From Magnolia sinica (taxonomy: Eukaryota; Streptophyta; Magnoliopsida; Magnoliales; Magnoliaceae), in the NCBI RefSeq assembly GCF_029962835.1, contig NC_080582.1:76690177-76754176 (forward strand): 64,000 bases of DNA. Reading direction: 5' to 3'. Shown here piece after piece: positions 1 to 64,000 of the stretch. Both the position numbers and the translations under genes were made by a program. Below the pieces are notes generated by a model. It did not search any database and was not told where the DNA came from. It worked only from the letters and a program-made list of their open reading frames with translations. How positions within the stretch are numbered: position 1 is the stretch's first letter; every line of letters begins with the position of its first letter.

Positions 1-2
1 GA

Positions 3-158
3 TTGAAAATTGTTCACATAGACATCAAAGCTACGAATGTACTATTGGATAAGGATCTCAATCCTAAGATACCTGACTTTGGTTTGGCAAAGCTTGTAGG
101 ATGGCCTTTGATGGTTGTTGTCCCGATTGCAAATTCCCAGGCAATGACTACCCACTAA
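3..158 (+). pseudogene. Receptor-like kinase fragment (subdomains VIb-VII)
   Basis: The frame starting at base 3 reads [20 protein letters not shown], then [10 protein letters not shown]. This is the catalytic-loop to DFG segment of a plant LRR receptor-like kinase (LRR VIII-like wording, [19 protein letters not shown]). The catalytic-loop Arg of HRD is Ile here (HID), and the Ser normally before DFG is Pro. Kinase similarity ends at about base 98 and the frame stops at TAA 156-158, with no activation loop or later subdomains. It continues off the left edge. It is a captured or degenerate fragment and cannot encode a kinase. Which receptor kinase it came from cannot be told from 32 residues. 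Confidence 0.75.
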
Positions 159-1819
159 GTGAGTTCACGCAACTCATGTCCCTTCCTAGCATGAGCTTCA
201 TGCTTTGTTTTCACCATCCTTCATCAAAATCATGAGCTTCCTTTAAAATGTTATAAATAGTTCTCTGTTCATGCATCAAGTGATATCAATGAACACTCAT
301 ATTGATATGTTTTGTTTTAGTTTTGAAAATATATCATCAATTGGGTACTTTTGTAATCCAGTTATCTTGGCCATATTACATTCTAAATCTAATAATGCCT
401 TTTAATGTTTACATAATTAATATTTTGCATTTCTCAATCCCTCAAATGTTTCTCAAAATTAAAACAACAATGGAATGTGCACATTATACGTATAATAGAT
501 TTTGCACTTGTTGCCCATAGGAAATTTTTTAATGGAATGTGCACCTTCTACATATAGAAGTTACTACTAAATGCTTCAGCAAACAGCCAGGTGCCAAATC
601 CTAATGATGATTGTCCAATTGATACATAGTCCAACAAAAAAGAATGTAAGGAAAAAAATGTCTTGATGGATTTTTGTTTTATCTATTCGCTTTGGTTTTG
701 AATAGAACTACGTTGTGGATAAAAAGAACACAAGCAATCAGTCACTGAGTGCTTCATCAATGGCCCTAAAAACCATTGCCAAAGATTTCATTTAGCTATA
801 GATTATGATTTGTGATTTGAATTCTCCAACACACCTAATCTCTTTAATTTAATCTTAGTTTTATAAGATTATGATTTGTGATTTGAATTCTCCAACACAC
901 CTAATCTCTTTAATTTAATCTTAGTTTTATAAGATTATGATTTGTGATTTGAATTCTGCATTTGGATGTCTTTAATTTAATCTCTTCTATTTTTATTTAT
1001 GGTAGTTCTATTTACTGTAGTCTAGATATCATCATCGATCAGCTAGTTTTGACCATCCAACCAATGTTTACCCACATTAAAGTTCACAACTATGAGAGGT
1101 GGGTCCACAGTTATAGACACCCATTACTCTGTTTTGAAATTTGCACAATACACTAGAGCTCATCCAATTGCAGGGCGGCACATACCAGGAACCTTTAGGT
1201 TCTATTCATGAACACATAATGCATTTTTAAAAGGATAAAGCATTAGCTCGATGATCCCAACCTGTGTTGATTGGTGAGAATGTATATATGTTCTCCATCC
1301 TTTTGGCACCAACACACTTTGTAAAATCATTCTGTTTCTTTTCTTTTTTCATGTGGTCACTTGGTCATCATATTTGTAGTGTAAGAATTCCTATCATACC
1401 TTTTAGTAAATTTGCATATAAATCTTAGGCTCTATTTGGTCATCACATCAATCTTTATGAATATAATTTTTTCTCAAACTAAATGGAGCTTAAGCCCTTT
1501 TTTAACTCCACCAATGCAACTTCTTGCATTGCTAGTCCCAAGCTCGGGTAAAGGAGGAGGGAAAAGGGTGTCAAGGTGAGTTGTGTCATTTTCTTCCATT
1601 TTATTTTACATACAACGTTAATCTTTAGGTCACTTGACTAATTTTCAAGTTACTTGACTAATTTTCAGGTCACTTGACATAGTCGGCATGGCCCATCCTC
1701 TATTTAGTTGTAAGTGAAGTTGATCTATGTACTTTCATATGACATGATATTTTAGAGGTCAGGCCAATTATCTGTCCTCTCCCATTAACTTTTTCTTCTC
1801 TTTGATTTGTGGGAATTAG
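159..1819. other. AT-rich sequence without recognisable gene
   Basis: Apart from the tandem repeat at 801-957 I see only AT-rich sequence with short unconvincing frames (longest about 70 codons). The region lies between two captured gene fragments and probably represents introns or filler inside the CACTA element. Confidence 0.4.
801..957. repeat. 66-bp tandem repeat, about 2.4 copies
   Basis: The unit beginning GATTATGATTTGTGATTTG starts at 801, 867 and 933, giving an exact 66-bp period. Copies are virtually identical, so the duplication is recent compared with its surroundings. Confidence 0.95.
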
Positions 1820-1944
1820 GCACAGCTTGCTGCACTAAATCAATTCAAATCTGGTCAAGTTCGTATCTTGCTTACAATAGATGTTGCCAGCCATGGTTTA
1901 GATATTCCAACAGTTGATCTTGTTGTGAACTATGATATTCCGAG
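1820..1944 (+). pseudogene. DEAD-box RNA helicase exon fragment (RH36/DDX49-like)
   Basis: An open exon flanked by AG (1818-1819) and GT (1945) encodes [19 protein letters not shown] followed by [20 protein letters not shown]. This is helicase motif V and flanks of the DEAD-box C-terminal RecA domain (usual TDVASRGLDIPTV). The wording [13 protein letters not shown] is most like plant RH36, the DDX49/Dbp8 group involved in ribosomal RNA processing. The conserved Thr and Arg of motif V are Ile and His here, so the piece is probably not under selection. No neighbouring helicase exon (motif VI HRVGRTAR) follows. I read it as a single captured exon in the CACTA element. Confidence 0.75.
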
Positions 1945-2180
1945 GTTAGAATTCTTATCAAACATTTGTATTGCTCTTGATGCCAATGTCCACCGGGACT
2001 GCTGCATTAACAATTTTCCACGAGAAAATGGAGATTTTCAAGTAGAATAGAAGACAACAATACATCCTAAACTGTTAAAGAAGTTCATCATGTCACACAT
2101 GAAAAATGTGATGGAGAAAGAGTATGGGGAAAAAAACACTAGAAACAGAGGATAAACAAAAGAGAAATCCTCCAACACAC

Positions 2181-2381
2181 CTCACCCAAATACTTCTGAA
2201 CAAATTCTGACCCAACCACTCGTATAAAAGTTGCAATTGTGTGATTAGCCACAGGCTTGGCGAGCATGGTTTTACCTGTACCAGGTGGGCCATAAAGCAG
2301 GACACCCCGAGGAGGATCTATACCAATCTGTTTGTATAGCTCGTGATGTGTCAAAGGTAACTCAACTGCTTAGCGAATTTC
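2181..2381 (-). pseudogene. 26S proteasome ATPase RPT3 exon fragment
   Basis: The minus strand encodes [20 protein letters not shown], the Walker A motif GPPGTGKT, and [16 protein letters not shown], then a GT splice-donor-like site below 2181. This is the start of the AAA+ domain of RPT3 (proteasome regulatory subunit 6B), a base subunit that unfolds substrates. The Walker A is intact, but EIREAVELP has become EIR-stop-AVELP (TAA at 2370-2372), and the AKAVANHT stretch has a Pro in place of the second Ala. Upstream the reading no longer matches RPT3, so one exon was taken and has decayed. It lies in the opposite orientation to the neighbouring captured pieces, which argues for independent captures. 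Confidence 0.85.
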
Positions 2382-2389
2382 CTGTTTTT

Positions 2390-5153
2390 TGACCTAACCA
2401 CTCATATGTTTTTGAAGGATTTGGACATATGACTCGTCAACCCCAGCATCCAGAAATGAGACTATATATCGTTGGGCTAAGATCATCTCTCTTGATTGGG
2501 AATGCAAATCTGACCAGTACTTAGTGTGTTTAATAGATCATTGGTGGATTGTCTTTTAAGTAATATTGACATTTGTTGTGATCCTGATATTTGGAATTTT
2601 ATTGTTAGGTTCATACCTTCCAACTTCTCAATTTTCTTAACAATAGCTACTCATAGGCATAGTTGATGATGGTAATGTTGATGCAAAGAGAGTTGTTTGT
2701 GATCTCAGCACAATTGCAAAATTTCTGAGGTCCTCATGGAAAAAAAAATAATAATAAATCTTCCATTCAGTTGCTATCTCTTCGATCTGTTGGTTTCTTC
2801 CCCTGAACTTGTCCTTCACATGCTCCAATGTGACTGCAGTGTCTTGGATTTGAAGTGCAGTCCTATGGATTTGATTTTTGTCCCTGCAGCTGCATCTACA
2901 AGGTATTTTTAATTTTATTTTAAAAAAAAAAAATCTTTTTGATAACAATGCTATTTGCATGTTCCCTTGTGCATAGAAGTTGGTTCGCTGTGCACGGACT
3001 AATTAAAATGATTATAAAAAAATTCTTTCCCAACTTGCTATTCACTTCTTTGCATGATGAGAGAGTCATTCTTCTTCATAAGCACAAACAAATGTTACTT
3101 TTGCACAAACTTATTAATGGGATCTCTAATTTATATTAATTGATTGATCAATGACAAAGACCTCTATCGCTTTTGAAAAATATGCAACTAAGAACTTTAT
3201 TGATGCAAAAAAATAGAAAGATAACTTTTTTGTTTACATACCAATTTATATATGTAGCATATGATTTGGCTACGAAGGATATTCCCTCCAAGATGCTCTA
3301 CTCATTGAGATATAAACCAAATGACAGCATCTAGAAGTAGATTTCCACAGTCCTTCAGTTATTCGACTCTAGAATCTAGAGATAGCTCCTACTAATGCTC
3401 TAGGGATAGCCAAAACACGAGCTAGATGCAACTCATATGCAAAATATATATCTATAAATTTTCTAGTTTTCCTGCCTATATTCAAATCATGTAATTGTAT
3501 CATATTGTAGGCATGGTTCAAGTAATGTTGACAAAATGGGATTTGCTTCGTTGCCTGTTTGGAATATGCAGACATGGAAGGCTATGGTGTATGTGGCCCC
3601 CTACTAACTTGTACTATTCAGATATTGTAATTTGGATCTTAGCAGCCTCTGCAACTGATGGGATGATATTCATATGTTTGGTATCCTTGTATATTGGCCT
3701 CCATTCATTTATTAATGATATTTGTACTGATATACAATTTAGTTTCATATTATTTCATTGACTATGACCTAAGTAATGCTTTCCAATCTTAACGTGCATT
3801 TTATGATTCCCTATTTCAAATTGAGCGTCTACTTCAAGGTGACCATTTCATATTGAACCAGAAACAACAACTTTGATACCTGAGCTAGCTGCACTCCAAA
3901 ATCTAGTTTTTATTTCTTGTTTGGGAATTACCTTCTTTTTTTTTTCCTCGTCTGCTTTTTCTGCAGCTGAACCTCAACCAGAAGTATGTAACTAAATATT
4001 GATTTATGGTTGGTTTTGGCTCCTTATTTGGGCTTCTAGATCTTACTTACACCATTCACTTGTATCAGTTCCCAACTACTTGACTAGATGCGAGTATCCA
4101 TACATCTTCATTTTATTGGTCTTTATAGTAAAAATGAAATTATGGATTGGTGTTGGTCCACTGGTTCAATCCTTTCCTTATTTTAATTCGATTTTCTGTG
4201 GAATACTTCACAAGCCTGTTCATTTCTCTAGATTTGGACTTTGGAGTGCATCCTCATTTCTTTCTATAAATCATGCTTCTATGGAACGAAATTTTTTCTT
4301 TAAATGCTATAGATGGTGAAACTTTAGCTTTTTTGCAGTAGTAGTAGTAGTCTCATCATGCTACTACCTTTTTGCCTTTAATAAATGAAGCTTTGTTGTT
4401 CAATCTCTTGTGATGCAAGTGCAATGGAATGATGAATTTCACCTGATGGATCTGAAAAACAATTTGTTGATTGTTACTTCTATTTCAATGATGGCTTTAG
4501 AATTCATATATGGAGACTTCAGTTACTCTACTATTCCTATGATATATGCATATATCTGAGTTGAGTTCTTCAAATATGCATATTCGTAATAACCATTCTC
4601 AACATTTATAGTTCTATTTGTTGACTCCGAATGGAGTAATACATCTATGGATTTTTTTTCTAAGCAAGACATTAAGATGCATGATAGGTTTGTTGTTTGA
4701 TACTGTTATTTTCTTGAAAGATTCAGGATTTTTTTAATAGACAATGGGTGCAATCTTAATAGACAAAATTGGAAGAAGGCTTCTTTTATAGAAAAAGGGA
4801 AGAAAAATCTATCCACATATTTATATAAAATAAAAATAAAAATTCCATAGCTATTCTCCCCCATCTGCTAGTTACAGATATTTATTGGTTCCTTTTATTT
4901 TATTTCAAATTTGTTTTGGTTATTTTATTTTGTTTTGTAAACTTTTGTCTCTGCATTGGTGACTGAAGGTGGTGCATTTGTAGTGAAACATGGTAACCAG
5001 AGGGGGGTTTTGCTGCTTCATATGGGGATGGATATGGATTTCATTCGGTATGGCTGTTTTTGCAAGAAATATTTATGATTGGAAATTTAATTTTAGATAG
5101 TGTAACTTATGAGTATACATACTGTTTTATTAGCTGACCTCTACGCACGGCAG
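2390..5153. other. Non-coding, possibly further captured intron/exon debris
   Basis: No convincing gene. Short exon-like peptides can be read (for example VDKMGFASLPVWNMQTWKAM on the plus strand near 3530-3590), but I cannot assign them. AT-rich composition with T-runs before AG resembles plant intron sequence, in keeping with a captured genomic segment. Confidence 0.35.
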
Positions 5154-5815
5154 GGTGGTGACAAAGGTCCTTTATATGGCATGGGTTCTGGTTCTTAGGG
5201 TGCATTTAAGAAGTCTCACCTCGGGCGTCGCTGAAAGCCGTTGCTTTTTTTTTCCTCCTGCTTTTCCTTGTGTCTCAATCTGTAAATTTTTTGTCCATTA
5301 TGTAACCTTTCATTCTCAAGATACCTGTAAATGGGACTGGTTGTAAATGATTTAGAGGTTGTGTTTGAATGCTAATTTAAGCCCGTAAAGGTCTTCTGAC
5401 TAGAAGATTTAGCCTAGCAGAATTTTTAATTGTTTCTTTTCTTTTCTTTTACATTGTTAGGCATTGACCGATATTCATAGAGGTCTTGATTACATACCTT
5501 GTTCAGAATTTTAATTTTCAATTTTATAAGGTTTTCTGCAAAATTTTAATTTTCAATTTATAGCTTTTGTTTCTTTGACGGAGGTCTTGATTACATAAAT
5601 TCAAGTATGATACACAGAAAATGAAAGGTCTTGCTTACTTTCATTTCTTTATCATATATTTTTTTTTCTCTTCTTGTTGTGTGTTTTATTATTCTTTTCA
5701 TTGCCTATATCAGGTGGAACGCACTGTTACTTACAATGAGCATAGGCCGAGAAAACCTCCCCCGAATTTGCCATCTCTACTTTTAGATGGACAAATAGTT
5801 TACATTGGCATGCCT
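5154..5815 (+). pseudogene. ClpR-type plastid Clp protease subunit fragment (two exon-like pieces)
   Basis: The exon at 5714-5815, flanked by CAG and GTAAGT, reads ERTVTYNEHRPRKPPPNLPS then LLLDGQIVYIGMP. This is the N-terminal junction typical of the catalytically inactive chloroplast ClpR proteins (PPPNLPSLLLxGRIVYIGMP); the ERTVTYNEHRP lead-in is most like ClpR4 as I remember it. A weaker upstream piece at 5154-5232 reads GGDKGPLYGMGSGS, then a TAG stop (5196-5198) and GAFKKSHLGRR, and may be the preceding exon. The following exons (VPAVTELVVAELMYL...) are not visible. The internal stop and missing body make it a captured fragment. ClpR identity is firm; the paralogue is tentative. Confidence 0.7.
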
Positions 5816-6339
5816 GTAAGTGTTTTAAAATTTCATTTGCATGGGATTTTTTGGCCAAGTCATTCCAAATGACATTTAACATAATCAAAATTGATTGTGA
5901 ATGTTTAATCAGTTTTGGAAAAATCGTTAGTTCTAGGCTTCCAGCAATGCTTTCCTTTTACTTTAAGCAGTTTGCTTTTTCTCTTAAGGATAGTTTCTGA
6001 TCAGCCACAAATTGGATACTTTTGAATTTATCATGCTTCTTTTTCCCCACCTTGCTATCCGTCAAAAACAGTTAAACACATTTGCAAGTGCATTCTTTTT
6101 TCTTTTTCTTTTTTTGTTCCTCGTTTTTCTTTTCTAGAGTTTCACCCTCTTAGTTCTATTTTTGTATTTTAGTTGGTAACGGGTGTAGCATGTCACTATC
6201 TTAGTGCTAGTAGAAGACATAAATATATTCATGGTAAAACTTTTGGAAGCGGTCTACTACCTTAGTGTTAGTTGTTAATACCATGTTGTGTTTTTTTTTT
6301 TTTTTTTTTTTTGCTTGTAGAATTATACATACAAATTTT

Positions 6340-7050
6340 GGCATGAAATTGCTTCGGCATGCCTTTTTTGGCATTTTTGCATATCTTTCTCAGTGTTTTA
6401 GCAACCTTATTGCGGTGGTCAAAAATACTTTTACCGGTGCTTTGATATGTCTAAACGACTTTTTGTCAGGCATTTACCGATATTTCTGCATATCTTTTTC
6501 CGGTGTCGTGGTAACTTTCTGCAACACTTTTTCCATCCTTTACCGGCACTTTTTCCATTTTTTATCAACGCTTTTTATAGCTTTTACCGGCGCTTTTTAA
6601 TCTCTAGTCGGCACTTGTTGCAACTTTTACCGATGTTTGTTGCTACTTTTACCGACATTTGTTACAAACTTCACATGCGTTTCTCATAGCTTTTACCGGC
6701 ATTTTTATAGTTTTTAGCGGCATTACTCATAGCTTTTAACTGGCGTTTCTCATAGATTTTACTGGTGTTTTTATAGTTTTTACCGGCGCTTCATACAATT
6801 GTTATCGGCACTTTTATATACCGGCAGTCACCAAAAGCGCCGGTAATGGATAATAAGTGCCAGTAAAAGTCCTTATTTTAGCAGCGGCCATCAAAAACAC
6901 CGATAGAAAAGTGTGACCGTTAATAAAAGATATAGTGACTCCACCCCCGCCCCCCCCCCCTGTTTAGTGGCACGTGGCCAACCGCCGGTAATTCTTATAC
7001 CGATGGTTTATGGGAGTTTTAGGGGCAGTTTTGGCTGCCAGTAAAGCATA
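6340..7050. repeat. TACCGGC/GCCGGTA subterminal repeat array of the first CACTA element
   Basis: Dozens of short degenerate units of the form TTTTACCGGCGCTTTT, TAGTCGGCAC or TACCGATATTT run through this stretch. They switch to the complementary form (GCCGGTAA) near 6840-6990, next to the element end at 7064. Such arrays are the binding platform for CACTA transposase. The reading frames across 6265-6689 are by-products of the repeat and a poly-T run and are not genes. Confidence 0.75.
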
Positions 7051-7064
7051 TTTTTCTTGTAGTG

Positions 7065-8136
7065 AATCTTAATTCACTAACATGATTTTTATAGAAAAAT
7101 ATAAGAATCATAATAGTCATGTCGAACTATTGGTTCGAGTCCCAAAAATAGGTAGATCGAATCATACAACATTTGGTTTGGTATGACGGAGATGTCCAAA
7201 AATCCTACAGGTGGAATGTAATATATATCCAGTGATCTTAAGGTAAATGTACGGATGGTTTTACGATCAAGCAAAAGGTTTAAAAGATATATGCAATTTT
7301 TAACATATACCCGTTAAATCATAATTACTATCTTTTAAGTTGGTCATGCAATATGTATGATCACGGCTAATGAAATCTAACCTGATAAGAATCTCAAGTG
7401 TTATAAAAGTTATGTCATAATCTGATAGTTAAGGATTCGGGTAAGTGGACCTATGCAATCGTGGCCCCTAATTCATGAAAAAAAAAATATTTATTTAGAC
7501 TTTGACACCGAAAAAAGTAAACTGGTGGTTAGGTTCCTTAAATAATGAATAAGCAAGTGTACCAATATTTTCTCAATTGAATAAGAGGTTAAAAAGTTAT
7601 AGGAAATGTATGACAATGTAATGTAGGGTTCATCCAAGAAAAGTGTTCTCCTAGCATGGTTACTGGTATCAAGTTTTAATATTTATATATAGGAGAAGTT
7701 TTAAATTTGGCAAAAAAATAAATAAGCAATGCATTTGAATGCCAATAATTTCTTTAATTTATAAGTCACTGTTAATTTACTTACTGGTGAAAATAACGCC
7801 AAGATAATTATGTTTGGATGTAAGCTATATAAGTTATTTATAGATAAGTTTGTTTTTGTATTTGAATGACCTACATGTTAGTTACAAATAAGAAACTACA
7901 TATTCACATCAGTCAAAGCTTAGAGTAGGAAATTATTCCAAAATTAAATTGACACATAAGAAAAATTCGCACAAAGTATGACATTTTGTCAAACTCATCT
8001 AGATAAATAATTAAGCTGACTCTTAAGCTAAACTAATTATCAATTGGGATATAAAAATAGGCCAACATATTCAAGATACCTGTAATGTAGAACAATAACT
8101 TCAGATAAGTAACAAGGAAACTAAAGTTATTCATTT
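7065..8136. other. AT-rich spacer between CACTA end and LRR gene
   Basis: No gene, RNA or clear repeat recognised. In particular no kinase domain is seen downstream (minus strand) of the LRR frame that ends at 8137. Confidence 0.5.
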
Positions 8137-10008
8137 TCAATTCAAAATATATAGTAATACTGTGGGGGAGAAAAACATACAAACAAACCACATCAACCAT
8201 CTTTTCCTCTTCATGCAAACTGGCACACGCGATATCGACCCACCTATATGTGGATTTCCGAGGAACGAGAGATAGGTGAAGTTTGCGAACCTTCCGCTCG
8301 TGGGTATCGGTCCATTGAAATCATTATATGAGAGATTCAGCCTATCAAAACTAACAGAACCCCCAAGCCCAACCGGAATCTCTCCAGATAATGAATTGTA
8401 GGAGACGTCGAGTGATTTGAGGTTCCGAAGCAATCCTAACGTGCCGGGAAGCTTCCCTTCGAGCAAATTATGAGAGAAATTGATCATGCAAGCGGAGATG
8501 CAGCCCTCTAGCTGAGGGAATATGATGCCATGGAAATAGTTTGACGATAGATCAATCTCCTGGACTGCTTCCATCTTGCTAAGCTCTAATGGCAGTGGCC
8601 CATTTATAAGATTGTGTGAAAGATTCAAGAAAATTCCCATATGGGTTAGTCCAAATATTTCTTTAGGAATTGCTGTTAATCTATTGAAAGATACATCCAA
8701 CCTGTTTAAGGACTCGCACCTTCCTATAGAAGATGAGATTCCAGAAAGCTCGTTTTCTTGAAGAAAAAGATCACTGAGGAAGATAAGGTTTCCCAGACTA
8801 CCCGGGACTTCGCCCGATAATCTATTTTTTGATAAATCAAGCTGATTCAACAGATTAATCTGTCCGATTGATGGCGGAATTGGGCCGATCAGCAAATTGT
8901 TGGATAAGATTAGCCATTGCAGGTTCTGCAATCGGCCTATCTCATCTGGGATCTTCCCATTGAGGAGGTTACATGATAAGTTGAGCACCGTGAGATTGGA
9001 GTGGTTGACTATGGTGGGCGGGATCGACCCGAATATCCGGTTGTGTTGGAGATGTATGCTTGATAAGTAGATCCCGAGCTGATCGATGGTGGTCGGCAAT
9101 TGGCCTCCAAGGCCCATTCCCGCCAATTCTATGGCCTGTAGGTGAGTGCAGTTGGAAAGGGCTTTGAAGAACGGGGCAAGATTGGTGTTGTGATCATGGC
9201 TCGTGAAAAGGTTATTTGACAGGAGGAGGAGTTCGAGGAGTTGCAATCTGCTGACGGTTTCGGAGGGCAGTTCACCGGAAAGTCTGTTGTTCTCCACATC
9301 CAAGCATTTCAAAATGGTGCAATTTGAGAGCGATGGAGGGAGTTTCCCACTCAAATTATTTGAATATAGCTGGAGGAACATTAGGTCGGAGAGATGGTTT
9401 CCCATCTCTGGTGGGATTTCTCCGTGGAGGGCGTTCTCAGAGAAATCTATGTAAACTAATGATGTGCAATTGTACAAGATCGATGAGGGGATGGTACCTG
9501 TCAGACGGTTTACGTTGAGGTCTAGATAAAAGAGTTCAGAAAGGAGGGAGAGTGAATCAGGGATCAGACCGTGGAGGAGGTTCCCGAAGAGGTTGAGTTC
9601 GTTGAGGCGCCATAGGGAGCCCAGTTCTGGAGGTATGGGCCCCACGAGGTTGTTTTCAGATAGGTCTAGTAAGAGGAGCCCAGTGAGATTGGCGAGGAAT
9701 GGAGAAAGCGGGCCGTGAATGCCGCTACGGTTGAGTAGGAGTTGCACCACACGTTGGTGCTGATGGTTGCACACCACACCTGTGAAGTTGCAGACATTGG
9801 ATGAATTTTGCCAGTCTGCAAGAATGGATTGAGAGTCTTGGGTCATGGTGTCCTTGAAGGCTAGGAGAGCTGCTTTGTCAGTGAGAATTGTAGGATGGTG
9901 ATGGTGATAGATCAATGGGTGGGCTGTCGTGTAGATTATAGGTAAAAAGAGTAGTAGACAGAATGTCTTCTTCATGGGTTGGATCTCCATGTCGATGGTG
10001 GCGATCAT
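8137..10008 (-). CDS. LRR receptor ectodomain protein lacking a kinase domain (At2g24130-like)
   Basis: An uninterrupted 623-codon frame. After the first ATG (10008) come alternative ATGs at codons 7 and 12. The third begins MKKTFCLLLFLPIIYTTAHP, a good signal peptide, so it may be the real start. Residues about 42-90 form an LRRNT_2 cap (DKAALLAFKDT...CNFTGVVC), followed by roughly 20 plant-type LRRs of about 24 residues (LxxLxLxxNxLxGxIPxxL) with an island-like NLAPFFKALSNCTHLQAIEL segment and many N-glycosylation sites. Wording throughout is closest to the LRR receptor kinase At2g24130. It ends with GNPHIGGSISRVPVCMKRKR and a short hydrophobic stretch WLMWFVCMFFSPTVLLYILN, then a stop. A full family member would continue with a transmembrane helix and kinase of about 300 residues. 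The C-terminal cap cysteine (usual LCGS) is altered to IGGS. It is either a truncated, decaying copy or a receptor-like protein acting as a decoy or co-receptor. The long open frame argues for a recent or still constrained loss. Confidence 0.8.
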   Translation of the reverse strand: MIATIDMEIQPMKKTFCLLLFLPIIYTTAHPLIYHHHHPTILTDKAALLAFKDTMTQDSQSILADWQNSSNVCNFTGVVCNHQHQRVVQLLLNRSGIHGPLSPFLANLTGLLLLDLSENNLVGPIPPELGSLWRLNELNLFGNLLHGLIPDSLSLLSELFYLDLNVNRLTGTIPSSILYNCTSLVYIDFSENALHGEIPPEMGNHLSDLMFLQLYSNNLSGKLPPSLSNCTILKCLDVENNRLSGELPSETVSRLQLLELLLLSNNLFTSHDHNTNLAPFFKALSNCTHLQAIELAGMGLGGQLPTTIDQLGIYLSSIHLQHNRIFGSIPPTIVNHSNLTVLNLSCNLLNGKIPDEIGRLQNLQWLILSNNLLIGPIPPSIGQINLLNQLDLSKNRLSGEVPGSLGNLIFLSDLFLQENELSGISSSIGRCESLNRLDVSFNRLTAIPKEIFGLTHMGIFLNLSHNLINGPLPLELSKMEAVQEIDLSSNYFHGIIFPQLEGCISACMINFSHNLLEGKLPGTLGLLRNLKSLDVSYNSLSGEIPVGLGGSVSFDRLNLSYNDFNGPIPTSGRFANFTYLSFLGNPHIGGSISRVPVCMKRKRWLMWFVCMFFSPTVLLYILN

Positions 10009-10120
10009 TTGTATGGAGAAAGCATCAGTGGCTATTTATCGCTTCCATGGCTGTTGCACCGAGTTTCCAGTGTAAGCGATCAGTGTAAGTTGTCTGATCT
10101 TCGTTGCGTCGAAGACCACT

Positions 10121-10129
10121 TATTTATAT
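10121..10129 (-). promoter_or_regulatory. Candidate TATA box of the LRR gene
   Basis: The minus strand reads CATATAAATAAGTGG here, about 115 bp before the first ATG at 10008. That leaves room for an 80-90 nt leader. Position and sequence fit a plant core promoter; no other support. Confidence 0.5.
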
Positions 10130-10842
10130 GGTTAGTGTGCATTAAATACTATCAATTTTGAGAGGTGGTCCCAACTCAGGATGACCGCATGTTCACAATC
10201 TGACGATTTTTAATAATCACATACATGGAAATTCAGTGTGAGTTGCACTGGGTTGAGGGGAGAGAGAGAGAGAGAGATTTCAATGGAGTTTTCTACTCAG
10301 GCTATGATTTGTTGTGGGACTTCGATTTTTGCTTTGCACGAGCGCGGCATTTTTATAAAGTGGGTGCTTATTCCTTTCCACGAGCTAGTGCGGCTTTTTT
10401 ATGAAGTGGGTGATTAATCCTTTTACCATTTTGGAGCATTCGACACCGTTAGATTTGGATTGATGGAAAGGATCAGTTGTCTAGATGAAGGCTGGATTTT
10501 GATGAACCGTATTGCTGTCTGATCATTAGTCAGAGGGCGATAGGAAGTGAGCCACAGGTGATTGCACTACCTGTTCAAAAGTCTATTATGCTGGCGGACC
10601 TACTTCTTAGAATCAGTCAAGCAATCATCTATACTTAGATATTGCTACTCGTGTTTCAGAGGAGGGAGCGGATTAGGTGAGGCACCGGACTCACCAGAGA
10701 TCGGTGCGACCCTAGCTGTCGGGCCAACCTTGATTAATGTATTCTATGTCCACGCGTCTGTTCGTTTTTTCATATGATTTTAACGCCTTATCTGAAAAAT
10801 GAAGCAGATAGGTGGACCATGCCATAGGAAATAATGGTGATG
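10130..10842. other. Upstream intergenic region of the LRR gene
   Basis: Holds a (GA)n microsatellite at about 10258-10277 and an imperfect tandem duplication of about 45 bp at 10337-10428 (CACGAGCGCGGC...AAGTGGGTG, repeated as CACGAGCTAGTGCGGC...AAGTGGGTG). No gene seen. Confidence 0.5.
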
Positions 10843-10847
10843 GAATG

Positions 10848-11392
10848 TGTTCTCAGACTTTTAAAAGTCTTCAATGTTTGGAGTTGCTCGACCGGTCGAG
10901 AGGTTGGCTCGACTAGTCGAGGGTCCACTCGACTCAAAGTCCAGCGTGCTACTTATTTGAGTGTCCAGGGCACTTGACTAGTCAAGGGGATGACTTAACC
11001 GGTCGAGGTTACGCAGATTCTTGCGTAGATTTGGTGCGGACTGCATAAATTTAGAGTGGTTTTGTAAGGGTACGAAAGGAAAGTTGTCTAAACTCTAAAT
11101 AGGGGTCCCTAGGGCTTTTCTAAAAAATTCCAAGGCTTCCTAAAGGTATTCTAAAGGGTTTTAGGGTTATCAAAGGGTGTAGCAAAGGTGAGATTCAAGG
11201 TTGTTCGAATCGGGTAAGTCTTCTCACTTTGTAATTTCTATTTTCATAGTGAAGATCTGTCGCTTTGTGCCGTAGTTTTTTCCCGCAAGGGTTTTTTCAC
11301 TTTAAATCTGCATGTTCTCTTGTGTGCTTGGTGCTATTAGATTGCTATCCTAGATCTAGATCTGTGTGATTCTGCAGACCAAAATCCCAACA
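10848..11392 (+). repeat. 5' LTR of the copia element
   Basis: 545 bp, starting TGTTCTCAGAC and ending CCCAACA. U3 holds several copies of the palindrome CTCGACCGGTCGAG (exact or with one or two changes). A TATA-like CTCTAAATAGGGG lies at 11094-11105. It is followed two bases later by the tRNA-Met primer-binding site. Confidence 0.9.
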
Positions 11393-11394
11393 AG

Positions 11395-11406
11395 TGGTAT
11401 CAGAGC
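11395..11406 (+). promoter_or_regulatory. Primer-binding site (initiator tRNA-Met)
   Basis: TGGTATCAGAGC, the canonical copia primer-binding site, two bases after the LTR end. Confidence 0.93.
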
Positions 11407-11447
11407 AATCGTTAGGGCACAGACTTGAATCTGAGGGGTTAGTAATA

Positions 11448-12166
11448 ATGGCCAGCACTAGGTATGAAATTAAGAAGTACTCAGGGAAAAATAATTTTGA
11501 ATTATGGAAGACCAAGATGATGAGTTCCTTAATCAAGCAAGGCGAAGACGGTGCTCTTGAGGAACAAAAGTCTACTATGACTGATGATGAATGGAATATT
11601 CTTGATAAGAAGGTTTTATCATCGATCCGTTTATGTCTCACGGATGAGGTTCTCTACAACGTCATGAGGGAGAAAATTGTAGCTAAGTTATGAGCGAAGT
11701 TAGAGGATGTCTATACGAAAAAATCTTCTGAAAATCGTCTGCACTTGAAGCGGCAGTGGTATAACTTTAAGATGGCAAAAGGTGGAGATCTGAGGCTCAC
11801 ATCAGTAACTTTAATAAATTGGTTTGCAAATTACTGGATATGGAGGAAGTGATGAAAGATGAAGAACAAGCATATGTATTGTTGAATTCTCTTCCGGCGT
11901 CTTATGAGTCATTCAAGGACACAATGTGCTTCACGAATAAAACCCTGAGTGTCGACACCGTTATCTCAGCCCTTCAAGGGAAGGCTATGAGATAGCCTAA
12001 CGTCGACATGGAGATATCTTCTGATGCACTAGTTACAAAGGGTAGGAATTCTAAACAAAGTACAGGTTCTTCAGGTTCTAGATCCAAATCTAAGGGCAAG
12101 GGCAAGGGAAAGGGAAAGGTAAAGTGTTGGAACTATGGGAAAGAAGGACATGTGAAGAAGGATTGT
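11448..12166 (+). pseudogene. copia gag, broken
   Basis: The frame starting ATG at 11448 (MASTRYEIKKYSGKNNFELW) is a typical copia gag N-terminus. It stops at TGA near 11692 where WAKLEDVYTKKSSENRLHLK would follow, then continues in pieces (NSLPASYESFKDTMCF..., near 11880) to a Lys/Gly-rich linker. The zinc knuckle at 12125-12166 reads CWNYGKEGHVKKDC: the second Cys of the CCHC is Tyr, so it would not hold zinc. Gag normally packages the element RNA in virus-like particles. Confidence 0.88.
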
Positions 12167-13162
12167 GAAAATCTTAAATCGAAGAGAGAAGATTCTAAGG
12201 CTTCGTACAGGGAGGCCAATGTTGCCACATCAGATGGATCAAGTAGATATGATAGTGATGTTTTGTCTGTGTCTTCACTCAGACGGTCATACGATGATCG
12301 TAAGGATGAGTGGATGCTAAATACAGGGGCATCTTTTCACATGACTCCTCATCGGAGTTGGTTCACTAGTTACAGGGAGTGCAATGGTGGACAGGTATTT
12401 ATAGGCAATGATATTACTTGTAATGTTGTAGCTATTGGTATGGTGCGTATTAAGATGTTTGATGGGGTGGAGCGTACCCTGACTGATGTGAGACACGTTT
12501 CTAATTCAAAGTAGAATATGATTTCTCTTAGTGTACTTGAGGTAAAAGGATGCAATTACACAGGTATTGATAGTGTTCTTAAAGTATTTAAGGGGGCACG
12601 GGTAATCATGAAAGCACAACGACTCGGTAACATGTACAGGTTGATCGAGAGCATTTTAAAAGGTAGAGCTGTAGCGGATGTAGCGGATTCCACCTTTGCA
12701 ATTGTGTGGCATGTAGGGCATAGCCACATAAGCGGGTAGGGCAGGAAGGCTGAGACGCACGAACAAGGATACAGAGCAGGTGGAGCAGCCACCTATGTGA
12801 AGAATCACACGGCATAATCGTCGAGTACCGGTGAGGTACATGGACGACTCTAATATCACAGGGGATTTATCTTCTATTCAAATGGCTCTAGGTGAGCCTG
12901 GTGCTGAGAAGTGAAAGGTGACTATAGGCGATGTGATAGATTCGTTATACCAGACCGACATATGGGGGCTGGTGGAGCTTCTAGTGGGCTATAAAGCAGT
13001 TGGATGCAGGTGGATCTTCAGGAGGATACAGCATAGATACAGGGCGAGGTTAGTAGCGAAGGGTTATGCTCAGAGAGAAGGGATCGACTTCTCAGAGATA
13101 TTCACGCTGACGGTATAGCAGGTGTCTATTAGATCCATGATTGGCGTTGGTTCGCCAATTTG
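12167..13162 (+). pseudogene. copia protease remnant joined to reverse transcriptase start
   Basis: After gag, WMLNTGASFHMTPHRSW (near 12308-12360) matches the copia protease active site (usually WILDSGASFHMT), but the catalytic Asp is Asn. The GAG-pre-integrase part follows (NMISLSVLEVKGCNYTG..., after a TAG stop at about 12512). The integrase core is gone. At 12918 the frame resumes as the start of reverse transcriptase (YKAVGCRWIFRR...RARLVAKGYAQREGIDFSEI). The solo LTR interrupts it at 13163. Confidence 0.85.
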
Positions 13163-16100
13163 TGTCACGCCCCAAACCCGGGGACGGACAGCTTCCGTGA
13201 TGCTCCGAATTCAGCACTCAACTTTCATACACCAAGTCCCGAGTTCGGCGCACCACAAGGAAGATTTTTGACTGATTTTTTTTATTTATATACATAGTAA
13301 TACCTGAGCATGAAGATCCATGATCAAACTACCAAGCAACACTCTCCATCATGAGTCCCGATGGTTATAAGTATAATGCTTTACAAAAGATACGTAACGT
13401 CAACATTGCTAAATCGAAGAATAGATGCAATGCATCGAGAAAGCTAAGTCTTCCAAGCTACTCCAACCCTGAAAAAAATGGAAAATAAGAGGCTTAGGCA
13501 AAAAGCCTAGTGAGTACACACGTGTGTGCAGTGTGTTCTATATGCAGGCAAGATAAATATGCTACAAGGAAATCATACCACAGCCATAACCATATTACAT
13601 GCATCCTTAATCACATCATCATCATCATATTGTCATGCCATAATTATACAATATCGGAAATACTGACAAGTCTATGAGTCATATAATATTAGAGTACGCA
13701 ATATAAATCGGCATGTAAATGAGGAGTTATAAAGAGCCAAATATCAGATGTCGAGGATGCAATGCAATATATGGTGCGAATGAAATGACTATGCTGGAGT
13801 GAAGTCGGGATGGTAGTACGTAGTATCGCAGACTATAGGGTCTATCACAAAGGACTTCTATCCAAACTAGTCACATACCTAATTTGGATAGTCAGACTCA
13901 ATGTGGTAAACTCCTGATCTCATGTTAGTCGCACCCCAACCGAAATCCTGGCCATTGCGAAGGTACACGTAACAAATAGTTGCGCACCACCAGCCCGAGT
14001 GGATAGTGAATGAATGAATGAATGAGTATGCAATCCTGCTCAATAAGTCCACATATCAGTACAGTTCATCTCTGGGATCATCACCGGGGTTTAGTACACT
14101 CCAAATAGCACTGTCTCTCTCCCAGCAGCACAGTCCAAGTGAGCGTAAGAAACCTCACTATCCGCCTGGCCAATAGTCTGCCAATACCTACCCGGCACGT
14201 CGATAGCGGACCCATTCATGAGCTGGTCAAACTCAGCCTAGTAATGCCCCCTACCCTCGGGCGGGTAAGGCCACACCCCCTTCCAACCGACCACGACACA
14301 GTGGGAGACGCGACCTCCTGGTATTCAGCACTCGGGCGCTCATATATCCACTCGGTCTCGATGTTGGGGCATCTCCTGGCCTCGGAGGTTTAGAAATTTT
14401 CACCGAGGGACATCTATGGCGCCCGTATGCTAGAACCAAATATTTTCGGTATCCCATCTAGCCATCCACGATATGCCTGTGGAGGCTACGGCCCTAATGT
14501 CGCTAGGGCACACAATGCAAGATGCGTGAGTCATACAATCCAGTCATGCATCAATCCTGCGCATACCGTGCACTCATGTGAGATAACCTCCGCCTATCAG
14601 GGAGTCTCATAGTAACATACTCAATGACATATGCAATAATCAACCACATCTCATAACGAACATACAGATGATGCGTATAGGCATGTATCATGATGTTATG
14701 CTATCATGTACTCGTAATCGGCATTGTCAATTGGAATCGGTGAGAATGGGCCTAACAAGGCCTAAAGGAAGGTCACAATGTGGACATTCAACCATCATTA
14801 CCCGTTAATGTGGGCATTTAACCAACATTACTCCCAAGGAGTGACCCACATAAACATCAATACATACATCATGGCGAAATCACACATCACATTGGTCCTC
14901 ATATTCATCGCTTTGAGTCTCTCACAAGGGCCACACATTCATCGCATTGGGCCTCACTCGTGGGCCGCATATACATCACATTGGGCCATATCATATGGGC
15001 CTTACACATCGCTATGGGTCTCGACACATGGGCCAAGAATACACCACATCAGGCTTCACAACCCATGGGCTTTAAATACACAATAGGTGGGCCCTACACA
15101 TGGGCCTCAAATACATCACAATGAGCCTCATCATATGGGCCAGAAATATATCTCAATGGGCTTTGCTCATAGGCCATGAATAGATGGCTACACCAATTAT
15201 GATAAGTCTTATACTACAACCACTTCACATGTCACATAGTTAATGGCTCATATTTGGTGCTGCATAGTTAAGGGCCAAGAGCCACGTTTCATCGTACCAT
15301 TTACGGTTTAGCGATCACAACGTATAGAATCCAGGACCTTAATAGCATTAGCTTAGGTAATATAACTCTACATCACATTCAGTTAGTGTACAACTTAGTT
15401 ATATGTGATTCAAGTGGCGGTATCTATATCGATAAGCACAAACCTACATTATTGAATGGCCATCAATGCCACTTGATTTCATACGGTTAGGTGGCCTTGT
15501 ACGTATTTCACATTCATACAATTAGATGACTACGTATACTCCACCATTGCCTATGATTAGGCGGCTATATATACATCAAATACCTACATGATTAATGGAC
15601 CAAATAGGTATATCACACCCTCACACCACTAGAGTCTACATATTTATTATAATTAAACATGTTTAAGGGTTTAGACACAAGTCACATGATCCTATTACTT
15701 AGGGCCATACTTTAACCAAAGTGCCAAGTGATCAAGGGCTGTCCATGATCAACCCATTTAAGGGATTAACCATCATTACTTTAAAAATTACAATACCAGT
15801 TTGTCATATGTTTAACACATGGAGATTACAAACTCTTGTTGAAGAGACCTAATGGTTGGCCCAAGGATACCACTGATGGGCCCACATGACATTCACTTAA
15901 AATGGGCCTTAACATTCTTGGACCCACAAATAAATGGAATTTACAATGAGTTCTATATGGTGGAGCTCATGGGGCTTTCCCATGAGGTTAAGTCGTATGT
16001 GACTCACTTAAGACTTAGGTCTACTTTGATTTTAGTACAAATCCTAAAATGATATGAGGAAGTGGATGATCCGCATGGATTAAATAAATACACTATGGTG

Positions 16101-17329
16101 GCCTTAGGTTGGATTCAATAGTTAAGTCCTTATTCTCACAGCCTTGTATTGTGTAGTCCAATTCAGGTTGAATTGACTGATCTTTGGGACAATGCCCTAG
16201 AGGGGACCCGGTACATGGGCTAGATGGGTTGAATATCTAATACATCATCAGGATGACCCATAATAAATTTTTAGTGATGAGAGTTCAATTTACATTATTT
16301 CATAATGAACGGCTATCTAATCATTGGATGGGCCCGAGTCTTGGTAACATACTGTCAAAGGGGCTGATAAAATAACTAAACGATGAGGATCTTGAATATA
16401 AATCATGTCATAACCATGGTGGATTAAGTGGCATAACACCTATATCAAAGTGGGCCATACCACACACAAGTTGAGAGGGTTACCCTCCCTTAAATATTCA
16501 TAATTATTTTGTTGGGCCCGTAGAGGTGTGGTTCATAAATCCAGCCCATCCATTATGTGTGTCCCACTTGGTTGAGGGGTCAGACCAAGTTTCAGATACA
16601 TCCAAATTTCAGGTGGACCTAACACATGATTTTACATGCTTGAGCTTTGAGTTGTACGAATGGTTCAAGGAGATCAAAGTTACATGGGTGCTAAAGTGAT
16701 GTATTTATTATATCTACACCGTTCATCTATTTTTAGAGATCATTTTAGAAAATTATCCAAAAATGAATCATAACCAAAGATTATCTAGACCTCTCCTCAA
16801 TTAGCAATTTGGATAATGATTTCACCGTTAAACCATTCATCGGGCCCACCATAACATTTATTTTCCACCCAATCTGTTCATAAGTTCATAAAGACCTGAA
16901 TTAAGGGGAAAGACAAATTTTATATTGGTTCAAAACTTCTGACCCAAAAAAAAGTTCCAATGGTAGATGTTCAATCCTTTCTCCTTTTGTCGTGTGGCCG
17001 ACTTGATAGTTAGATCTATCTTATTTTTCTTTCACGCCTTAGGTCAAGCTCACCAAATGGGTGGATGGTTTAGATATAACATATACCACATGATCATACC
17101 CATAAAATTGCTGGTTTATTCAGCTTCATAATTTTTTTTTATTTTTTATTTTTTTTTTGTTTTGATGGTGTGGGCCACCTGAGTTCCATGTATGGCTGAA
17201 ATTTGAGGGTGGCCCATTTTTAAACGGGACCCATCAAATGCATGGTACTGATGTTCGACATGCATCAACGTGGGGCCTGTGATGGGGCCCACTTTCCTCC
17301 AGCGTCAGCAGCAGACGCTGACGGCGGCA

Positions 17330-17379
<50 letters not shown>

Positions 17380-18275
17380 TATTTATTTTTTGTTTTCAAA
17401 TATGTGGCCCACAACAGGACGATCCAGTCCGACTGTTGTGTGTGTCCCTCGTGGTTGATGGGTTAGTCCAAGTTTCAGATGCATCCAAATTTCAGGTGAG
17501 GCCCAGCAAGTGCTTTTATATGTTTTAGCCATGACTGCACATTATTTTAGATGGTGTGGGCCACTTAAGTTCTTTGTACGGTTGCTTTTTGGCGTGACCC
17601 ATTTTTAAGAGGGGACCCATCAAATGCACGGTGTTGATGTTTGACATACATCAAGGTAGGGCCAGTGGTGGGGCCCACCTCTTTCCAACGTCAACAGGGA
17701 CGCTGCAGCATGCAGCGTCAGATTGCTGTTTTTTTTGTTTTTTTTTGTTTCTCATAGATGGGGCCCACAACAAGACGATCCAGTCCATCTGTTGTGTGTG
17801 TCCCACGTGGTGGAGCGTTCAATCCAAGTTTCAAATGCATAAAAATTTCAATTGGGCCCCAGCAAGTACTTTTATATGCTTTAACATGTCTTCACATGAT
17901 TTTTAATGGTGTAGCCCACCAGAGAACTGGATTAGTTTCATTTTTCGGCTCAACGCCTAAAATGAGCTGGGAAATTGGATGGACGGCATGGATTGAATAC
18001 ATACATCATGGGTGGGGCCCGTTGGGGACCCAAATTTCTTTCCTTGTTTTTCTTTCAAGCGGCAGGGGCGTCTGGACGCTACTTGCTGCAGCGTCCAGCC
18101 TTCCTCTCTCTTTTTTATTTTATTTTATTTATTTATTTATTTCTTTAGTGTACGCACGTGTGTGCACATGTGTGTTTGGCCAGCACAATGGCCTCACTTT
18201 GGGATGGTTTGGATGGCCTACAAAATTACAGTGGGGCCCACAATCAATGGGTCCCACATAAAGTCTATAAAAACA

Positions 18276-18334
<59 letters not shown>

Positions 18335-18564
18335 TTATATTCTCCCATGAATCCACACCATTAAACACATCATTATCACATCATTATGATCAACATCATC
18401 TCCACCATACAAAAACACAACAAAAACAAAATAAGAATGAATAGTGTGGGTGTACTCACCTTGATGAATTAGATGGATGGTTGAGATGGATGGAAGGGAT
18501 GGAATTGATGGTTGAGATGGATGGAAGGTATGGGATTGATGGAGTTGATGGCCCACCAAGATCA

Positions 18565-18604
<40 letters not shown>

Positions 18605-19197
18605 ATGGAAAAAAATGGTGAAATGCTAAGGAATGGAGGGGCATTTATAAAGAAATGGATAAATTTTTGGTTAAGTTAAGCTGATGTGATTAATATTATC
18701 TTAGGCTAGGATTATGGTACTTAATTCATGCTTTGTAATTAATGGTGGATTAAAGGAGCGTGGGATGGCATGGTGTGGTGATGTCATGCATAGTATATGG
18801 CATGGAGAAAGGTTGACTTTTCATGCACATGAGAGAGAAGAGGTATGGGTATGTGACATCACATACATGGGTAGAGATTCTCTCACCCATGTGTGGCATG
18901 TGCATGTGTGTATGACATGTGTTGTGCACATGTGTGGAATGAAATACATGGTGTCATGTGCACATGAGACACTTATTATTCTTCACGGTGTATCTCACTA
19001 ACAGATTATCATACCGACGAACGGGTGGTACCTCCACGATCGCGGCGATGGGGAGGTCGATATGAGATAGGTTTCAAGGTCTTGAGGTCCTGGTCAGTTG
19101 GGTGTGTACTATGAACGGCTAATCTAGGTCTAGCTAAGGGTGTCAATCATCATGCATATATGCATAGAAACTGGTACGGAATGGATTGGGTATTACA
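13163..19197 (-). mobile_element. Solo LTR of a Tekay-like Ty3/gypsy family
   Basis: 6035 bp, plus strand starting TGTCACGCCCCAAACCC and ending GGGTATTACA. Both ends match the LTR ends of the chromovirus at 20522-47029. A perfect target duplication ATTTG flanks it (13158-13162, 19198-19202) and there is no internal region, so it is a solo LTR left by LTR-LTR recombination. It interrupts the copia reverse transcriptase, so it is younger than the copia insertion. Its length is far above the usual 0.3-3 kb. Much of it is made of foldback-type repeats with GTGGGCC motifs and microsatellites: (TA)n at about 17333-17376, (TTA)n at about 18276-18333, (CT)n at about 18569-18599. Confidence 0.93.
14139..14393 (+). 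other. Antisense reading frame conserved in the LTR family (copy 1)
   Basis: On the strand opposite to the retrotransposon's own direction, the LTR carries an 80-100 codon open frame: SVRNLTIRLANSLPIPTRHV, then GPIHELVKLSLVMP, HPLPTDHDTV and SWYSALGRSYIHS. The same peptide is open in the other two LTR copies (21054-21446 and 42927-43223) despite nucleotide divergence and indels elsewhere. There is no good ATG (the frame begins at a GTG). No family recognised. It may be chance, or a remnant of a transcribed unit. Confidence 0.4.
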
Positions 19198-19202
19198 ATT
19201 TG

Positions 19203-20024
19203 ATCTTGAGCTAGAAGGATGGATGTAGAGTCTACACTTCTGTACGAAAAATTGGAAGAGTAGATCTACTTGAAGCAATCAGAGCGGTTCAAAGTTAAAG
19301 GGGCTGAGAAAAGACTTTGCAGGAGGTCGTGGTATGACCTGTTGCCTATGCAGTGGTTTGATTCCTTCAGGAATTGATGACATGTAGATCGCCAATTATG
19401 ACATGTCTGAAATCAATGTACTGAAAACTTAGTTAAGTGGAACATTCAGGATGAAGGATCGGGGGGCTGCAAAGATGGTTCCCAGCATTGAGACTGGAAG
19501 AGGAGTGGGCTTTAGTTATCTTAAGCAGAATACCTTGGGTAGGTATTGATCAAGGAGGTGACGAACCATGTAAAGCCGGAGAGTGTTCCCTACGCGTCTC
19601 TCCTGAAGTTTTCCTCAGGACGTGTCCCAAAACAGATGAGGAAAAGAAGGATATCTCATGAGCCTTATTCGAATGCGGTTGGCAGTGTATGTCATAGTCT
19701 GGATTAGACAGTTATTTCATAGGCTATCAGTGTTGTGAGAAAGTACCTCGGCAAGCAATATTGGGTAGCGGTGAGATGGTAAGAACACTACATATTTCAT
19801 TTTGAGAAGACAGGAGCAAAGGTGGTTGTACACGTGGATTTTGATCTGGCAAATTAACATGCTCACCTAGATCATTCCTGCAGAGAAGTTCAAGTTCTGT
19901 GTAACTTCTCTAGCCTTGGCGATGGCATAAAAGAAGGACGGAGGGTGCACAAGAAGCTATGATGCAGAGATAAGAGAAGAGGGCAACAAGATACACAATT
20001 GAAGATTGAAGACTTGGTGGAGAT
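19203..20024 (+). pseudogene. copia reverse transcriptase / RNase H debris
   Basis: Continuation of the copia pol after the solo LTR, with many stops and frame changes. Recognisable pieces are VTNHVKPESVPYASLLKFSS (near 19560-19620) and RRISHEPYSNAVGSVCHSLD, then ISYAISVVRKYLGKQYWVAV, which parallel the copia segment before the RNase H. The run TTGGTGGAGAT just before 20025 is the polypurine tract. Confidence 0.75.
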
Positions 20025-20421
20025 TGTTATCAGACTTTTAAAAATCTTCAATGTTTGGGCTGCTCGACCGGTCAAGAGGCTGGCTCGACTAGTCGAGGGT
20101 CCACTCGACCGATCGAGCACCACTCGACTCAAAGTCCAGCGTGCTACTTATTTGGGTGTTTAGGGCACTCGATTGGTCAAGGCCTCAACTCGACTAGTCA
20201 AGGTTACGCAGATTTGGTGAGATTCGAGGTTGTTCGAATCGGGTAAGTCTTCTCACTTTGTAATTTCTATTTTCATAATGAAGATCTGTCGCTGTATGCC
20301 GTGATTTTTTTCCGCAAGGATTTTTCCACGTTAAATCTGTGTGTTCTCTTGTGTGCTTGGTGTCATTTGATTGTTATCCTAGATGTAGATCTATGTGATT
20401 CCGCAGGCTAAAATCCCAATA
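20025..20421 (+). repeat. 3' LTR of the copia element, internally deleted
   Basis: 397 bp, starting TGTTATCAGAC and ending CCCAATA (CA end mutated to TA). Compared with the 5' LTR it lacks about 154 bp corresponding to 11037-11190, including the TATA-like box. The deletion lies between two GGTG tetranucleotides, suggesting microhomology-mediated loss. The CTCGACCGGTCGAG-type palindromes remain. Confidence 0.9.
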
Positions 20422-21053
20422 GAATGCCCTACCATTAAAAACTTCTTAAAGCGCACGTTGTGTTCCTGTATTGTTTATTTGTCATCCAATCTGTTGATAA
20501 GGTCACATAAGCCTGTATATATGTCACGCCCCAAACTTGAAAATCGGGTTCATAAAATTCTCGATCGCTGAATCTGGCGCCGACAACCTCCATAGTACCC
20601 CATTCTCAGCTCCCGGCATCTATACACCAGGTTCCGATCCTGGGATCCTACAAGGATGATTTCAAACATGATTTTGATTCAATATAAGCATAACCATAAG
20701 CATAACCCACGAACAATAATCACAAGAACACCGTCACAAAATCCACTATGATAAAAAACTTTGAGCACAGTGTGTAAAAAAAGAAAAATACAAGGTAATG
20801 AAAGTAACAAAAACTTCAGAAGCTCGACTGCATGCTCCAATGCCGGCTAGGCTATGCGGTCAGCGTAATGCGGAATTATGCTGGTGAGTACATGAATGCA
20901 ATCAGCCGTACCAAGGCTATGCGGTGCAGGATATGAATGCTATCAACCATAACACGGCCATGCGATGCGAGATGCAACTCAAGCATGTCAATCCTCATCA
21001 TATATCAGTACAGTTCTCATTCTGGATAATCACCAGGGTTTAGTACACTCCAA

Positions 21054-21446
21054 ATGGCACTGTCGCTCTCCAACCGCACAGTCCAAGTAAGTGTAAGAAA
21101 CCTCATTATCCGCCTGGCCAATAGTCTGTCAATACCTATTTGGCACGTCGATAGCGGACTCATTCATGAGCTGATCAAACTCAGCCTAGTAATGCCCTCT
21201 ACCCTCGGGCGAGTAAGGCCACACCCCTTTCTAACCGATCACGACATAGTGGGAGATGCGGCCTCTTGGTATTCGGCACTCGTGCGCTCATATATACACT
21301 CGGTCTCGACGTTGGAGTCATCCTCTGGGACCATCGGGTTTAGAAATTTTCACCCATGGACATCTATAACGCCCCGATGCTCAGTAAAAATATTTTCAGT
21401 GTCCGATCCTGTCATCCACGATGTGCCTGTGGAGGTCAAGCCCTAA
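21054..21446 (+). other. Antisense reading frame conserved in the LTR family (copy 2)
   Basis: Second copy of the frame described at 14139: SVRNLIIRLANSLSIPIWHV ... HELIKLSLVMP ... DHDIVGDAASWYSAL, open for 130 codons here. It ends upstream of the CACTA insertion. Confidence 0.4.
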
Positions 21447-21846
21447 TGTCGCTAGGGCATATAGAGATCATGTCATACAATGCGAAGTGCATGAATCACA
21501 CTACCAGTCATACAATAATCTTGCGCGTACCGCACCCTTATGAAGGGTAACTCCGCCTATCAGGGAGCCCATAAACAATATGCCCGAAGGCATATGCTAT
21601 GATTAGTCACTCCTCATAACAGGCATACATATGATGCGTATGATCATGAATCATGGATCTATACTAAACATGTTATGTGGTGATGGGATCTGTTCATAAC
21701 AAAGATGGGCCTATATGGCCTACACACTACAAGTATGGGCCTAACAATGGGCCCTAGGGAGAGTGACAATGCAGACATTTAACCAACATCATCCTTACAA
21801 TGTGGACATCAAACCATCGTTGTTCCTAAGGCACGGCCTGCCATGA

Positions 21847-21864
21847 ACATCATTACATAGACCA
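21847..21864. repeat. 18-bp direct repeat flanking the CACTA element, left copy
   Basis: ACATCATTACATAGACCA occurs here and immediately after the element at 33842-33859. On the left it is separated from CACTA by 7 bp (GAAACGT). CACTA elements normally duplicate 3 bp. Confidence 0.9.
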
Positions 21865-21884
21865 GAAACGTCACTACAAGAAAG

Positions 21885-22950
21885 AGGGTTTTTAGCGACG
21901 AAATTTTTTTCCGTCGCTAAAAGTGACTTTCAGCGACGAAATAAATTTTCGTCGCTAAAAGAGTATCTTTAGCAATGAAACTTTTAGCGACGAAAATTTT
22001 CGTAGCTAAAAATCGTGGATGAGCCTTTTAGCGACGAAAATTTTCGTCGCTAAAGGCTCCAAACATTTTTTGACGATTACTTTTAGCTACAAAACTTTTC
22101 GTAGCTAAAAAACGTGTATGGGACTTTTAGCGACGAAACAGTTCGTCGCTAAAAGTAATTTCGTCTGAAAAAGGTGGCCCTAACTTTTAGCGACGAACCA
22201 AAAACGTCGCTAATAATTTTTTTTAGCAATGAACATTTTCGTTACTGAAAGTAATTTCAAGAAGAGTTTTAGCGACGAATATTTTCGTCGCTAAAACATC
22301 TATCTGAGTTTGAAAATTTTGGCCCGGACTTTTAGCGACGAACCAAGACCGTCGCTAATAATATTTTGAGTGACGAAAAGTTTCACGAGTGGAAGGAATT
22401 TCTAGAAGAGTTTTAGCGACGAATATTTTCATCGCTAAAAAACAAAAATTTTGGCCCTGCCTTTTAATGACGAACCAAGACCGTCGCTAATAATTTTCCC
22501 TCTCTTTTAAAAATTTTCCCGCTAAGAGTTTAAGCAACGAATATTTTCGTCGCTAAAAGAGTTGTGAAAATCTTAGCCCTGACTAATAGCGACGAAAAAT
22601 TGCGTCGCTAAAAGTAATTTCCCGCTTTTTTAAAAATTTTCCCGCTAAGAGTTTTAGCAACGAATATTTTCGTCGCTAAAAGAGTTGTGAAAATCTTAGC
22701 CCTGACTAATAGCGACGAAAAATTGCGTCGCTAAAAGTAATTTCCCGCTTTTTTAAAAATTTTCCCTCTAAGAGTTTTAGCAACGAATATTTTCGTTGCT
22801 AAAAAATAGAAATTTACTTTTACCGACGAAACTTTTCGGCGCTAAAAGTGTTTTGTATTTCCATTTTTGGCCCTGACTTTTAGTGACTTTTAGCGACAAA
22901 CCAAAACCGTCGCTAATAATACTTTTAGCGACGAAAATATTTGTCGCTAA
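21885..22950. repeat. Left subterminal palindromic array of the 12-kb CACTA element
   Basis: Around 20 copies of a near-palindrome with left half TTTTAGCGACGAAAA and right half TTTTCGTCGCTAAAAG, spaced 40-70 bp apart and often paired head-to-head. A longer block of roughly 120 bp (about 22500-22740) is itself tandemly duplicated. Such arrays bind transposase and, because each unit is self-complementary, can fold into hairpins. Confidence 0.9.
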
Positions 22951-23781
22951 AAGTAATGTTGCTTTTGAAGATAATATAGGAAATTTGAAATTTTTGAGAA
23001 AAAATTTATAATATGAGAAGTTTTTTGAGATTTTGAAAATAAAAATTCTAAATTTGTATTTTAATTTTTTTGAAATATTTTATAATAAAAATGATATTTT
23101 ATTAAAAGAGTAAAAAAATATACATTTTGGAAAAAATGTTATTTTTAAATGTAAATTGAAATTTATCTGTGAAAAATAAAATTACTAAATTATTAGGGAG
23201 ATCCACTAATTGAAGCTATAATCAACTCTTTTTGGACAATTTAATTAGTTCAGATTGAACAGTAAATAACTTGAGATGTTTAAATCAAATTCACCAATTT
23301 CTCCCAAATTGGATCACCTGCCCTCAAAATTTGAAATCTAACGTTCAAATCCTTGAATTTGGTAGAAAAAAAATGAAGAATCAAGCATTTCTCACCTCTT
23401 GGCACTAAGTTGGTCCGATTTGAACAAAAAAATGGAGCACAATGCAAAAATATGACAATGAGAAAAACTTTGACAATGTTTGAGAAAACTTTGAAAACAA
23501 AATGATGCTTTTGGAAAAAAAAAATCAACATTTTGAAATTTTTGAGGAAAAAAATTAAAATATAAGAAATTTTTTAAGATTTTGAAAATAAAAATTCAGA
23601 ATTTGTATTTTTATTTTTATTTTTTGAAATATATTATAATAAAACATCATGGTGATCCATGGGTTTGCCATATCCCGGGATAAATTCATCGAGTTTGTTT
23701 GGCTCGTTTGGCATATCATGGGATTTTACCATCCCATCCCTCCTAATCCCTCTTAATCTGCTTGGCCAAACAAGCCCTGAA

Positions 23782-24170
23782 TGTATTTGGTCTATCCATC
23801 CATCCATTTTTCAGTCTAATTTAAGGAGTTGAGCCCAAAAGATCAAGTGGATCATATCACTGGAAACAATGGAGATAATAATTTCCACCGTAAAAACCTT
23901 TCTAGGCCCCACAGTGATTTTATTTGTCATCCAACCTGTTCATAAGATCATACAGACATAGATGAAGTTAAAACACAAATATAAGCTTGATCCAAAACTT
24001 CCAGGGCTCCCAAGAATTTTTCAACTGTAGATGTTCAATTCAATTGTATCCTGTTGTGTGGTCCTTATGAACATTGGATATGCCTCATTTTTAGTCTCAA
24101 TCCGAAAATTTATCTGTTAAAATTAACGGATGGAGAGGATAAAATACATAAATTATGGTGGACCTCACGG
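23782..24170. repeat. Foldback (MITE-like) repeat of the GTGGGCC family
   Basis: Left part TCTATCCATCCATCC...TTGAGCCCAAAAGATC mirrors the right part TTTTTAGTCTCAATCC...GGATGGAGAGGATAAAATACAT. The conserved middle (CCACCGTAAAAACC..., TTTATTTGTCATCCAACCTG, GGTCATACAGAC, AAAACTTCCAGGG, TGTGTGGTCC) recurs in the copies at 25600, 34150, 54335 and 56970. Confidence 0.65.
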
Positions 24171-25599
24171 AGTTTACTCATAGTGAGTTACTCACTACGC
24201 AATCCGCTTCAATGGTAATAAGCTATATGGGCCAATAGAAGAGTTCAAAAATCAGGCAAATCTAAAATTCAAGTGGGCCACACGTCAGACAAAACGGGCA
24301 GGATGGAACATCCACCATTGGAAACTTGGCAGGACATCGGGATGATATTTGTGCCCATGGTTTTATTTGTGTGGTGATAACCTTATTAACGGTTGAGATG
24401 GTGTATAAATATCATAATGGGTTCTAGGAAGTCTCAATGGTGGACGTTTCCATTCTCAGTATTTCACTCGGAGTGGCCTAACTTAGTTTTGAACCTGCCC
24501 GATTTTTAGACCCTATCCCATTACGAGCTTGAGAAAATCATGAACAAAGTGGTTTTGTTACTGCATTTCTGTGGGCCCACATAGCTTCTGGTCACAAGAA
24601 CTTCCCATGATGCATTTCGTCATCCATCTCTTGGCATGCATTTTGCAGTGAGGATTTTGACAACTCACGGTGCCCCTTATCAGCATACATTGCTGGGGTG
24701 GGTTTTCAATATGTTTTGCTTCCTAAACTATGATCTCCCCTGTTTTTGTTATAATCATGCCATAGATGCTATGGTAGCAATGCTTCATTGTTGATCCTAA
24801 CCTATCATGCTTGGATTCGAATATGAGCCATTTGATCTTTAGTTCTCAATGTTCTAAATTTTCTGTCCTAGACAATCATTAGTTCAGCGAATGCTTCTTA
24901 TTATACACTAGAATATGAACAATTTATTTCATCATCTAAGATGTATTTCGAGTTCTAAACCCATCCTCGATGGCTATGGTATGGTGGGCACCATTCTCTA
25001 TCAAACCCTTATAGCAACTGGCGCAGGTATGGACGTGATGAGGTCGATCACTGTCTTCCTCAAAGTGGATAATTATTCCAATTCCATGAAGTTTTTCTAT
25101 ATTTTTCATAAAGATTCCTCGAATCCACAAGAAAAAATAGAAATAAATTCTAGTAAATTCAAAAATAGCTTAATTGATGATAAAAAAATGGAATTACATG
25201 GGTTTTTAATTGTCACTTGCACAATGTGATTCTTTACAATTATAAGCAAACCATGATAATCCTAACAAATGGATGAATCGAAATGTTGATTGGACCTATT
25301 TTTGTGTAAATGATCTTGACCGTCCATTTTTAATTCCATTTATCGAATGGTCAAATTTACTAAATCAGTGTGATATTTTCATGGTAGTTCTTGAAATATG
25401 GATTATACCTGATGAACCGTATTGATCAATGGTTTGGACTGTCTATGTTCTGAATAAAAATGGGTACACTATAACTAATTGTGTTCGTAGGCACCGGAGC
25501 ATTTCTAAATAAATAAATAAAAGAGTCCTTGTGGAGCAACAATATTTATGGGAGATGTGTTGGTGTTCTCTCACATAAAATTTTTTTTTTTAAAAATTA

Positions 25600-25963
25600 G
25601 GGCTTGATACCAAAAATGAGAGGTATATAAATCTCAGGTGGACCACACCACATGATAACAATAGTGATTGGATATCCACCATTAAAACCCTCCTAAGGTC
25701 CATTGTACTTTTTATTTGACATCAAATCTATTGATTAGGTCATACATGCCCGGATGATGAGAAAAAGAAATATCAGATTGATCCAAAAATGTATATGGCC
25801 CCCAAAAGTAACTTAATGGTCGACGCTCATTCAACACTGTTTCCTATAATGTGGTCCAGTTGAGATTGGGATATACCTCATTTTTTGTCTCATACCATAA
25901 AATGATATGGAAAAATAGATGGACGGCAGGGATGAAACACATACAACATCGTGGCGCCCACAC
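25600..25963. repeat. Foldback (MITE-like) repeat of the GTGGGCC family
   Basis: Same internal order as the copy at 56970-57381: CAGGTGGACCACACC, CCACCATTAAAACCCTCC, TTTATTTGACATCAAATC, GTGGTCCAGTTGAG, ending GATGGACGGCAGGGATGAAA then CACATACAACATCGTGG. The left terminal inverted repeat is eroded. Confidence 0.6.
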
Positions 25964-26029
25964 AACACCGACAACCAGCCACGGGCGTTGGTGTCAGCGC
26001 GAGTAGAGAGAAGGAGATATACTCTCCTC

Positions 26030-26113
26030 TGTCTCTCACTCTCTGTCTCCTCTCCCTCGCGCACCCTCTCTCTCTCTCTCGGTCTCTCACTCTCTGTCTC
26101 CTCTCCCTCGCGC

Positions 26114-26164
<51 letters not shown>

Positions 26165-26289
26165 CCCTCTCAACCGCGCCCTCTCTCTCTCTGTCTCTCT
26201 GTCGCTCTCTCTGTCTCTCTCGGTGCTCTCTCTCTCGCGCATCCTCTCTCTCTCTGTCTCTCTCGGTGGATCGGTGGACCGTGACCGGG

Positions 26290-26362
<73 letters not shown>
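26030..26362. repeat. (CT)n microsatellite tract
   Basis: Long interrupted runs of CT repeats, at about 26030-26275 and 26290-26362. The Ser/Leu-rich and Arg/Glu-rich frames across this tract on both strands are products of the repeat, not proteins. It is followed by 30-40 bp direct repeats of GGGATTCGAAATCCCTAATT (26400-26580). Confidence 0.95.
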
Positions 26363-26365
<3 letters not shown>

Positions 26366-26779
26366 CGTTCTCACCGTTGACGAAAATCCCCAATTTCTCG
26401 ATTTTGGGATTCGAAATCCCTAATTTCTGGATTTGGGATTCGAAATCCCTAATTTGCCTGTATGGGATTCGGATTTGAGGATTCAGAATCGAAAATCCCT
26501 GATTTTTTGATTTTTTGGGGATTCATATCTGAAAATCCCTAATTAACAGATTTATTTGGGATTCATATCTGAAGTGGACGCAATGTACTTTAATTTGATT
26601 CTTTAATAATATCTGTTGATCTGTGTTGCGTCATAATGAGTGGTGTACCTTAGCAAGCAATTTTTACCAAGGTGGTTTTATTCAATGCTAGCATGCTTTC
26701 AAAATTGTTTTTTTGTTTGTTAGCCTTTCCCCCCATTTACAGGTTCAAATCAATCTGTTGTATAATGACATTGGTTCTT

Positions 26780-27489
26780 TAGGTCTTTAAGAATATATTT
26801 TCCTTGAAACTGTGGCTATTTGGCACAAATAATTTTGAGCAAGAATCACATATGTCCAGCCTTTATTCATATTTCAGGTATATAGGTATGCTGTCTGATG
26901 TTCTGAAATCTCAACATGAGGAAGGGGAAGCTTACTTGTCTGAAATTGATGTTTGGCTTTCCTCCTTTTCTTTACATATCTTCAGGTAAAAGATGATCTA
27001 GCTCCATTTGTTTGTGTGCCCGCACACATGCAGGAAGGAGTTAGAAGATGTGTTGTCTATAGATGATCTCGAAAGCCTTAAAAACTTGCCAATGGCTAGT
27101 TTTGAGTCAGAACTTTGGAAAGTAGTTGGCCAGAATCGTTTGCCTGAAACAGACAGAAGAAAGGTGATACTTCTTGTTTGATAACTGTCATTCTCATTTA
27201 CATGCTATGTCGTATCCCATTAAGACTGAGAAGTCAATCTCAGCATTATTAACCTTGTGAGGATGTTCATTATGATTTTTGTTTTTGTGTATTTGCTAAG
27301 TTGTCCATTTCATTGTTCAAGTGAGCTTGCTTTGGAAGCTTGTTAAAGTTCCACATCCTGAAAATGTAAGAGCTCAGGAAGTGCTTGTGCTCTTCCTTCT
27401 GTCTACTGGAATCAAGAACCCAAGTGTTGAATTGGGTGCAAGCAGTTTGAAGTCGAAGAGTGCACTACACCAAAATCATAATCATTATT
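26780..27489 (+). pseudogene. Unidentified captured gene fragment (three exon-like frames)
   Basis: Three pieces read as one protein. 26780-26989 includes SSLYSYFRYIGMLSDVLKSQ then HEEGEAYLSEIDVWLSSFSL. 27034-27163, flanked by CAG and GTGATA, reads KELEDVLSIDDLESLKNLPM then ASFESELWKVVGQNRLPETD. 27321-27489 reads SLLWKLVKVPHPENVRAQEV then LVLFLLSTGIKNPSVELGAS. Amino-acid composition and intact splice signals look like genuine exons of a host gene. I do not recognise the protein and would not name it. The pieces lie in the CACTA element upstream of the signal peptidase exons and on the same strand. Confidence 0.55.
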
Positions 27490-28927
27490 AAATTCTTTTT
27501 TTTTTTTTACAAACATCATGTCAGACTTCTTTTTTACTCTGTTCCATTTTTCTGTTTGATTTTTTATGTCCAGAGATACAGGTTCATCAACGAAAGAATT
27601 CCATTGATACATTGCTTGCCAAACAGGCTGTCCTTGTGGATATCTGTACTATGGAGGTTCAAGGGTGGACCTCACACCCCCCAAGTTCAATTGGATATGT
27701 TAGAATGGAAATATATAACCATAGTTTTTCTTTTCGATGTTTTCACAGCTGTACGGATCTACGGCACCATACAGTTATAAGTAGATGGTACTTCAGCAAA
27801 TTGTCTCTAAATAATTGATATCAACTGAGTCCTCTTTTAGAGGTTGTATTTCAACCATAGCAGATCCTGTCAATAGGCTTAATATATAAAGACCCATGCA
27901 TCTGTTATTCAAGAAACATGGTGGAAATCAAAGCCTTTGGTAGTATTAAATGACCATAAATATCAGTCAGGTGGTATTCCGTAGTTGCATATTTTGAGGA
28001 AAATGCTCAACCAGGTTCTTTAGAGATGGTTCAGGGAAGATCACTTTTTGTTTTCCAATAGGCTTTGTTGAGCTGTATGTATGGACTTCTGGAGTAGACT
28101 ATGATGATATTTTGACTGAATTGAGTCAGTTTTCTTGTTTCCTTTCATAGATTTGATTTTCTATTGGCGTGATGGCTTTAGAGCCTCTTTGGTGCAATGC
28201 CTTAAGAGTTTTGTGGCACAATTCCACATATTTATCTTTTTATTTGTTGTTTTGTCATTACTGTTGGCTGTTGCTTCATGGTAGATTTGTAGTCAATGTC
28301 TAGTATGCAGCCTGAAATTCGGAGAAAAAACTCTGAAAAGATTCCTTTGCATGTAACTGTTAAAAAAAGATTCCTCTGCATATGAGATAAAAACAGAGAG
28401 GGGCTCCACTTCATCCAGTGTAGGGTATATGAAAGTGAAAAAACCAGACATTGGACATTAGAGAAGTAAACTTGCTTTATAGGGCCTTCTCTTGTAAATG
28501 GTTAGGTAAAATTTTGATCCTGTGTGAATGGTTGGGGCTACCAAGTATGTTGCGAGGAGAGTTTGGTACAGAAAAAACATTCGCCATCATATAATATTCT
28601 TCTGGAAGGCTGTTGGAAAAAATTATAATGATTTTTCTGCAAGTAATTTTTCCAACCTGCATTTCCCACCCCTGAACATTTCCCCAAGGAAGCCTTGAGA
28701 AGTGAATGAGATGTTCTATGGCATCTCCCATCAACATCTGCCTCATCAGATGATTGTCAAGCCCAACTTCTTTCCCTTCTGAGTCCCGATTAGAATACTC
28801 ATAACCATGACAAATTGGAAAGCCATCCTTAGTAATTTCTCATTTCCATTGTATCATGATCCGATCATTATTGTTTTGTGCACATTGGCTTGTCTTTTGG
28901 ACACCTTGTGATCTTTGCCGTGATGCA
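27490..28927. other. Intron-like DNA inside the CACTA element
   Basis: AT-rich with T-runs; no exon I can support. A CACTACACCAAAA sequence at 27469 resembles a CACTA-like end, but I see no partner for it. Confidence 0.35.
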
Positions 28928-29020
28928 GGGTGGCAGACAAGGACTGGGGAGCTGATTTTAGGAAGCTGTCTGCTAGTGCAGCTCTTGTTGGCCTTACTTT
29001 ATGGTTTGACCATATGCAGG
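28928..29020 (+). pseudogene. Unidentified exon-like frame
   Basis: After CAG at 28925-28927 the frame reads VADKDWGADFRKLSASAALV then GLTLWFDHMQ, ending at CAG|GCAAGT (a GC-type donor would be needed). Looks like an exon, but the family is not recognised. It may belong to the gene fragment at 26780-27489. Confidence 0.4.
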
Positions 29021-29231
29021 CAAGTCTTCTTTCACTAGCTACATCACTAAGCTTTATTTATTGTCAAGGAAACCAGTGGTGGATGATGAAATGATTAAAA
29101 TCATGCTTTCTTTAAACTAATGATATCTATCAGAACATCTTCTCTTGCATTGAGAATGGCCTTGACTTGATGCTTTTATCGTCCAGAATCATGTAGATCT
29201 TGCTCATCTGGATGATATTTTTTCCCCTTTA

Positions 29232-29742
29232 AATATCTTGGAGCTGATCTTTTGTGTTGCCTTGCAAACTTTACAGGTATCTTATTATTTTAACAATCCA
29301 GATGTCACAGAGTGATTTTCAAGGTTCCTCCTGCCCTGCAGATATGTTTTTTTTTAATCTCATACTGCAATACATCTTAAGTAGCAGTTGTTGCCAATGG
29401 AATGATATGCATGACTAGGACCCTATAATTATGATCATGATACCACTATGTGCAGGAAAAGGGTTTCAGCTCAGGTGATATCTTTATCAAAAGAGTTGTC
29501 GCCAAGGTAGGGGACTTTGTCGATGTGAGTTTCCCCTCCAGCTAATTTTTTTAAAATCACTTTCATTGATCAAGAATGATTCAATATGCATTTGATTCCA
29601 TACTTCATTTTCTAATGCTAAGCATCGGACATGCATGTGTTTTGCCTTTTGATAGGTTCGTGATGGAAAATTGATGGTGAATGGAGTAATCCAAGATGAA
29701 GATTTCATTTTAGAGCCACTTGAATATGAAATGGATCCTATG
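29232..29742 (+). pseudogene. Plastid type I signal peptidase (thylakoid processing peptidase / Plsp1-like) exons
   Basis: The exon at 29456-29524 (CAG before, GTGAGT after) reads EKGFSSGDIFIKRVVAKVGD then FVD. The exon at 29656-29742 (TAG before, GTAAGT after) reads VRDGKLMVNGVIQDEDFILE then PLEYEMDPM. These match the box C/D region of plant thylakoidal processing peptidases, membrane Ser-Lys proteases that remove thylakoid-transfer peptides. The general-base Lys of box D (FIKR) is present. The Ser of box B (SMYPT) and the box E GDNRN exon are absent. A degraded preceding exon end may lie at 29232-29277 (LIFCVALQTLQ, usual IVIFRAPPTLQ). Frames are intact and splice sites good, so the capture is relatively young. 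Confidence 0.85.
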
Positions 29743-31635
29743 GTAAGTTCTCCTTTTGAACTTTGCAATATATATAACTTAAAACTTGGCAAGAATTTTC
29801 AGATTGTCTCAACGATTTTTTTTTTTTTTTTTATAAAAAGAGAGGAAGAAACTAGATCAGTTTTTGGTGTGTTGCTCATGGGAATTCAGGAAGCAATGGT
29901 TCTGTGCAGATTGGTTTTTAAAAAGTGATGAGCTGAAATGCTTTGAAACTTTTGCTGACTTCTTGTAACTGATCCTTGACCTAACATGTATGATGACTGA
30001 AGCAATCATGCTGCTGAAATGCTTTGGAACTGTTGCTGATGTCTTGTAACAGATCCTTGACCTAACATGTATGATGGGCAAAGCAATCATACCACCTAAA
30101 TGCGTTTAACTTATTTACTGTGAGTTGTATCCGGATTATGTGTAATGAGTAGTATTATGAGTTTTGACTAGGAATTATTTTGTTAATAGGCCTTTACTAC
30201 ATAACCGAGAGCAAATATTAGACACTGATTCGGAACTAGAGAGTTAAAAGAGGAGGAAGTTGATCATGGGATATGTATCATTCATTTAACAAAACTTTGC
30301 TTAGTTTTTCATGAACTCGTCCTTTTCTTGACTTTGTTTGAGAGTGATTCTATAGGCCACATGAAGTGATTTTTTTGCAGGTTCTTTGGGTGATTTGCTA
30401 ATCAATCTGTTTGGTAAGATAACCTGCAAATCTATCAGTTGTGTCCACACCACTGTTTTGAATAGTGTCGTAGCGTAGCGTAGCTACGATGCTAAAGTTA
30501 GCAAATAGCGTAAATCCCTTGTGGCGTATGCTATAGGGGTCGCAGCCTATGTAGCGTCATAGTGTACACTAGGTTTTTTTGTATTTATTAATGATAATTA
30601 TATTTTGTATTTAATACTTGATTTCTTTTCATACTTGTGACTTAGTACTCAAGAAAAAGAAGTACCATGGCATACCATAGCATTCACTCGAAACTAAACA
30701 GCCCCTAAAGTTTTTCTTATTTATATAATATGAATGGCGCGTTTCCTAATATTTTCTTGTTTACTCCAAACCTTTGCTTAGTTGTTCCATGTAATGGCTC
30801 AATAGGCCCCAAGGTTGAGGGTTTGAGTTGGTGCTAACACCATCAAAACTTATTTAATATGAATACAATCAACTAAAAACTTTGTAAAATTGTCATGCGA
30901 TTCTTGCATAAAACATATCTAGATTCTAGACATGCAGGCCCATTTATAGAAACCCTCTTTATGAGCAGTTTGGATCCTTGAAATTGGAAACTAAAGATTT
31001 GAGTATAAATAAGTTTTAGTAAAATATTTCACTTTATAATTTACCAAAATCCACAATCTTGAAGGGCTAGTGGTTTGATGCTTCGACATAAAATAAGAAA
31101 CCAATCTGTTCATGGTTCATGATATATGACTTGTGAGAGAAAATAGGAATAAATGGAATAAACCTGTAGTGGAAGACATGATCCATGTGACAATTGGAAG
31201 CTGAGGCAATTATTACACCATATCTTGATCAGCATGCCTGTAGATGTGTGGCATAGTCATTTCCTGAACTCAATCCATGTCAGGTAACTTCTTACATGTA
31301 TCTGACCAAACTTAAACATGATAACTTTTTCCACATTCCTCTAACCCCAAAACAAGCATAAAACCAACTCCACTTTCTAATTTAGGAGATGCATGGATGA
31401 GAGGATCTCTACCCTATGCTTCCCATCTTAGTACTTCATGCTCATCTTCTTGCTCTTTTTTTAATATTGAAATTTGGTCTCTGATAAAGTACAGCTAATT
31501 GTTCTCATGATTTCGAATCAGTATTTATTTAAACAAATTGGATGTCATTCCTATCTTTGTTCTTACAGCAAGATGCATTTTTATTTTCTTTTATTGCATG
31601 CTCTTATTTTCTGCTTGTGTGGTTGTCATGAAAAG
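29743..31635. other. CACTA interior between signal peptidase and polymerase exons
   Basis: Contains an imperfect 81-bp tandem duplication at 29932-30093 (GCTGAAATGCTTTG... repeated from 30013) and a short GTAGCGTAGCGTAGCTACG-like stretch near 30465. No exon recognised. Confidence 0.45.
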
Positions 31636-32134
31636 CGGGATGCTGCCACTGCTCCAAATGTTGGGGATCGTGTTCTGTATGTTATTATTAAAGCTGCAAA
31701 AGGTGCCAAGGTAGTTGGTTATGTGATGCTTGTTCTTTGTGAGTTGTTTTTTCCTGTGTTCGTTGGTAACGCTTTCAAATCCACTGGTTCATAATGAAAC
31801 AGGCTTATGAAAGGTCGGAGGATCCTATCTTCGTGCTAGAGAATAACATTCCAATTGATTCCCATTACTATCTCGAAAATCAAATTAGCAAGGTGTTATT
31901 TGGTATTTCCTTCAAGATTTACTTCACTACTTTCTTTGATTGACCTGGTTATTGAGTATTTTCCATGTTACAGCCGCTTTTGAGAATATTTGATCCCATT
32001 CTGAAGAATGCGGAAAAGGAACTTCTCCATGGCAGCCACACAAGATCAGTTTCCATTTCAATTCCTTCAAACAGCGGTATCATGAAATTTGCTAAGAAAC
32101 AACTTTGTTGCATTGGCTGCAAAGCTCTAATCAG
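31636..32134 (+). pseudogene. DNA polymerase delta catalytic subunit exons (C-terminal part)
   Basis: Three consecutive exons are intact. 31636-31710 reads RDAATAPNVGDRVLYVIIKA then AKGAK. 31803-31892 reads [20 protein letters not shown] then [10 protein letters not shown]. 31974-32134 reads PLLRIFDPILKNAEKELLHG, then HTRSVSISIPSNSGIMKFAK and KQLCCIGCKALI. All have AG/GT borders (GTAGTT, GTGTTA, GTAAGT) and no stop. This is the POLD1 segment from the end of the polymerase domain to the first cysteines of the CysA zinc module. The polymerase active-site motifs upstream and the rest of the zinc/iron-sulfur modules are not present, so it cannot act as a polymerase. Exon-intron structure is kept, so the capture was from DNA, not from a spliced RNA. 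Confidence 0.93.
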
Positions 32135-33239
32135 GTAAGTTTCCTACATTTGCTAAGTTATGGTCCTAGTGCATAATTGTCAATGTATCGTGTGTATGAC
32201 ATTCACCCCCTCCAATAGGTTGGTCCGGCCATGAAGATCACCTAGCACATAAATCGGGTATATCCACTCATCAGATGTGCCACACATGTACTTTGGATCG
32301 GCTGAGCGGTTGTCCATGTTTTTTGTGGTTTGGCCTACTTGATTATTTGATCAACCTGAAATTTGCATCAGGTGTTTTCATGGAGGTGCCAACCTTTTTG
32401 ATTGGTTGGATGTTAGACACGCTTGAAACATTGAATCTTATGTGCTGGTTGGTCAATAACCAATAGTCCAACTAGTTGCACATGAGACCTCGTGTGTATC
32501 ATCGTCATCATCATAGCCTTCCCTCAGGTATTTGGGTCAGCTTTGTGAATCTCATTTCACCAATCAATCCTAAGGCTCTATGCTATGCAACTGAACAAGC
32601 CTTCATATACTTCCTCACCACCTTGATCCAAGACCTTTTTAGGTCTTCCTGTCATATTCTTTTTGAGGCCTTTCAACTCCTATCATTATTCCTTGCTGGA
32701 GCTCTCTAGTCTTTGTTGCACATGACCGATCACCTCAACCTGCTCTAGATCATTTAATTTCTTATTGGAATTATTCTTATGCTGTTCCAATGAACTCATT
32801 TTTAATTCTATACTTTCGTCCCAAGCATAGCCAGTCAAGTAGCTGTCTTATGAAAATTTTCTAGTTTCATTGACATAGGAGCCGATCAATTTCCTTGTTT
32901 CATAGACATTCCCATGATGAAGGGCTTGATCCAAAATGACATAGGAGTCGGGAGGAACACTTGTTTCATAGACATCCACCGATGGATAAACGAACTTATA
33001 TGTATTTATGCGTGAATGAATGTGATGTGGATAAGATTGTTTGTGTTTGGATGAATGTACTTTTATGTTTGGATGGATTTACTAGTTTGGGTTTATATGA
33101 ATGTGAATGTGAATATGATGCATTATACTATATAACAGGTGTATATCAGGAAAAATATGATGAAATATATTATAACAGGTGTATATCAGGAAAAATATTT
33201 TTTTTGTGAAATTTTGTGCCGGAATATTGATTTTTTAAA
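32135..33239. other. CACTA interior, right part
   Basis: No gene. A 41-bp tandem duplication (ATAACAGGTGTATATCAGG) lies at about 33132-33200, just before the right subterminal array. Confidence 0.45.
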
Positions 33240-33830
33240 AGAGACTTTTAGCTACGAAATTTTTCGTAGGCAAAAGTTTTATAAATATTACTAAAAATGG
33301 AACGAATATTTTTTAGCAGCGAAAATTTTCGCTGCTAAAAGGACCGAATATTTTTAGCAGCGAAAAGTCTTGTAAAGTTTTTTTAGCGACGAAAATTTGC
33401 GTCGCTAAAAGTGGAATTTAAATTTTTGGCCGCGAAAAGTTTCGCTGCTAAAAGCCTTATAAAGTTTTTTTAGCGACGAAAAATTTCGTCGCTAAAAGTG
33501 GAACGTACATTTTTGGCAGCGAAAATTTTCGTTGCTAAAAGTCTTATGAAGTTCTTTTAGCGATGAAAATTTTCGTCGCTAAAAGTGAAACGTATATTTT
33601 TCACAGCGAAAATTTTCGCTACTAAAAGTCTTGTGAAGTTTTATTAGCAACGAAAAGTTTCGTCGCTAAAAAGATTACCTTTGGCGGCGATTTAAATTTT
33701 CCGTTGATAAAACCCTTTTACGCCGATGTTTTAGCGACGAATTTAGCGACGAAAATTTTCGTCGCAAAAACTTATTAGCTACGAAATTTTGGCTTTTAGC
33801 GACGAAAATTTTCGTTGCTAAAAGTGGGAT
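33240..33830. repeat. Right subterminal palindromic array of the 12-kb CACTA element
   Basis: About a dozen TTTTAGCGACGAAAATTTT-type units in both orientations, including a variant built on AGCAGCGAAAA/TTTTCGCTGCTAAAA that is rare in the left array. The two ends share the platform sequence but have diverged in detail. Confidence 0.9.
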
Positions 33831-33841
33831 TTCTTGTAGTG

Positions 33842-33859
33842 ACATCATTACATAGACCA
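33842..33859. repeat. 18-bp direct repeat flanking the CACTA element, right copy
   Basis: ACATCATTACATAGACCA, directly after the terminal TAGTG. See the left copy at 21847-21864. Confidence 0.9.
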
Positions 33860-34149
33860 TGGAGGAATCACATATTGCAATGGGCCTTAGGTACATCCCG
33901 TTGGGCCTCGACTCAAGGGCTCCAAATACATCAAATGGGTCGCATCACATGGGCCTTATATTCATCAAGTGGGCCGCATCAATGGGCCGCACTAATGGGC
34001 CTTATGTACATGACAATGGGCCATAACCCATGGGCCTTGAATACATCAAATGGGCCCTTATATGGCAAGTGGGCCACATCACATGGGCCATACGTACATC
34101 AAATGGGCTATGCCAATAGGCCCTATGTATATCAAATGGGCTACACCCA

Positions 34150-34452
34150 AATATAAGTGGTGATAATGATTTCCACCATTAAAATTCCCAAGACCCGCCA
34201 TAACATTTATTTCCCATCCAATCCGATCATAGGGTCACACAATCCTGAATTAAGAGGAAAAACAAATTTCCTACTAATCCAAAACTTCTACATTCCCAAG
34301 GGATTCCAATGGTAGACGTTCAATCCTCACTGTGCAGTGTGGTCCACTTGATAAATAAATCTACCTTATTTTTGTCTCAAGCCTTAAAATTATCTTTCAA
34401 AAATGGTTGGACGGTTTGGATGCAACACATGTATTATGGTGGGTCCCATAAG
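34150..34452. repeat. Foldback-family segment inside the LTR
   Basis: Shares CCACCATTAAAATTCCCAAG, TTTATTTCCCATCCAATCC and GGTTGGACGGTTTGGATGCA...TATTATGGTGGGTCCCA with the other foldback copies. A related unit (TTTATTTTCCACCCAACCTG, GTGGATAAGGTCACA) is tandemly repeated three times at about 34550-34710. Confidence 0.55.
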
Positions 34453-35719
34453 GATGGACGACATAGATGAATCACATACCTCATGGTGGAGATCCACATT
34501 GATAAGAGGTGTGGATACAATACATACATCAATGGGTCCCATGTGGGGCCCGCCATAATGTTTATTTTCCACCCAACCTGTGGATAAGGTCACATAGACC
34601 TGGGGCCCATCGTAATGTTCATTTTCCACCCAACCTGTGGATAAGGTCACACGGACCTAGGGCCCACTGTAATGTTTATTTTCCACCCAACCTGTGGATA
34701 AGGTCACACGGACCTGGGTGAAGAGTAAAAACAAATTTCATATTTGATCCAAAACTTCTGCAACCTAAAAAGGGTTTCAATGGCAGACGTTCAATCCACA
34801 CTTTTCCTTGCCGTGTGAGCCACCTGAGCTGTGTATACGACTGATTTTTGGGTGGCCCATAGCTAGAAGGGAGGCCCACCAAATACAAGGTATTGATGTT
34901 CAACTCACATCATGGTGGGGCCTGAGGTGGGGCCCACTGCCCATCGTCCATGCAAAGCAACGGACACTGCTTACTGCAAGTCTAGAGATGCTGACAGCAA
35001 CAGCATCTGATGTTGCATTTTTTTTTTTTTGAAAATAGAGTTTTTTCCATAGCTTTCGTATGTGGGGCCCACATCAGGTAAATCCGACCCAGCCATTGGT
35101 CCTTATGGCTCAATACAAACCCATCAAGCCCAATATTTGATGGGTTTTGGTGTACAGAAGTATCAGGGTGTATTTCAACGGTAACAATATTATTCTCTAT
35201 GCTATGGCCCGCCAGAAGGTCAGATTGGCGTCATTTTTCGGCTCAATGCCTAAAATGATCTGGGGAACTGGATGGACGGCATGGATTGAATTCATGCTTT
35301 AAGGTGGGACCTACATGAGCAGCCCACCCCAAACACCAAATATATGAATAATATATATATATATATAGGAAAACGGTCACCTGCGAACCAGTTCATACGT
35401 ACTACGTACGAACTTTTTTAAGAACCCATCATCCGTGATGTGGATCCAAAATCTGAACCGTTCATGTGAAGCATCACCTCGTGAAACCCCCCAGGCCCAA
35501 GTTTTACTTTGGTCTAACACTTTGATGGGCCATGAAAAATTAAAACAGTTTACTCCCTTGATTTGCATTTCTCTTTGCTATGGCCTACTAGAATTTTAGA
35601 TCCGGGTGAAAATTTGTCACATGGGATTTCATGGGATTCCGCATCACATGGACCGTTCAGATTAGACACCCATGGCACGTGTGCAAAGGTGCGCACGTGC
35701 GTAGGTGCGCAGGGGAGCA

Positions 35720-35808
<89 letters not shown>

Positions 35809-36965
35809 CAACTGTACGACATGGCCCCAGCAGTCACGAGTAGCCACGCCCTACGTCCAGTGTCCATGGATGCTGGACGGCATGGATATAACACAAGCGT
35901 CGTGGTGGGTCCCACATGTACGTGGCCCACCATGCATATATATATATATGTATGTATGTATGTATGTATTAATATAATATTAATATAATATTATGATAAT
36001 ATAAATATAATATACTATATACACTATATAAACGGTGGATCTCTCCTGAAATGCGGTGGGCCACACCGTCTAATGGATGGAGTAGATTAACACAAATCGG
36101 TGAGGCCCACATCATTCTAGGGGGAGGATAAAGAAAGAGAGAGAGAGAGAGAGAAATGATAAAGACGGCGATAGATGGACCCCGCCACTATGGGCCCCTC
36201 ATAGTTACATCACATACATCAAAATGGGTCTCACCAACAAGTGGGTCCTAAAATAAGAATTAACGGTGGATCACCCACATATTACACTCTTCCTTGATCC
36301 ATTATCCTCCTTAGCTCCTTGCCTTCAATGTTGATGGAGGTAGATGATGATTAGATGGTTGAGATGGGAGATGAGAGAGTGGGAAAGTGGGTCACACTTG
36401 TTGTTTTGGGAGAGTTAGGGAGGTTTGGACGTATGGAGGTTTTTTATTGCTTAGGAGAGTGTTTTGAGAAAGAAGGGGGAGAGAGAAATGATGGGATTAA
36501 AGGGATGGATGGAGTGGTGATTGTAAGGAAAGGGGATGGATAGGTAAGGTTTGGTTTGAAATTTGTAAAAGAGGGATGGGTAGTAGAGAGAGAGTTGACT
36601 TATGGAAAAAGGAGGGATGGGTGTTGTACTTAGGGTATGGCTTGTACTTGACATTGATTGATTGATTGATTGATGGGACATGTTGTAGAAATTTTCTTAA
36701 AATTCTCAACGCGCGACGTTTCTTCAGAATGAGCGCGAACCCACATCTTCTAGCACGGGTATCGATCGGTGCGCGAGTCGTGGTGTTGAAACCGCGGCGA
36801 TGACGGGGTAGCTAAGGTACAAGTTTCGAATTGAGCCGACGTTGGTATGCAGGACTCGGCTTAGGATCGTGCGCAAAAGTCGGATATGGGTCGAGAGTTG
36901 CTGGAATTCGACCGAAAGATCGCAGAAGCCTACGGAACGGTACGGACTAGGATACGGGTCTTACA

Positions 36966-36978
36966 GCTCTCCCCTCTA
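36966..36978 (-). promoter_or_regulatory. Polypurine tract of the chromovirus
   Basis: The minus strand reads TAGAGGGGAGAGC directly before the 3' LTR start TGTAAGACCCG. This is the plus-strand primer site for reverse transcription. Confidence 0.8.
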
Positions 36979-37099
36979 AATAAAAATTTCATCCTCGAAA
37001 TTTACACAATCATAGCAAGTGAACATAACTCATAAGGAGAGAGGAAACATAGCATCATCGTATAAAAATTAAAGACAACATACAAGATACAACATATAA

Positions 37100-38458
37100 T
37101 CAATCATCAAAGAAATGGGGATAGCGCTCTTGAATCTCAGCCTTGCACTTCCAAGATACCTTATCAACAGAATGATGACCCCACTGAACCTTCACCAAAG
37201 GAATGACCTTGGTCTGAAAAACCTGCTCCTTCCAATCAAGAATACGGACTAGCTGCTCAATGTAAGAAGCGTCCTCGCGAACCTCCAATGGCTGCCAATC
37301 AATAACAAGAACTACGTCTGACCCACACTTCCTCAACATAGAGACGTAAAAAATATTGTGGACACCAGACAACTAAGATGGTAAGGTAAGCCGATAAGCT
37401 ACAGTGCCAATGTGCTCAGTGATCTTAAAAGGTCCTATGAATCTCGGGCAAGCTTACCCTTCGCTCCAAATCAAACTATGTCATTCATGAGCGAGATCTT
37501 GAGATACACGTGGTCCCCTACATCAAACTCTAAGGGACGACACCGGCGATCAACAAAACTCTTCTGCCAGCTCTGAAATGTGCGCATCTTTGCCTGATGA
37601 TATCGATAACCTCTGACGTCTCCTGCATAAGCTCGGGACCTAGGAGACGCCGCTCTCTGATATCGGTCCAACAACTTGAAGATCTGCACAGTCTGCCATA
37701 TAATGCCTCAAAAGGAGCCATGCCAATGGTCGCCTGATAGCTGTTGTTATATGCAAACTCAGCCAATCGCAGATGCTCATCTCAGCTACTCTCGAAGTCA
37801 ATCACGCAGGTCCGAAGCATGTCCTCAAGGATCTGATTGACTCTCAGTCTGGCCATCGCTCTGCAGGTGATACATGGTGCTGAGCTGCAAATCAGTGCCC
37901 ATCGCTCTTTGAAAGCTCTTCCAAAACTGAGACGTGAACCTCGAGTCTCAGTCAGAAATGATTGAGACTAGAATACCGTACAGTCTCACAATCTCCTCGA
38001 TAAATAACCTCACAAGTCGGTCCAAAGGCCAAGTCGCACGAATCACAAGGAAATGTGCCGACTTCGTTAGACAGTCCACAACAACCCAGATGGTGTTATG
38101 ACCACGCTGAGTCTTCGGTAAACCCATGATAAAATCGGTAGATACGTGCTCCCACTTTCACATCGGGACGCTCAACGGCTCCAATGGACTAGAGGGTCTA
38201 TGATGATCGACCTTGACACGCTGGCATGTGTCACACTCGGCTACAAAACTGGCGATCTATTGCTTTATCCCTGCCCAAAAATATTATCTCCTCATATCAC
38301 GGTACATCTTCATCGAGCCAAGGTGGATAGAAAACCGCGATTGATGTGCCTCAGTCATAAGATCTCTGCGCAACTCAGGAATATCCGGGACACATAATTG
38401 GCCTCTGAAGCGAAGTCCACCATCAGAACCAATCTGTTAATCTGTCTAACTCTCAGAT
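37100..38458 (-). pseudogene. Chromovirus integrase and chromodomain-like tail, broken
   Basis: Minus strand: a zinc-binding HHCC region (EAHQSRFSIHLGSMKMYRDM...ECDTCQRVK), then the catalytic core with first Asp in HVSTDFIMGLPKTQRGHNTI, second Asp near IISD[16 protein letters not shown], and Glu in [17 protein letters not shown]. Next come LAEFAYNNSYQATIGMAPFE, and the chromodomain-like tail at 37100-37372 (HNIFYVSMLRKC...VIPLVKVQWGHHSVDKVSWK). At least four stops interrupt it. Chromodomains of this group direct insertion into heterochromatin. The frame is separated from the RNase H by the solo LTR at 38464. Confidence 0.88.
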
Positions 38459-39189
38459 GTTGTGTGAGACCCGCATCCTAGCTCACACCATTCCATAGGC
38501 TTCCGTGATTCTCCCGGTCAAATTCCGGTAAACTTCGACCTTTATCCGACATTTGCGTGCAATCCTGAGTTGTGTCCCGTATTTCAGAATCGGCTTGACC
38601 TGAGACTTGTACCCTTGCAACTGCACCGTCGTCATGATTCCTACACCGCTTCTTGCGTGCCAAAGCGATACCCCAGCTAGGAGATGTGAGCCCACGTTCA
38701 GTTCGAGGAAAACGCCGTGCGTTGCAAATTTCGAGAGAATCTCTACAATATGTCCCATCAACCAATTAATTAAGTATACACCATATCTCAAGTACATCAC
38801 CCATACCCCATACCACCTCATCCCCCTACAAGTCAACTCTCCCTCTCCCCACCCATACCTCATTTACATAATTTTCAACCCAACCCATGCCTTTCCGTTC
38901 CCATGCCTTACAATAACCATTCCACCCATCCCTCTTCTCCATCATTCCTCTCTCTCTCATTTTCAAAATCTATCTCCTAAGCGACCATGGAGGGGTGGAT
39001 GTCCATGGGAAGGAAGCCATGTGTGGCCTACCTTCCTACCACCCAATCCTACGCTCCAAAATCGATCTCAACTGTTGAATCTTATTCCCCTGGAGCTCTA
39101 TATTGCATTGGCGGAAGAAGGAAGTGGAGATCTAACGGTGGGTGATCTTAAATCTACATTTTTCATTTTTGTTGTGGTGATTTAAGGGC

Positions 39190-39267
39190 CCACGTGGTGG
39201 GACCCACCTTGATGTATGCTTTATATCCAAGAGGGGCCCATAGTGGCGGGGCCCCTCCACCATCACC

Positions 39268-39337
<70 letters not shown>

Positions 39338-41340
39338 TTCCTTGTATATGATGATGAAGATAATGAGGTGCGTGGTCCACATGATGTGTATGTGTGTGGC
39401 CCACTAGGATATGTTATATCCATGCCGTCTACACATAGGGCCCATCTTGATGACGTCCAGCGGACAGGCCACTGCCTGTCTACCTAGACAGACATGGATG
39501 AAGGAAAATATAAAAAAATCAACTTTATTCCAAAAGCTGCGGTGGGTCACACGTGTGGACCCACCTCTGACGCATGTGTTTCATCTAAGCCGTGTGACCC
39601 ACCTCTGACGCATGTGTTTCATCTAAGCCATCCACACCGTCCATGTAGGGACGGTGGGGCCCTGATGTGGTGCTCGTTCAGGTTGGACGTGACCCCCACA
39701 ATGATGTATGCATTGTAGATCCTCCACCGTCCAGATGCTTAGGATGGTGGGGATTACTGTGATGCATGTGCCATCCACACGTGGGACGCAACTTGATGGA
39801 GGTGCTGTGTCTACACCGTCCACACATGTGGACCCTACACCAGCAAAGAGCTGATGTATTAACGTCAGCAAATCCTTAGGCCCACCATGTTGTATCTGTT
39901 TCACCCGCACCATCCAGCAAAGGACGGTGCTAGATGCACCCACCCACACGTGTGGGATCCACCTGGTATGTATATTACATACAGGCCGTCCAACGTGGCC
40001 TACCTTGGATGCATATATTTTGTATCAACGCCGTCCATCCATCCTTGTGGCCACACGCATGATGTGTGTTATTTGCAGCCACACTGTCTATCTACAGGGA
40101 CCCCACATAGATGCATGTATTATGTACCCCCACCGTCCAATCTACTGGACGGTAGGATTCCACCATTGATGTATGTATTATATACATGCACCGTCCATCT
40201 GGACGGTGGGGCCCATGCAGCAGAATGGTGTTGTTTTGATGTCAGAAGCTTTTGTGGGCCCACTGATGTATGTATTGTACTCCACACTGTCCATCAATGT
40301 AGACTCCACAGTGATGTATGTGTCATATCCCACCGTCCAGAAGCAGGGATGGTGAGCAGCTGTGATTTATGTGTTTTATTCATGCTGCATTGCAGCTGTG
40401 GGACCCACGCACATGTGGACTCCACATGATGCATGTGTTTACCAATGTCGTCCATCTGTTTGGTATCCACCATCCAGATGGCTGGACGGTGGTGCATACT
40501 GTGATGTATGTGATATATATCCTGGCCGTCCATCCCTGGTTGGGACATGGACCCCACGTGATGTACGTGTTGTATCTACTCCGTCCATCCATTTGATGTA
40601 GCCCACCATGATCTAGGCCCTACCATGAGATATGTGTTGTTTATCCATGCCGTCCATTTAGTGGACCCATTTGAAAGGTGTAGGCCCGCCTGCTAATCGT
40701 GCAGGGCCCACCTGTTGTGTAATTGCAAAGCCCACCATATTATATGTATTCCATCTATGCCGTCCACAGGACATTGACTCCACACGATGTATGCTTTATC
40801 CACACCATCCGTGGGATGTGTGGCTCACCTGATGTATGTGTTTTATATCCACATTATCCACTTGATATATATATGAGGCCCATGTGCAGGGCCCACCTAT
40901 TATGTACTTGAGGCCCAGGTGCAGGGCCCACCTGTTATGTATATTAGGCCCATATGTAGGGCCTACCTGTTGTGTATTTGTGGCTCAAGTATGAGGCCCA
41001 TTGTGTTGTGTAGCAGGCCCATCAATGCGACCCACTTGATGTGTATATAGGCCCATTGATGCGGCCCACTTGTCATATTTGAGGCACATAGGTTGCGGCC
41101 CATTATGATGTATTGAGGCCCATGGGTCGTGGCCCATTAAAATGTGTTTCGGCCTATATGTCGTGGCCCATTTGATGTATTCAAGACCCAGATATGTTTC
41201 CCATTTGATGCATACGAGACCCAGGTGTAGGGCCCACCTATTGTGTATTCGAGGCCCATGGGTTGTGGCCCATTGTGATGTATTCGAGGCCCAAGTGTGA
41301 GGCCTGATGTGATGTATGTGTGGCTATTACGTTGCGTATG
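39190..41340. repeat. Degenerate tandem units TGGGCCCACC...GATGTATGTGTTTTATCCA inside the solo LTR
   Basis: Some 40-50 irregular units of 40-80 bp, each built from GTGGGCCCAC, (G)ATGATGTATGTGT, ATCCA(C/T)(G/A)CCGTCCA and variants. The units get shorter (AGGCCCATGTGTAGGGCCCACC) towards 41300. They look like fragments of the foldback repeat family multiplied in tandem. Confidence 0.7.
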
Positions 41341-41449
41341 AATCCCTTACGTGGGCCACTCATTGGGAGCAATGTTGGTTAGATGTCCACATTGATGGGC
41401 AATGATGGTTAGATGTCCTCATTGTGATCTTTCCTTAGGCCTTGTTAAG

Positions 41450-42420
41450 CTCGTTCTTACCGATTCTGATTATCGATCGATTTTGATTGTCGTGACCGAT
41501 TGTTGATTCCGATTGACATGACCATTTGTCGATTCTGATTATCGATCAATTTTGATTGTCATAACTAGTTGTTGATTCCGATTGACGTGACTGATTTACT
41601 GATTCTGATTATTGAACGATTCCGATTATCATGACCGATTGCCGATTCCGATTGTCAAGACCGATTTACCGATTTTGATTATTGATCGATTTCAATTGTC
41701 GTAACCGATTGTCGATTCCGATTGACATAACCGATTTGTCGATCCTGATTATCGATCGATTCCGATTGTCATGAACAGTTACAGATTTCAATTGACGTGA
41801 CTGATTTGCCGATTCTGATTATTGATCGATTTTGATTATCATGACTAATTGTCGATTCCGATTGTCAAGACCGATTTACCGATTCTGATTATCGATCGAT
41901 TTCGATTGTCATGACCGATTGTTGATTTTGATTGACATGACCGATTTGCCGATTCTGATTATCGATCGATTCTGATTGTCATGGCCAGTTGCCAATTTCG
42001 ATTGACGTGACTGATATGTCGATTCTGATTCCGATTATCGATCGATTCCGATTATCATGACCGATTACCGATTTCGATTGACATGACTGATTTGTAGATT
42101 CCGATATCAATCGATCCGATTGTCGTGACCGATTTGCCGATTCTGATTATCGATCGATTTCGATTGTCGATCCCGATTGTCATGGCCGATTGCTGATTCT
42201 GATTGACGTGATCGATTTACCGATTCTGATTATCGATCGATCCCGATTATCGTGGCCGATTGCCGATTTCGATTGATGTGACCGATTTGCCGACTCTGAT
42301 TATCGATCGATCCTGATTGTCGTGACCGATTGGCCAATTTTGATATTAATTGATCCGATTATCGTGACCGATTTGTCGATTCTGATTATTAATCGATCCC
42401 AATTATCGAGCCCGTTGTGA
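41450..42420. repeat. 70-bp minisatellite, about 14 copies, within an LTR
   Basis: The unit contains GATTCTGATTATCGATCGAT, CCGATTGTCATGACCGATTG and CCGATTCCGATTGACATGAC, with a period of about 70 bp built from a shorter C/TGATT-type repeat of 10-12 bp. Copies differ by 5-15%. The other two LTR copies have only a trace of this at the matching place (for example about 14708-14745), so it expanded in this lineage. Confidence 0.9.
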
Positions 42421-42926
42421 TGTATGTTAGGCCCATGTGAAAGGTCCATCGTGATGTGTATTAAGCTCTTGAGTGAGGCCCATGGTGTTGTATATTTGGG
42501 CCCTTGTGTGAGGTCATGGGTCCACTATATGTTAGGATATATGAGGGCCATTCCTCGGGGGTCAATGTTGGTTAAATGTCCACATTGTCGAGGTCGATTG
42601 TCGAGGTCAATTGTCAATGCCGGTTATTGATACTGATTATAAGTATGTGACAGCATAGCATTATAATACATAGCCATACGCATCATCTGTATGTTTGTTA
42701 TGAGATGTGGTTGATCATTGCATATGTTATTGAACATGTTGTTATGAGACTCCCTGATAGGCGGAGGTTATCTCATATGAGCGCATGGTATGCGCAGGAT
42801 TGATGCATGACTGGATTGTATAACTCATACATCTTGCATTATGATTACTGTATGCCCTAGCAATATCGAGGCCGTAGCCTCCATAGGCATATCGTGGATG
42901 GCCAGACAGGATACCGAAAATTTATT

Positions 42927-43223
42927 CTAGCATTGGGCTGCCATAGATGACCATGAGTAAAAATTCATAAACCCTCTTGGTACGAGAGGACGCCCCAACG
43001 TCGAGATCAAGTGGATACATGAGCGCCCGAGTGCCGAATACCAGGAGGCTACGTCTTCCACTGTGTCATGGTCGGTTGGGAGGGGGTGTGGCCTTACCCG
43101 CCTGAGAGCGAGGGGCATTGCTAGGCTGAGTTTGACCAGCTCATGAATGGGTCCACTATCGAAGTGCCGAATAGGTATTGGCAGATTATTGGCCAGGCGG
43201 ATAGTGAGGTTTCTTACGCTCAC
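42927..43223 (-). other. Antisense reading frame conserved in the LTR family (copy 3)
   Basis: Third copy: SVRNLTIRLANNLPIPIRHF ... GPIHELVKLSLAMP ... HPLPTDHDTVEDVASWYSAL. It is opposite to the LTR's own direction, as in the other two copies. Confidence 0.4.
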
Positions 43224-44368
43224 TTGGACTGTGTGGATGGGAGAGCGGCAGTGCCATTTGGAGTCTACTAAACCCCAGTGATGATCTCAGAGATGAACTG
43301 TACTGATACGTGGACTTATTGAGCAGAAGTTGCATACTCATTCATTCACTATCCACTCAGGCTGGTGGTGCGCAACTATTTGTTACGTATACATTCGCAA
43401 TGGTCAAGATTTCGGTTAGGGCGCGCGACTAACCTAAGATTAGGAGTTTACCACATTGAGACTGACTATCCAAATTAGGTATGGGACTAGTTTGGATAGA
43501 AGTCCCTTGTGATGGGTCCCATAACCTGCGATACTACGTACTATCATCTCAACTTTACACTCTAGCATGGTCACTCCGTTCGCACCGCATATTGCATTAT
43601 ATCTGCGGCATATGGCAATCTGGGTTATTGTGTTTTTACATTTATATGGTCTAGGTACGGCTGACACTATTTGTGTTACTCATCAGGAATGTATATTGCA
43701 TTGCATCCTCTGCATCTGATGTTTAGCGCTCTATGACTCCTCATTTGCATAGTTGATTCGTATTGCGTATTCTAATATTGTATGACTTATGAACTTGTCA
43801 GTATTTCTACTTACTCTGATAATTCATGATCTTGTCAGTATTTCTACTTATTCCGACATTATATGATTTATAGGTTACCAGTATTTTCAGTATTGTATGA
43901 CTATGGCATTGTATTAAATACTTGGCACTTACCTCGTGCACACACTTACACCACCTTCTAAGCTTTCTATAAGCTTATGCACGATAGATGCGTGCAGGTG
44001 ATGTTAGATTGCAGCAGTGTTGAGCTTGGAGCGTGCAGCGGTCTTTTAGAGATTAATTTTTGATTTATGTATTTCCCTTTCAGCATTATACTCAAATAAT
44101 TATATTAGTGGATATGTGATGATGATGTTGCCTTTGTGAATTTGGTAATCTTGTAGTTATGCTTATTACGAGTTAAATGTACAAAAAAAAATCCTCCTTG
44201 TAGGATCCCAGGATTAGAATCTGGCATATGGACACTAGGAGCCAAGAATGGAGTACTACGGAGGCTGTCGGCACCAGATTTGGCGATCGGGATTCCTGTG
44301 AATCCAATCTCCGGGTTTGGGGCGTGACATGCTGCCTTTGCTCGGTAATCCTGTAACGACTCATCTGT

Positions 44369-44938
44369 CTAGTAAGCCTCGATCACCCTTAAGATAAGAG
44401 AGGGTTGAATCAATAGGCTCGATAGCTTGACGATAGAAGGCTGCAGACCAAACTCGAAGTCGTACTCTACTATATCCTCGAGCATCCTCCACTCCTGAAT
44501 CATCACATGTGCCACCAGGCCTGGTGGCTGATGACTGAGGGCATCCGCCACCACATTCGCCTTGCCTGGGTGGTATTGGAGGTCAAAATCATAGTCCTTC
44601 AAAAACTCTATCTAGCGTCTCTGCCTCATGTTCAGCTTAGACTGAGAAAATAGATATTTCAAGCTTTTGTGGTCAGAGAAGAGCTTGAACCTAACCCCAT
44701 AAAGATAGTGTCTCCACACTTTCAGTGCGAAGACGACTGCTGCCAGCTCCAAATCATGTGTGGGGTAGTTCAGCTCATGAACCTTGAGCTGACGAGACGC
44801 GAAGGCTACAGGTCTGTCATGCTGCATCAGGACAGCGCCTAAACTAATACGTGAGGCATCGGTAAATACAACAAATCCATCACTCCCAGAGGGAAGAGTG
44901 AGAACAGGAGTGGACATCAGACGGTCCTTTAGCTCCAC
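44369..44938 (-). pseudogene. Chromovirus RNase H, broken
   Basis: Minus strand: [80 protein letters not shown], then a stop in place of the Trp (TAG at 44612-44614), then LKDYDFDLQYHPGKANVVAD. The Asp-Glu-Asp pattern (TDAS, LELAA, SDHK) of RNase H is present. It removes the RNA template during reverse transcription. Confidence 0.92.
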
Positions 44939-44962
44939 AAATGCCTGCTCACATGCATCAGT

Positions 44963-45700
44963 CTAAACAAAATTTGTGCCCTTCCGAGTCAACCTGGTCA
45001 ACTGAGCTGCAATACGGGAGAAGCCCTCAATGAAACGCCGATAGTATCCCGCTAAACCAAGGAAACTGCAGATCTTAGACGCAGTCGTGGCCTGGCCCCA
45101 CTGACGCACTACCTCAACCTTTGAGGGGTTCACTGCGACACACTCTTCGTCACCACGTGACCGAGGAACCTCACCTCCTCCTACCAGAACTCGCACTTCT
45201 CTAGCTTCGCATACAACTGGTGGGCACAGAGGGTCTGCAAAGCAATCTCCAGATGCTGCATATGCTCCTCACCGGTCCTCGAATATATCAGAATATCGTC
45301 GATGAAGACCACAACAAACTGATCGAGATATGGACAGAAGACCTTGTTCATCAACTGCATAAAGATCATGGGTGCATTGGTCAGTCCGAAGGACATAACC
45401 TGAAACTCAAAATGACCATAACGCATCCTGAAAGCCATCTTCGGGATGTCCTCCTCTCGAACTCGAATCTGATGATAATTGGAACGCAGGTCAATCTTCG
45501 AAAAGAACTATGCACCCTGCAGTTGATCAAATAAATCATTTATCCTCGAGAGCGGGTACTTGTTCTTGATCATGACCTAGTTGAGCTCGCGGTAGTCCAC
45601 ACAGAGCCTCAATGAGCCATCCTTCTTCCTAACGAAGAGTACCGGCGCTCCCCACGGAGAACTGCTCGGATGAATGAATCACAACTCACGCAACTCGTCC
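44963..45700 (-). pseudogene. Chromovirus reverse transcriptase, broken
   Basis: Minus strand: KNKYPLSRINDLFDQLQGA, a stop replacing Gln (TAG at 45508-45510), [40 protein letters not shown], and the catalytic box [12 protein letters not shown], then thumb pieces (SFLGLAGYYRRFIEGFSRIA) in a shifted frame. The catalytic FIDD is intact, but stops and frameshifts make it non-functional. Confidence 0.93.
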
Positions 45701-45828
45701 AACTGTCGTTGTAGCTCTAGCAACTCCATCGGTGCCATACGGTACGGGGCCTTTGATATAGGTATGGTACCGGGCACAAAATCGATCTAAAACTCAATAT
45801 GCCGACGCGGCGGTAATCCCGAAATCTC

Positions 45829-46262
45829 CTAGAACACATTGGAAAAATCATAGACCACCGGCAACTGATCGATACATAAGGCAACGGCCTCCTCAACTGC
45901 ACAGGACATGAGGCAAGACAACGACTCTCCTCTGGGCTCGGTAATGAACTGGAACTGTGGCAAGCCGGGTATAAAGAATGTGACGGTCCTCTCGGAATAG
46001 TCCAACACTGCGTGGTACTCGGCAAGCCAATCCATGCCCAGGATGATGTCAAAATCTAACATCGGCAGCACAAATAAATCGACGGGCAAAAAGATATCAC
46101 CGACTAGAATCGGGCAAGATGAACAGAAACGGCCCAATACTGTAGCCTTCCCCAAGGGCGTCGATACGGTTAACCCCTCGTGATCAGACTCTGTCAACAA
46201 TCCAGTCAAATGACAAAAATCCTCGGACATGAATGAATGCGATACACCGGAATCAAACAGTA
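45829..46262 (-). pseudogene. Chromovirus aspartic protease
   Basis: Minus strand: ARVLFDSGVSHSFMSEDF with the catalytic Asp (FDSG), PLGKATVLGRFCSSCPILVG, and FDIILGMDWLAEYHAVLDYS, the usual gypsy protease ending. It matures the Gag-Pol polyprotein. This domain is largely open. Confidence 0.9.
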
Positions 46263-46756
46263 CACGTGCGATACATGCGGAGATAGAAAGAATACCCTTA
46301 ATGACTCCTCCAGATGACTGCGGATCCTGCTGAGCCGCGTAAAACCTATCCTGAGCTGGCTGGGGAGGTGTCTGTCCCCTCTGAGGTCCCTAGTGCTGCT
46401 GCTACTTCTACGGCGGCCTGTACTATTGTCTCTGCTGCTGCTGGGGCCTCGACGGCTGAGGTGGCTGCGGTAGCTGCTGATGGGGTCGCTGCTATGCTGG
46501 AGGTTGTTGCTGAGGTCGCTACTGCGCTGGAAGCTGTTGTGGCCCTCTCGACTGCTGCAGATGAGGGCGAGGGCACTGATATACGCGGTGCCCTGTCCCA
46601 TCACATCCATAATAAGTCCCTGTAAACAGCTGCTGAGGTGGCGCTGGAGGTGCTGCTGAGGCTGCTGGTGCTCTAGCAGGTGGGTAGCTCTTGTACCTCT
46701 GTGGGCGTCGATGCTACTGGGAGCTACTAGAGGAGGCCTGCCTCTTCCGGCCTCTC
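46263..46756 (-). pseudogene. Chromovirus gag C-terminus with zinc knuckle, truncated
   Basis: A Gln/Pro/Ser-rich linker with a zinc knuckle at about 46568-46620 (YYGCDGTGHRVYQC). The first Cys of the CCHC is Tyr. At 46757 gag runs directly into LTR sequence; the N-terminal gag, primer-binding site and most of the 5' LTR are missing. Confidence 0.75.
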
Positions 46757-47029
46757 CTCTAAAATTCACAACACGCGACGTTTCTTCGAAATGAACATAA
46801 ACCCACATCTTCTAGCAAGGGTATCGGATCAATGCGAGAGTCGCAGCATTAGAACCGCGGCGATGGCGCAGTTGCTAAGGTACAAGCTTTGAATCGAGCC
46901 GATGTTGGTATGCAGGACTCAGCTTAGGATCACGCACAAACGTCGGATACAGGTCAAGGGTTGTCGGAATTCGACCAGGAGGACCACGGAAGCCTACGAA
47001 ATGGTATGGACTAAGATACGGGTCTTACA
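46757..47029 (-). repeat. Truncated 5' LTR of the chromovirus
   Basis: Only the outer 273 bp of the LTR remain, matching 36700-36965 with clear similarity (CGCGACGTTTCTTC, CCCACATCTTCTAGCA, GTTGGTATGCAGGACTC, ACGGGTCTTACA). The inner border lies in AAATTC(A/T)CAACGCGCGACG. The outer border carries the intact ATATA target duplication. Confidence 0.9.
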
Positions 47030-47837
47030 ATATAAGCAACGAAAAAGGCCTGCATTGTCTAGGATCTAATTCCTATCGCATGATCCACCTGATAATTGGA
47101 TCTAATTCTTTTTTAAGATAATGCATTAAAATAATATGATGAAACAAATGAACAGTATCGATACAAAATACATTTATCAAGGTGGGTCCTAAAGTAAGGG
47201 CTGCATTGTCTTAGATTAGTCCTTGTCTCACTTAATCCTCTCTTCATAATTAGGGGTGTACACCAATCGAGTTGGCCTCAGCTCAACTTGGCTTGGCCAC
47301 TAGCTGACCCCAGGTCGAACTTAGCTTAGTTGGCTCGGTCCTCGAGCCTAACTGGCTAGCTCGGCTAGGTTCGATCAATGACTCGGGCCAGTTCAAGGAA
47401 AATTCGAGCCAAAATCAAGCCTATGTTACATTTTCACAAACACATGTGGTGCACTTTCAATTTCTCACTGTATGTAAAACATCAGCAATTGTTTACAAGT
47501 ATTTCATCAAACACCTTATAAGCAACATCAAAATCAAGGAAAAATGGAATTTTTTCATGTACACATACCTTCCTTGCCACTAGCCGACACTTCATTGAGT
47601 CATTTCATCAAACACTTAGTGAGCAACATCAATATCAAAGTAATCGAGTCACCGAACTAGTTCGTTTCGAGTTAGGGTTCGATCCAAGTCGAGTTGAGCT
47701 CGAACAAGCTCGAACTCCATTTAAAAATTTTTCGAGCTCAAAAAATTAGCTCGACTCCGCTCGAACTCAGCTTAGAACTGAGTCGAATCAAGCTTTTTCG
47801 AGTCGAGTCAAGCGAGCTAACCGAGTTAACTCGGTTC

Positions 47838-48389
47838 TGTTGCGCAACACGCCAACAATGCAGTGAACTGAGATCCAATCTTTGGTCACACCCACAAACG
47901 ATAAACAAGAAAAAATATAAGCTAGAAAAATAATCAAAGCATTCCAAACAAACCACAAGATAAGATATACGTGAAAAAACCCCAACAAGGGTAAAAAATC
48001 ACAGATGCAAACTTCCACTATGAAGAAAAATGAAGATTACAAGGCAATATACTAACCTCTCCCTTGGAAGTATAGAGAAAATCATTTGCCCATAGCGTAG
48101 AATTATTTCCCATGATACTTAGAAGAGCCCTAGGGACTCTTATTTATAGTTTAGGCAACTTCCTTTTCGCACCTCTATGAAAATCGACTCAAAAATTCGC
48201 AGTCCGCATCAAATTCGGAAACAAATCTGCGTAACCTCGACTGGTCGAGCATGGGCCTCGACCGGTCGAGTACTGCGAAACCCAAAAAATCAATGCTCGC
48301 TGGACTTTGAGTTGAGCCAATCCACGACTGGTTGAGTGGGCCACTTAACTGGTCGAGCGACCATCCAGATGTGGCTCCACATCTCAACA
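47838..48389 (-). repeat. 3' LTR of the minus-strand copia
   Basis: 552 bp. Carries CTCGACCGGTCGAG-type palindromes and, on the minus strand, a TATAAATA-type box near 48141-48148. It lacks about 40 bp of the U3 palindrome cluster present in the other LTR. Confidence 0.9.
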
Positions 48390-48399
48390 ATCTCCCACT

Positions 48400-49450
48400 T
48401 GGAGACACATCGCCATAAACATTCGTCTTCTTCATCCGGAGTGCACCATCTCCCCGCCTTCAAGCCTGAAGACTAATGAAAGCTGAACAGAGCTTCAGCT
48501 TCTCCCGTGTGACCGCCTTGGTCAGCATATCTGTAGGATTCTCACTTGTATGAATCTTCTCTAGAGCAATCGATCCATCTTCCAGTAACGAATGTATGAA
48601 GTGATATCTGATAGCAATATGCTTGATCCTTGAATGAAAAGCTGAATCTTAGCCAAGTGTATTGTACTTTAACTGTCACTTTACAACTTGCAATCTGTTT
48701 GCTTCTTACCCAACTCTTCCATGAAACCTTACATCCACACCATCTCCTTGCATGCTTCTGTAGCTGCAACATATTCTGTTTCTATCATACTGATAGATAC
48801 TATCTTCTATAACTGAGAGACCTAACTGACTGCAACACTACCTAGAGTAAAGACATAACTTGCAGTGTATCTTCTATTGTCGATATCTCCTGCCAAATCT
48901 GAATCTACGTAGCCTTGTAACTTGATTTCCAATCCACCATAGCACAGCCCTATATCCACAGTACCTACCAGGTATCTGAGGACCACTTCACAGCTTCCTA
49001 ATGTTCTTTCTCGGAGTTGTTCATGAACCTTCTAACAGCTCCCACTGCTTGAGCAATGTCTCGCCTCGTGCTCACCATAGCATACATGAGACTCCCAATA
49101 GCTGACGTGTATGGGACTTTAGCCATGTAGTCTCGTTCCTCCTACATCTTTGCACCTTCCTCCTTAGATAGCTTGAAGTGGTTGGCTAATGGAGTGTTAA
49201 CCGGCTTAGCACTTCCCATATTGAATCGATCAAGTACCTTGGTTATGTACTCTGCCTGTGACAAAACTAATTTCTTATTTTTTCTATCACGCTTTATCCT
49301 CATGCCTAAGATTTATTTTACAGCTCCTAAATCCTTCATGGCAAATTTTCTAGATAATTGTCTTTTGAGATTTGAGATGTCCTTCATGCTTGAATAGCCA
49401 CAAGCATATCATCAACGTACAGAAGAAGGATGATGTACGACGTATCAAAC
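48400..49450 (-). pseudogene. copia reverse transcriptase C-terminus and RNase H
   Basis: Minus strand: the catalytic box ILLLYVDDMLVA (about 49397-49440), then broken RNase H-region pieces ending near HSRIKHIAIRYHFI and IHTSENPTDMLTKAVTREKL just before the 3' LTR, which is the usual copia C-terminus. Several stops and frameshifts. Confidence 0.85.
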
Positions 49451-49542
49451 TTCTTCAAATAACAACAATGATCAACATGACATCTCCTGTAACCGTTTCC
49501 TGACATGACACTGTCGATCTTCTTGTACCACTACCTCGGGGC

Positions 49543-49806
49543 CTATTTCAAGCCATATAAACTCTTCTTCAGTCTGCACACCTTGTTCTCCTTTCCTAGT
49601 GCAACGTATCTTGTCAATTGATGCATATATATGTCTTTTTCAAGGTCCCCATAAAGAAAGGTTATCTTAACATCGAGCTGCTCTAGATGTAAGTCCTCTG
49701 TAGCCACCATACTCAAGACTATGCGAATCGTAGACATTTTCACCACTAGTGAAAATATTTCAGTGAAGTTGATACCTGCTTTTTGTTGAAACCCTTTTAC
49801 GACCAA
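49543..49806 (-). pseudogene. copia reverse transcriptase N-terminal half
   Basis: Minus strand: VVKGFQQKAGINFTEIFSLV, STIRIVLSMVATEDLHLEQL, DVKITFLYGDLEKDIYMHQL, CRLKKSLYGLK then a stop where Q(A/S)PRQW would follow. Standard copia RT wording (DVKTAFLHGDLEEEIYM). Confidence 0.93.
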
Positions 49807-50136
49807 TCTGGCCTTGTACCGTTTTGAACTATTGTGATCATCCTTAAGTCTATAAACCCACTTGTTATGAAGAGCTTTCTTACCCTAAGGTAAAGTGACT
49901 AGCTCCCATGTACGATTAAACTCAAGAGAATCTGTTTCATCATCCATGGCCTGCTCCCACTTAACCCGTATATCTGACTGTAATGCCTCTTCAAAACACT
50001 GTGGTTCACCATTATCTGTCAACAGTAGATAATGTAAAGAGGGTGACTATCGGACCGTGGGTCTCCTCTCCCGAGTAGACCTCCTCACAACTGATGTTTG
50101 TGGCTCTGCCTCATAATGCTCCTGTGCATAATCATC

Positions 50137-51140
50137 CTATGGCGCTGTAACACCCATATCCGGTAACTCTTCCAACTCTACGAATTCTTTCTCATCGGCC
50201 TTATTTTCTTGCACACTGTCCTTATGCATAACTTTTTTATTGAAGACTACATCTTTGCTTCTGATGATTTTCCTATTTTTTGTATCCCTAAACCTATAGT
50301 TAAAATCATGCTGCTCGTAACCTATAAACATGCACCTTCTGGACTTCGCATCCAGCTTATTTCTGTGCTCTGCATCAATGTGAACATATGAAGTGTAACC
50401 GAACACTCTGAGATGTACAAGGTTCACTTCTTTCTCAGTCCACATTTCTTCTGGTAGCCCACCATCCAATGATGCCGAGGGACTTCTATTGATGAGATAT
50501 GTGGCAGTATTCACAGCATCTACCTAAAAAGTCTTAGGCAACCCTGCATGCAACCTTATCTCCTAGCGCGCTCAAGGATGGTCCTGTTAATGCGCTCAGC
50601 CACACCGTTCTGCTGCGATGTCCCTGGAATCATTTTTTGGAGTTTAATTCCATTTACTGCACAATACTCCTCAAATTTCTTATCATAGTATTCTCCCCCA
50701 TTATCTGATCTGAGACATTTGACTGTTTTACCTATCTCATTTTCTACCATTACTTTTCACTTCTTAAATACATCAAATACATCAGATTTGTGCTTTAAGA
50801 AATAAATTCACAGTTTTCTACTAGCATCATCAATAAAGGAAACAAAATAATGTGAACCACCAAGAGATGATACATGTGTCGGTCCCCACACATCAGTGTG
50901 TACAAGCTCCAACAGATGGGTCTTTGGAGCGTGTCCTGTCTTCTTAAAACTTATCTTCTTCTGCTTGCCATACACACTGTCCACGCAGAATTCTAAGTCA
51001 ATAGACTTCAGCCCTGGTAGCTTCCCTTTTGACAATTGCACTTTCATCCATTTCTCACTCATATGTCCCAACCTCTGATGTCATAACTGCTCATTCACTC
51101 CAGTTGATGCGACTGCGAGTGAACTATACGATCCTGAAGT
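50137..51140 (-). pseudogene. copia integrase
   Basis: Minus strand: pre-integrase HQRLGHMSEKWMKVQLSKGK, then the core with all three catalytic residues visible: Asp in LVHTDVWGPTHV, Asp in CLRSDNGGEYYDKKF, Glu in QQNGVAERINRTILERARR. Then come a stop-containing stretch and VNLVHLRVFGYTSYVHIDAE...RRCMFIGYEQ. It inserts the cDNA in the genome. Stops between the pieces (for example after FIDDASRKL) inactivate it. Confidence 0.92.
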
Positions 51141-51199
51141 CACGTACAAAGTACCTTCCTTCTTGCCTTGAGATATCACCAAGGCACCTTTTGTGATCT

Positions 51200-52260
51200 T
51201 CTAAGAATCACTGGTGAATGTCGTCACATAACCGGTATCGGCCAACTGCGCCACTGAGATTAAGTTCCGTTTTAAACTTGGTATATGTATGACATCCTTT
51301 AATTTTAAAGTCGTTCCATCTTTCTGATTGACATGGACGTCTCCCTTTTCAATAATACTGCACGGCTTATCATTGCCTAGGTAGACTCTCCCAAAGTCAC
51401 CTAACACGTAATCCGCAGAACTTCCTTAAATGAGGTGGCATAAAACGAAGCACCTAAGTCTATAACCTAAGACTCATTCCTCACATCAAGAGACAAGATC
51501 AATGCCTCTGTGTCACTTTCCTTAGATAGATTCACTGAATCCTTCTTGCCTTGAGAGCTTCCTTCTTTTTTCTTGAGCACCCTGCAATCACGTTTCATGT
51601 GCCCCTTCCCACAATGTCAACACCCGTCTTTGTCTTTCGGTCCCTTGGACTTCTTCCTTGACTTAGAACGTATATGTTTATTGCCTCCTTTGTTCAGCGA
51701 TCTTCCTCTTCCTTCAACGTTTAGAGCATCTTCTGAATCCCCTGAAACTCCTGATGCCTTTCTTCTAGGTTCTTCGTTGAGAATTAAACCGGCCACATCA
51801 TCAAATTTCAACTTTGTCGACCCTAAAGAATTGCTCACAGCAATCACCAAGCCATCCCAACTGTCTGACAAACTGGACAAGATCAATAACACCCTGACCT
51901 CATCTTAAAAAATCATGCCAACGAATTCCAACTAGCTCATGACTGTATTGAACTCATTTAGATGTTCAGCCACGCTCCCATCATCTGACATCTTCATATT
52001 GAATAGTTGTTTCATAAGATGAACCTTGTTGGACATTGAGGGTTTTTCATACATGGTCGCTAGGACTTCTATTAATTCTTTTGTGATTTTCATCTTAGAT
52101 ATATTGAAGACGATGCTCGTAGACAAAGAGAGTCAGATCATTCCTAAAGCCTTCCAATCCAATAAAAATCATTCATCATCTGTCATCTTTTCTGGTTTCT
52201 TCTCTTTACCTCCTAGAGGAATATAGAGGTCCTTCTGATACAAATAATCCTCCATTTACA
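51200..52260 (-). pseudogene. copia gag and protease
   Basis: Minus strand: gag pieces SNKVHLMKQLFNMKMSDDGS, LSSLSDSWDGLVIAVSNSLG, VAGLILNEEPRRKASGVSGD, a damaged zinc knuckle (HCGKGHMKRDC, near 51590-51625), then the protease region VIDLGASFYATSF (usual VIDSGASFHAT, Ser to Leu) and LGNDKPCSIIEKGDVHV, DVIHIPSLKRNLISVAQLAD. Stops separate the pieces. Confidence 0.88.
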
Positions 52261-52362
52261 TCTTCAAAAGGTAAACTTTGAACCATCAAACTTCTCAATT
52301 CTAGTATTTCTTTCTTCCGTCATTGCTCCCAATAGAAGTAAACTAATAGCTCTGATACCAGT

Positions 52363-52953
52363 TGTTGCACAGCACGCCAACAACGCAGTGAACCAAGATC
52401 CAATCTCCAGTCTCACCCACAAACGATAAACAAGAAGAAATATAAGCTAGAAAAAGAATCAAAGTATTCTAAACAAACCACAAGATAAGATATATGTGGA
52501 AAAACCCCAATAAGGGTAAAAAACCACGGATACAAACTTCCACTATGAAAAAATGAAGATTATAAGGCAATATACTAACCTCCCCCTTGGAAGTACAGAG
52601 AAAATCCTTTGCTCACACCTTAGAATTATTTCCTATGATACCTAGAAAAGCCCTAGGGACCCCTATTTATAGTTTAGGCAACTTCTCTTTTGCACTTCCG
52701 TGAAAACTGACTCAAAAATTCGTAATCCGCATCAAATTCGGAAACGAATCTGCGTAACCTCGACTGATCGAGCAGGCTACTCGACCGGTCAAGCGGACCC
52801 TCGACTGGTCGAGCATGGGCCTCGATCGGTCGAGTACCACGGAACCTAAAAAATCAATGCTCACTGGACTTTAAGTCGAGTTAGTCTACGAGCAATCGAG
52901 TGGGCCACTCGACCGATCGAGCGACCGTCCAGATGTGGCTCCACATCTCAACA
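52363..52953 (-). repeat. 5' LTR of the minus-strand copia
   Basis: 591 bp; on the minus strand starts TGTTGAGATGTGGAGCC and ends CAACA. U3 carries at least six CTCGA(C/T)(C/T)(G/A)(G/A)TCGAG-type palindromes. TATAAATAGGG box at 52661-52671. Confidence 0.92.
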
Positions 52954-52958
52954 GGTTC

Positions 52959-53050
52959 GTGTACACCCCTATTCATAATATCGGTAACCAAGCTAACTCG
53001 ATTTGTGTACACCCCTATTCATAATATCGGTATAGTTAGCTTGGGCATTG
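52959..53050. repeat. 46-bp tandem duplication of the hAT element's right end
   Basis: GTGTACACCCCTATTCATAA, followed by TATCGGTA, occurs at 52959 and again at 53005. Both the terminal inverted repeat and the target duplication are copied, so either copy could mark the true end. Confidence 0.85.
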
Positions 53051-53985
53051 ATTGTTCGGATGTCCTACTAAGTGGATTAGGTGGTTTGCTGCACACTACT
53101 GACCTTGGTAGTGTGTTTATGTGGCAAATTTTTGTGGGCCACCATAATGTATGTGTTTTATCGACACTGAGAATTTATTCAACGAGATTAATTTAAGGCA
53201 TGCGCCCAAAATGAATCAAATCCAAATCTCAAGTAAACTACATCGCAAAAAGTAGTAAGTATTGAACACATAACGTTAAGGATTTGAATCAAGCTTGTAT
53301 GTATGTTTTCCTTTATTTAATTCTATACAACCTTATAAACAAGTTTGATGACAAATAAATATGATGGCAGTCTTAAGAAGGTTTTAATAGCAGACGTGTA
53401 TATGCCTCATTTTTTAACTCATACCTTAAAATAATATCAATATAATGAATGAACGATGTCAATATAAGACGTACATAATAGTGGGCCCACAAAACTTTTC
53501 TGCTCATGTTACTTCTCTTCGGATGGGGATATCGATCTTTTGCTGACAGAAATATTAGTTGTACCCTCGCGATGGTGCCTGTGCCCCCGAATAGATATTC
53601 CCGGCCCATGACATTGGAAACTTGGGGCCCACAAAGATTCCCGTGATAAATCCACTTTGTACATCAATTTTGCGTGACCACAGTACCACAGGAATCTAAA
53701 AGTCAGCAACAATTCCAAGATTCATGTGTGCCATACCACTCGAACTACGGAGACTAAACGCTCACCATTGGAAACTTTGTGGGGGCCACATAAGCTTTGT
53801 GTCAGGATGATATTTCTGTGTACGGTTTATGTGAGTGCTATTAACCCTATAAAAGGTTAGGATGGCATATAAATATCATGGTCAGCTCTAAGAAGGTTTC
53901 AATGGGAACGTTTCCATTCACATGGCCTCCTCACTGGAGTAGCCCACTTGAGTTTTGTTTCTGAATAATTTTTAGAATCCAATCT
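53051..53985. other. Intergenic, foldback-type fragments only
   Basis: Short GTGGGCCACC, GATGTATGTGTTTTATC and CCCTATAAAAGGTTAGGATGG segments. No gene recognised. Confidence 0.4.
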
Positions 53986-54334
53986 TATGCCTGTTTGTTA
54001 ACTCTGAAAAATAATACTTAAAGCGGAATTACGAAAATGCTCCGTATCAAGAGTGGTTTGTTAATGTTGAAATAAAAAAGCGCTAAGTGATTTTTCATTG
54101 AATTCTTTCCACGATAGGAGTGAAAGTGCTAAGTGATTTTTCATTGAATTCTTTCCACATTCCCTAGTAACTTGAATGCGGAATGTGCTCCACAAATTTT
54201 TCTATTTAAAAAAAAAAAAAAAAAAAAAGTTTGCTTCTAAAATTACCCCTTTTCAAATTACTAGGGAAATTTTTTCTCTTTAAATTATTTGCATGATAGA
54301 AAACCAACTTTTAACATGTGAAACTTTTTTATGC

Positions 54335-54760
54335 CTCAAGATGATTTATGTGTTTTATCCACAATGTCCATCAACTTGTCAGATCATTCTAGAGTATGAG
54401 CCCAAAAATGAGGTACGCAAGAAACTCAAGTGGACCACACTATAGAAATCAACAGAAATTGAATAAAACTATTGTTGAAACTTTTCTATAATCCAATGTA
54501 ATGTTTATTTCTCATATCAACTCTTCATAAGGTCACACATACCTTGATGAAAAAGGAAAAATACAAATTTTAACATGATCAGGGCCTTCTATGGCCCTAA
54601 GAAATTTTCAATGGTAGGCACCCAATTTTCACTATTTCCTACAATGTGGCCCACTTGAGCCTTATATCTACCTCATTTTTTATTTTATGCCCCCAAATGA
54701 TATGAAAAAGTGGATAGAGGCTGTGGATAAATCATGTACATCACTGTAAGCCCCATAAAG
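54335..54760. repeat. Foldback (MITE-like) repeat of the GTGGGCC family
   Basis: Left GATGATTTATGTGTTTTATC...TATGAGCCCAAAAATGAGG is mirrored on the right by CCTCATTTTTTATTTTATGC...GTGGATAAATCATGTACATC. The middle has the family's TGATC-AGGGCCTTCTATGG, CAATGGTAGGCACCCAA and TACAATGTGGCCCACTTGAG. Confidence 0.7.
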
Positions 54761-54926
54761 CCATTAACACGAGGTAGAAACTTCTACCGGAGCCTTTTGC
54801 ATGAAATTCGCATCCCATGCAGATTGGACATTCACTTTACCAGCCAATGGTGCAGACGGATTGCCACCAGCCTGTGGGTTCCACTAAGCTTGACCCTAAC
54901 CTACCACTCTTATGTGCTTCTTTAAG

Positions 54927-54980
54927 ACAACAATCAATAAATGTTTTTTTTTTTTGTCGAAAACATTTATTGATTGTTGT
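54927..54980. repeat. Perfect 20-bp inverted repeat (hairpin)
   Basis: ACAACAATCAATAAATGTTT at 54927-54946 and its exact complement at 54961-54980, separated by 14 bases rich in T. Confidence 0.95.
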
Positions 54981-55557
54981 GTGCCACCAGACGGATTTTG
55001 CGCATAGAACAAATTAATAATCGAGTTAAAGAAGTGTACGGGAAAAGAATTCAATCAAAAACAATTGAAGAATTTATGGGATTATCTGAAAGTACAGTAT
55101 ACTGCGTGGATTAAATTGATAAACATTATGGGACAGTTATAATGCATTGATGGTCCAATTCTTTTGGAGATGAATATTGAATCAGAGAATGATATGCCTG
55201 AAGTGGAAGGAGTATTTGGAGACTTTGAACAAACTATTATATCCAATATGCAAGAAGAAATTGCTGCCACACTTATACATGCAAATCATTAATTTTTTTA
55301 TCTGTTTTTTATGAATAATGATATTTTAATTTTCTATTAAGTACTTTAGTTTATTTGAATTAAATAGAATAATTTTATTTTCATTTAATAAAAAATAATT
55401 TCTTTATAATGTAAAACATTTCCTAATAGGAGATAGGGGCAAATGTGTCAAATTAACATATTTCAAACATTTCAAATGTTTGTTAATAAATTGGTTGTTT
55501 CAAATTCAGTACTTACTTTTCAAACTTGAGCCATAATTACCAAACAAGTTTTTTTAC

Positions 55558-55625
55558 TTCAGATTTCAGATTCAGCCTTCAGATTTTAGATTCAGGCTTC
55601 AGATTTTCGATTCAAGCTTTAGACT
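55558..55625. repeat. Short tandem repeat of CTTCAGATTTTAGATTCAGG
   Basis: About three and a half imperfect 20-22 bp units. Confidence 0.8.
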
Positions 55626-55940
55626 TCAGATATAACAAATGGGACCTTATTTTGATATTGCAAAACTGAGGGACGGAATGGATTTGTCACGGATATCCCT
55701 GTAGGCCTCACAGCTTCCAACAAAAAGGGAACATGAATATATTTGTGCCTGGGGCACAAGCAATCTACCGAAGCGGATTGCAACTGACCCCTACCTATAC
55801 GTAGCATGGAACGAGCTTATATGTGTGGGGCCACTATTATATATCTGTTTGTGCATGCAGTCCATACCTTTTCTTAGATCATGCTATGGTATGAACCCAA
55901 AAATAAGAAAGATCCCACTCTCTAGTAGACCACACCTAAG

Positions 55941-56526
55941 TAGGGGTGTACATCAAGTTGAACCAAGTCAAGCTGGCCTCAACTCAAGTTGGCTCGGCCA
56001 CTAGCTGACCTCAGCTTGAACTCGGCTCGGCTCGGCTCAGTCCTCGAGCCTGACTAGCCAGCTCGGCTCGATTCAGTCAACAGCCCGGGCCAGTTCAAGC
56101 TGAGTTCAAGTCAAGATTGAGTCAAGTTCACCATTGTAGCATTTTCACAAACACCCGGACTGCACCTTCAAAATCTCACTGTATTTGAGACAGCAGCAAT
56201 GGTTTTACAAGTATTTTAACAAACACTTTCTAGGCAACATAAAAATTAAGAAAAAAAAAAGGTGTTGGCTTCATATATATACCTTCCTTGCCACCAGCCA
56301 CACTTCTTTTAGTCATTTTATCAAGCATTTGGTGAGCAACATCAATATTAAAGTAACCGAGTCACCGAACTGGTTCAATTTGAGTTGGGGCCAGCTTGAA
56401 CTCAATTTCAAGATCAAAAAATCAGGTCAACTCGGCTCGAAGTCGGCTTCGAACCGAGTCGAATCGAGCTTTTTCGAGTCAAGTCAAGCAAGCTAACCGA
56501 GCTAGCTCAGTTGGCGTACACCTCTA
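55941..56526. mobile_element. Small non-autonomous hAT-like element
   Basis: 586 bp, starting TAGGGGTGTACATC and ending GCGTACACCTCTA, flanked by the perfect 8-bp duplication CACCTAAG (55933-55940, 56527-56534). The inside is rich in GGCTCGGCTCGG and CGAGTCAAGTCAAG repeats and parallels the element at 47251 (CTAGCTGACC(C/T)CAG, ACCTTCCTTGCCAC, GTCACCGAACT). No coding capacity. Confidence 0.9.
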
Positions 56527-56534
56527 CACCTAAG

Positions 56535-56969
56535 ATGACCCTTGCATTTAATGCAGTTTGCATTTAATGTAACTCAACCTTACTATTTGGTGTGGTCCAC
56601 TTGAGTGTTAGATCTAGCTCATTTTTGGGTTCATACCTTAAAATTATATTAGAAAAGGGATTGACGGCATGGATAAACAGATACATCACAGTGGACCCGA
56701 TATGTCCGTTCCTTGCTATCATTTGGGGGTCGGACGCAATCCGCTATGAGCCATCTACGTCCCATATGTGACGCACAGTAGGCGGCTTTTTCATTGGAGG
56801 AGAGTTTTGATACTCTGACAGTCTGATGGATGATACGCAAGCATTTAGAAATTGCATATGTGAAACACTGGTGAGTCAAATTGAGCTTGGCTTCTAGTTT
56901 AGATTCATCGTAAAACGTGACAGATTGGGTCCGCCGACATGTACGGAAATCAGTCTAAGTAGGGGCTTT
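56535..56969. other. Intergenic; partial foldback fragment, no gene
   Basis: 56580-56690 has the right half of a foldback copy (GTGTGGTCCACTTGAGTGTTA...GGCATGGATAAACAGATACA). The rest is unassigned. Confidence 0.4.
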
Positions 56970-57381
56970 GTGGGCCCACCATGATGTATGAGTTTTATCC
57001 ATGCCCTTCATCCATTTTTTCAGATAATTTTACCATATGAATCCAAAAATGGGACAGATCCAAGGCTCAAGTGGACCACACCAAATGAAGCAGTGGTGAT
57101 AATGACGCCCACTATCGAAGCCCTCCTAGGACCCACAATGATGTTTATTTAACATCAAACCTATTCATAAGTTCACACAAACCTAGATGAAGGGAAAACA
57201 CAAATGTCAGTTTGATCCCAAACTTCTATATGCCACTAGAAGCTTTTAAGGGTAGGCATTCAATCCCCATGATGTGGTCCAATTGAGCATTGGATTTGCC
57301 TCATTTTTGGGCTCATATCCTAAAATGATCAAGAAAAATTAGATGAAAAGCTAGATAAAACCTTCATCATGGTGGGCCCAC
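56970..57381. repeat. Foldback (MITE-like) repeat, best-preserved copy
   Basis: Left end GTGGGCCCACCATGATG, right end CATCATGGTGGGCCCAC: exact mirror ends, with imperfect inverted repeats of about 90 bp (CAAAAATGGGACAGATCC against GGATTTGCCTCATTTTTGGG). Interior motifs AAGTGGACCACACC, CCCTCCTAGGACCCA, TTTATTTAACATCAAACC, CAAACTTCTATATGCCAC recur in the other copies. No coding capacity. Confidence 0.8.
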
Positions 57382-59160
57382 AGAACCCCTGCCTAGAGCA
57401 ATCCCGTCCAAGGCGGGGCGGCTTCAGGCATTGGATTGTGGATATTTATCAAGGTCGTTGATGGTATAGAGGTTGACGTGGGCCAATATTTTGAATTGTT
57501 CACAATAGGCCTATTAAAATTTTTGATTTAGCATGGTCCAGAAGCCCATTAACAGCTCTAACATTTATTAAACAGTTAAAATGAAAATTGTGACTATAGT
57601 CATATTTCACCAAACATGTTAATAGATAAAAAGTTATAATAAGTCTGAATTTGAGACTGTGACTCACTAATATTAGGTTTTATACTTTGGCAGGTTGAAT
57701 TGGAGTTAATGTAGGCAATGTGTATCCTAGCTATCCATCATAAGGATACCACTATTCAGGTTCCCTACCTAAGAATCGAGTTGATTCACTAGTCGGGTGG
57801 GCCACAATTAAAAGAATAATTGTAGGGTTGTTATTAAAATAAATAAATAAAAACAGTAGTAGTTTTCTAACCTATGTACACTGCTCTGTTTGTTTTTAAT
57901 TATGTGGGCATGCCAAAATTGATACAATGGATCCGATTCGCTAAAATAATTAGATACATCCACTATAAATGTATATGACTAAAATTTAAGAAGATCAGTC
58001 ACTTAATCACTTACATAAGTTTATAATGATCAAGCGATAATCGGAGGGTGGGGTTCTTTTTCTAAAGGCAGATTATTTTGTGCCTTTAAAAAAATAACTT
58101 CTAATCTACCAATGCAAAAAAAAAAACTCGCAATCAGTCACAGAGAGCAATTTTAAGAATGCTTCTCTTGAAAAAACTGCTTGACATTGGATAAAGAAAA
58201 AATCCAGTGTATGAGTGTAAACTTTGTTTGCAACTAAAGATTGTAGCTAAGGATCACTGCTACTTGATGACTCCTAGGATAAGTTAAAATGAAGTAAATT
58301 GATAGATAGGTTTGTTTGTTAAGTTGATGATTTGTTGGATCCTTTCTTCCATCGCATCCATATGTTATTCATAAAGCCTTGTTGCAGCTTGCTCTTCTAG
58401 ACCTTTCTTTCATTACTGCAATGATTATAGTAGTCAAAAATTCTTTCTTGATCATTCTCTTTTATTACATTTTTTCTCAAGAGCGTCTCTCTATATCCTT
58501 CTTTTTATTACACTTCTTCTTTCTAACTATTCCTCTTACAAATGCCCCTTGGCTGCTTGCTTTACCTTTGTCGACCAATATTTTATTTTAGTTACCCTCA
58601 ATCGCATTTATATCTTAAACAGTTCAACCTACTTTTTGTATGTTGACCGCAACATTCTATCAATCTCTTATTGACGTGTAGAATTAAAATTACGCCAACT
58701 ATAAACCCACAAAAAGTGCTCCAAATCTTTGAAGATCTTTTTATCCACTTCATATTTATCATACAATGCCACATGTCACTTTCCTATTTGCTTCCCTATG
58801 ATTGCTTGAAATAGGGTACAACAACCTAATACCTTTATTTTTTTATACTAACATCTAGATAATGAGGTCCACTTAATGGATGGCTTAGATAACTTGTCTA
58901 CTGTCATACTTGCATACGTGGTAGTGTGTACAGTAGCTTGGTCGTCCGCTTATATGGGCTTAGCCAAGCTCACTCTAATACTGTTGAGGGTCAAATATTG
59001 CATATTAAACCCTAGTTATTGCCTGGATTTACGAGCATAGTACTATTTAACAACTCAATTTAATCGTGTTTGTGGTGCAAGGTGAATTTAAGAAGTCTGG
59101 TCTGAAAATGATGCTAAAGGCATGGATTTAATGCACAGAGTCACCAAGGTAAGGGATGGA
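57382..59160. other. AT-rich intergenic DNA without recognised features
   Basis: I see no gene, RNA or clear repeat. The short frame at 58379-58591 is AT-rich and hydrophobic by composition only. Confidence 0.45.
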
Positions 59161-59164
59161 CCTT

Positions 59165-62100
59165 AGGAGACCAAGATCGACAGATTTGCATGCCAGGGAT
59201 CCAAGAAAATTGAGAAACTGAAGCTCAAGTGGCCCGAAATTGGTCCAGAATGCAAGATCACAGGGTTCCCATCATCTGCTCGGATCAAAACTTCATACAT
59301 GGCCTGAGGACCATAAATGAACCGTACACGTCGAATCTTAGCTCCCAGATCCCTGTGGAAGTGGGTAAACTGATAGATCATCCTATAAACCGTTGATTCG
59401 GGGCTCGCATGATATTTAGGTATGCTTCAAAATTGGTCTAAGCATCTTAAATGATGTGACAAAATGAATGGACAGAGCGAATTTTACGAATACATCACAG
59501 TGGGCCCTACACCAATGCAAGTGTGCACATGGTGTGTGCACGGTTGAATACACCGAACTGGAGAAATCCGGTCAAAACACACTGACCAAAGATTTTTTTA
59601 AAAACTTTCTAAAACCACCAATGGACGAACGTCCGACCGTCGGTTCTTGCCAATGGGCCCCACTATTCACTCATTTCGATGATCCAGACCATCCATGGTG
59701 TCCGTATGTGGGCTTTAACCCATGTCAAGGTCACCTTTTCGTCCCATGTGCACACAAACACATCTTCAACCAACCAACACAGGACGTACAGTGGAATGAA
59801 ATATCTCATGGGCTTCATCAACAGCGGGTTAAAACCAGCCATTTCCAATTGGTGTTTTGAGGAGATTGCAATGGACGGGGTGGATTTCCAAGTTGACACT
59901 GATTATGGGCCCCACCGACTTTCACAGCGTCGACGCAAAAGCTGAGCTTGCGATTTTCCTTTGTGAGCCACCATCATGATGCGATGTTTTGATCCAGGCC
60001 CTCTATTAGAATTCCACAGGTCAACTGGCCAAGGCCTAGGTGTCAAGTTTCCAAGAAACAGTGAGGATATGAATTCAACCATTCAAACGGTGGACAGACG
60101 GTGGAAAGATTTGATTCGATGGACCACACTAAACGCAAATCGACAGATTTGCACGCCAAAGATTCAAGAAAATCGAGAAATTGAAGCTCAAGTGGCCTGA
60201 AAAGTGTCCAGAATGCAAGATCATAGGGTTCCCACCATCTGATCAGTTCAAAACTTCATACGTGGCCTGAGGACTATAAAGTAACGTACACGTCAAATTT
60301 CAGCCATTGGATCCCTCTGGAAGTGGCCCAACAGATAGATCAGCCCCTTTAATCATTATGTGGGGCCCGCCTGATATTTGGATATGCTTCAAAAATTGGT
60401 CTAGACAGTCTAAATGATATAACAGAATAGATGGACGGAACGGATTTTTCACGAACATCACGATGAACCCACATGTACACTGCATGTACATGGGGTACAT
60501 GTGCACGAGAAGTGCACCGGACGGAGAGTCCGGTCAAACCATGGACTGACCCGAAGTCCGTTTTTCTTTAAGAAACAGCGTCCGACGCTGCTTTCGCCGG
60601 GAGATCGTTGTGGGCCCCACTCGCTCCTCAGTTCGATGATCCAAACCGTCCACTTGTCGTAGGAGATGGCCAAGAACAACGCCTAGGTGTCCTTTTTCTA
60701 CCATGCAAGCAGCTTCACACTCCCAGCCGTTCAAACGCAAGATGAACGGTGTAACGCCAGTTCTTGTGGGCCGCAACGAACTCAAACCGGTCTCGTCCGT
60801 CCCCAACGGTTTTTTGACGTGATTCGAATGGACGGAGTGGATTTTCGACTCGGCCTCAATAAATGGGTCATCGCATGAACAGAGTCGACTTGCGGCAACT
60901 CTGTTCGCAACAGGAAGCTGCGGTCGATCCAGGTGGGCCATCATCGCTGATCAAAACAGTGATCCGGACCGTCTATTGTGTAGAGGGGCCAAAACCGTCC
61001 GTAGGGACGTTATCTATTTGGAAAGAATGTGAGGGAAGTGGAAGTCTCTTTCCTCCGTTTTCTTGGCTGCGGAAACGCCTACGCAGCGGCAGTGTTGTGT
61101 AAGGAGTCTTCCGGCTCGTGAAACTTCCGCAGGGAGTGCGGAAATCTTTCCCCGACGACAGCTCTATAAAGAGGTTGGCTGCCGGCAGCGTGTGAGGGGA
61201 GAAAAAGGAAGAGCAGGGTTGCGGTTTTGGCTTTGAAGAAAGAGGAGATCGTGTGGAGCTTGGACGACTGCACGAGTTCACGTCAGGGAGCATTGGAAGA
61301 AAAGCAGGGGCAACCGTGGGACTGGCTAGTAATGGGGCTGCTCGTTTTGAAGGAATGAAGGAAGAAAGTAAGAGACGTGAAGACGTGATTTTTTTTCTCT
61401 GCTGTAGTGGACGTGGCTGGAGAGAGAAACCTGGTTCTCATTCTATTCTTTCTCTTTTTATTTCTAAGTTCAGCCACATCATGCCCATGTGTGGCTAAAC
61501 CTCTTAGCTAGGGCTAAGAGGTGAAGCTTGTAGTCTGATGGGAGAAACTTTGCTTGTGCCTATTGTTTAGATGGACTGATATTGATTTTTGTTCAAATTA
61601 AAAAGAATACTTTCAGTTATTTTTAAGGGTTTGTTGTGACTGAAATTACAATGGATCTGCGATGATTTTGAGTATTTCTTTTTCCTTTTGATGTTCATGA
61701 CGTCAGGAAGCCCTGTTGTTCACCATAGTCCCCTGGGCATGGTCGGATGGCGGAATCCTTCCTAACTTCCATGCATTGTTGATTGGTTGGTAATTAGTCT
61801 AATTCTGTTGTTTGCTCTGTCTCCTGGGCATGGTTTGATGATGGAATCCATTTTAATTCATATACCTTTCATCTCTTGAAAACTATATCAAAGGAAGTCT
61901 AGTTGATTTCCATGATTTCCGAAGCAGGCATAAGATCTCCCTGATCTCTACAAGTGGATCCTCTGAATCCCTAGTTTCCTTCCTCTGAATTCCTTAAAGT
62001 TTTAGATAATTATTCCACAATTATTCCTTAAAATTCTATTTGGTTAGATCACATCTTAGTCTAGTTCTAGTTCTACTTGGTTTCAGATAACGTACAGGTA

Positions 62101-62175
62101 TCAGTCCCTGTGGATTCGACCTCGGTCTTACCGAGTTTATTATTACATCACAACCCTATACTTGGGGAGTGAACA
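59165..62175 (+). mobile_element. LTR-like region of a second retrotransposon family (first unit)
   Basis: Ends TATACTTGGGGAGTGAACA at 62175, like the next unit at 63609. A CTATAAAGAGG box lies at about 61163-61173 and is followed by the shared segment GCTAAACCTCTTAGCTAGGG (about 61493) to the end. Within the upstream part two stretches are alike (59165-59480 and 60146-60460, both with GACAGATTTGCA(C/T)GCC and CTGATATTTGGATATGCTTC-type wording). This suggests nested or duplicated U3 segments, so the left border is uncertain. No gag or pol is present. Confidence 0.6.
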
Positions 62176-63609
62176 GTGGGCCACCATCATGATGTGATGT
62201 TTGATTCGGACCGTCTATTAGAATTCTACGGGTCAACTAGCCAAGGCCTAGGTGTCAAGTTTCCAAGAAACAGTGAGGATATGATTTCAGCCGTTCAAAC
62301 GGTGGATAGACAGTGGAAAGATTTGATTCGATGGACCACACTAAACACAAGCAAAAACACTCCTTCTCGACTAAAATTCTGAGAGGAATTCAATGGACTG
62401 GTCAGATTTCTCGTCTGACATCAATCCTGGGCCCACCGACTTCAACAGCGTAAGGATTACGCATTACGCGCGTCCGAATACCCAGCCGATCCGAGCGGTT
62501 TTACAGTCGTGGTTAGGATCATTCCGACCATCTGGACCATCCAAATTTCTCTCAACGTGGGACTGACCATAGCCAAGACGACTGAATGTCTCGGATCTCG
62601 CATGTGCGGCCGCGATTTCGATTCCAAAACGCAAGTTGGTGATGCGTATCTGTTACTGCGTAAAGAAAATGCCTGCGTAAAGCTTCAGCCGCCGACCTTT
62701 TTTACTGTTTAAAAGGGAGAGGGCTAAGACGTGCAAGGGGTTGATCTAAATCTGGGACGTGGAGTGCAGTCGTGGAAGCGAATTTTGAAGCCGGTTTCCA
62801 GGAGTTCTTTTCTTCCTTTTTCTTTTTCTTTTTGTTTAATTCTTTCCTTTCATGTTTTTTTCCTTGATTTTAGCATGACCATGCTAGGCTAAACCTCTTA
62901 GCTAGGGCTAAGAGGTGAAGCTTGTGGCGTGATGGGTAGTGTTCAACTGGTTTAATTCATGTTATGAACTGATTTGATTCTGGTTTGATTATTAAGGAAT
63001 GCCTTTAGTTGTTAATGGTTTGTTGTGACTGAAATTACAATAGATCTGCGATGGCTTGAGTATTTCCTTTTTCCTCTCTGTGATTATGAAGTCAGGAAGC
63101 TCTGTTGTTTATTATTGTCTCCTGGGCATGGTTAGATGACGGCACCCTTCCTACCATTCATACATCACTCAGATTGACCGTGAATTGGTTTAATTCTATT
63201 GTTTGCTTTGTCTCATGGGCATGGTTTTGTGATGGAATCCATTCTAATTTACACCTATCTAATCTCTTAAAAACTAGATTAAATGAAGTTCAGAATTAAT
63301 TTTCAGGTTATAACTTCCAACTGGATGAAGATGGGACTCAAAGTCCGATTGACTTCATGAATCGACCATAGATCTCCCTGATCTCTACAAGTGGATCCTC
63401 TGAATCCCTAGTTTCTTCCTCTGAATTCCTTAAGTTTTAGATTAGTATTTCACTATTATTCCTCAAAATCATTCGATTTAGATTTCATCTTAATCTAGTT
63501 CTAGTTCTAGTGAATTTTAGATTATGTTCAGGTTTCAGTCCCTTGGGATTCGACCTCGGTCTCACCAAGTTTATTACTACATCACAACCCTATACTTGGG
63601 GAGTGAACA
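62176..63609 (+). mobile_element. LTR of the same family (second unit), ending at a tRNA-Asp primer-binding site
   Basis: Its first part (about 62168-62380) matches 59967-60145 (GCCAAGGCCTAGGTGTCAAG, GATTTGATTCGATGGACCAC). It has a TTTAAAAG box near 62707, and its last 720 bp (62889-63609) match 61493-62175. It ends GAGTGAACA, then six bases, then TGGCGCCGTTGCCGGGGA, the primer-binding site complementary to tRNA-Asp used by several plant gypsy lineages (Athila/Tat as I recall). Confidence 0.75.
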
Positions 63610-64000
63610 AGTTTTTGGCGCCGTTGCCGGGGATTGAACCCGGGTCACCCGCGTGACAGGCGAGAATACTCACCACTATACTACAACGGCGCCAAAAACT
63701 TGTTCACTCCCCAAGTATAGGGTTGTGATGTAGTAATAAACTCGATGAGACCGAGGTCGAATCCCAAGGGACTGAAACTTGTACGTAGTCTGAAACTACT
63801 AGAACTATAACTAGATTAAGATGAAATCTAAATCGAATGAATTTAAGGGAATAATGATGAAATATTAATTTAAAACTTAAAGAAATCAGAGGTAGGAAAC
63901 TAGGGTGCCAAGGATCCACTTGTAGCAATTGGGAAGTTACCTTACACTGATTCAAGGACACAACTGGAATCAGAGTCCTATCTTATCCAGTTGGTAAGAA
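63300..64000. repeat. Large inverted repeat of LTR ends around a tRNA-Asp sequence
   Basis: The left arm (to 63626) is the LTR end plus TGGCGCCGTTG. The right arm (from 63684) is its reverse complement and runs off the window. The inner 59 bp of each arm (63568-63626) are identical. Over 95 bp (63532-63626) there are two mismatches; divergence and indels increase outward. The 57 bases between the arms are the rest of a tRNA-Asp. The junction on each side falls in the tRNA acceptor stem. Confidence 0.92.
63619..63690 (-). tRNA. tRNA-Asp (GTC) sequence, probably a reverse-transcribed primer copy
   Basis: The minus strand gives a 72-nt cloverleaf: acceptor stem GCCGTTG paired with CAACGGC and discriminator G, D-arm TAGTATAGTGGTGAG (A box), anticodon stem-loop CTCGCCTGTCACGCGGG with anticodon GTC (one G-T wobble), T-arm CCCGGGTTCAATCCCCGG (B box). 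It is directly followed by an encoded CCA (63616-63618), which nuclear tRNA genes lack, and there is no T-run terminator on the minus strand. It lies exactly between two inverted LTR-plus-primer-binding-site ends. All this points to a copy of the retrotransposon's primer tRNA rather than an ordinary gene. The internal promoter boxes look intact, so transcription cannot be excluded. Confidence 0.85.

Follow-up and report, generated by a model that had tools for sequence, protein, structure and literature searches.

How a complete tRNA came to stand between two oppositely oriented LTRs is the question raised by a locus near the right end of the window, the 64,000-nucleotide stretch of Magnolia sinica DNA analysed here (C10:76690177-76754176). 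An initial annotation had described an LTR end, six bases, a primer-binding site (PBS), an antisense tRNA-Asp with CCA and an inverted LTR end, and every part was confirmed on reading the sequence (Table 1). With TG..CA LTR ends, spacer and a tRNA-complementary PBS all present, the locus has the make-up of an LTR retrotransposon cDNA insertion; the tRNA copy (L052) departs from a nuclear tRNA gene, which has no encoded CCA and LTR-unrelated flanks. The most probable answer, at roughly four chances in five, is that the locus records, in fossil form, aberrant reverse transcription that a plant LTR retrotransposon carried out from a tRNA-Asp primer, with overrun of the primer, re-priming and, at the related locus on C12, a single integration.

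The junction in the window

Table 1. Coordinates of features at the window locus and at the related locus on C12
Feature	Position	Strand	Basis or remark
Left LTR, 5' part, starts TGTTGAGGGTCAAATATTGC	58982-60138	+	LTR start motif L031:159 = window 58982
Later insert in left LTR, fragment of another LTR copy	60139-62175	+	
Left LTR, 3' part, ends ..CTTGGGGAGTGAACA	62176-63609	+	subfamily 1, nearest sampled copy L026, 95%
Left LTR end ...GAGTGAACA	up to 63609	+	window sequence
Six-base spacer AGTTTT, LTR to PBS	63610-63615	+	window sequence
18-nt PBS TGGCGCCGTTGCCGGGGA, complement of tRNA-Asp 3' end with CCA	63616-63633	+	
Full-length tRNA-Asp(GUC) copy, encoded CCA	63616-63690	- (antisense)	sequence and tRNA comparison
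Putative re-priming junction TGGC + GCCGTTG	63684-63694	-	first 11 nt of PBS, into tRNA base 8
Inverted six-base spacer AAAACT	63695-63700	-	
Inverted LTR end, subfamily 2	63701-64000	-	93.6-93.9% to L011/L013 over 392 nt
C12 LTR1	L032:3864-4839		
C12 LTR2'	L032:4932-6264	inverted	
C12 PPT-like'	L032:6269	inverted	
C12 LTR3'	L073:407-1738	inverted	

The PBS register is exact on both sides of the tRNA, whose 5' end is followed by GCCA, AAAACT and TGTTCACTCCCC.., the beginning of the inverted LTR end. Arms at 63515-63626 and 63684-63795 are 94% complementary over 112 nt, within a wider palindrome (63317-63994) that is 80% complementary, and in the window the two arms have no internal region between them. 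Three bases of the tRNA copy differ from the native genes: 2 (T>C), 28 (C>T) and 56 (G>A), in 75-nt numbering.

The left side, which the initial annotation began at 63300, proved to be a much longer LTR that begins at about 58982, next to the 5-bp flank AATAC (58977-58981), and is interrupted by a later insert. The insert is bracketed by a 176-bp duplication (59963-60138 / 62176-62350, 91% identity), a length that far exceeds that of a normal target duplication. A hairpin-like motif, GCTAAACCTCTTAGCTAGGGCTAAGAGG, occurs in the window LTR at 61494-61527 and 62888-62921 and, with up to 6 mismatches, in six of the seven ten-kb loci scanned (L031-L037). Elsewhere in the window are a 632-aa receptor-like open frame with leucine-rich repeats and LRRNT_2 (8137-10035, minus strand) and a tandem array with a period of about 70 bp (41524-42414).

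tRNA-Asp copies in the host genome

A plant tRNA-Asp query against the host assembly (1.84 Gb, 127 contigs) gave 35 matches, all 35 candidates being scored, and these were sorted by reading their flanks into 16 gene-like and 19 cDNA-type copies. The gene-like matches comprise 11 that are identical, two at 99%, and L053, L066 and L071; the cDNA-type matches are L051, L052 (the window), the 12 loci L054-L065, L067, L068, L069, L070 and L072. All 13 native-type genes begin with GTCGTTG, the start given for plant tRNA-Asp in the initial annotation, and none encodes CCA; the GCC start of the window copy is therefore not inherited. The template for the window copy was mature tRNA with CCA added, since CCA is encoded there and absent from the 13 native-type genes.

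A recognised LTR end, judged by similarity, lies beside 15 of the 19 cDNA-type copies. The flank beyond CCA matches all 22 ordinary LTR ends in 11 of the 19 (L051, L052, L056, L057, L060, L063, L065, L067, L068, L070 and L072). The corresponding flanks of L059, L061 and L064 match one another, and that of L054 matches L061/L064, defining another LTR family, while the L055 flank matched 18 of the 22 ordinary LTR ends over 31 nt only. The flanks of L058 and L062 match only each other and are putative LTRs. L069 (C1:98352453) repeats the tRNA copy and upstream flank of L068 almost exactly, with no LTR end on the other side. Because one partner sequence is common to L061 and L064 and another to L068 and L069, the copies stand for no more than 17 independent events.

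The search of the host genome for LTR-flanked tRNA-Asp shows that the window is not unique: at three loci, namely the window, C12 (L056) and C14 (L054), the tRNA 5' end runs into an inverted LTR. In a text search of the searchable portions of published papers the string GTCGTTGTAGTATAGTGG was found in 14 papers, and GCCGTTGTAGTATAGTGG had no occurrence in those portions. Junction, read-through and LTR-PBS sequences had no match in viral contigs, and the PBS control was likewise without a match, so these scans carry no information.

Read-through of the mature primer and base 58

The stop of plus-strand synthesis at m1A58 of the primer tRNA is a textbook fidelity step, and misreading of this base would be expected to produce A58>T. 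Read-through of the primer, proposed in the initial annotation from the window, is upheld by the 19 cDNA-type copies: tRNA sequence extending past base 58, CCA and an adjoining LTR end are found together in 15 of the 19, the window among them. Nine copies reach the tRNA 5' end or come within 5 nt of it (L051, L052, L054, L056, L060, L062, L063, L068, L069), eight stop at tRNA bases 9-19 (L055, L057, L058, L059, L061, L064, L065, L067), and L070 and L072 stop at bases 25 and 36, respectively, in 75-nt numbering.

Substitutions in the cDNA-type copies are mostly C>T or G>A (50 of 59), an excess expected from the decay of methylated DNA. Three of the nine non-decay substitutions are A>T exactly at A58 (L055, L060, L067; 3 of the 17 copies covering that base), and the 397 cells at A or T in the tRNA copies contain one other change. 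The binomial probability of this excess is 1e-5, or 6e-4 with a pooled rate, the duplicates L061/L064 and L068/L069 being counted apart. The natural reading of A58>T would be misinsertion opposite a presumed m1A58, a modification that blocks reverse transcriptase according to an excerpt of PMC13191261. The window copy itself has A at base 58.

In 19 of 22 ordinary copies (L009-L030) ATTGA follows GGGG, beyond the 18-nt PBS, and adds four bases of tRNA complementarity with one mismatch, an arrangement that would suit a stop beyond A58 in ordinary elements. The base next to A58 is changed G>A in 5 of 17 fossil copies, for which either ATTGA or CpG decay may be the source.

Junctions in the acceptor stem

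The window junction reads CTACAACGGC joined to GCCAAAAACTTG, and that of C12 (L056) reads CTACAATGAT joined to GCCAAAAAAT, which, with two C>T decays allowed, equals native CTACAACGAC followed by GCCAAAA. Base 2 of the window copy is C in the tRNA sense, where the genes have T, a change of a kind that decay does not produce. A switch made with the last two tRNA bases still uncopied fits it, while at C12 the fit is with a full tRNA copy extended across an A-C mismatch. The switch within the acceptor stem suggested by the initial annotation thus agrees with native GTCGTTG in 13 of 13 genes, GCC in the window and a C12 junction that keeps the native base 2. At C14 (L054) the junction is CTACAAC joined to AAAAAACTTGG, lacking GGCGCC, and L063 has 9 nt of inverted PBS and spacer (GCGCCAAAA) before further sequence. 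In predicted minimum-energy DNA folds, the native tRNA copy leaves the acceptor stem open, whereas the changed version of the window closes it.

A search with the strict junction pattern, allowing up to 2 mismatches, gave three matches, at the window, at C12 and at one native gene whose flank fits by chance. Since a reversed-pattern control gave 2 matches, the pattern alone is no evidence; the evidence is the flanking inverted LTRs, and the exact junction is found at two loci only, the window and C12. For tRNA-iMet, 8 pattern matches in the host genome included none with the TGGT flank expected of a relay junction. Seven of these eight carry the flank TTGG. Among the best 40 of 173 tRNA-iMet candidates, 15 cover only tRNA bases 1-58, and these look like one dispersed family.

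A whole inverted double element on C12

The order of parts on C12 (L032 with L073, in the region 35,287,400-35,295,300) is copia RT-TTGCA, then LTR1-tRNA'-LTR2'-PPT-like'-internal'-PBS'-LTR3', then TTACA-copia RT. The copia RT frame resumes over the empty site (..GIDYDETFTPVA followed by RLESIRLF.. / ..GIDYDETFTPVA followed by RLESIRLFISIV..). The target duplication foreseen for the window was found at this sister locus and not at the window itself: TTGCA/TTACA are equal at four of five bases, with one mismatch. Taken together, the order, the resumed frame and the target duplication make the single insertion of one cDNA with two U3 ends most likely; C12 is probably one extrachromosomal DNA, U3 at both ends, inserted once, as read from a single locus whose duplication has one mismatch in five bases.

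The three C12 LTRs are nearly equidistant, with 71, 52 and 45 private differences for LTR1, LTR2 and LTR3, and 357 aligned columns are missing from LTR1. Derived sites shared against two other copies, counted over the first 509 nt, number one for LTR1/2, two for LTR1/3 and four for LTR2/3. Among the best 40 of 5663 candidates, family members are 92-93% identical to LTR1 in 39 of the 40 scored rows, the last row being LTR1 itself, and there are members as close to LTR1 as LTR2 and LTR3 are, or closer. Shared mutations do not separate cis from trans templates at C12.

Sequence to the right of the window

The inverted LTR does continue past 64000, but the arm touching the tRNA stops at about L031:5250, having run for 372 nt from the LTR end; neither a right end of the locus nor a target duplication was found in the sequence examined right of 64000. 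Termination of the arm at the 5' end of the transcript does not fit, R-U5 being about 845 nt (from a TATA-like box in L013, by eye) against an arm stop at 372 nt.

After the 372-nt arm come antisense internal sequence, PBS', a complete inverted LTR, PPT-like', a sense LTR fragment (9001-9684), an inverted LTR resembling the left one, and PPT-like' again. With the insert omitted, the left LTR aligns to this last, uninterrupted inverted LTR (L031:9685-L076:2195) at 93.9% over 2397 aligned bases, and the two are 2416 and 2412 bp long. Over the first 622 nt of the far-right LTR other family members are as close (92-95%), and no third LTR near it was found among the best 40 of 9582 candidates. It may be the original arm displaced by the later block, or a separate insertion. 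In a tree of 36 rows the LTR touching the tRNA clusters with L011/L013/L023/L034 (support 100/100) and the left LTR pairs with L026 inside a cluster that also takes in L018/L025 (support 99/96); an origin of the two window arms from two subfamilies needs caution, because the subfamily of the left arm reappears, inverted, 4.8 kb to the right.

The 4.8-kb block (L031:4878-9684) starts exactly at an LTR end and has a 206-bp inverted duplication (5044-5250 / 9480-9685, 96.6%). Its sense LTR fragment starts about 40 nt downstream of the equivalent of the TATA-like box, as judged by eye on L013.

Other outcomes of overrun

C14 (L054) is the third LTR-tRNA-inverted LTR structure and belongs to another LTR family. 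Measured against three other copies, its two arms have 14 substitutions and 21 gapped columns in common and 15 and 21 differences of their own, and the shared changes may reflect one source for both arms or a subfamily mark. L059 (C1) starts with an LTR and a tRNA copy that reaches base 17; next come the complement of the PPT-like stretch at its 3' end and antisense internal region, as if the enzyme had jumped onto a PPT RNA end; the tRNA/PPT-like join lies within a run of C common to both.

Sense internal sequence follows the tRNA copy in L057 (=L037) and L060 (=L035), both with the order 5' LTR-tRNA copy-sense internal-PPT-like-3' LTR, and L070 is also joined to sense internal sequence. The internal-region comparison of L057 and L060 was made for each partly against its own locus, and the pol frames of L035 run in the LTR sense. 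In L037 the tRNA copy lies inside a direct-type element with the target duplication ACGCC/ACGCC, and the flanks of L035 are only GCATA/ACGTA. At L067 (C8:43506169) the tRNA copy is joined to a direct LTR end through a 7-base homology, CTATACT, common to both, and at L051 a complete tRNA is joined to other sequence. The junctions described here belong to ten of the 19 cDNA-type copies: L051, L052, L054, L056, L057, L059, L060, L063, L067 and L070.

Proposed mechanism and alternatives

It is strongly supported that plus-strand strong-stop synthesis passed base 58, presumably m1A, and copied the primer tRNA to its 5' end, or to at most 2 nt short of it. The new DNA 3' end (..CAACGAC or ..CAACG) would be nearly identical to the tRNA 3' acceptor strand and, as the exact junctions at two loci suggest, may have annealed to the PBS (GCCGTTG) and been extended in place of the tRNA as primer. 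At C12 the extension would have copied the LTR, PPT, internal region, PBS and second LTR of what was presumably a genome-length template; the structure itself is seen there. The product, a linear U3-U3 DNA, would have been integrated once with a 5-bp target duplication, as C12 supports with its one mismatch in five. The template could be DNA of the strand itself, a sibling or another genome; the structure at C12 points to a template of genome length, and the adjacent arm of the window to a different genome. Re-priming on a genome-length template is the likelier course because C12 has a third LTR and because the LTR touching the window tRNA is of another subfamily. The evidence leans, with some reserve, towards a recurrent route, taken separately by three or more LTR families or subfamilies of this genome, in which a DNA copy of the primer tRNA primes a second minus-strand round and integrase accepts the resulting U3-U3 inverted double elements.

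Several observations count against overrun and re-priming as the best explanation. The window locus has no target duplication, and a mixed LTR/internal block of 4.8 kb follows its tRNA; the exact junction has as many loci as the pattern control had matches, with C14 lacking GGCGCC and L063 showing only 9 nt; the native tRNA copy leaves its acceptor stem open in the predicted fold; the single insertion is read from one locus; and no tRNA-iMet junction of the same kind was found.

The simple snap-back of the initial annotation, in which the read-through plus strong-stop strand would pair in cis with the PBS it carries and take its own LTR as template, predicts LTR-tRNA-LTR' and nothing further. 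The junction is exactly what such self-priming would give, and the C12 arms group together in the tree; yet the C12 arm continues through PPT-like', internal' and PBS' to LTR3' within one target duplication, where a strand started at the PPT would need a further switch, and the arm touching the window tRNA comes from another subfamily (100/100 versus 99/96). A product that ends at U3, with both arms copied from one strand, was not found at C12 or in the window; the C14 arms are compatible with one source. The unclosed stem of the native copy in the predicted fold also speaks against it. Pure cis snap-back is accordingly unlikely as a general account, and it keeps a minority share of the probability on the strength of the shared changes of the C14 arms, perhaps a subfamily mark. 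Less probable still is end joining, by which two linear cDNAs, one with an unremoved tRNA copy, would have been joined through microhomology before integration. Joining of retroviral cDNA ends is known and the junction offers five to seven bases of homology, but the partner end would need to carry spacer plus PBS, and we know of no finished cDNA ends that do; moreover, at C12 a native base that mismatches is retained where the tRNA copy ends, which fits primer extension and not flap trimming.

That two unrelated LTR elements came to lie by chance beside an ordinary tRNA-Asp gene, or that a later genomic inversion created the palindrome, is very improbable. The window region is heavily nested, with at least one later rearrangement; against this stand the encoded CCA, absent from the 13 native-type genes, a PBS register that is exact to the left and right of the tRNA, the occurrence of three loci whose flanks differ, and the single C12 target duplication that brackets the whole structure. 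A collapsed or folded palindrome of the assembly, judged from the assembly alone, is the most remote of these explanations: a fold-back artefact of one read is disfavoured because the window arms differ by 6-20%, and the C12 arms differ by 10-18%, the flanks are different and C12 has its target duplication.

Relation to known systems

No description of integrated LTR-tRNA-inverted LTR insertions was found in the literature searched, which comprised titles and abstract openings, with subscription journals thinly covered. The fossils would show the genomic outcome of a failed m1A58 stop, in base-58 changes, varied tRNA endpoints and apparent re-priming by the tRNA copy, and C12 suggests that integrase can insert DNA with two U3 ends. 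Some loci place an intact tRNA-Asp within palindromes, from which hairpin RNA might, speculatively, arise.

A domain search of the fossil locus L035, which belongs to the LTR family of the window element, found RVT_1, RT_RNaseH, Integrase_H2C2 and rve in sense order, and by this pol order (RT-RNase H before integrase) the element is classed as Ty3/gypsy type. Of the elements in PMC6317226, 6% use tRNA-Asp and 93.4% have 5-bp target duplications, according to an excerpt. The fossils resemble ordinary plant Ty3/gypsy insertions in their LTRs, spacer, PBS, PPT-like stretch, pol order (L035) and 5-bp target duplication (L037 and, with one mismatch, C12). C12 differs from them in having three LTRs, one of them inverted relative to the other two, with a full tRNA copy between, and in ending with U3 on both sides where an ordinary insertion ends with U3 and U5.

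In known cases of retroviral circles, tRNA bases left at the junction are short remnants, and the LTRs keep their direct order. Both there and in the fossils tRNA sequence stands at an LTR-LTR junction; in the fossils a complete tRNA lies between inverted LTRs. With unmodified tRNA, HIV-1 plus-strand synthesis passes A58 and reaches the tRNA 5' end, and the full-length read-through product is described as no active template, both in the excerpted part of PMC13191261. Plus-strand synthesis past A58 is common to the two systems; unlike the HIV-1 product, the one considered here apparently re-primed and was integrated. The mRNA 5' end of self-primed LTR retrotransposons primes their minus-strand synthesis. 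An excerpt of PMC6317226 gives 12% of LTR retrotransposons as predicted to be self-priming. In both cases the element's own nucleic acid serves as primer, which in the fossils described here would be a DNA copy of the tRNA.
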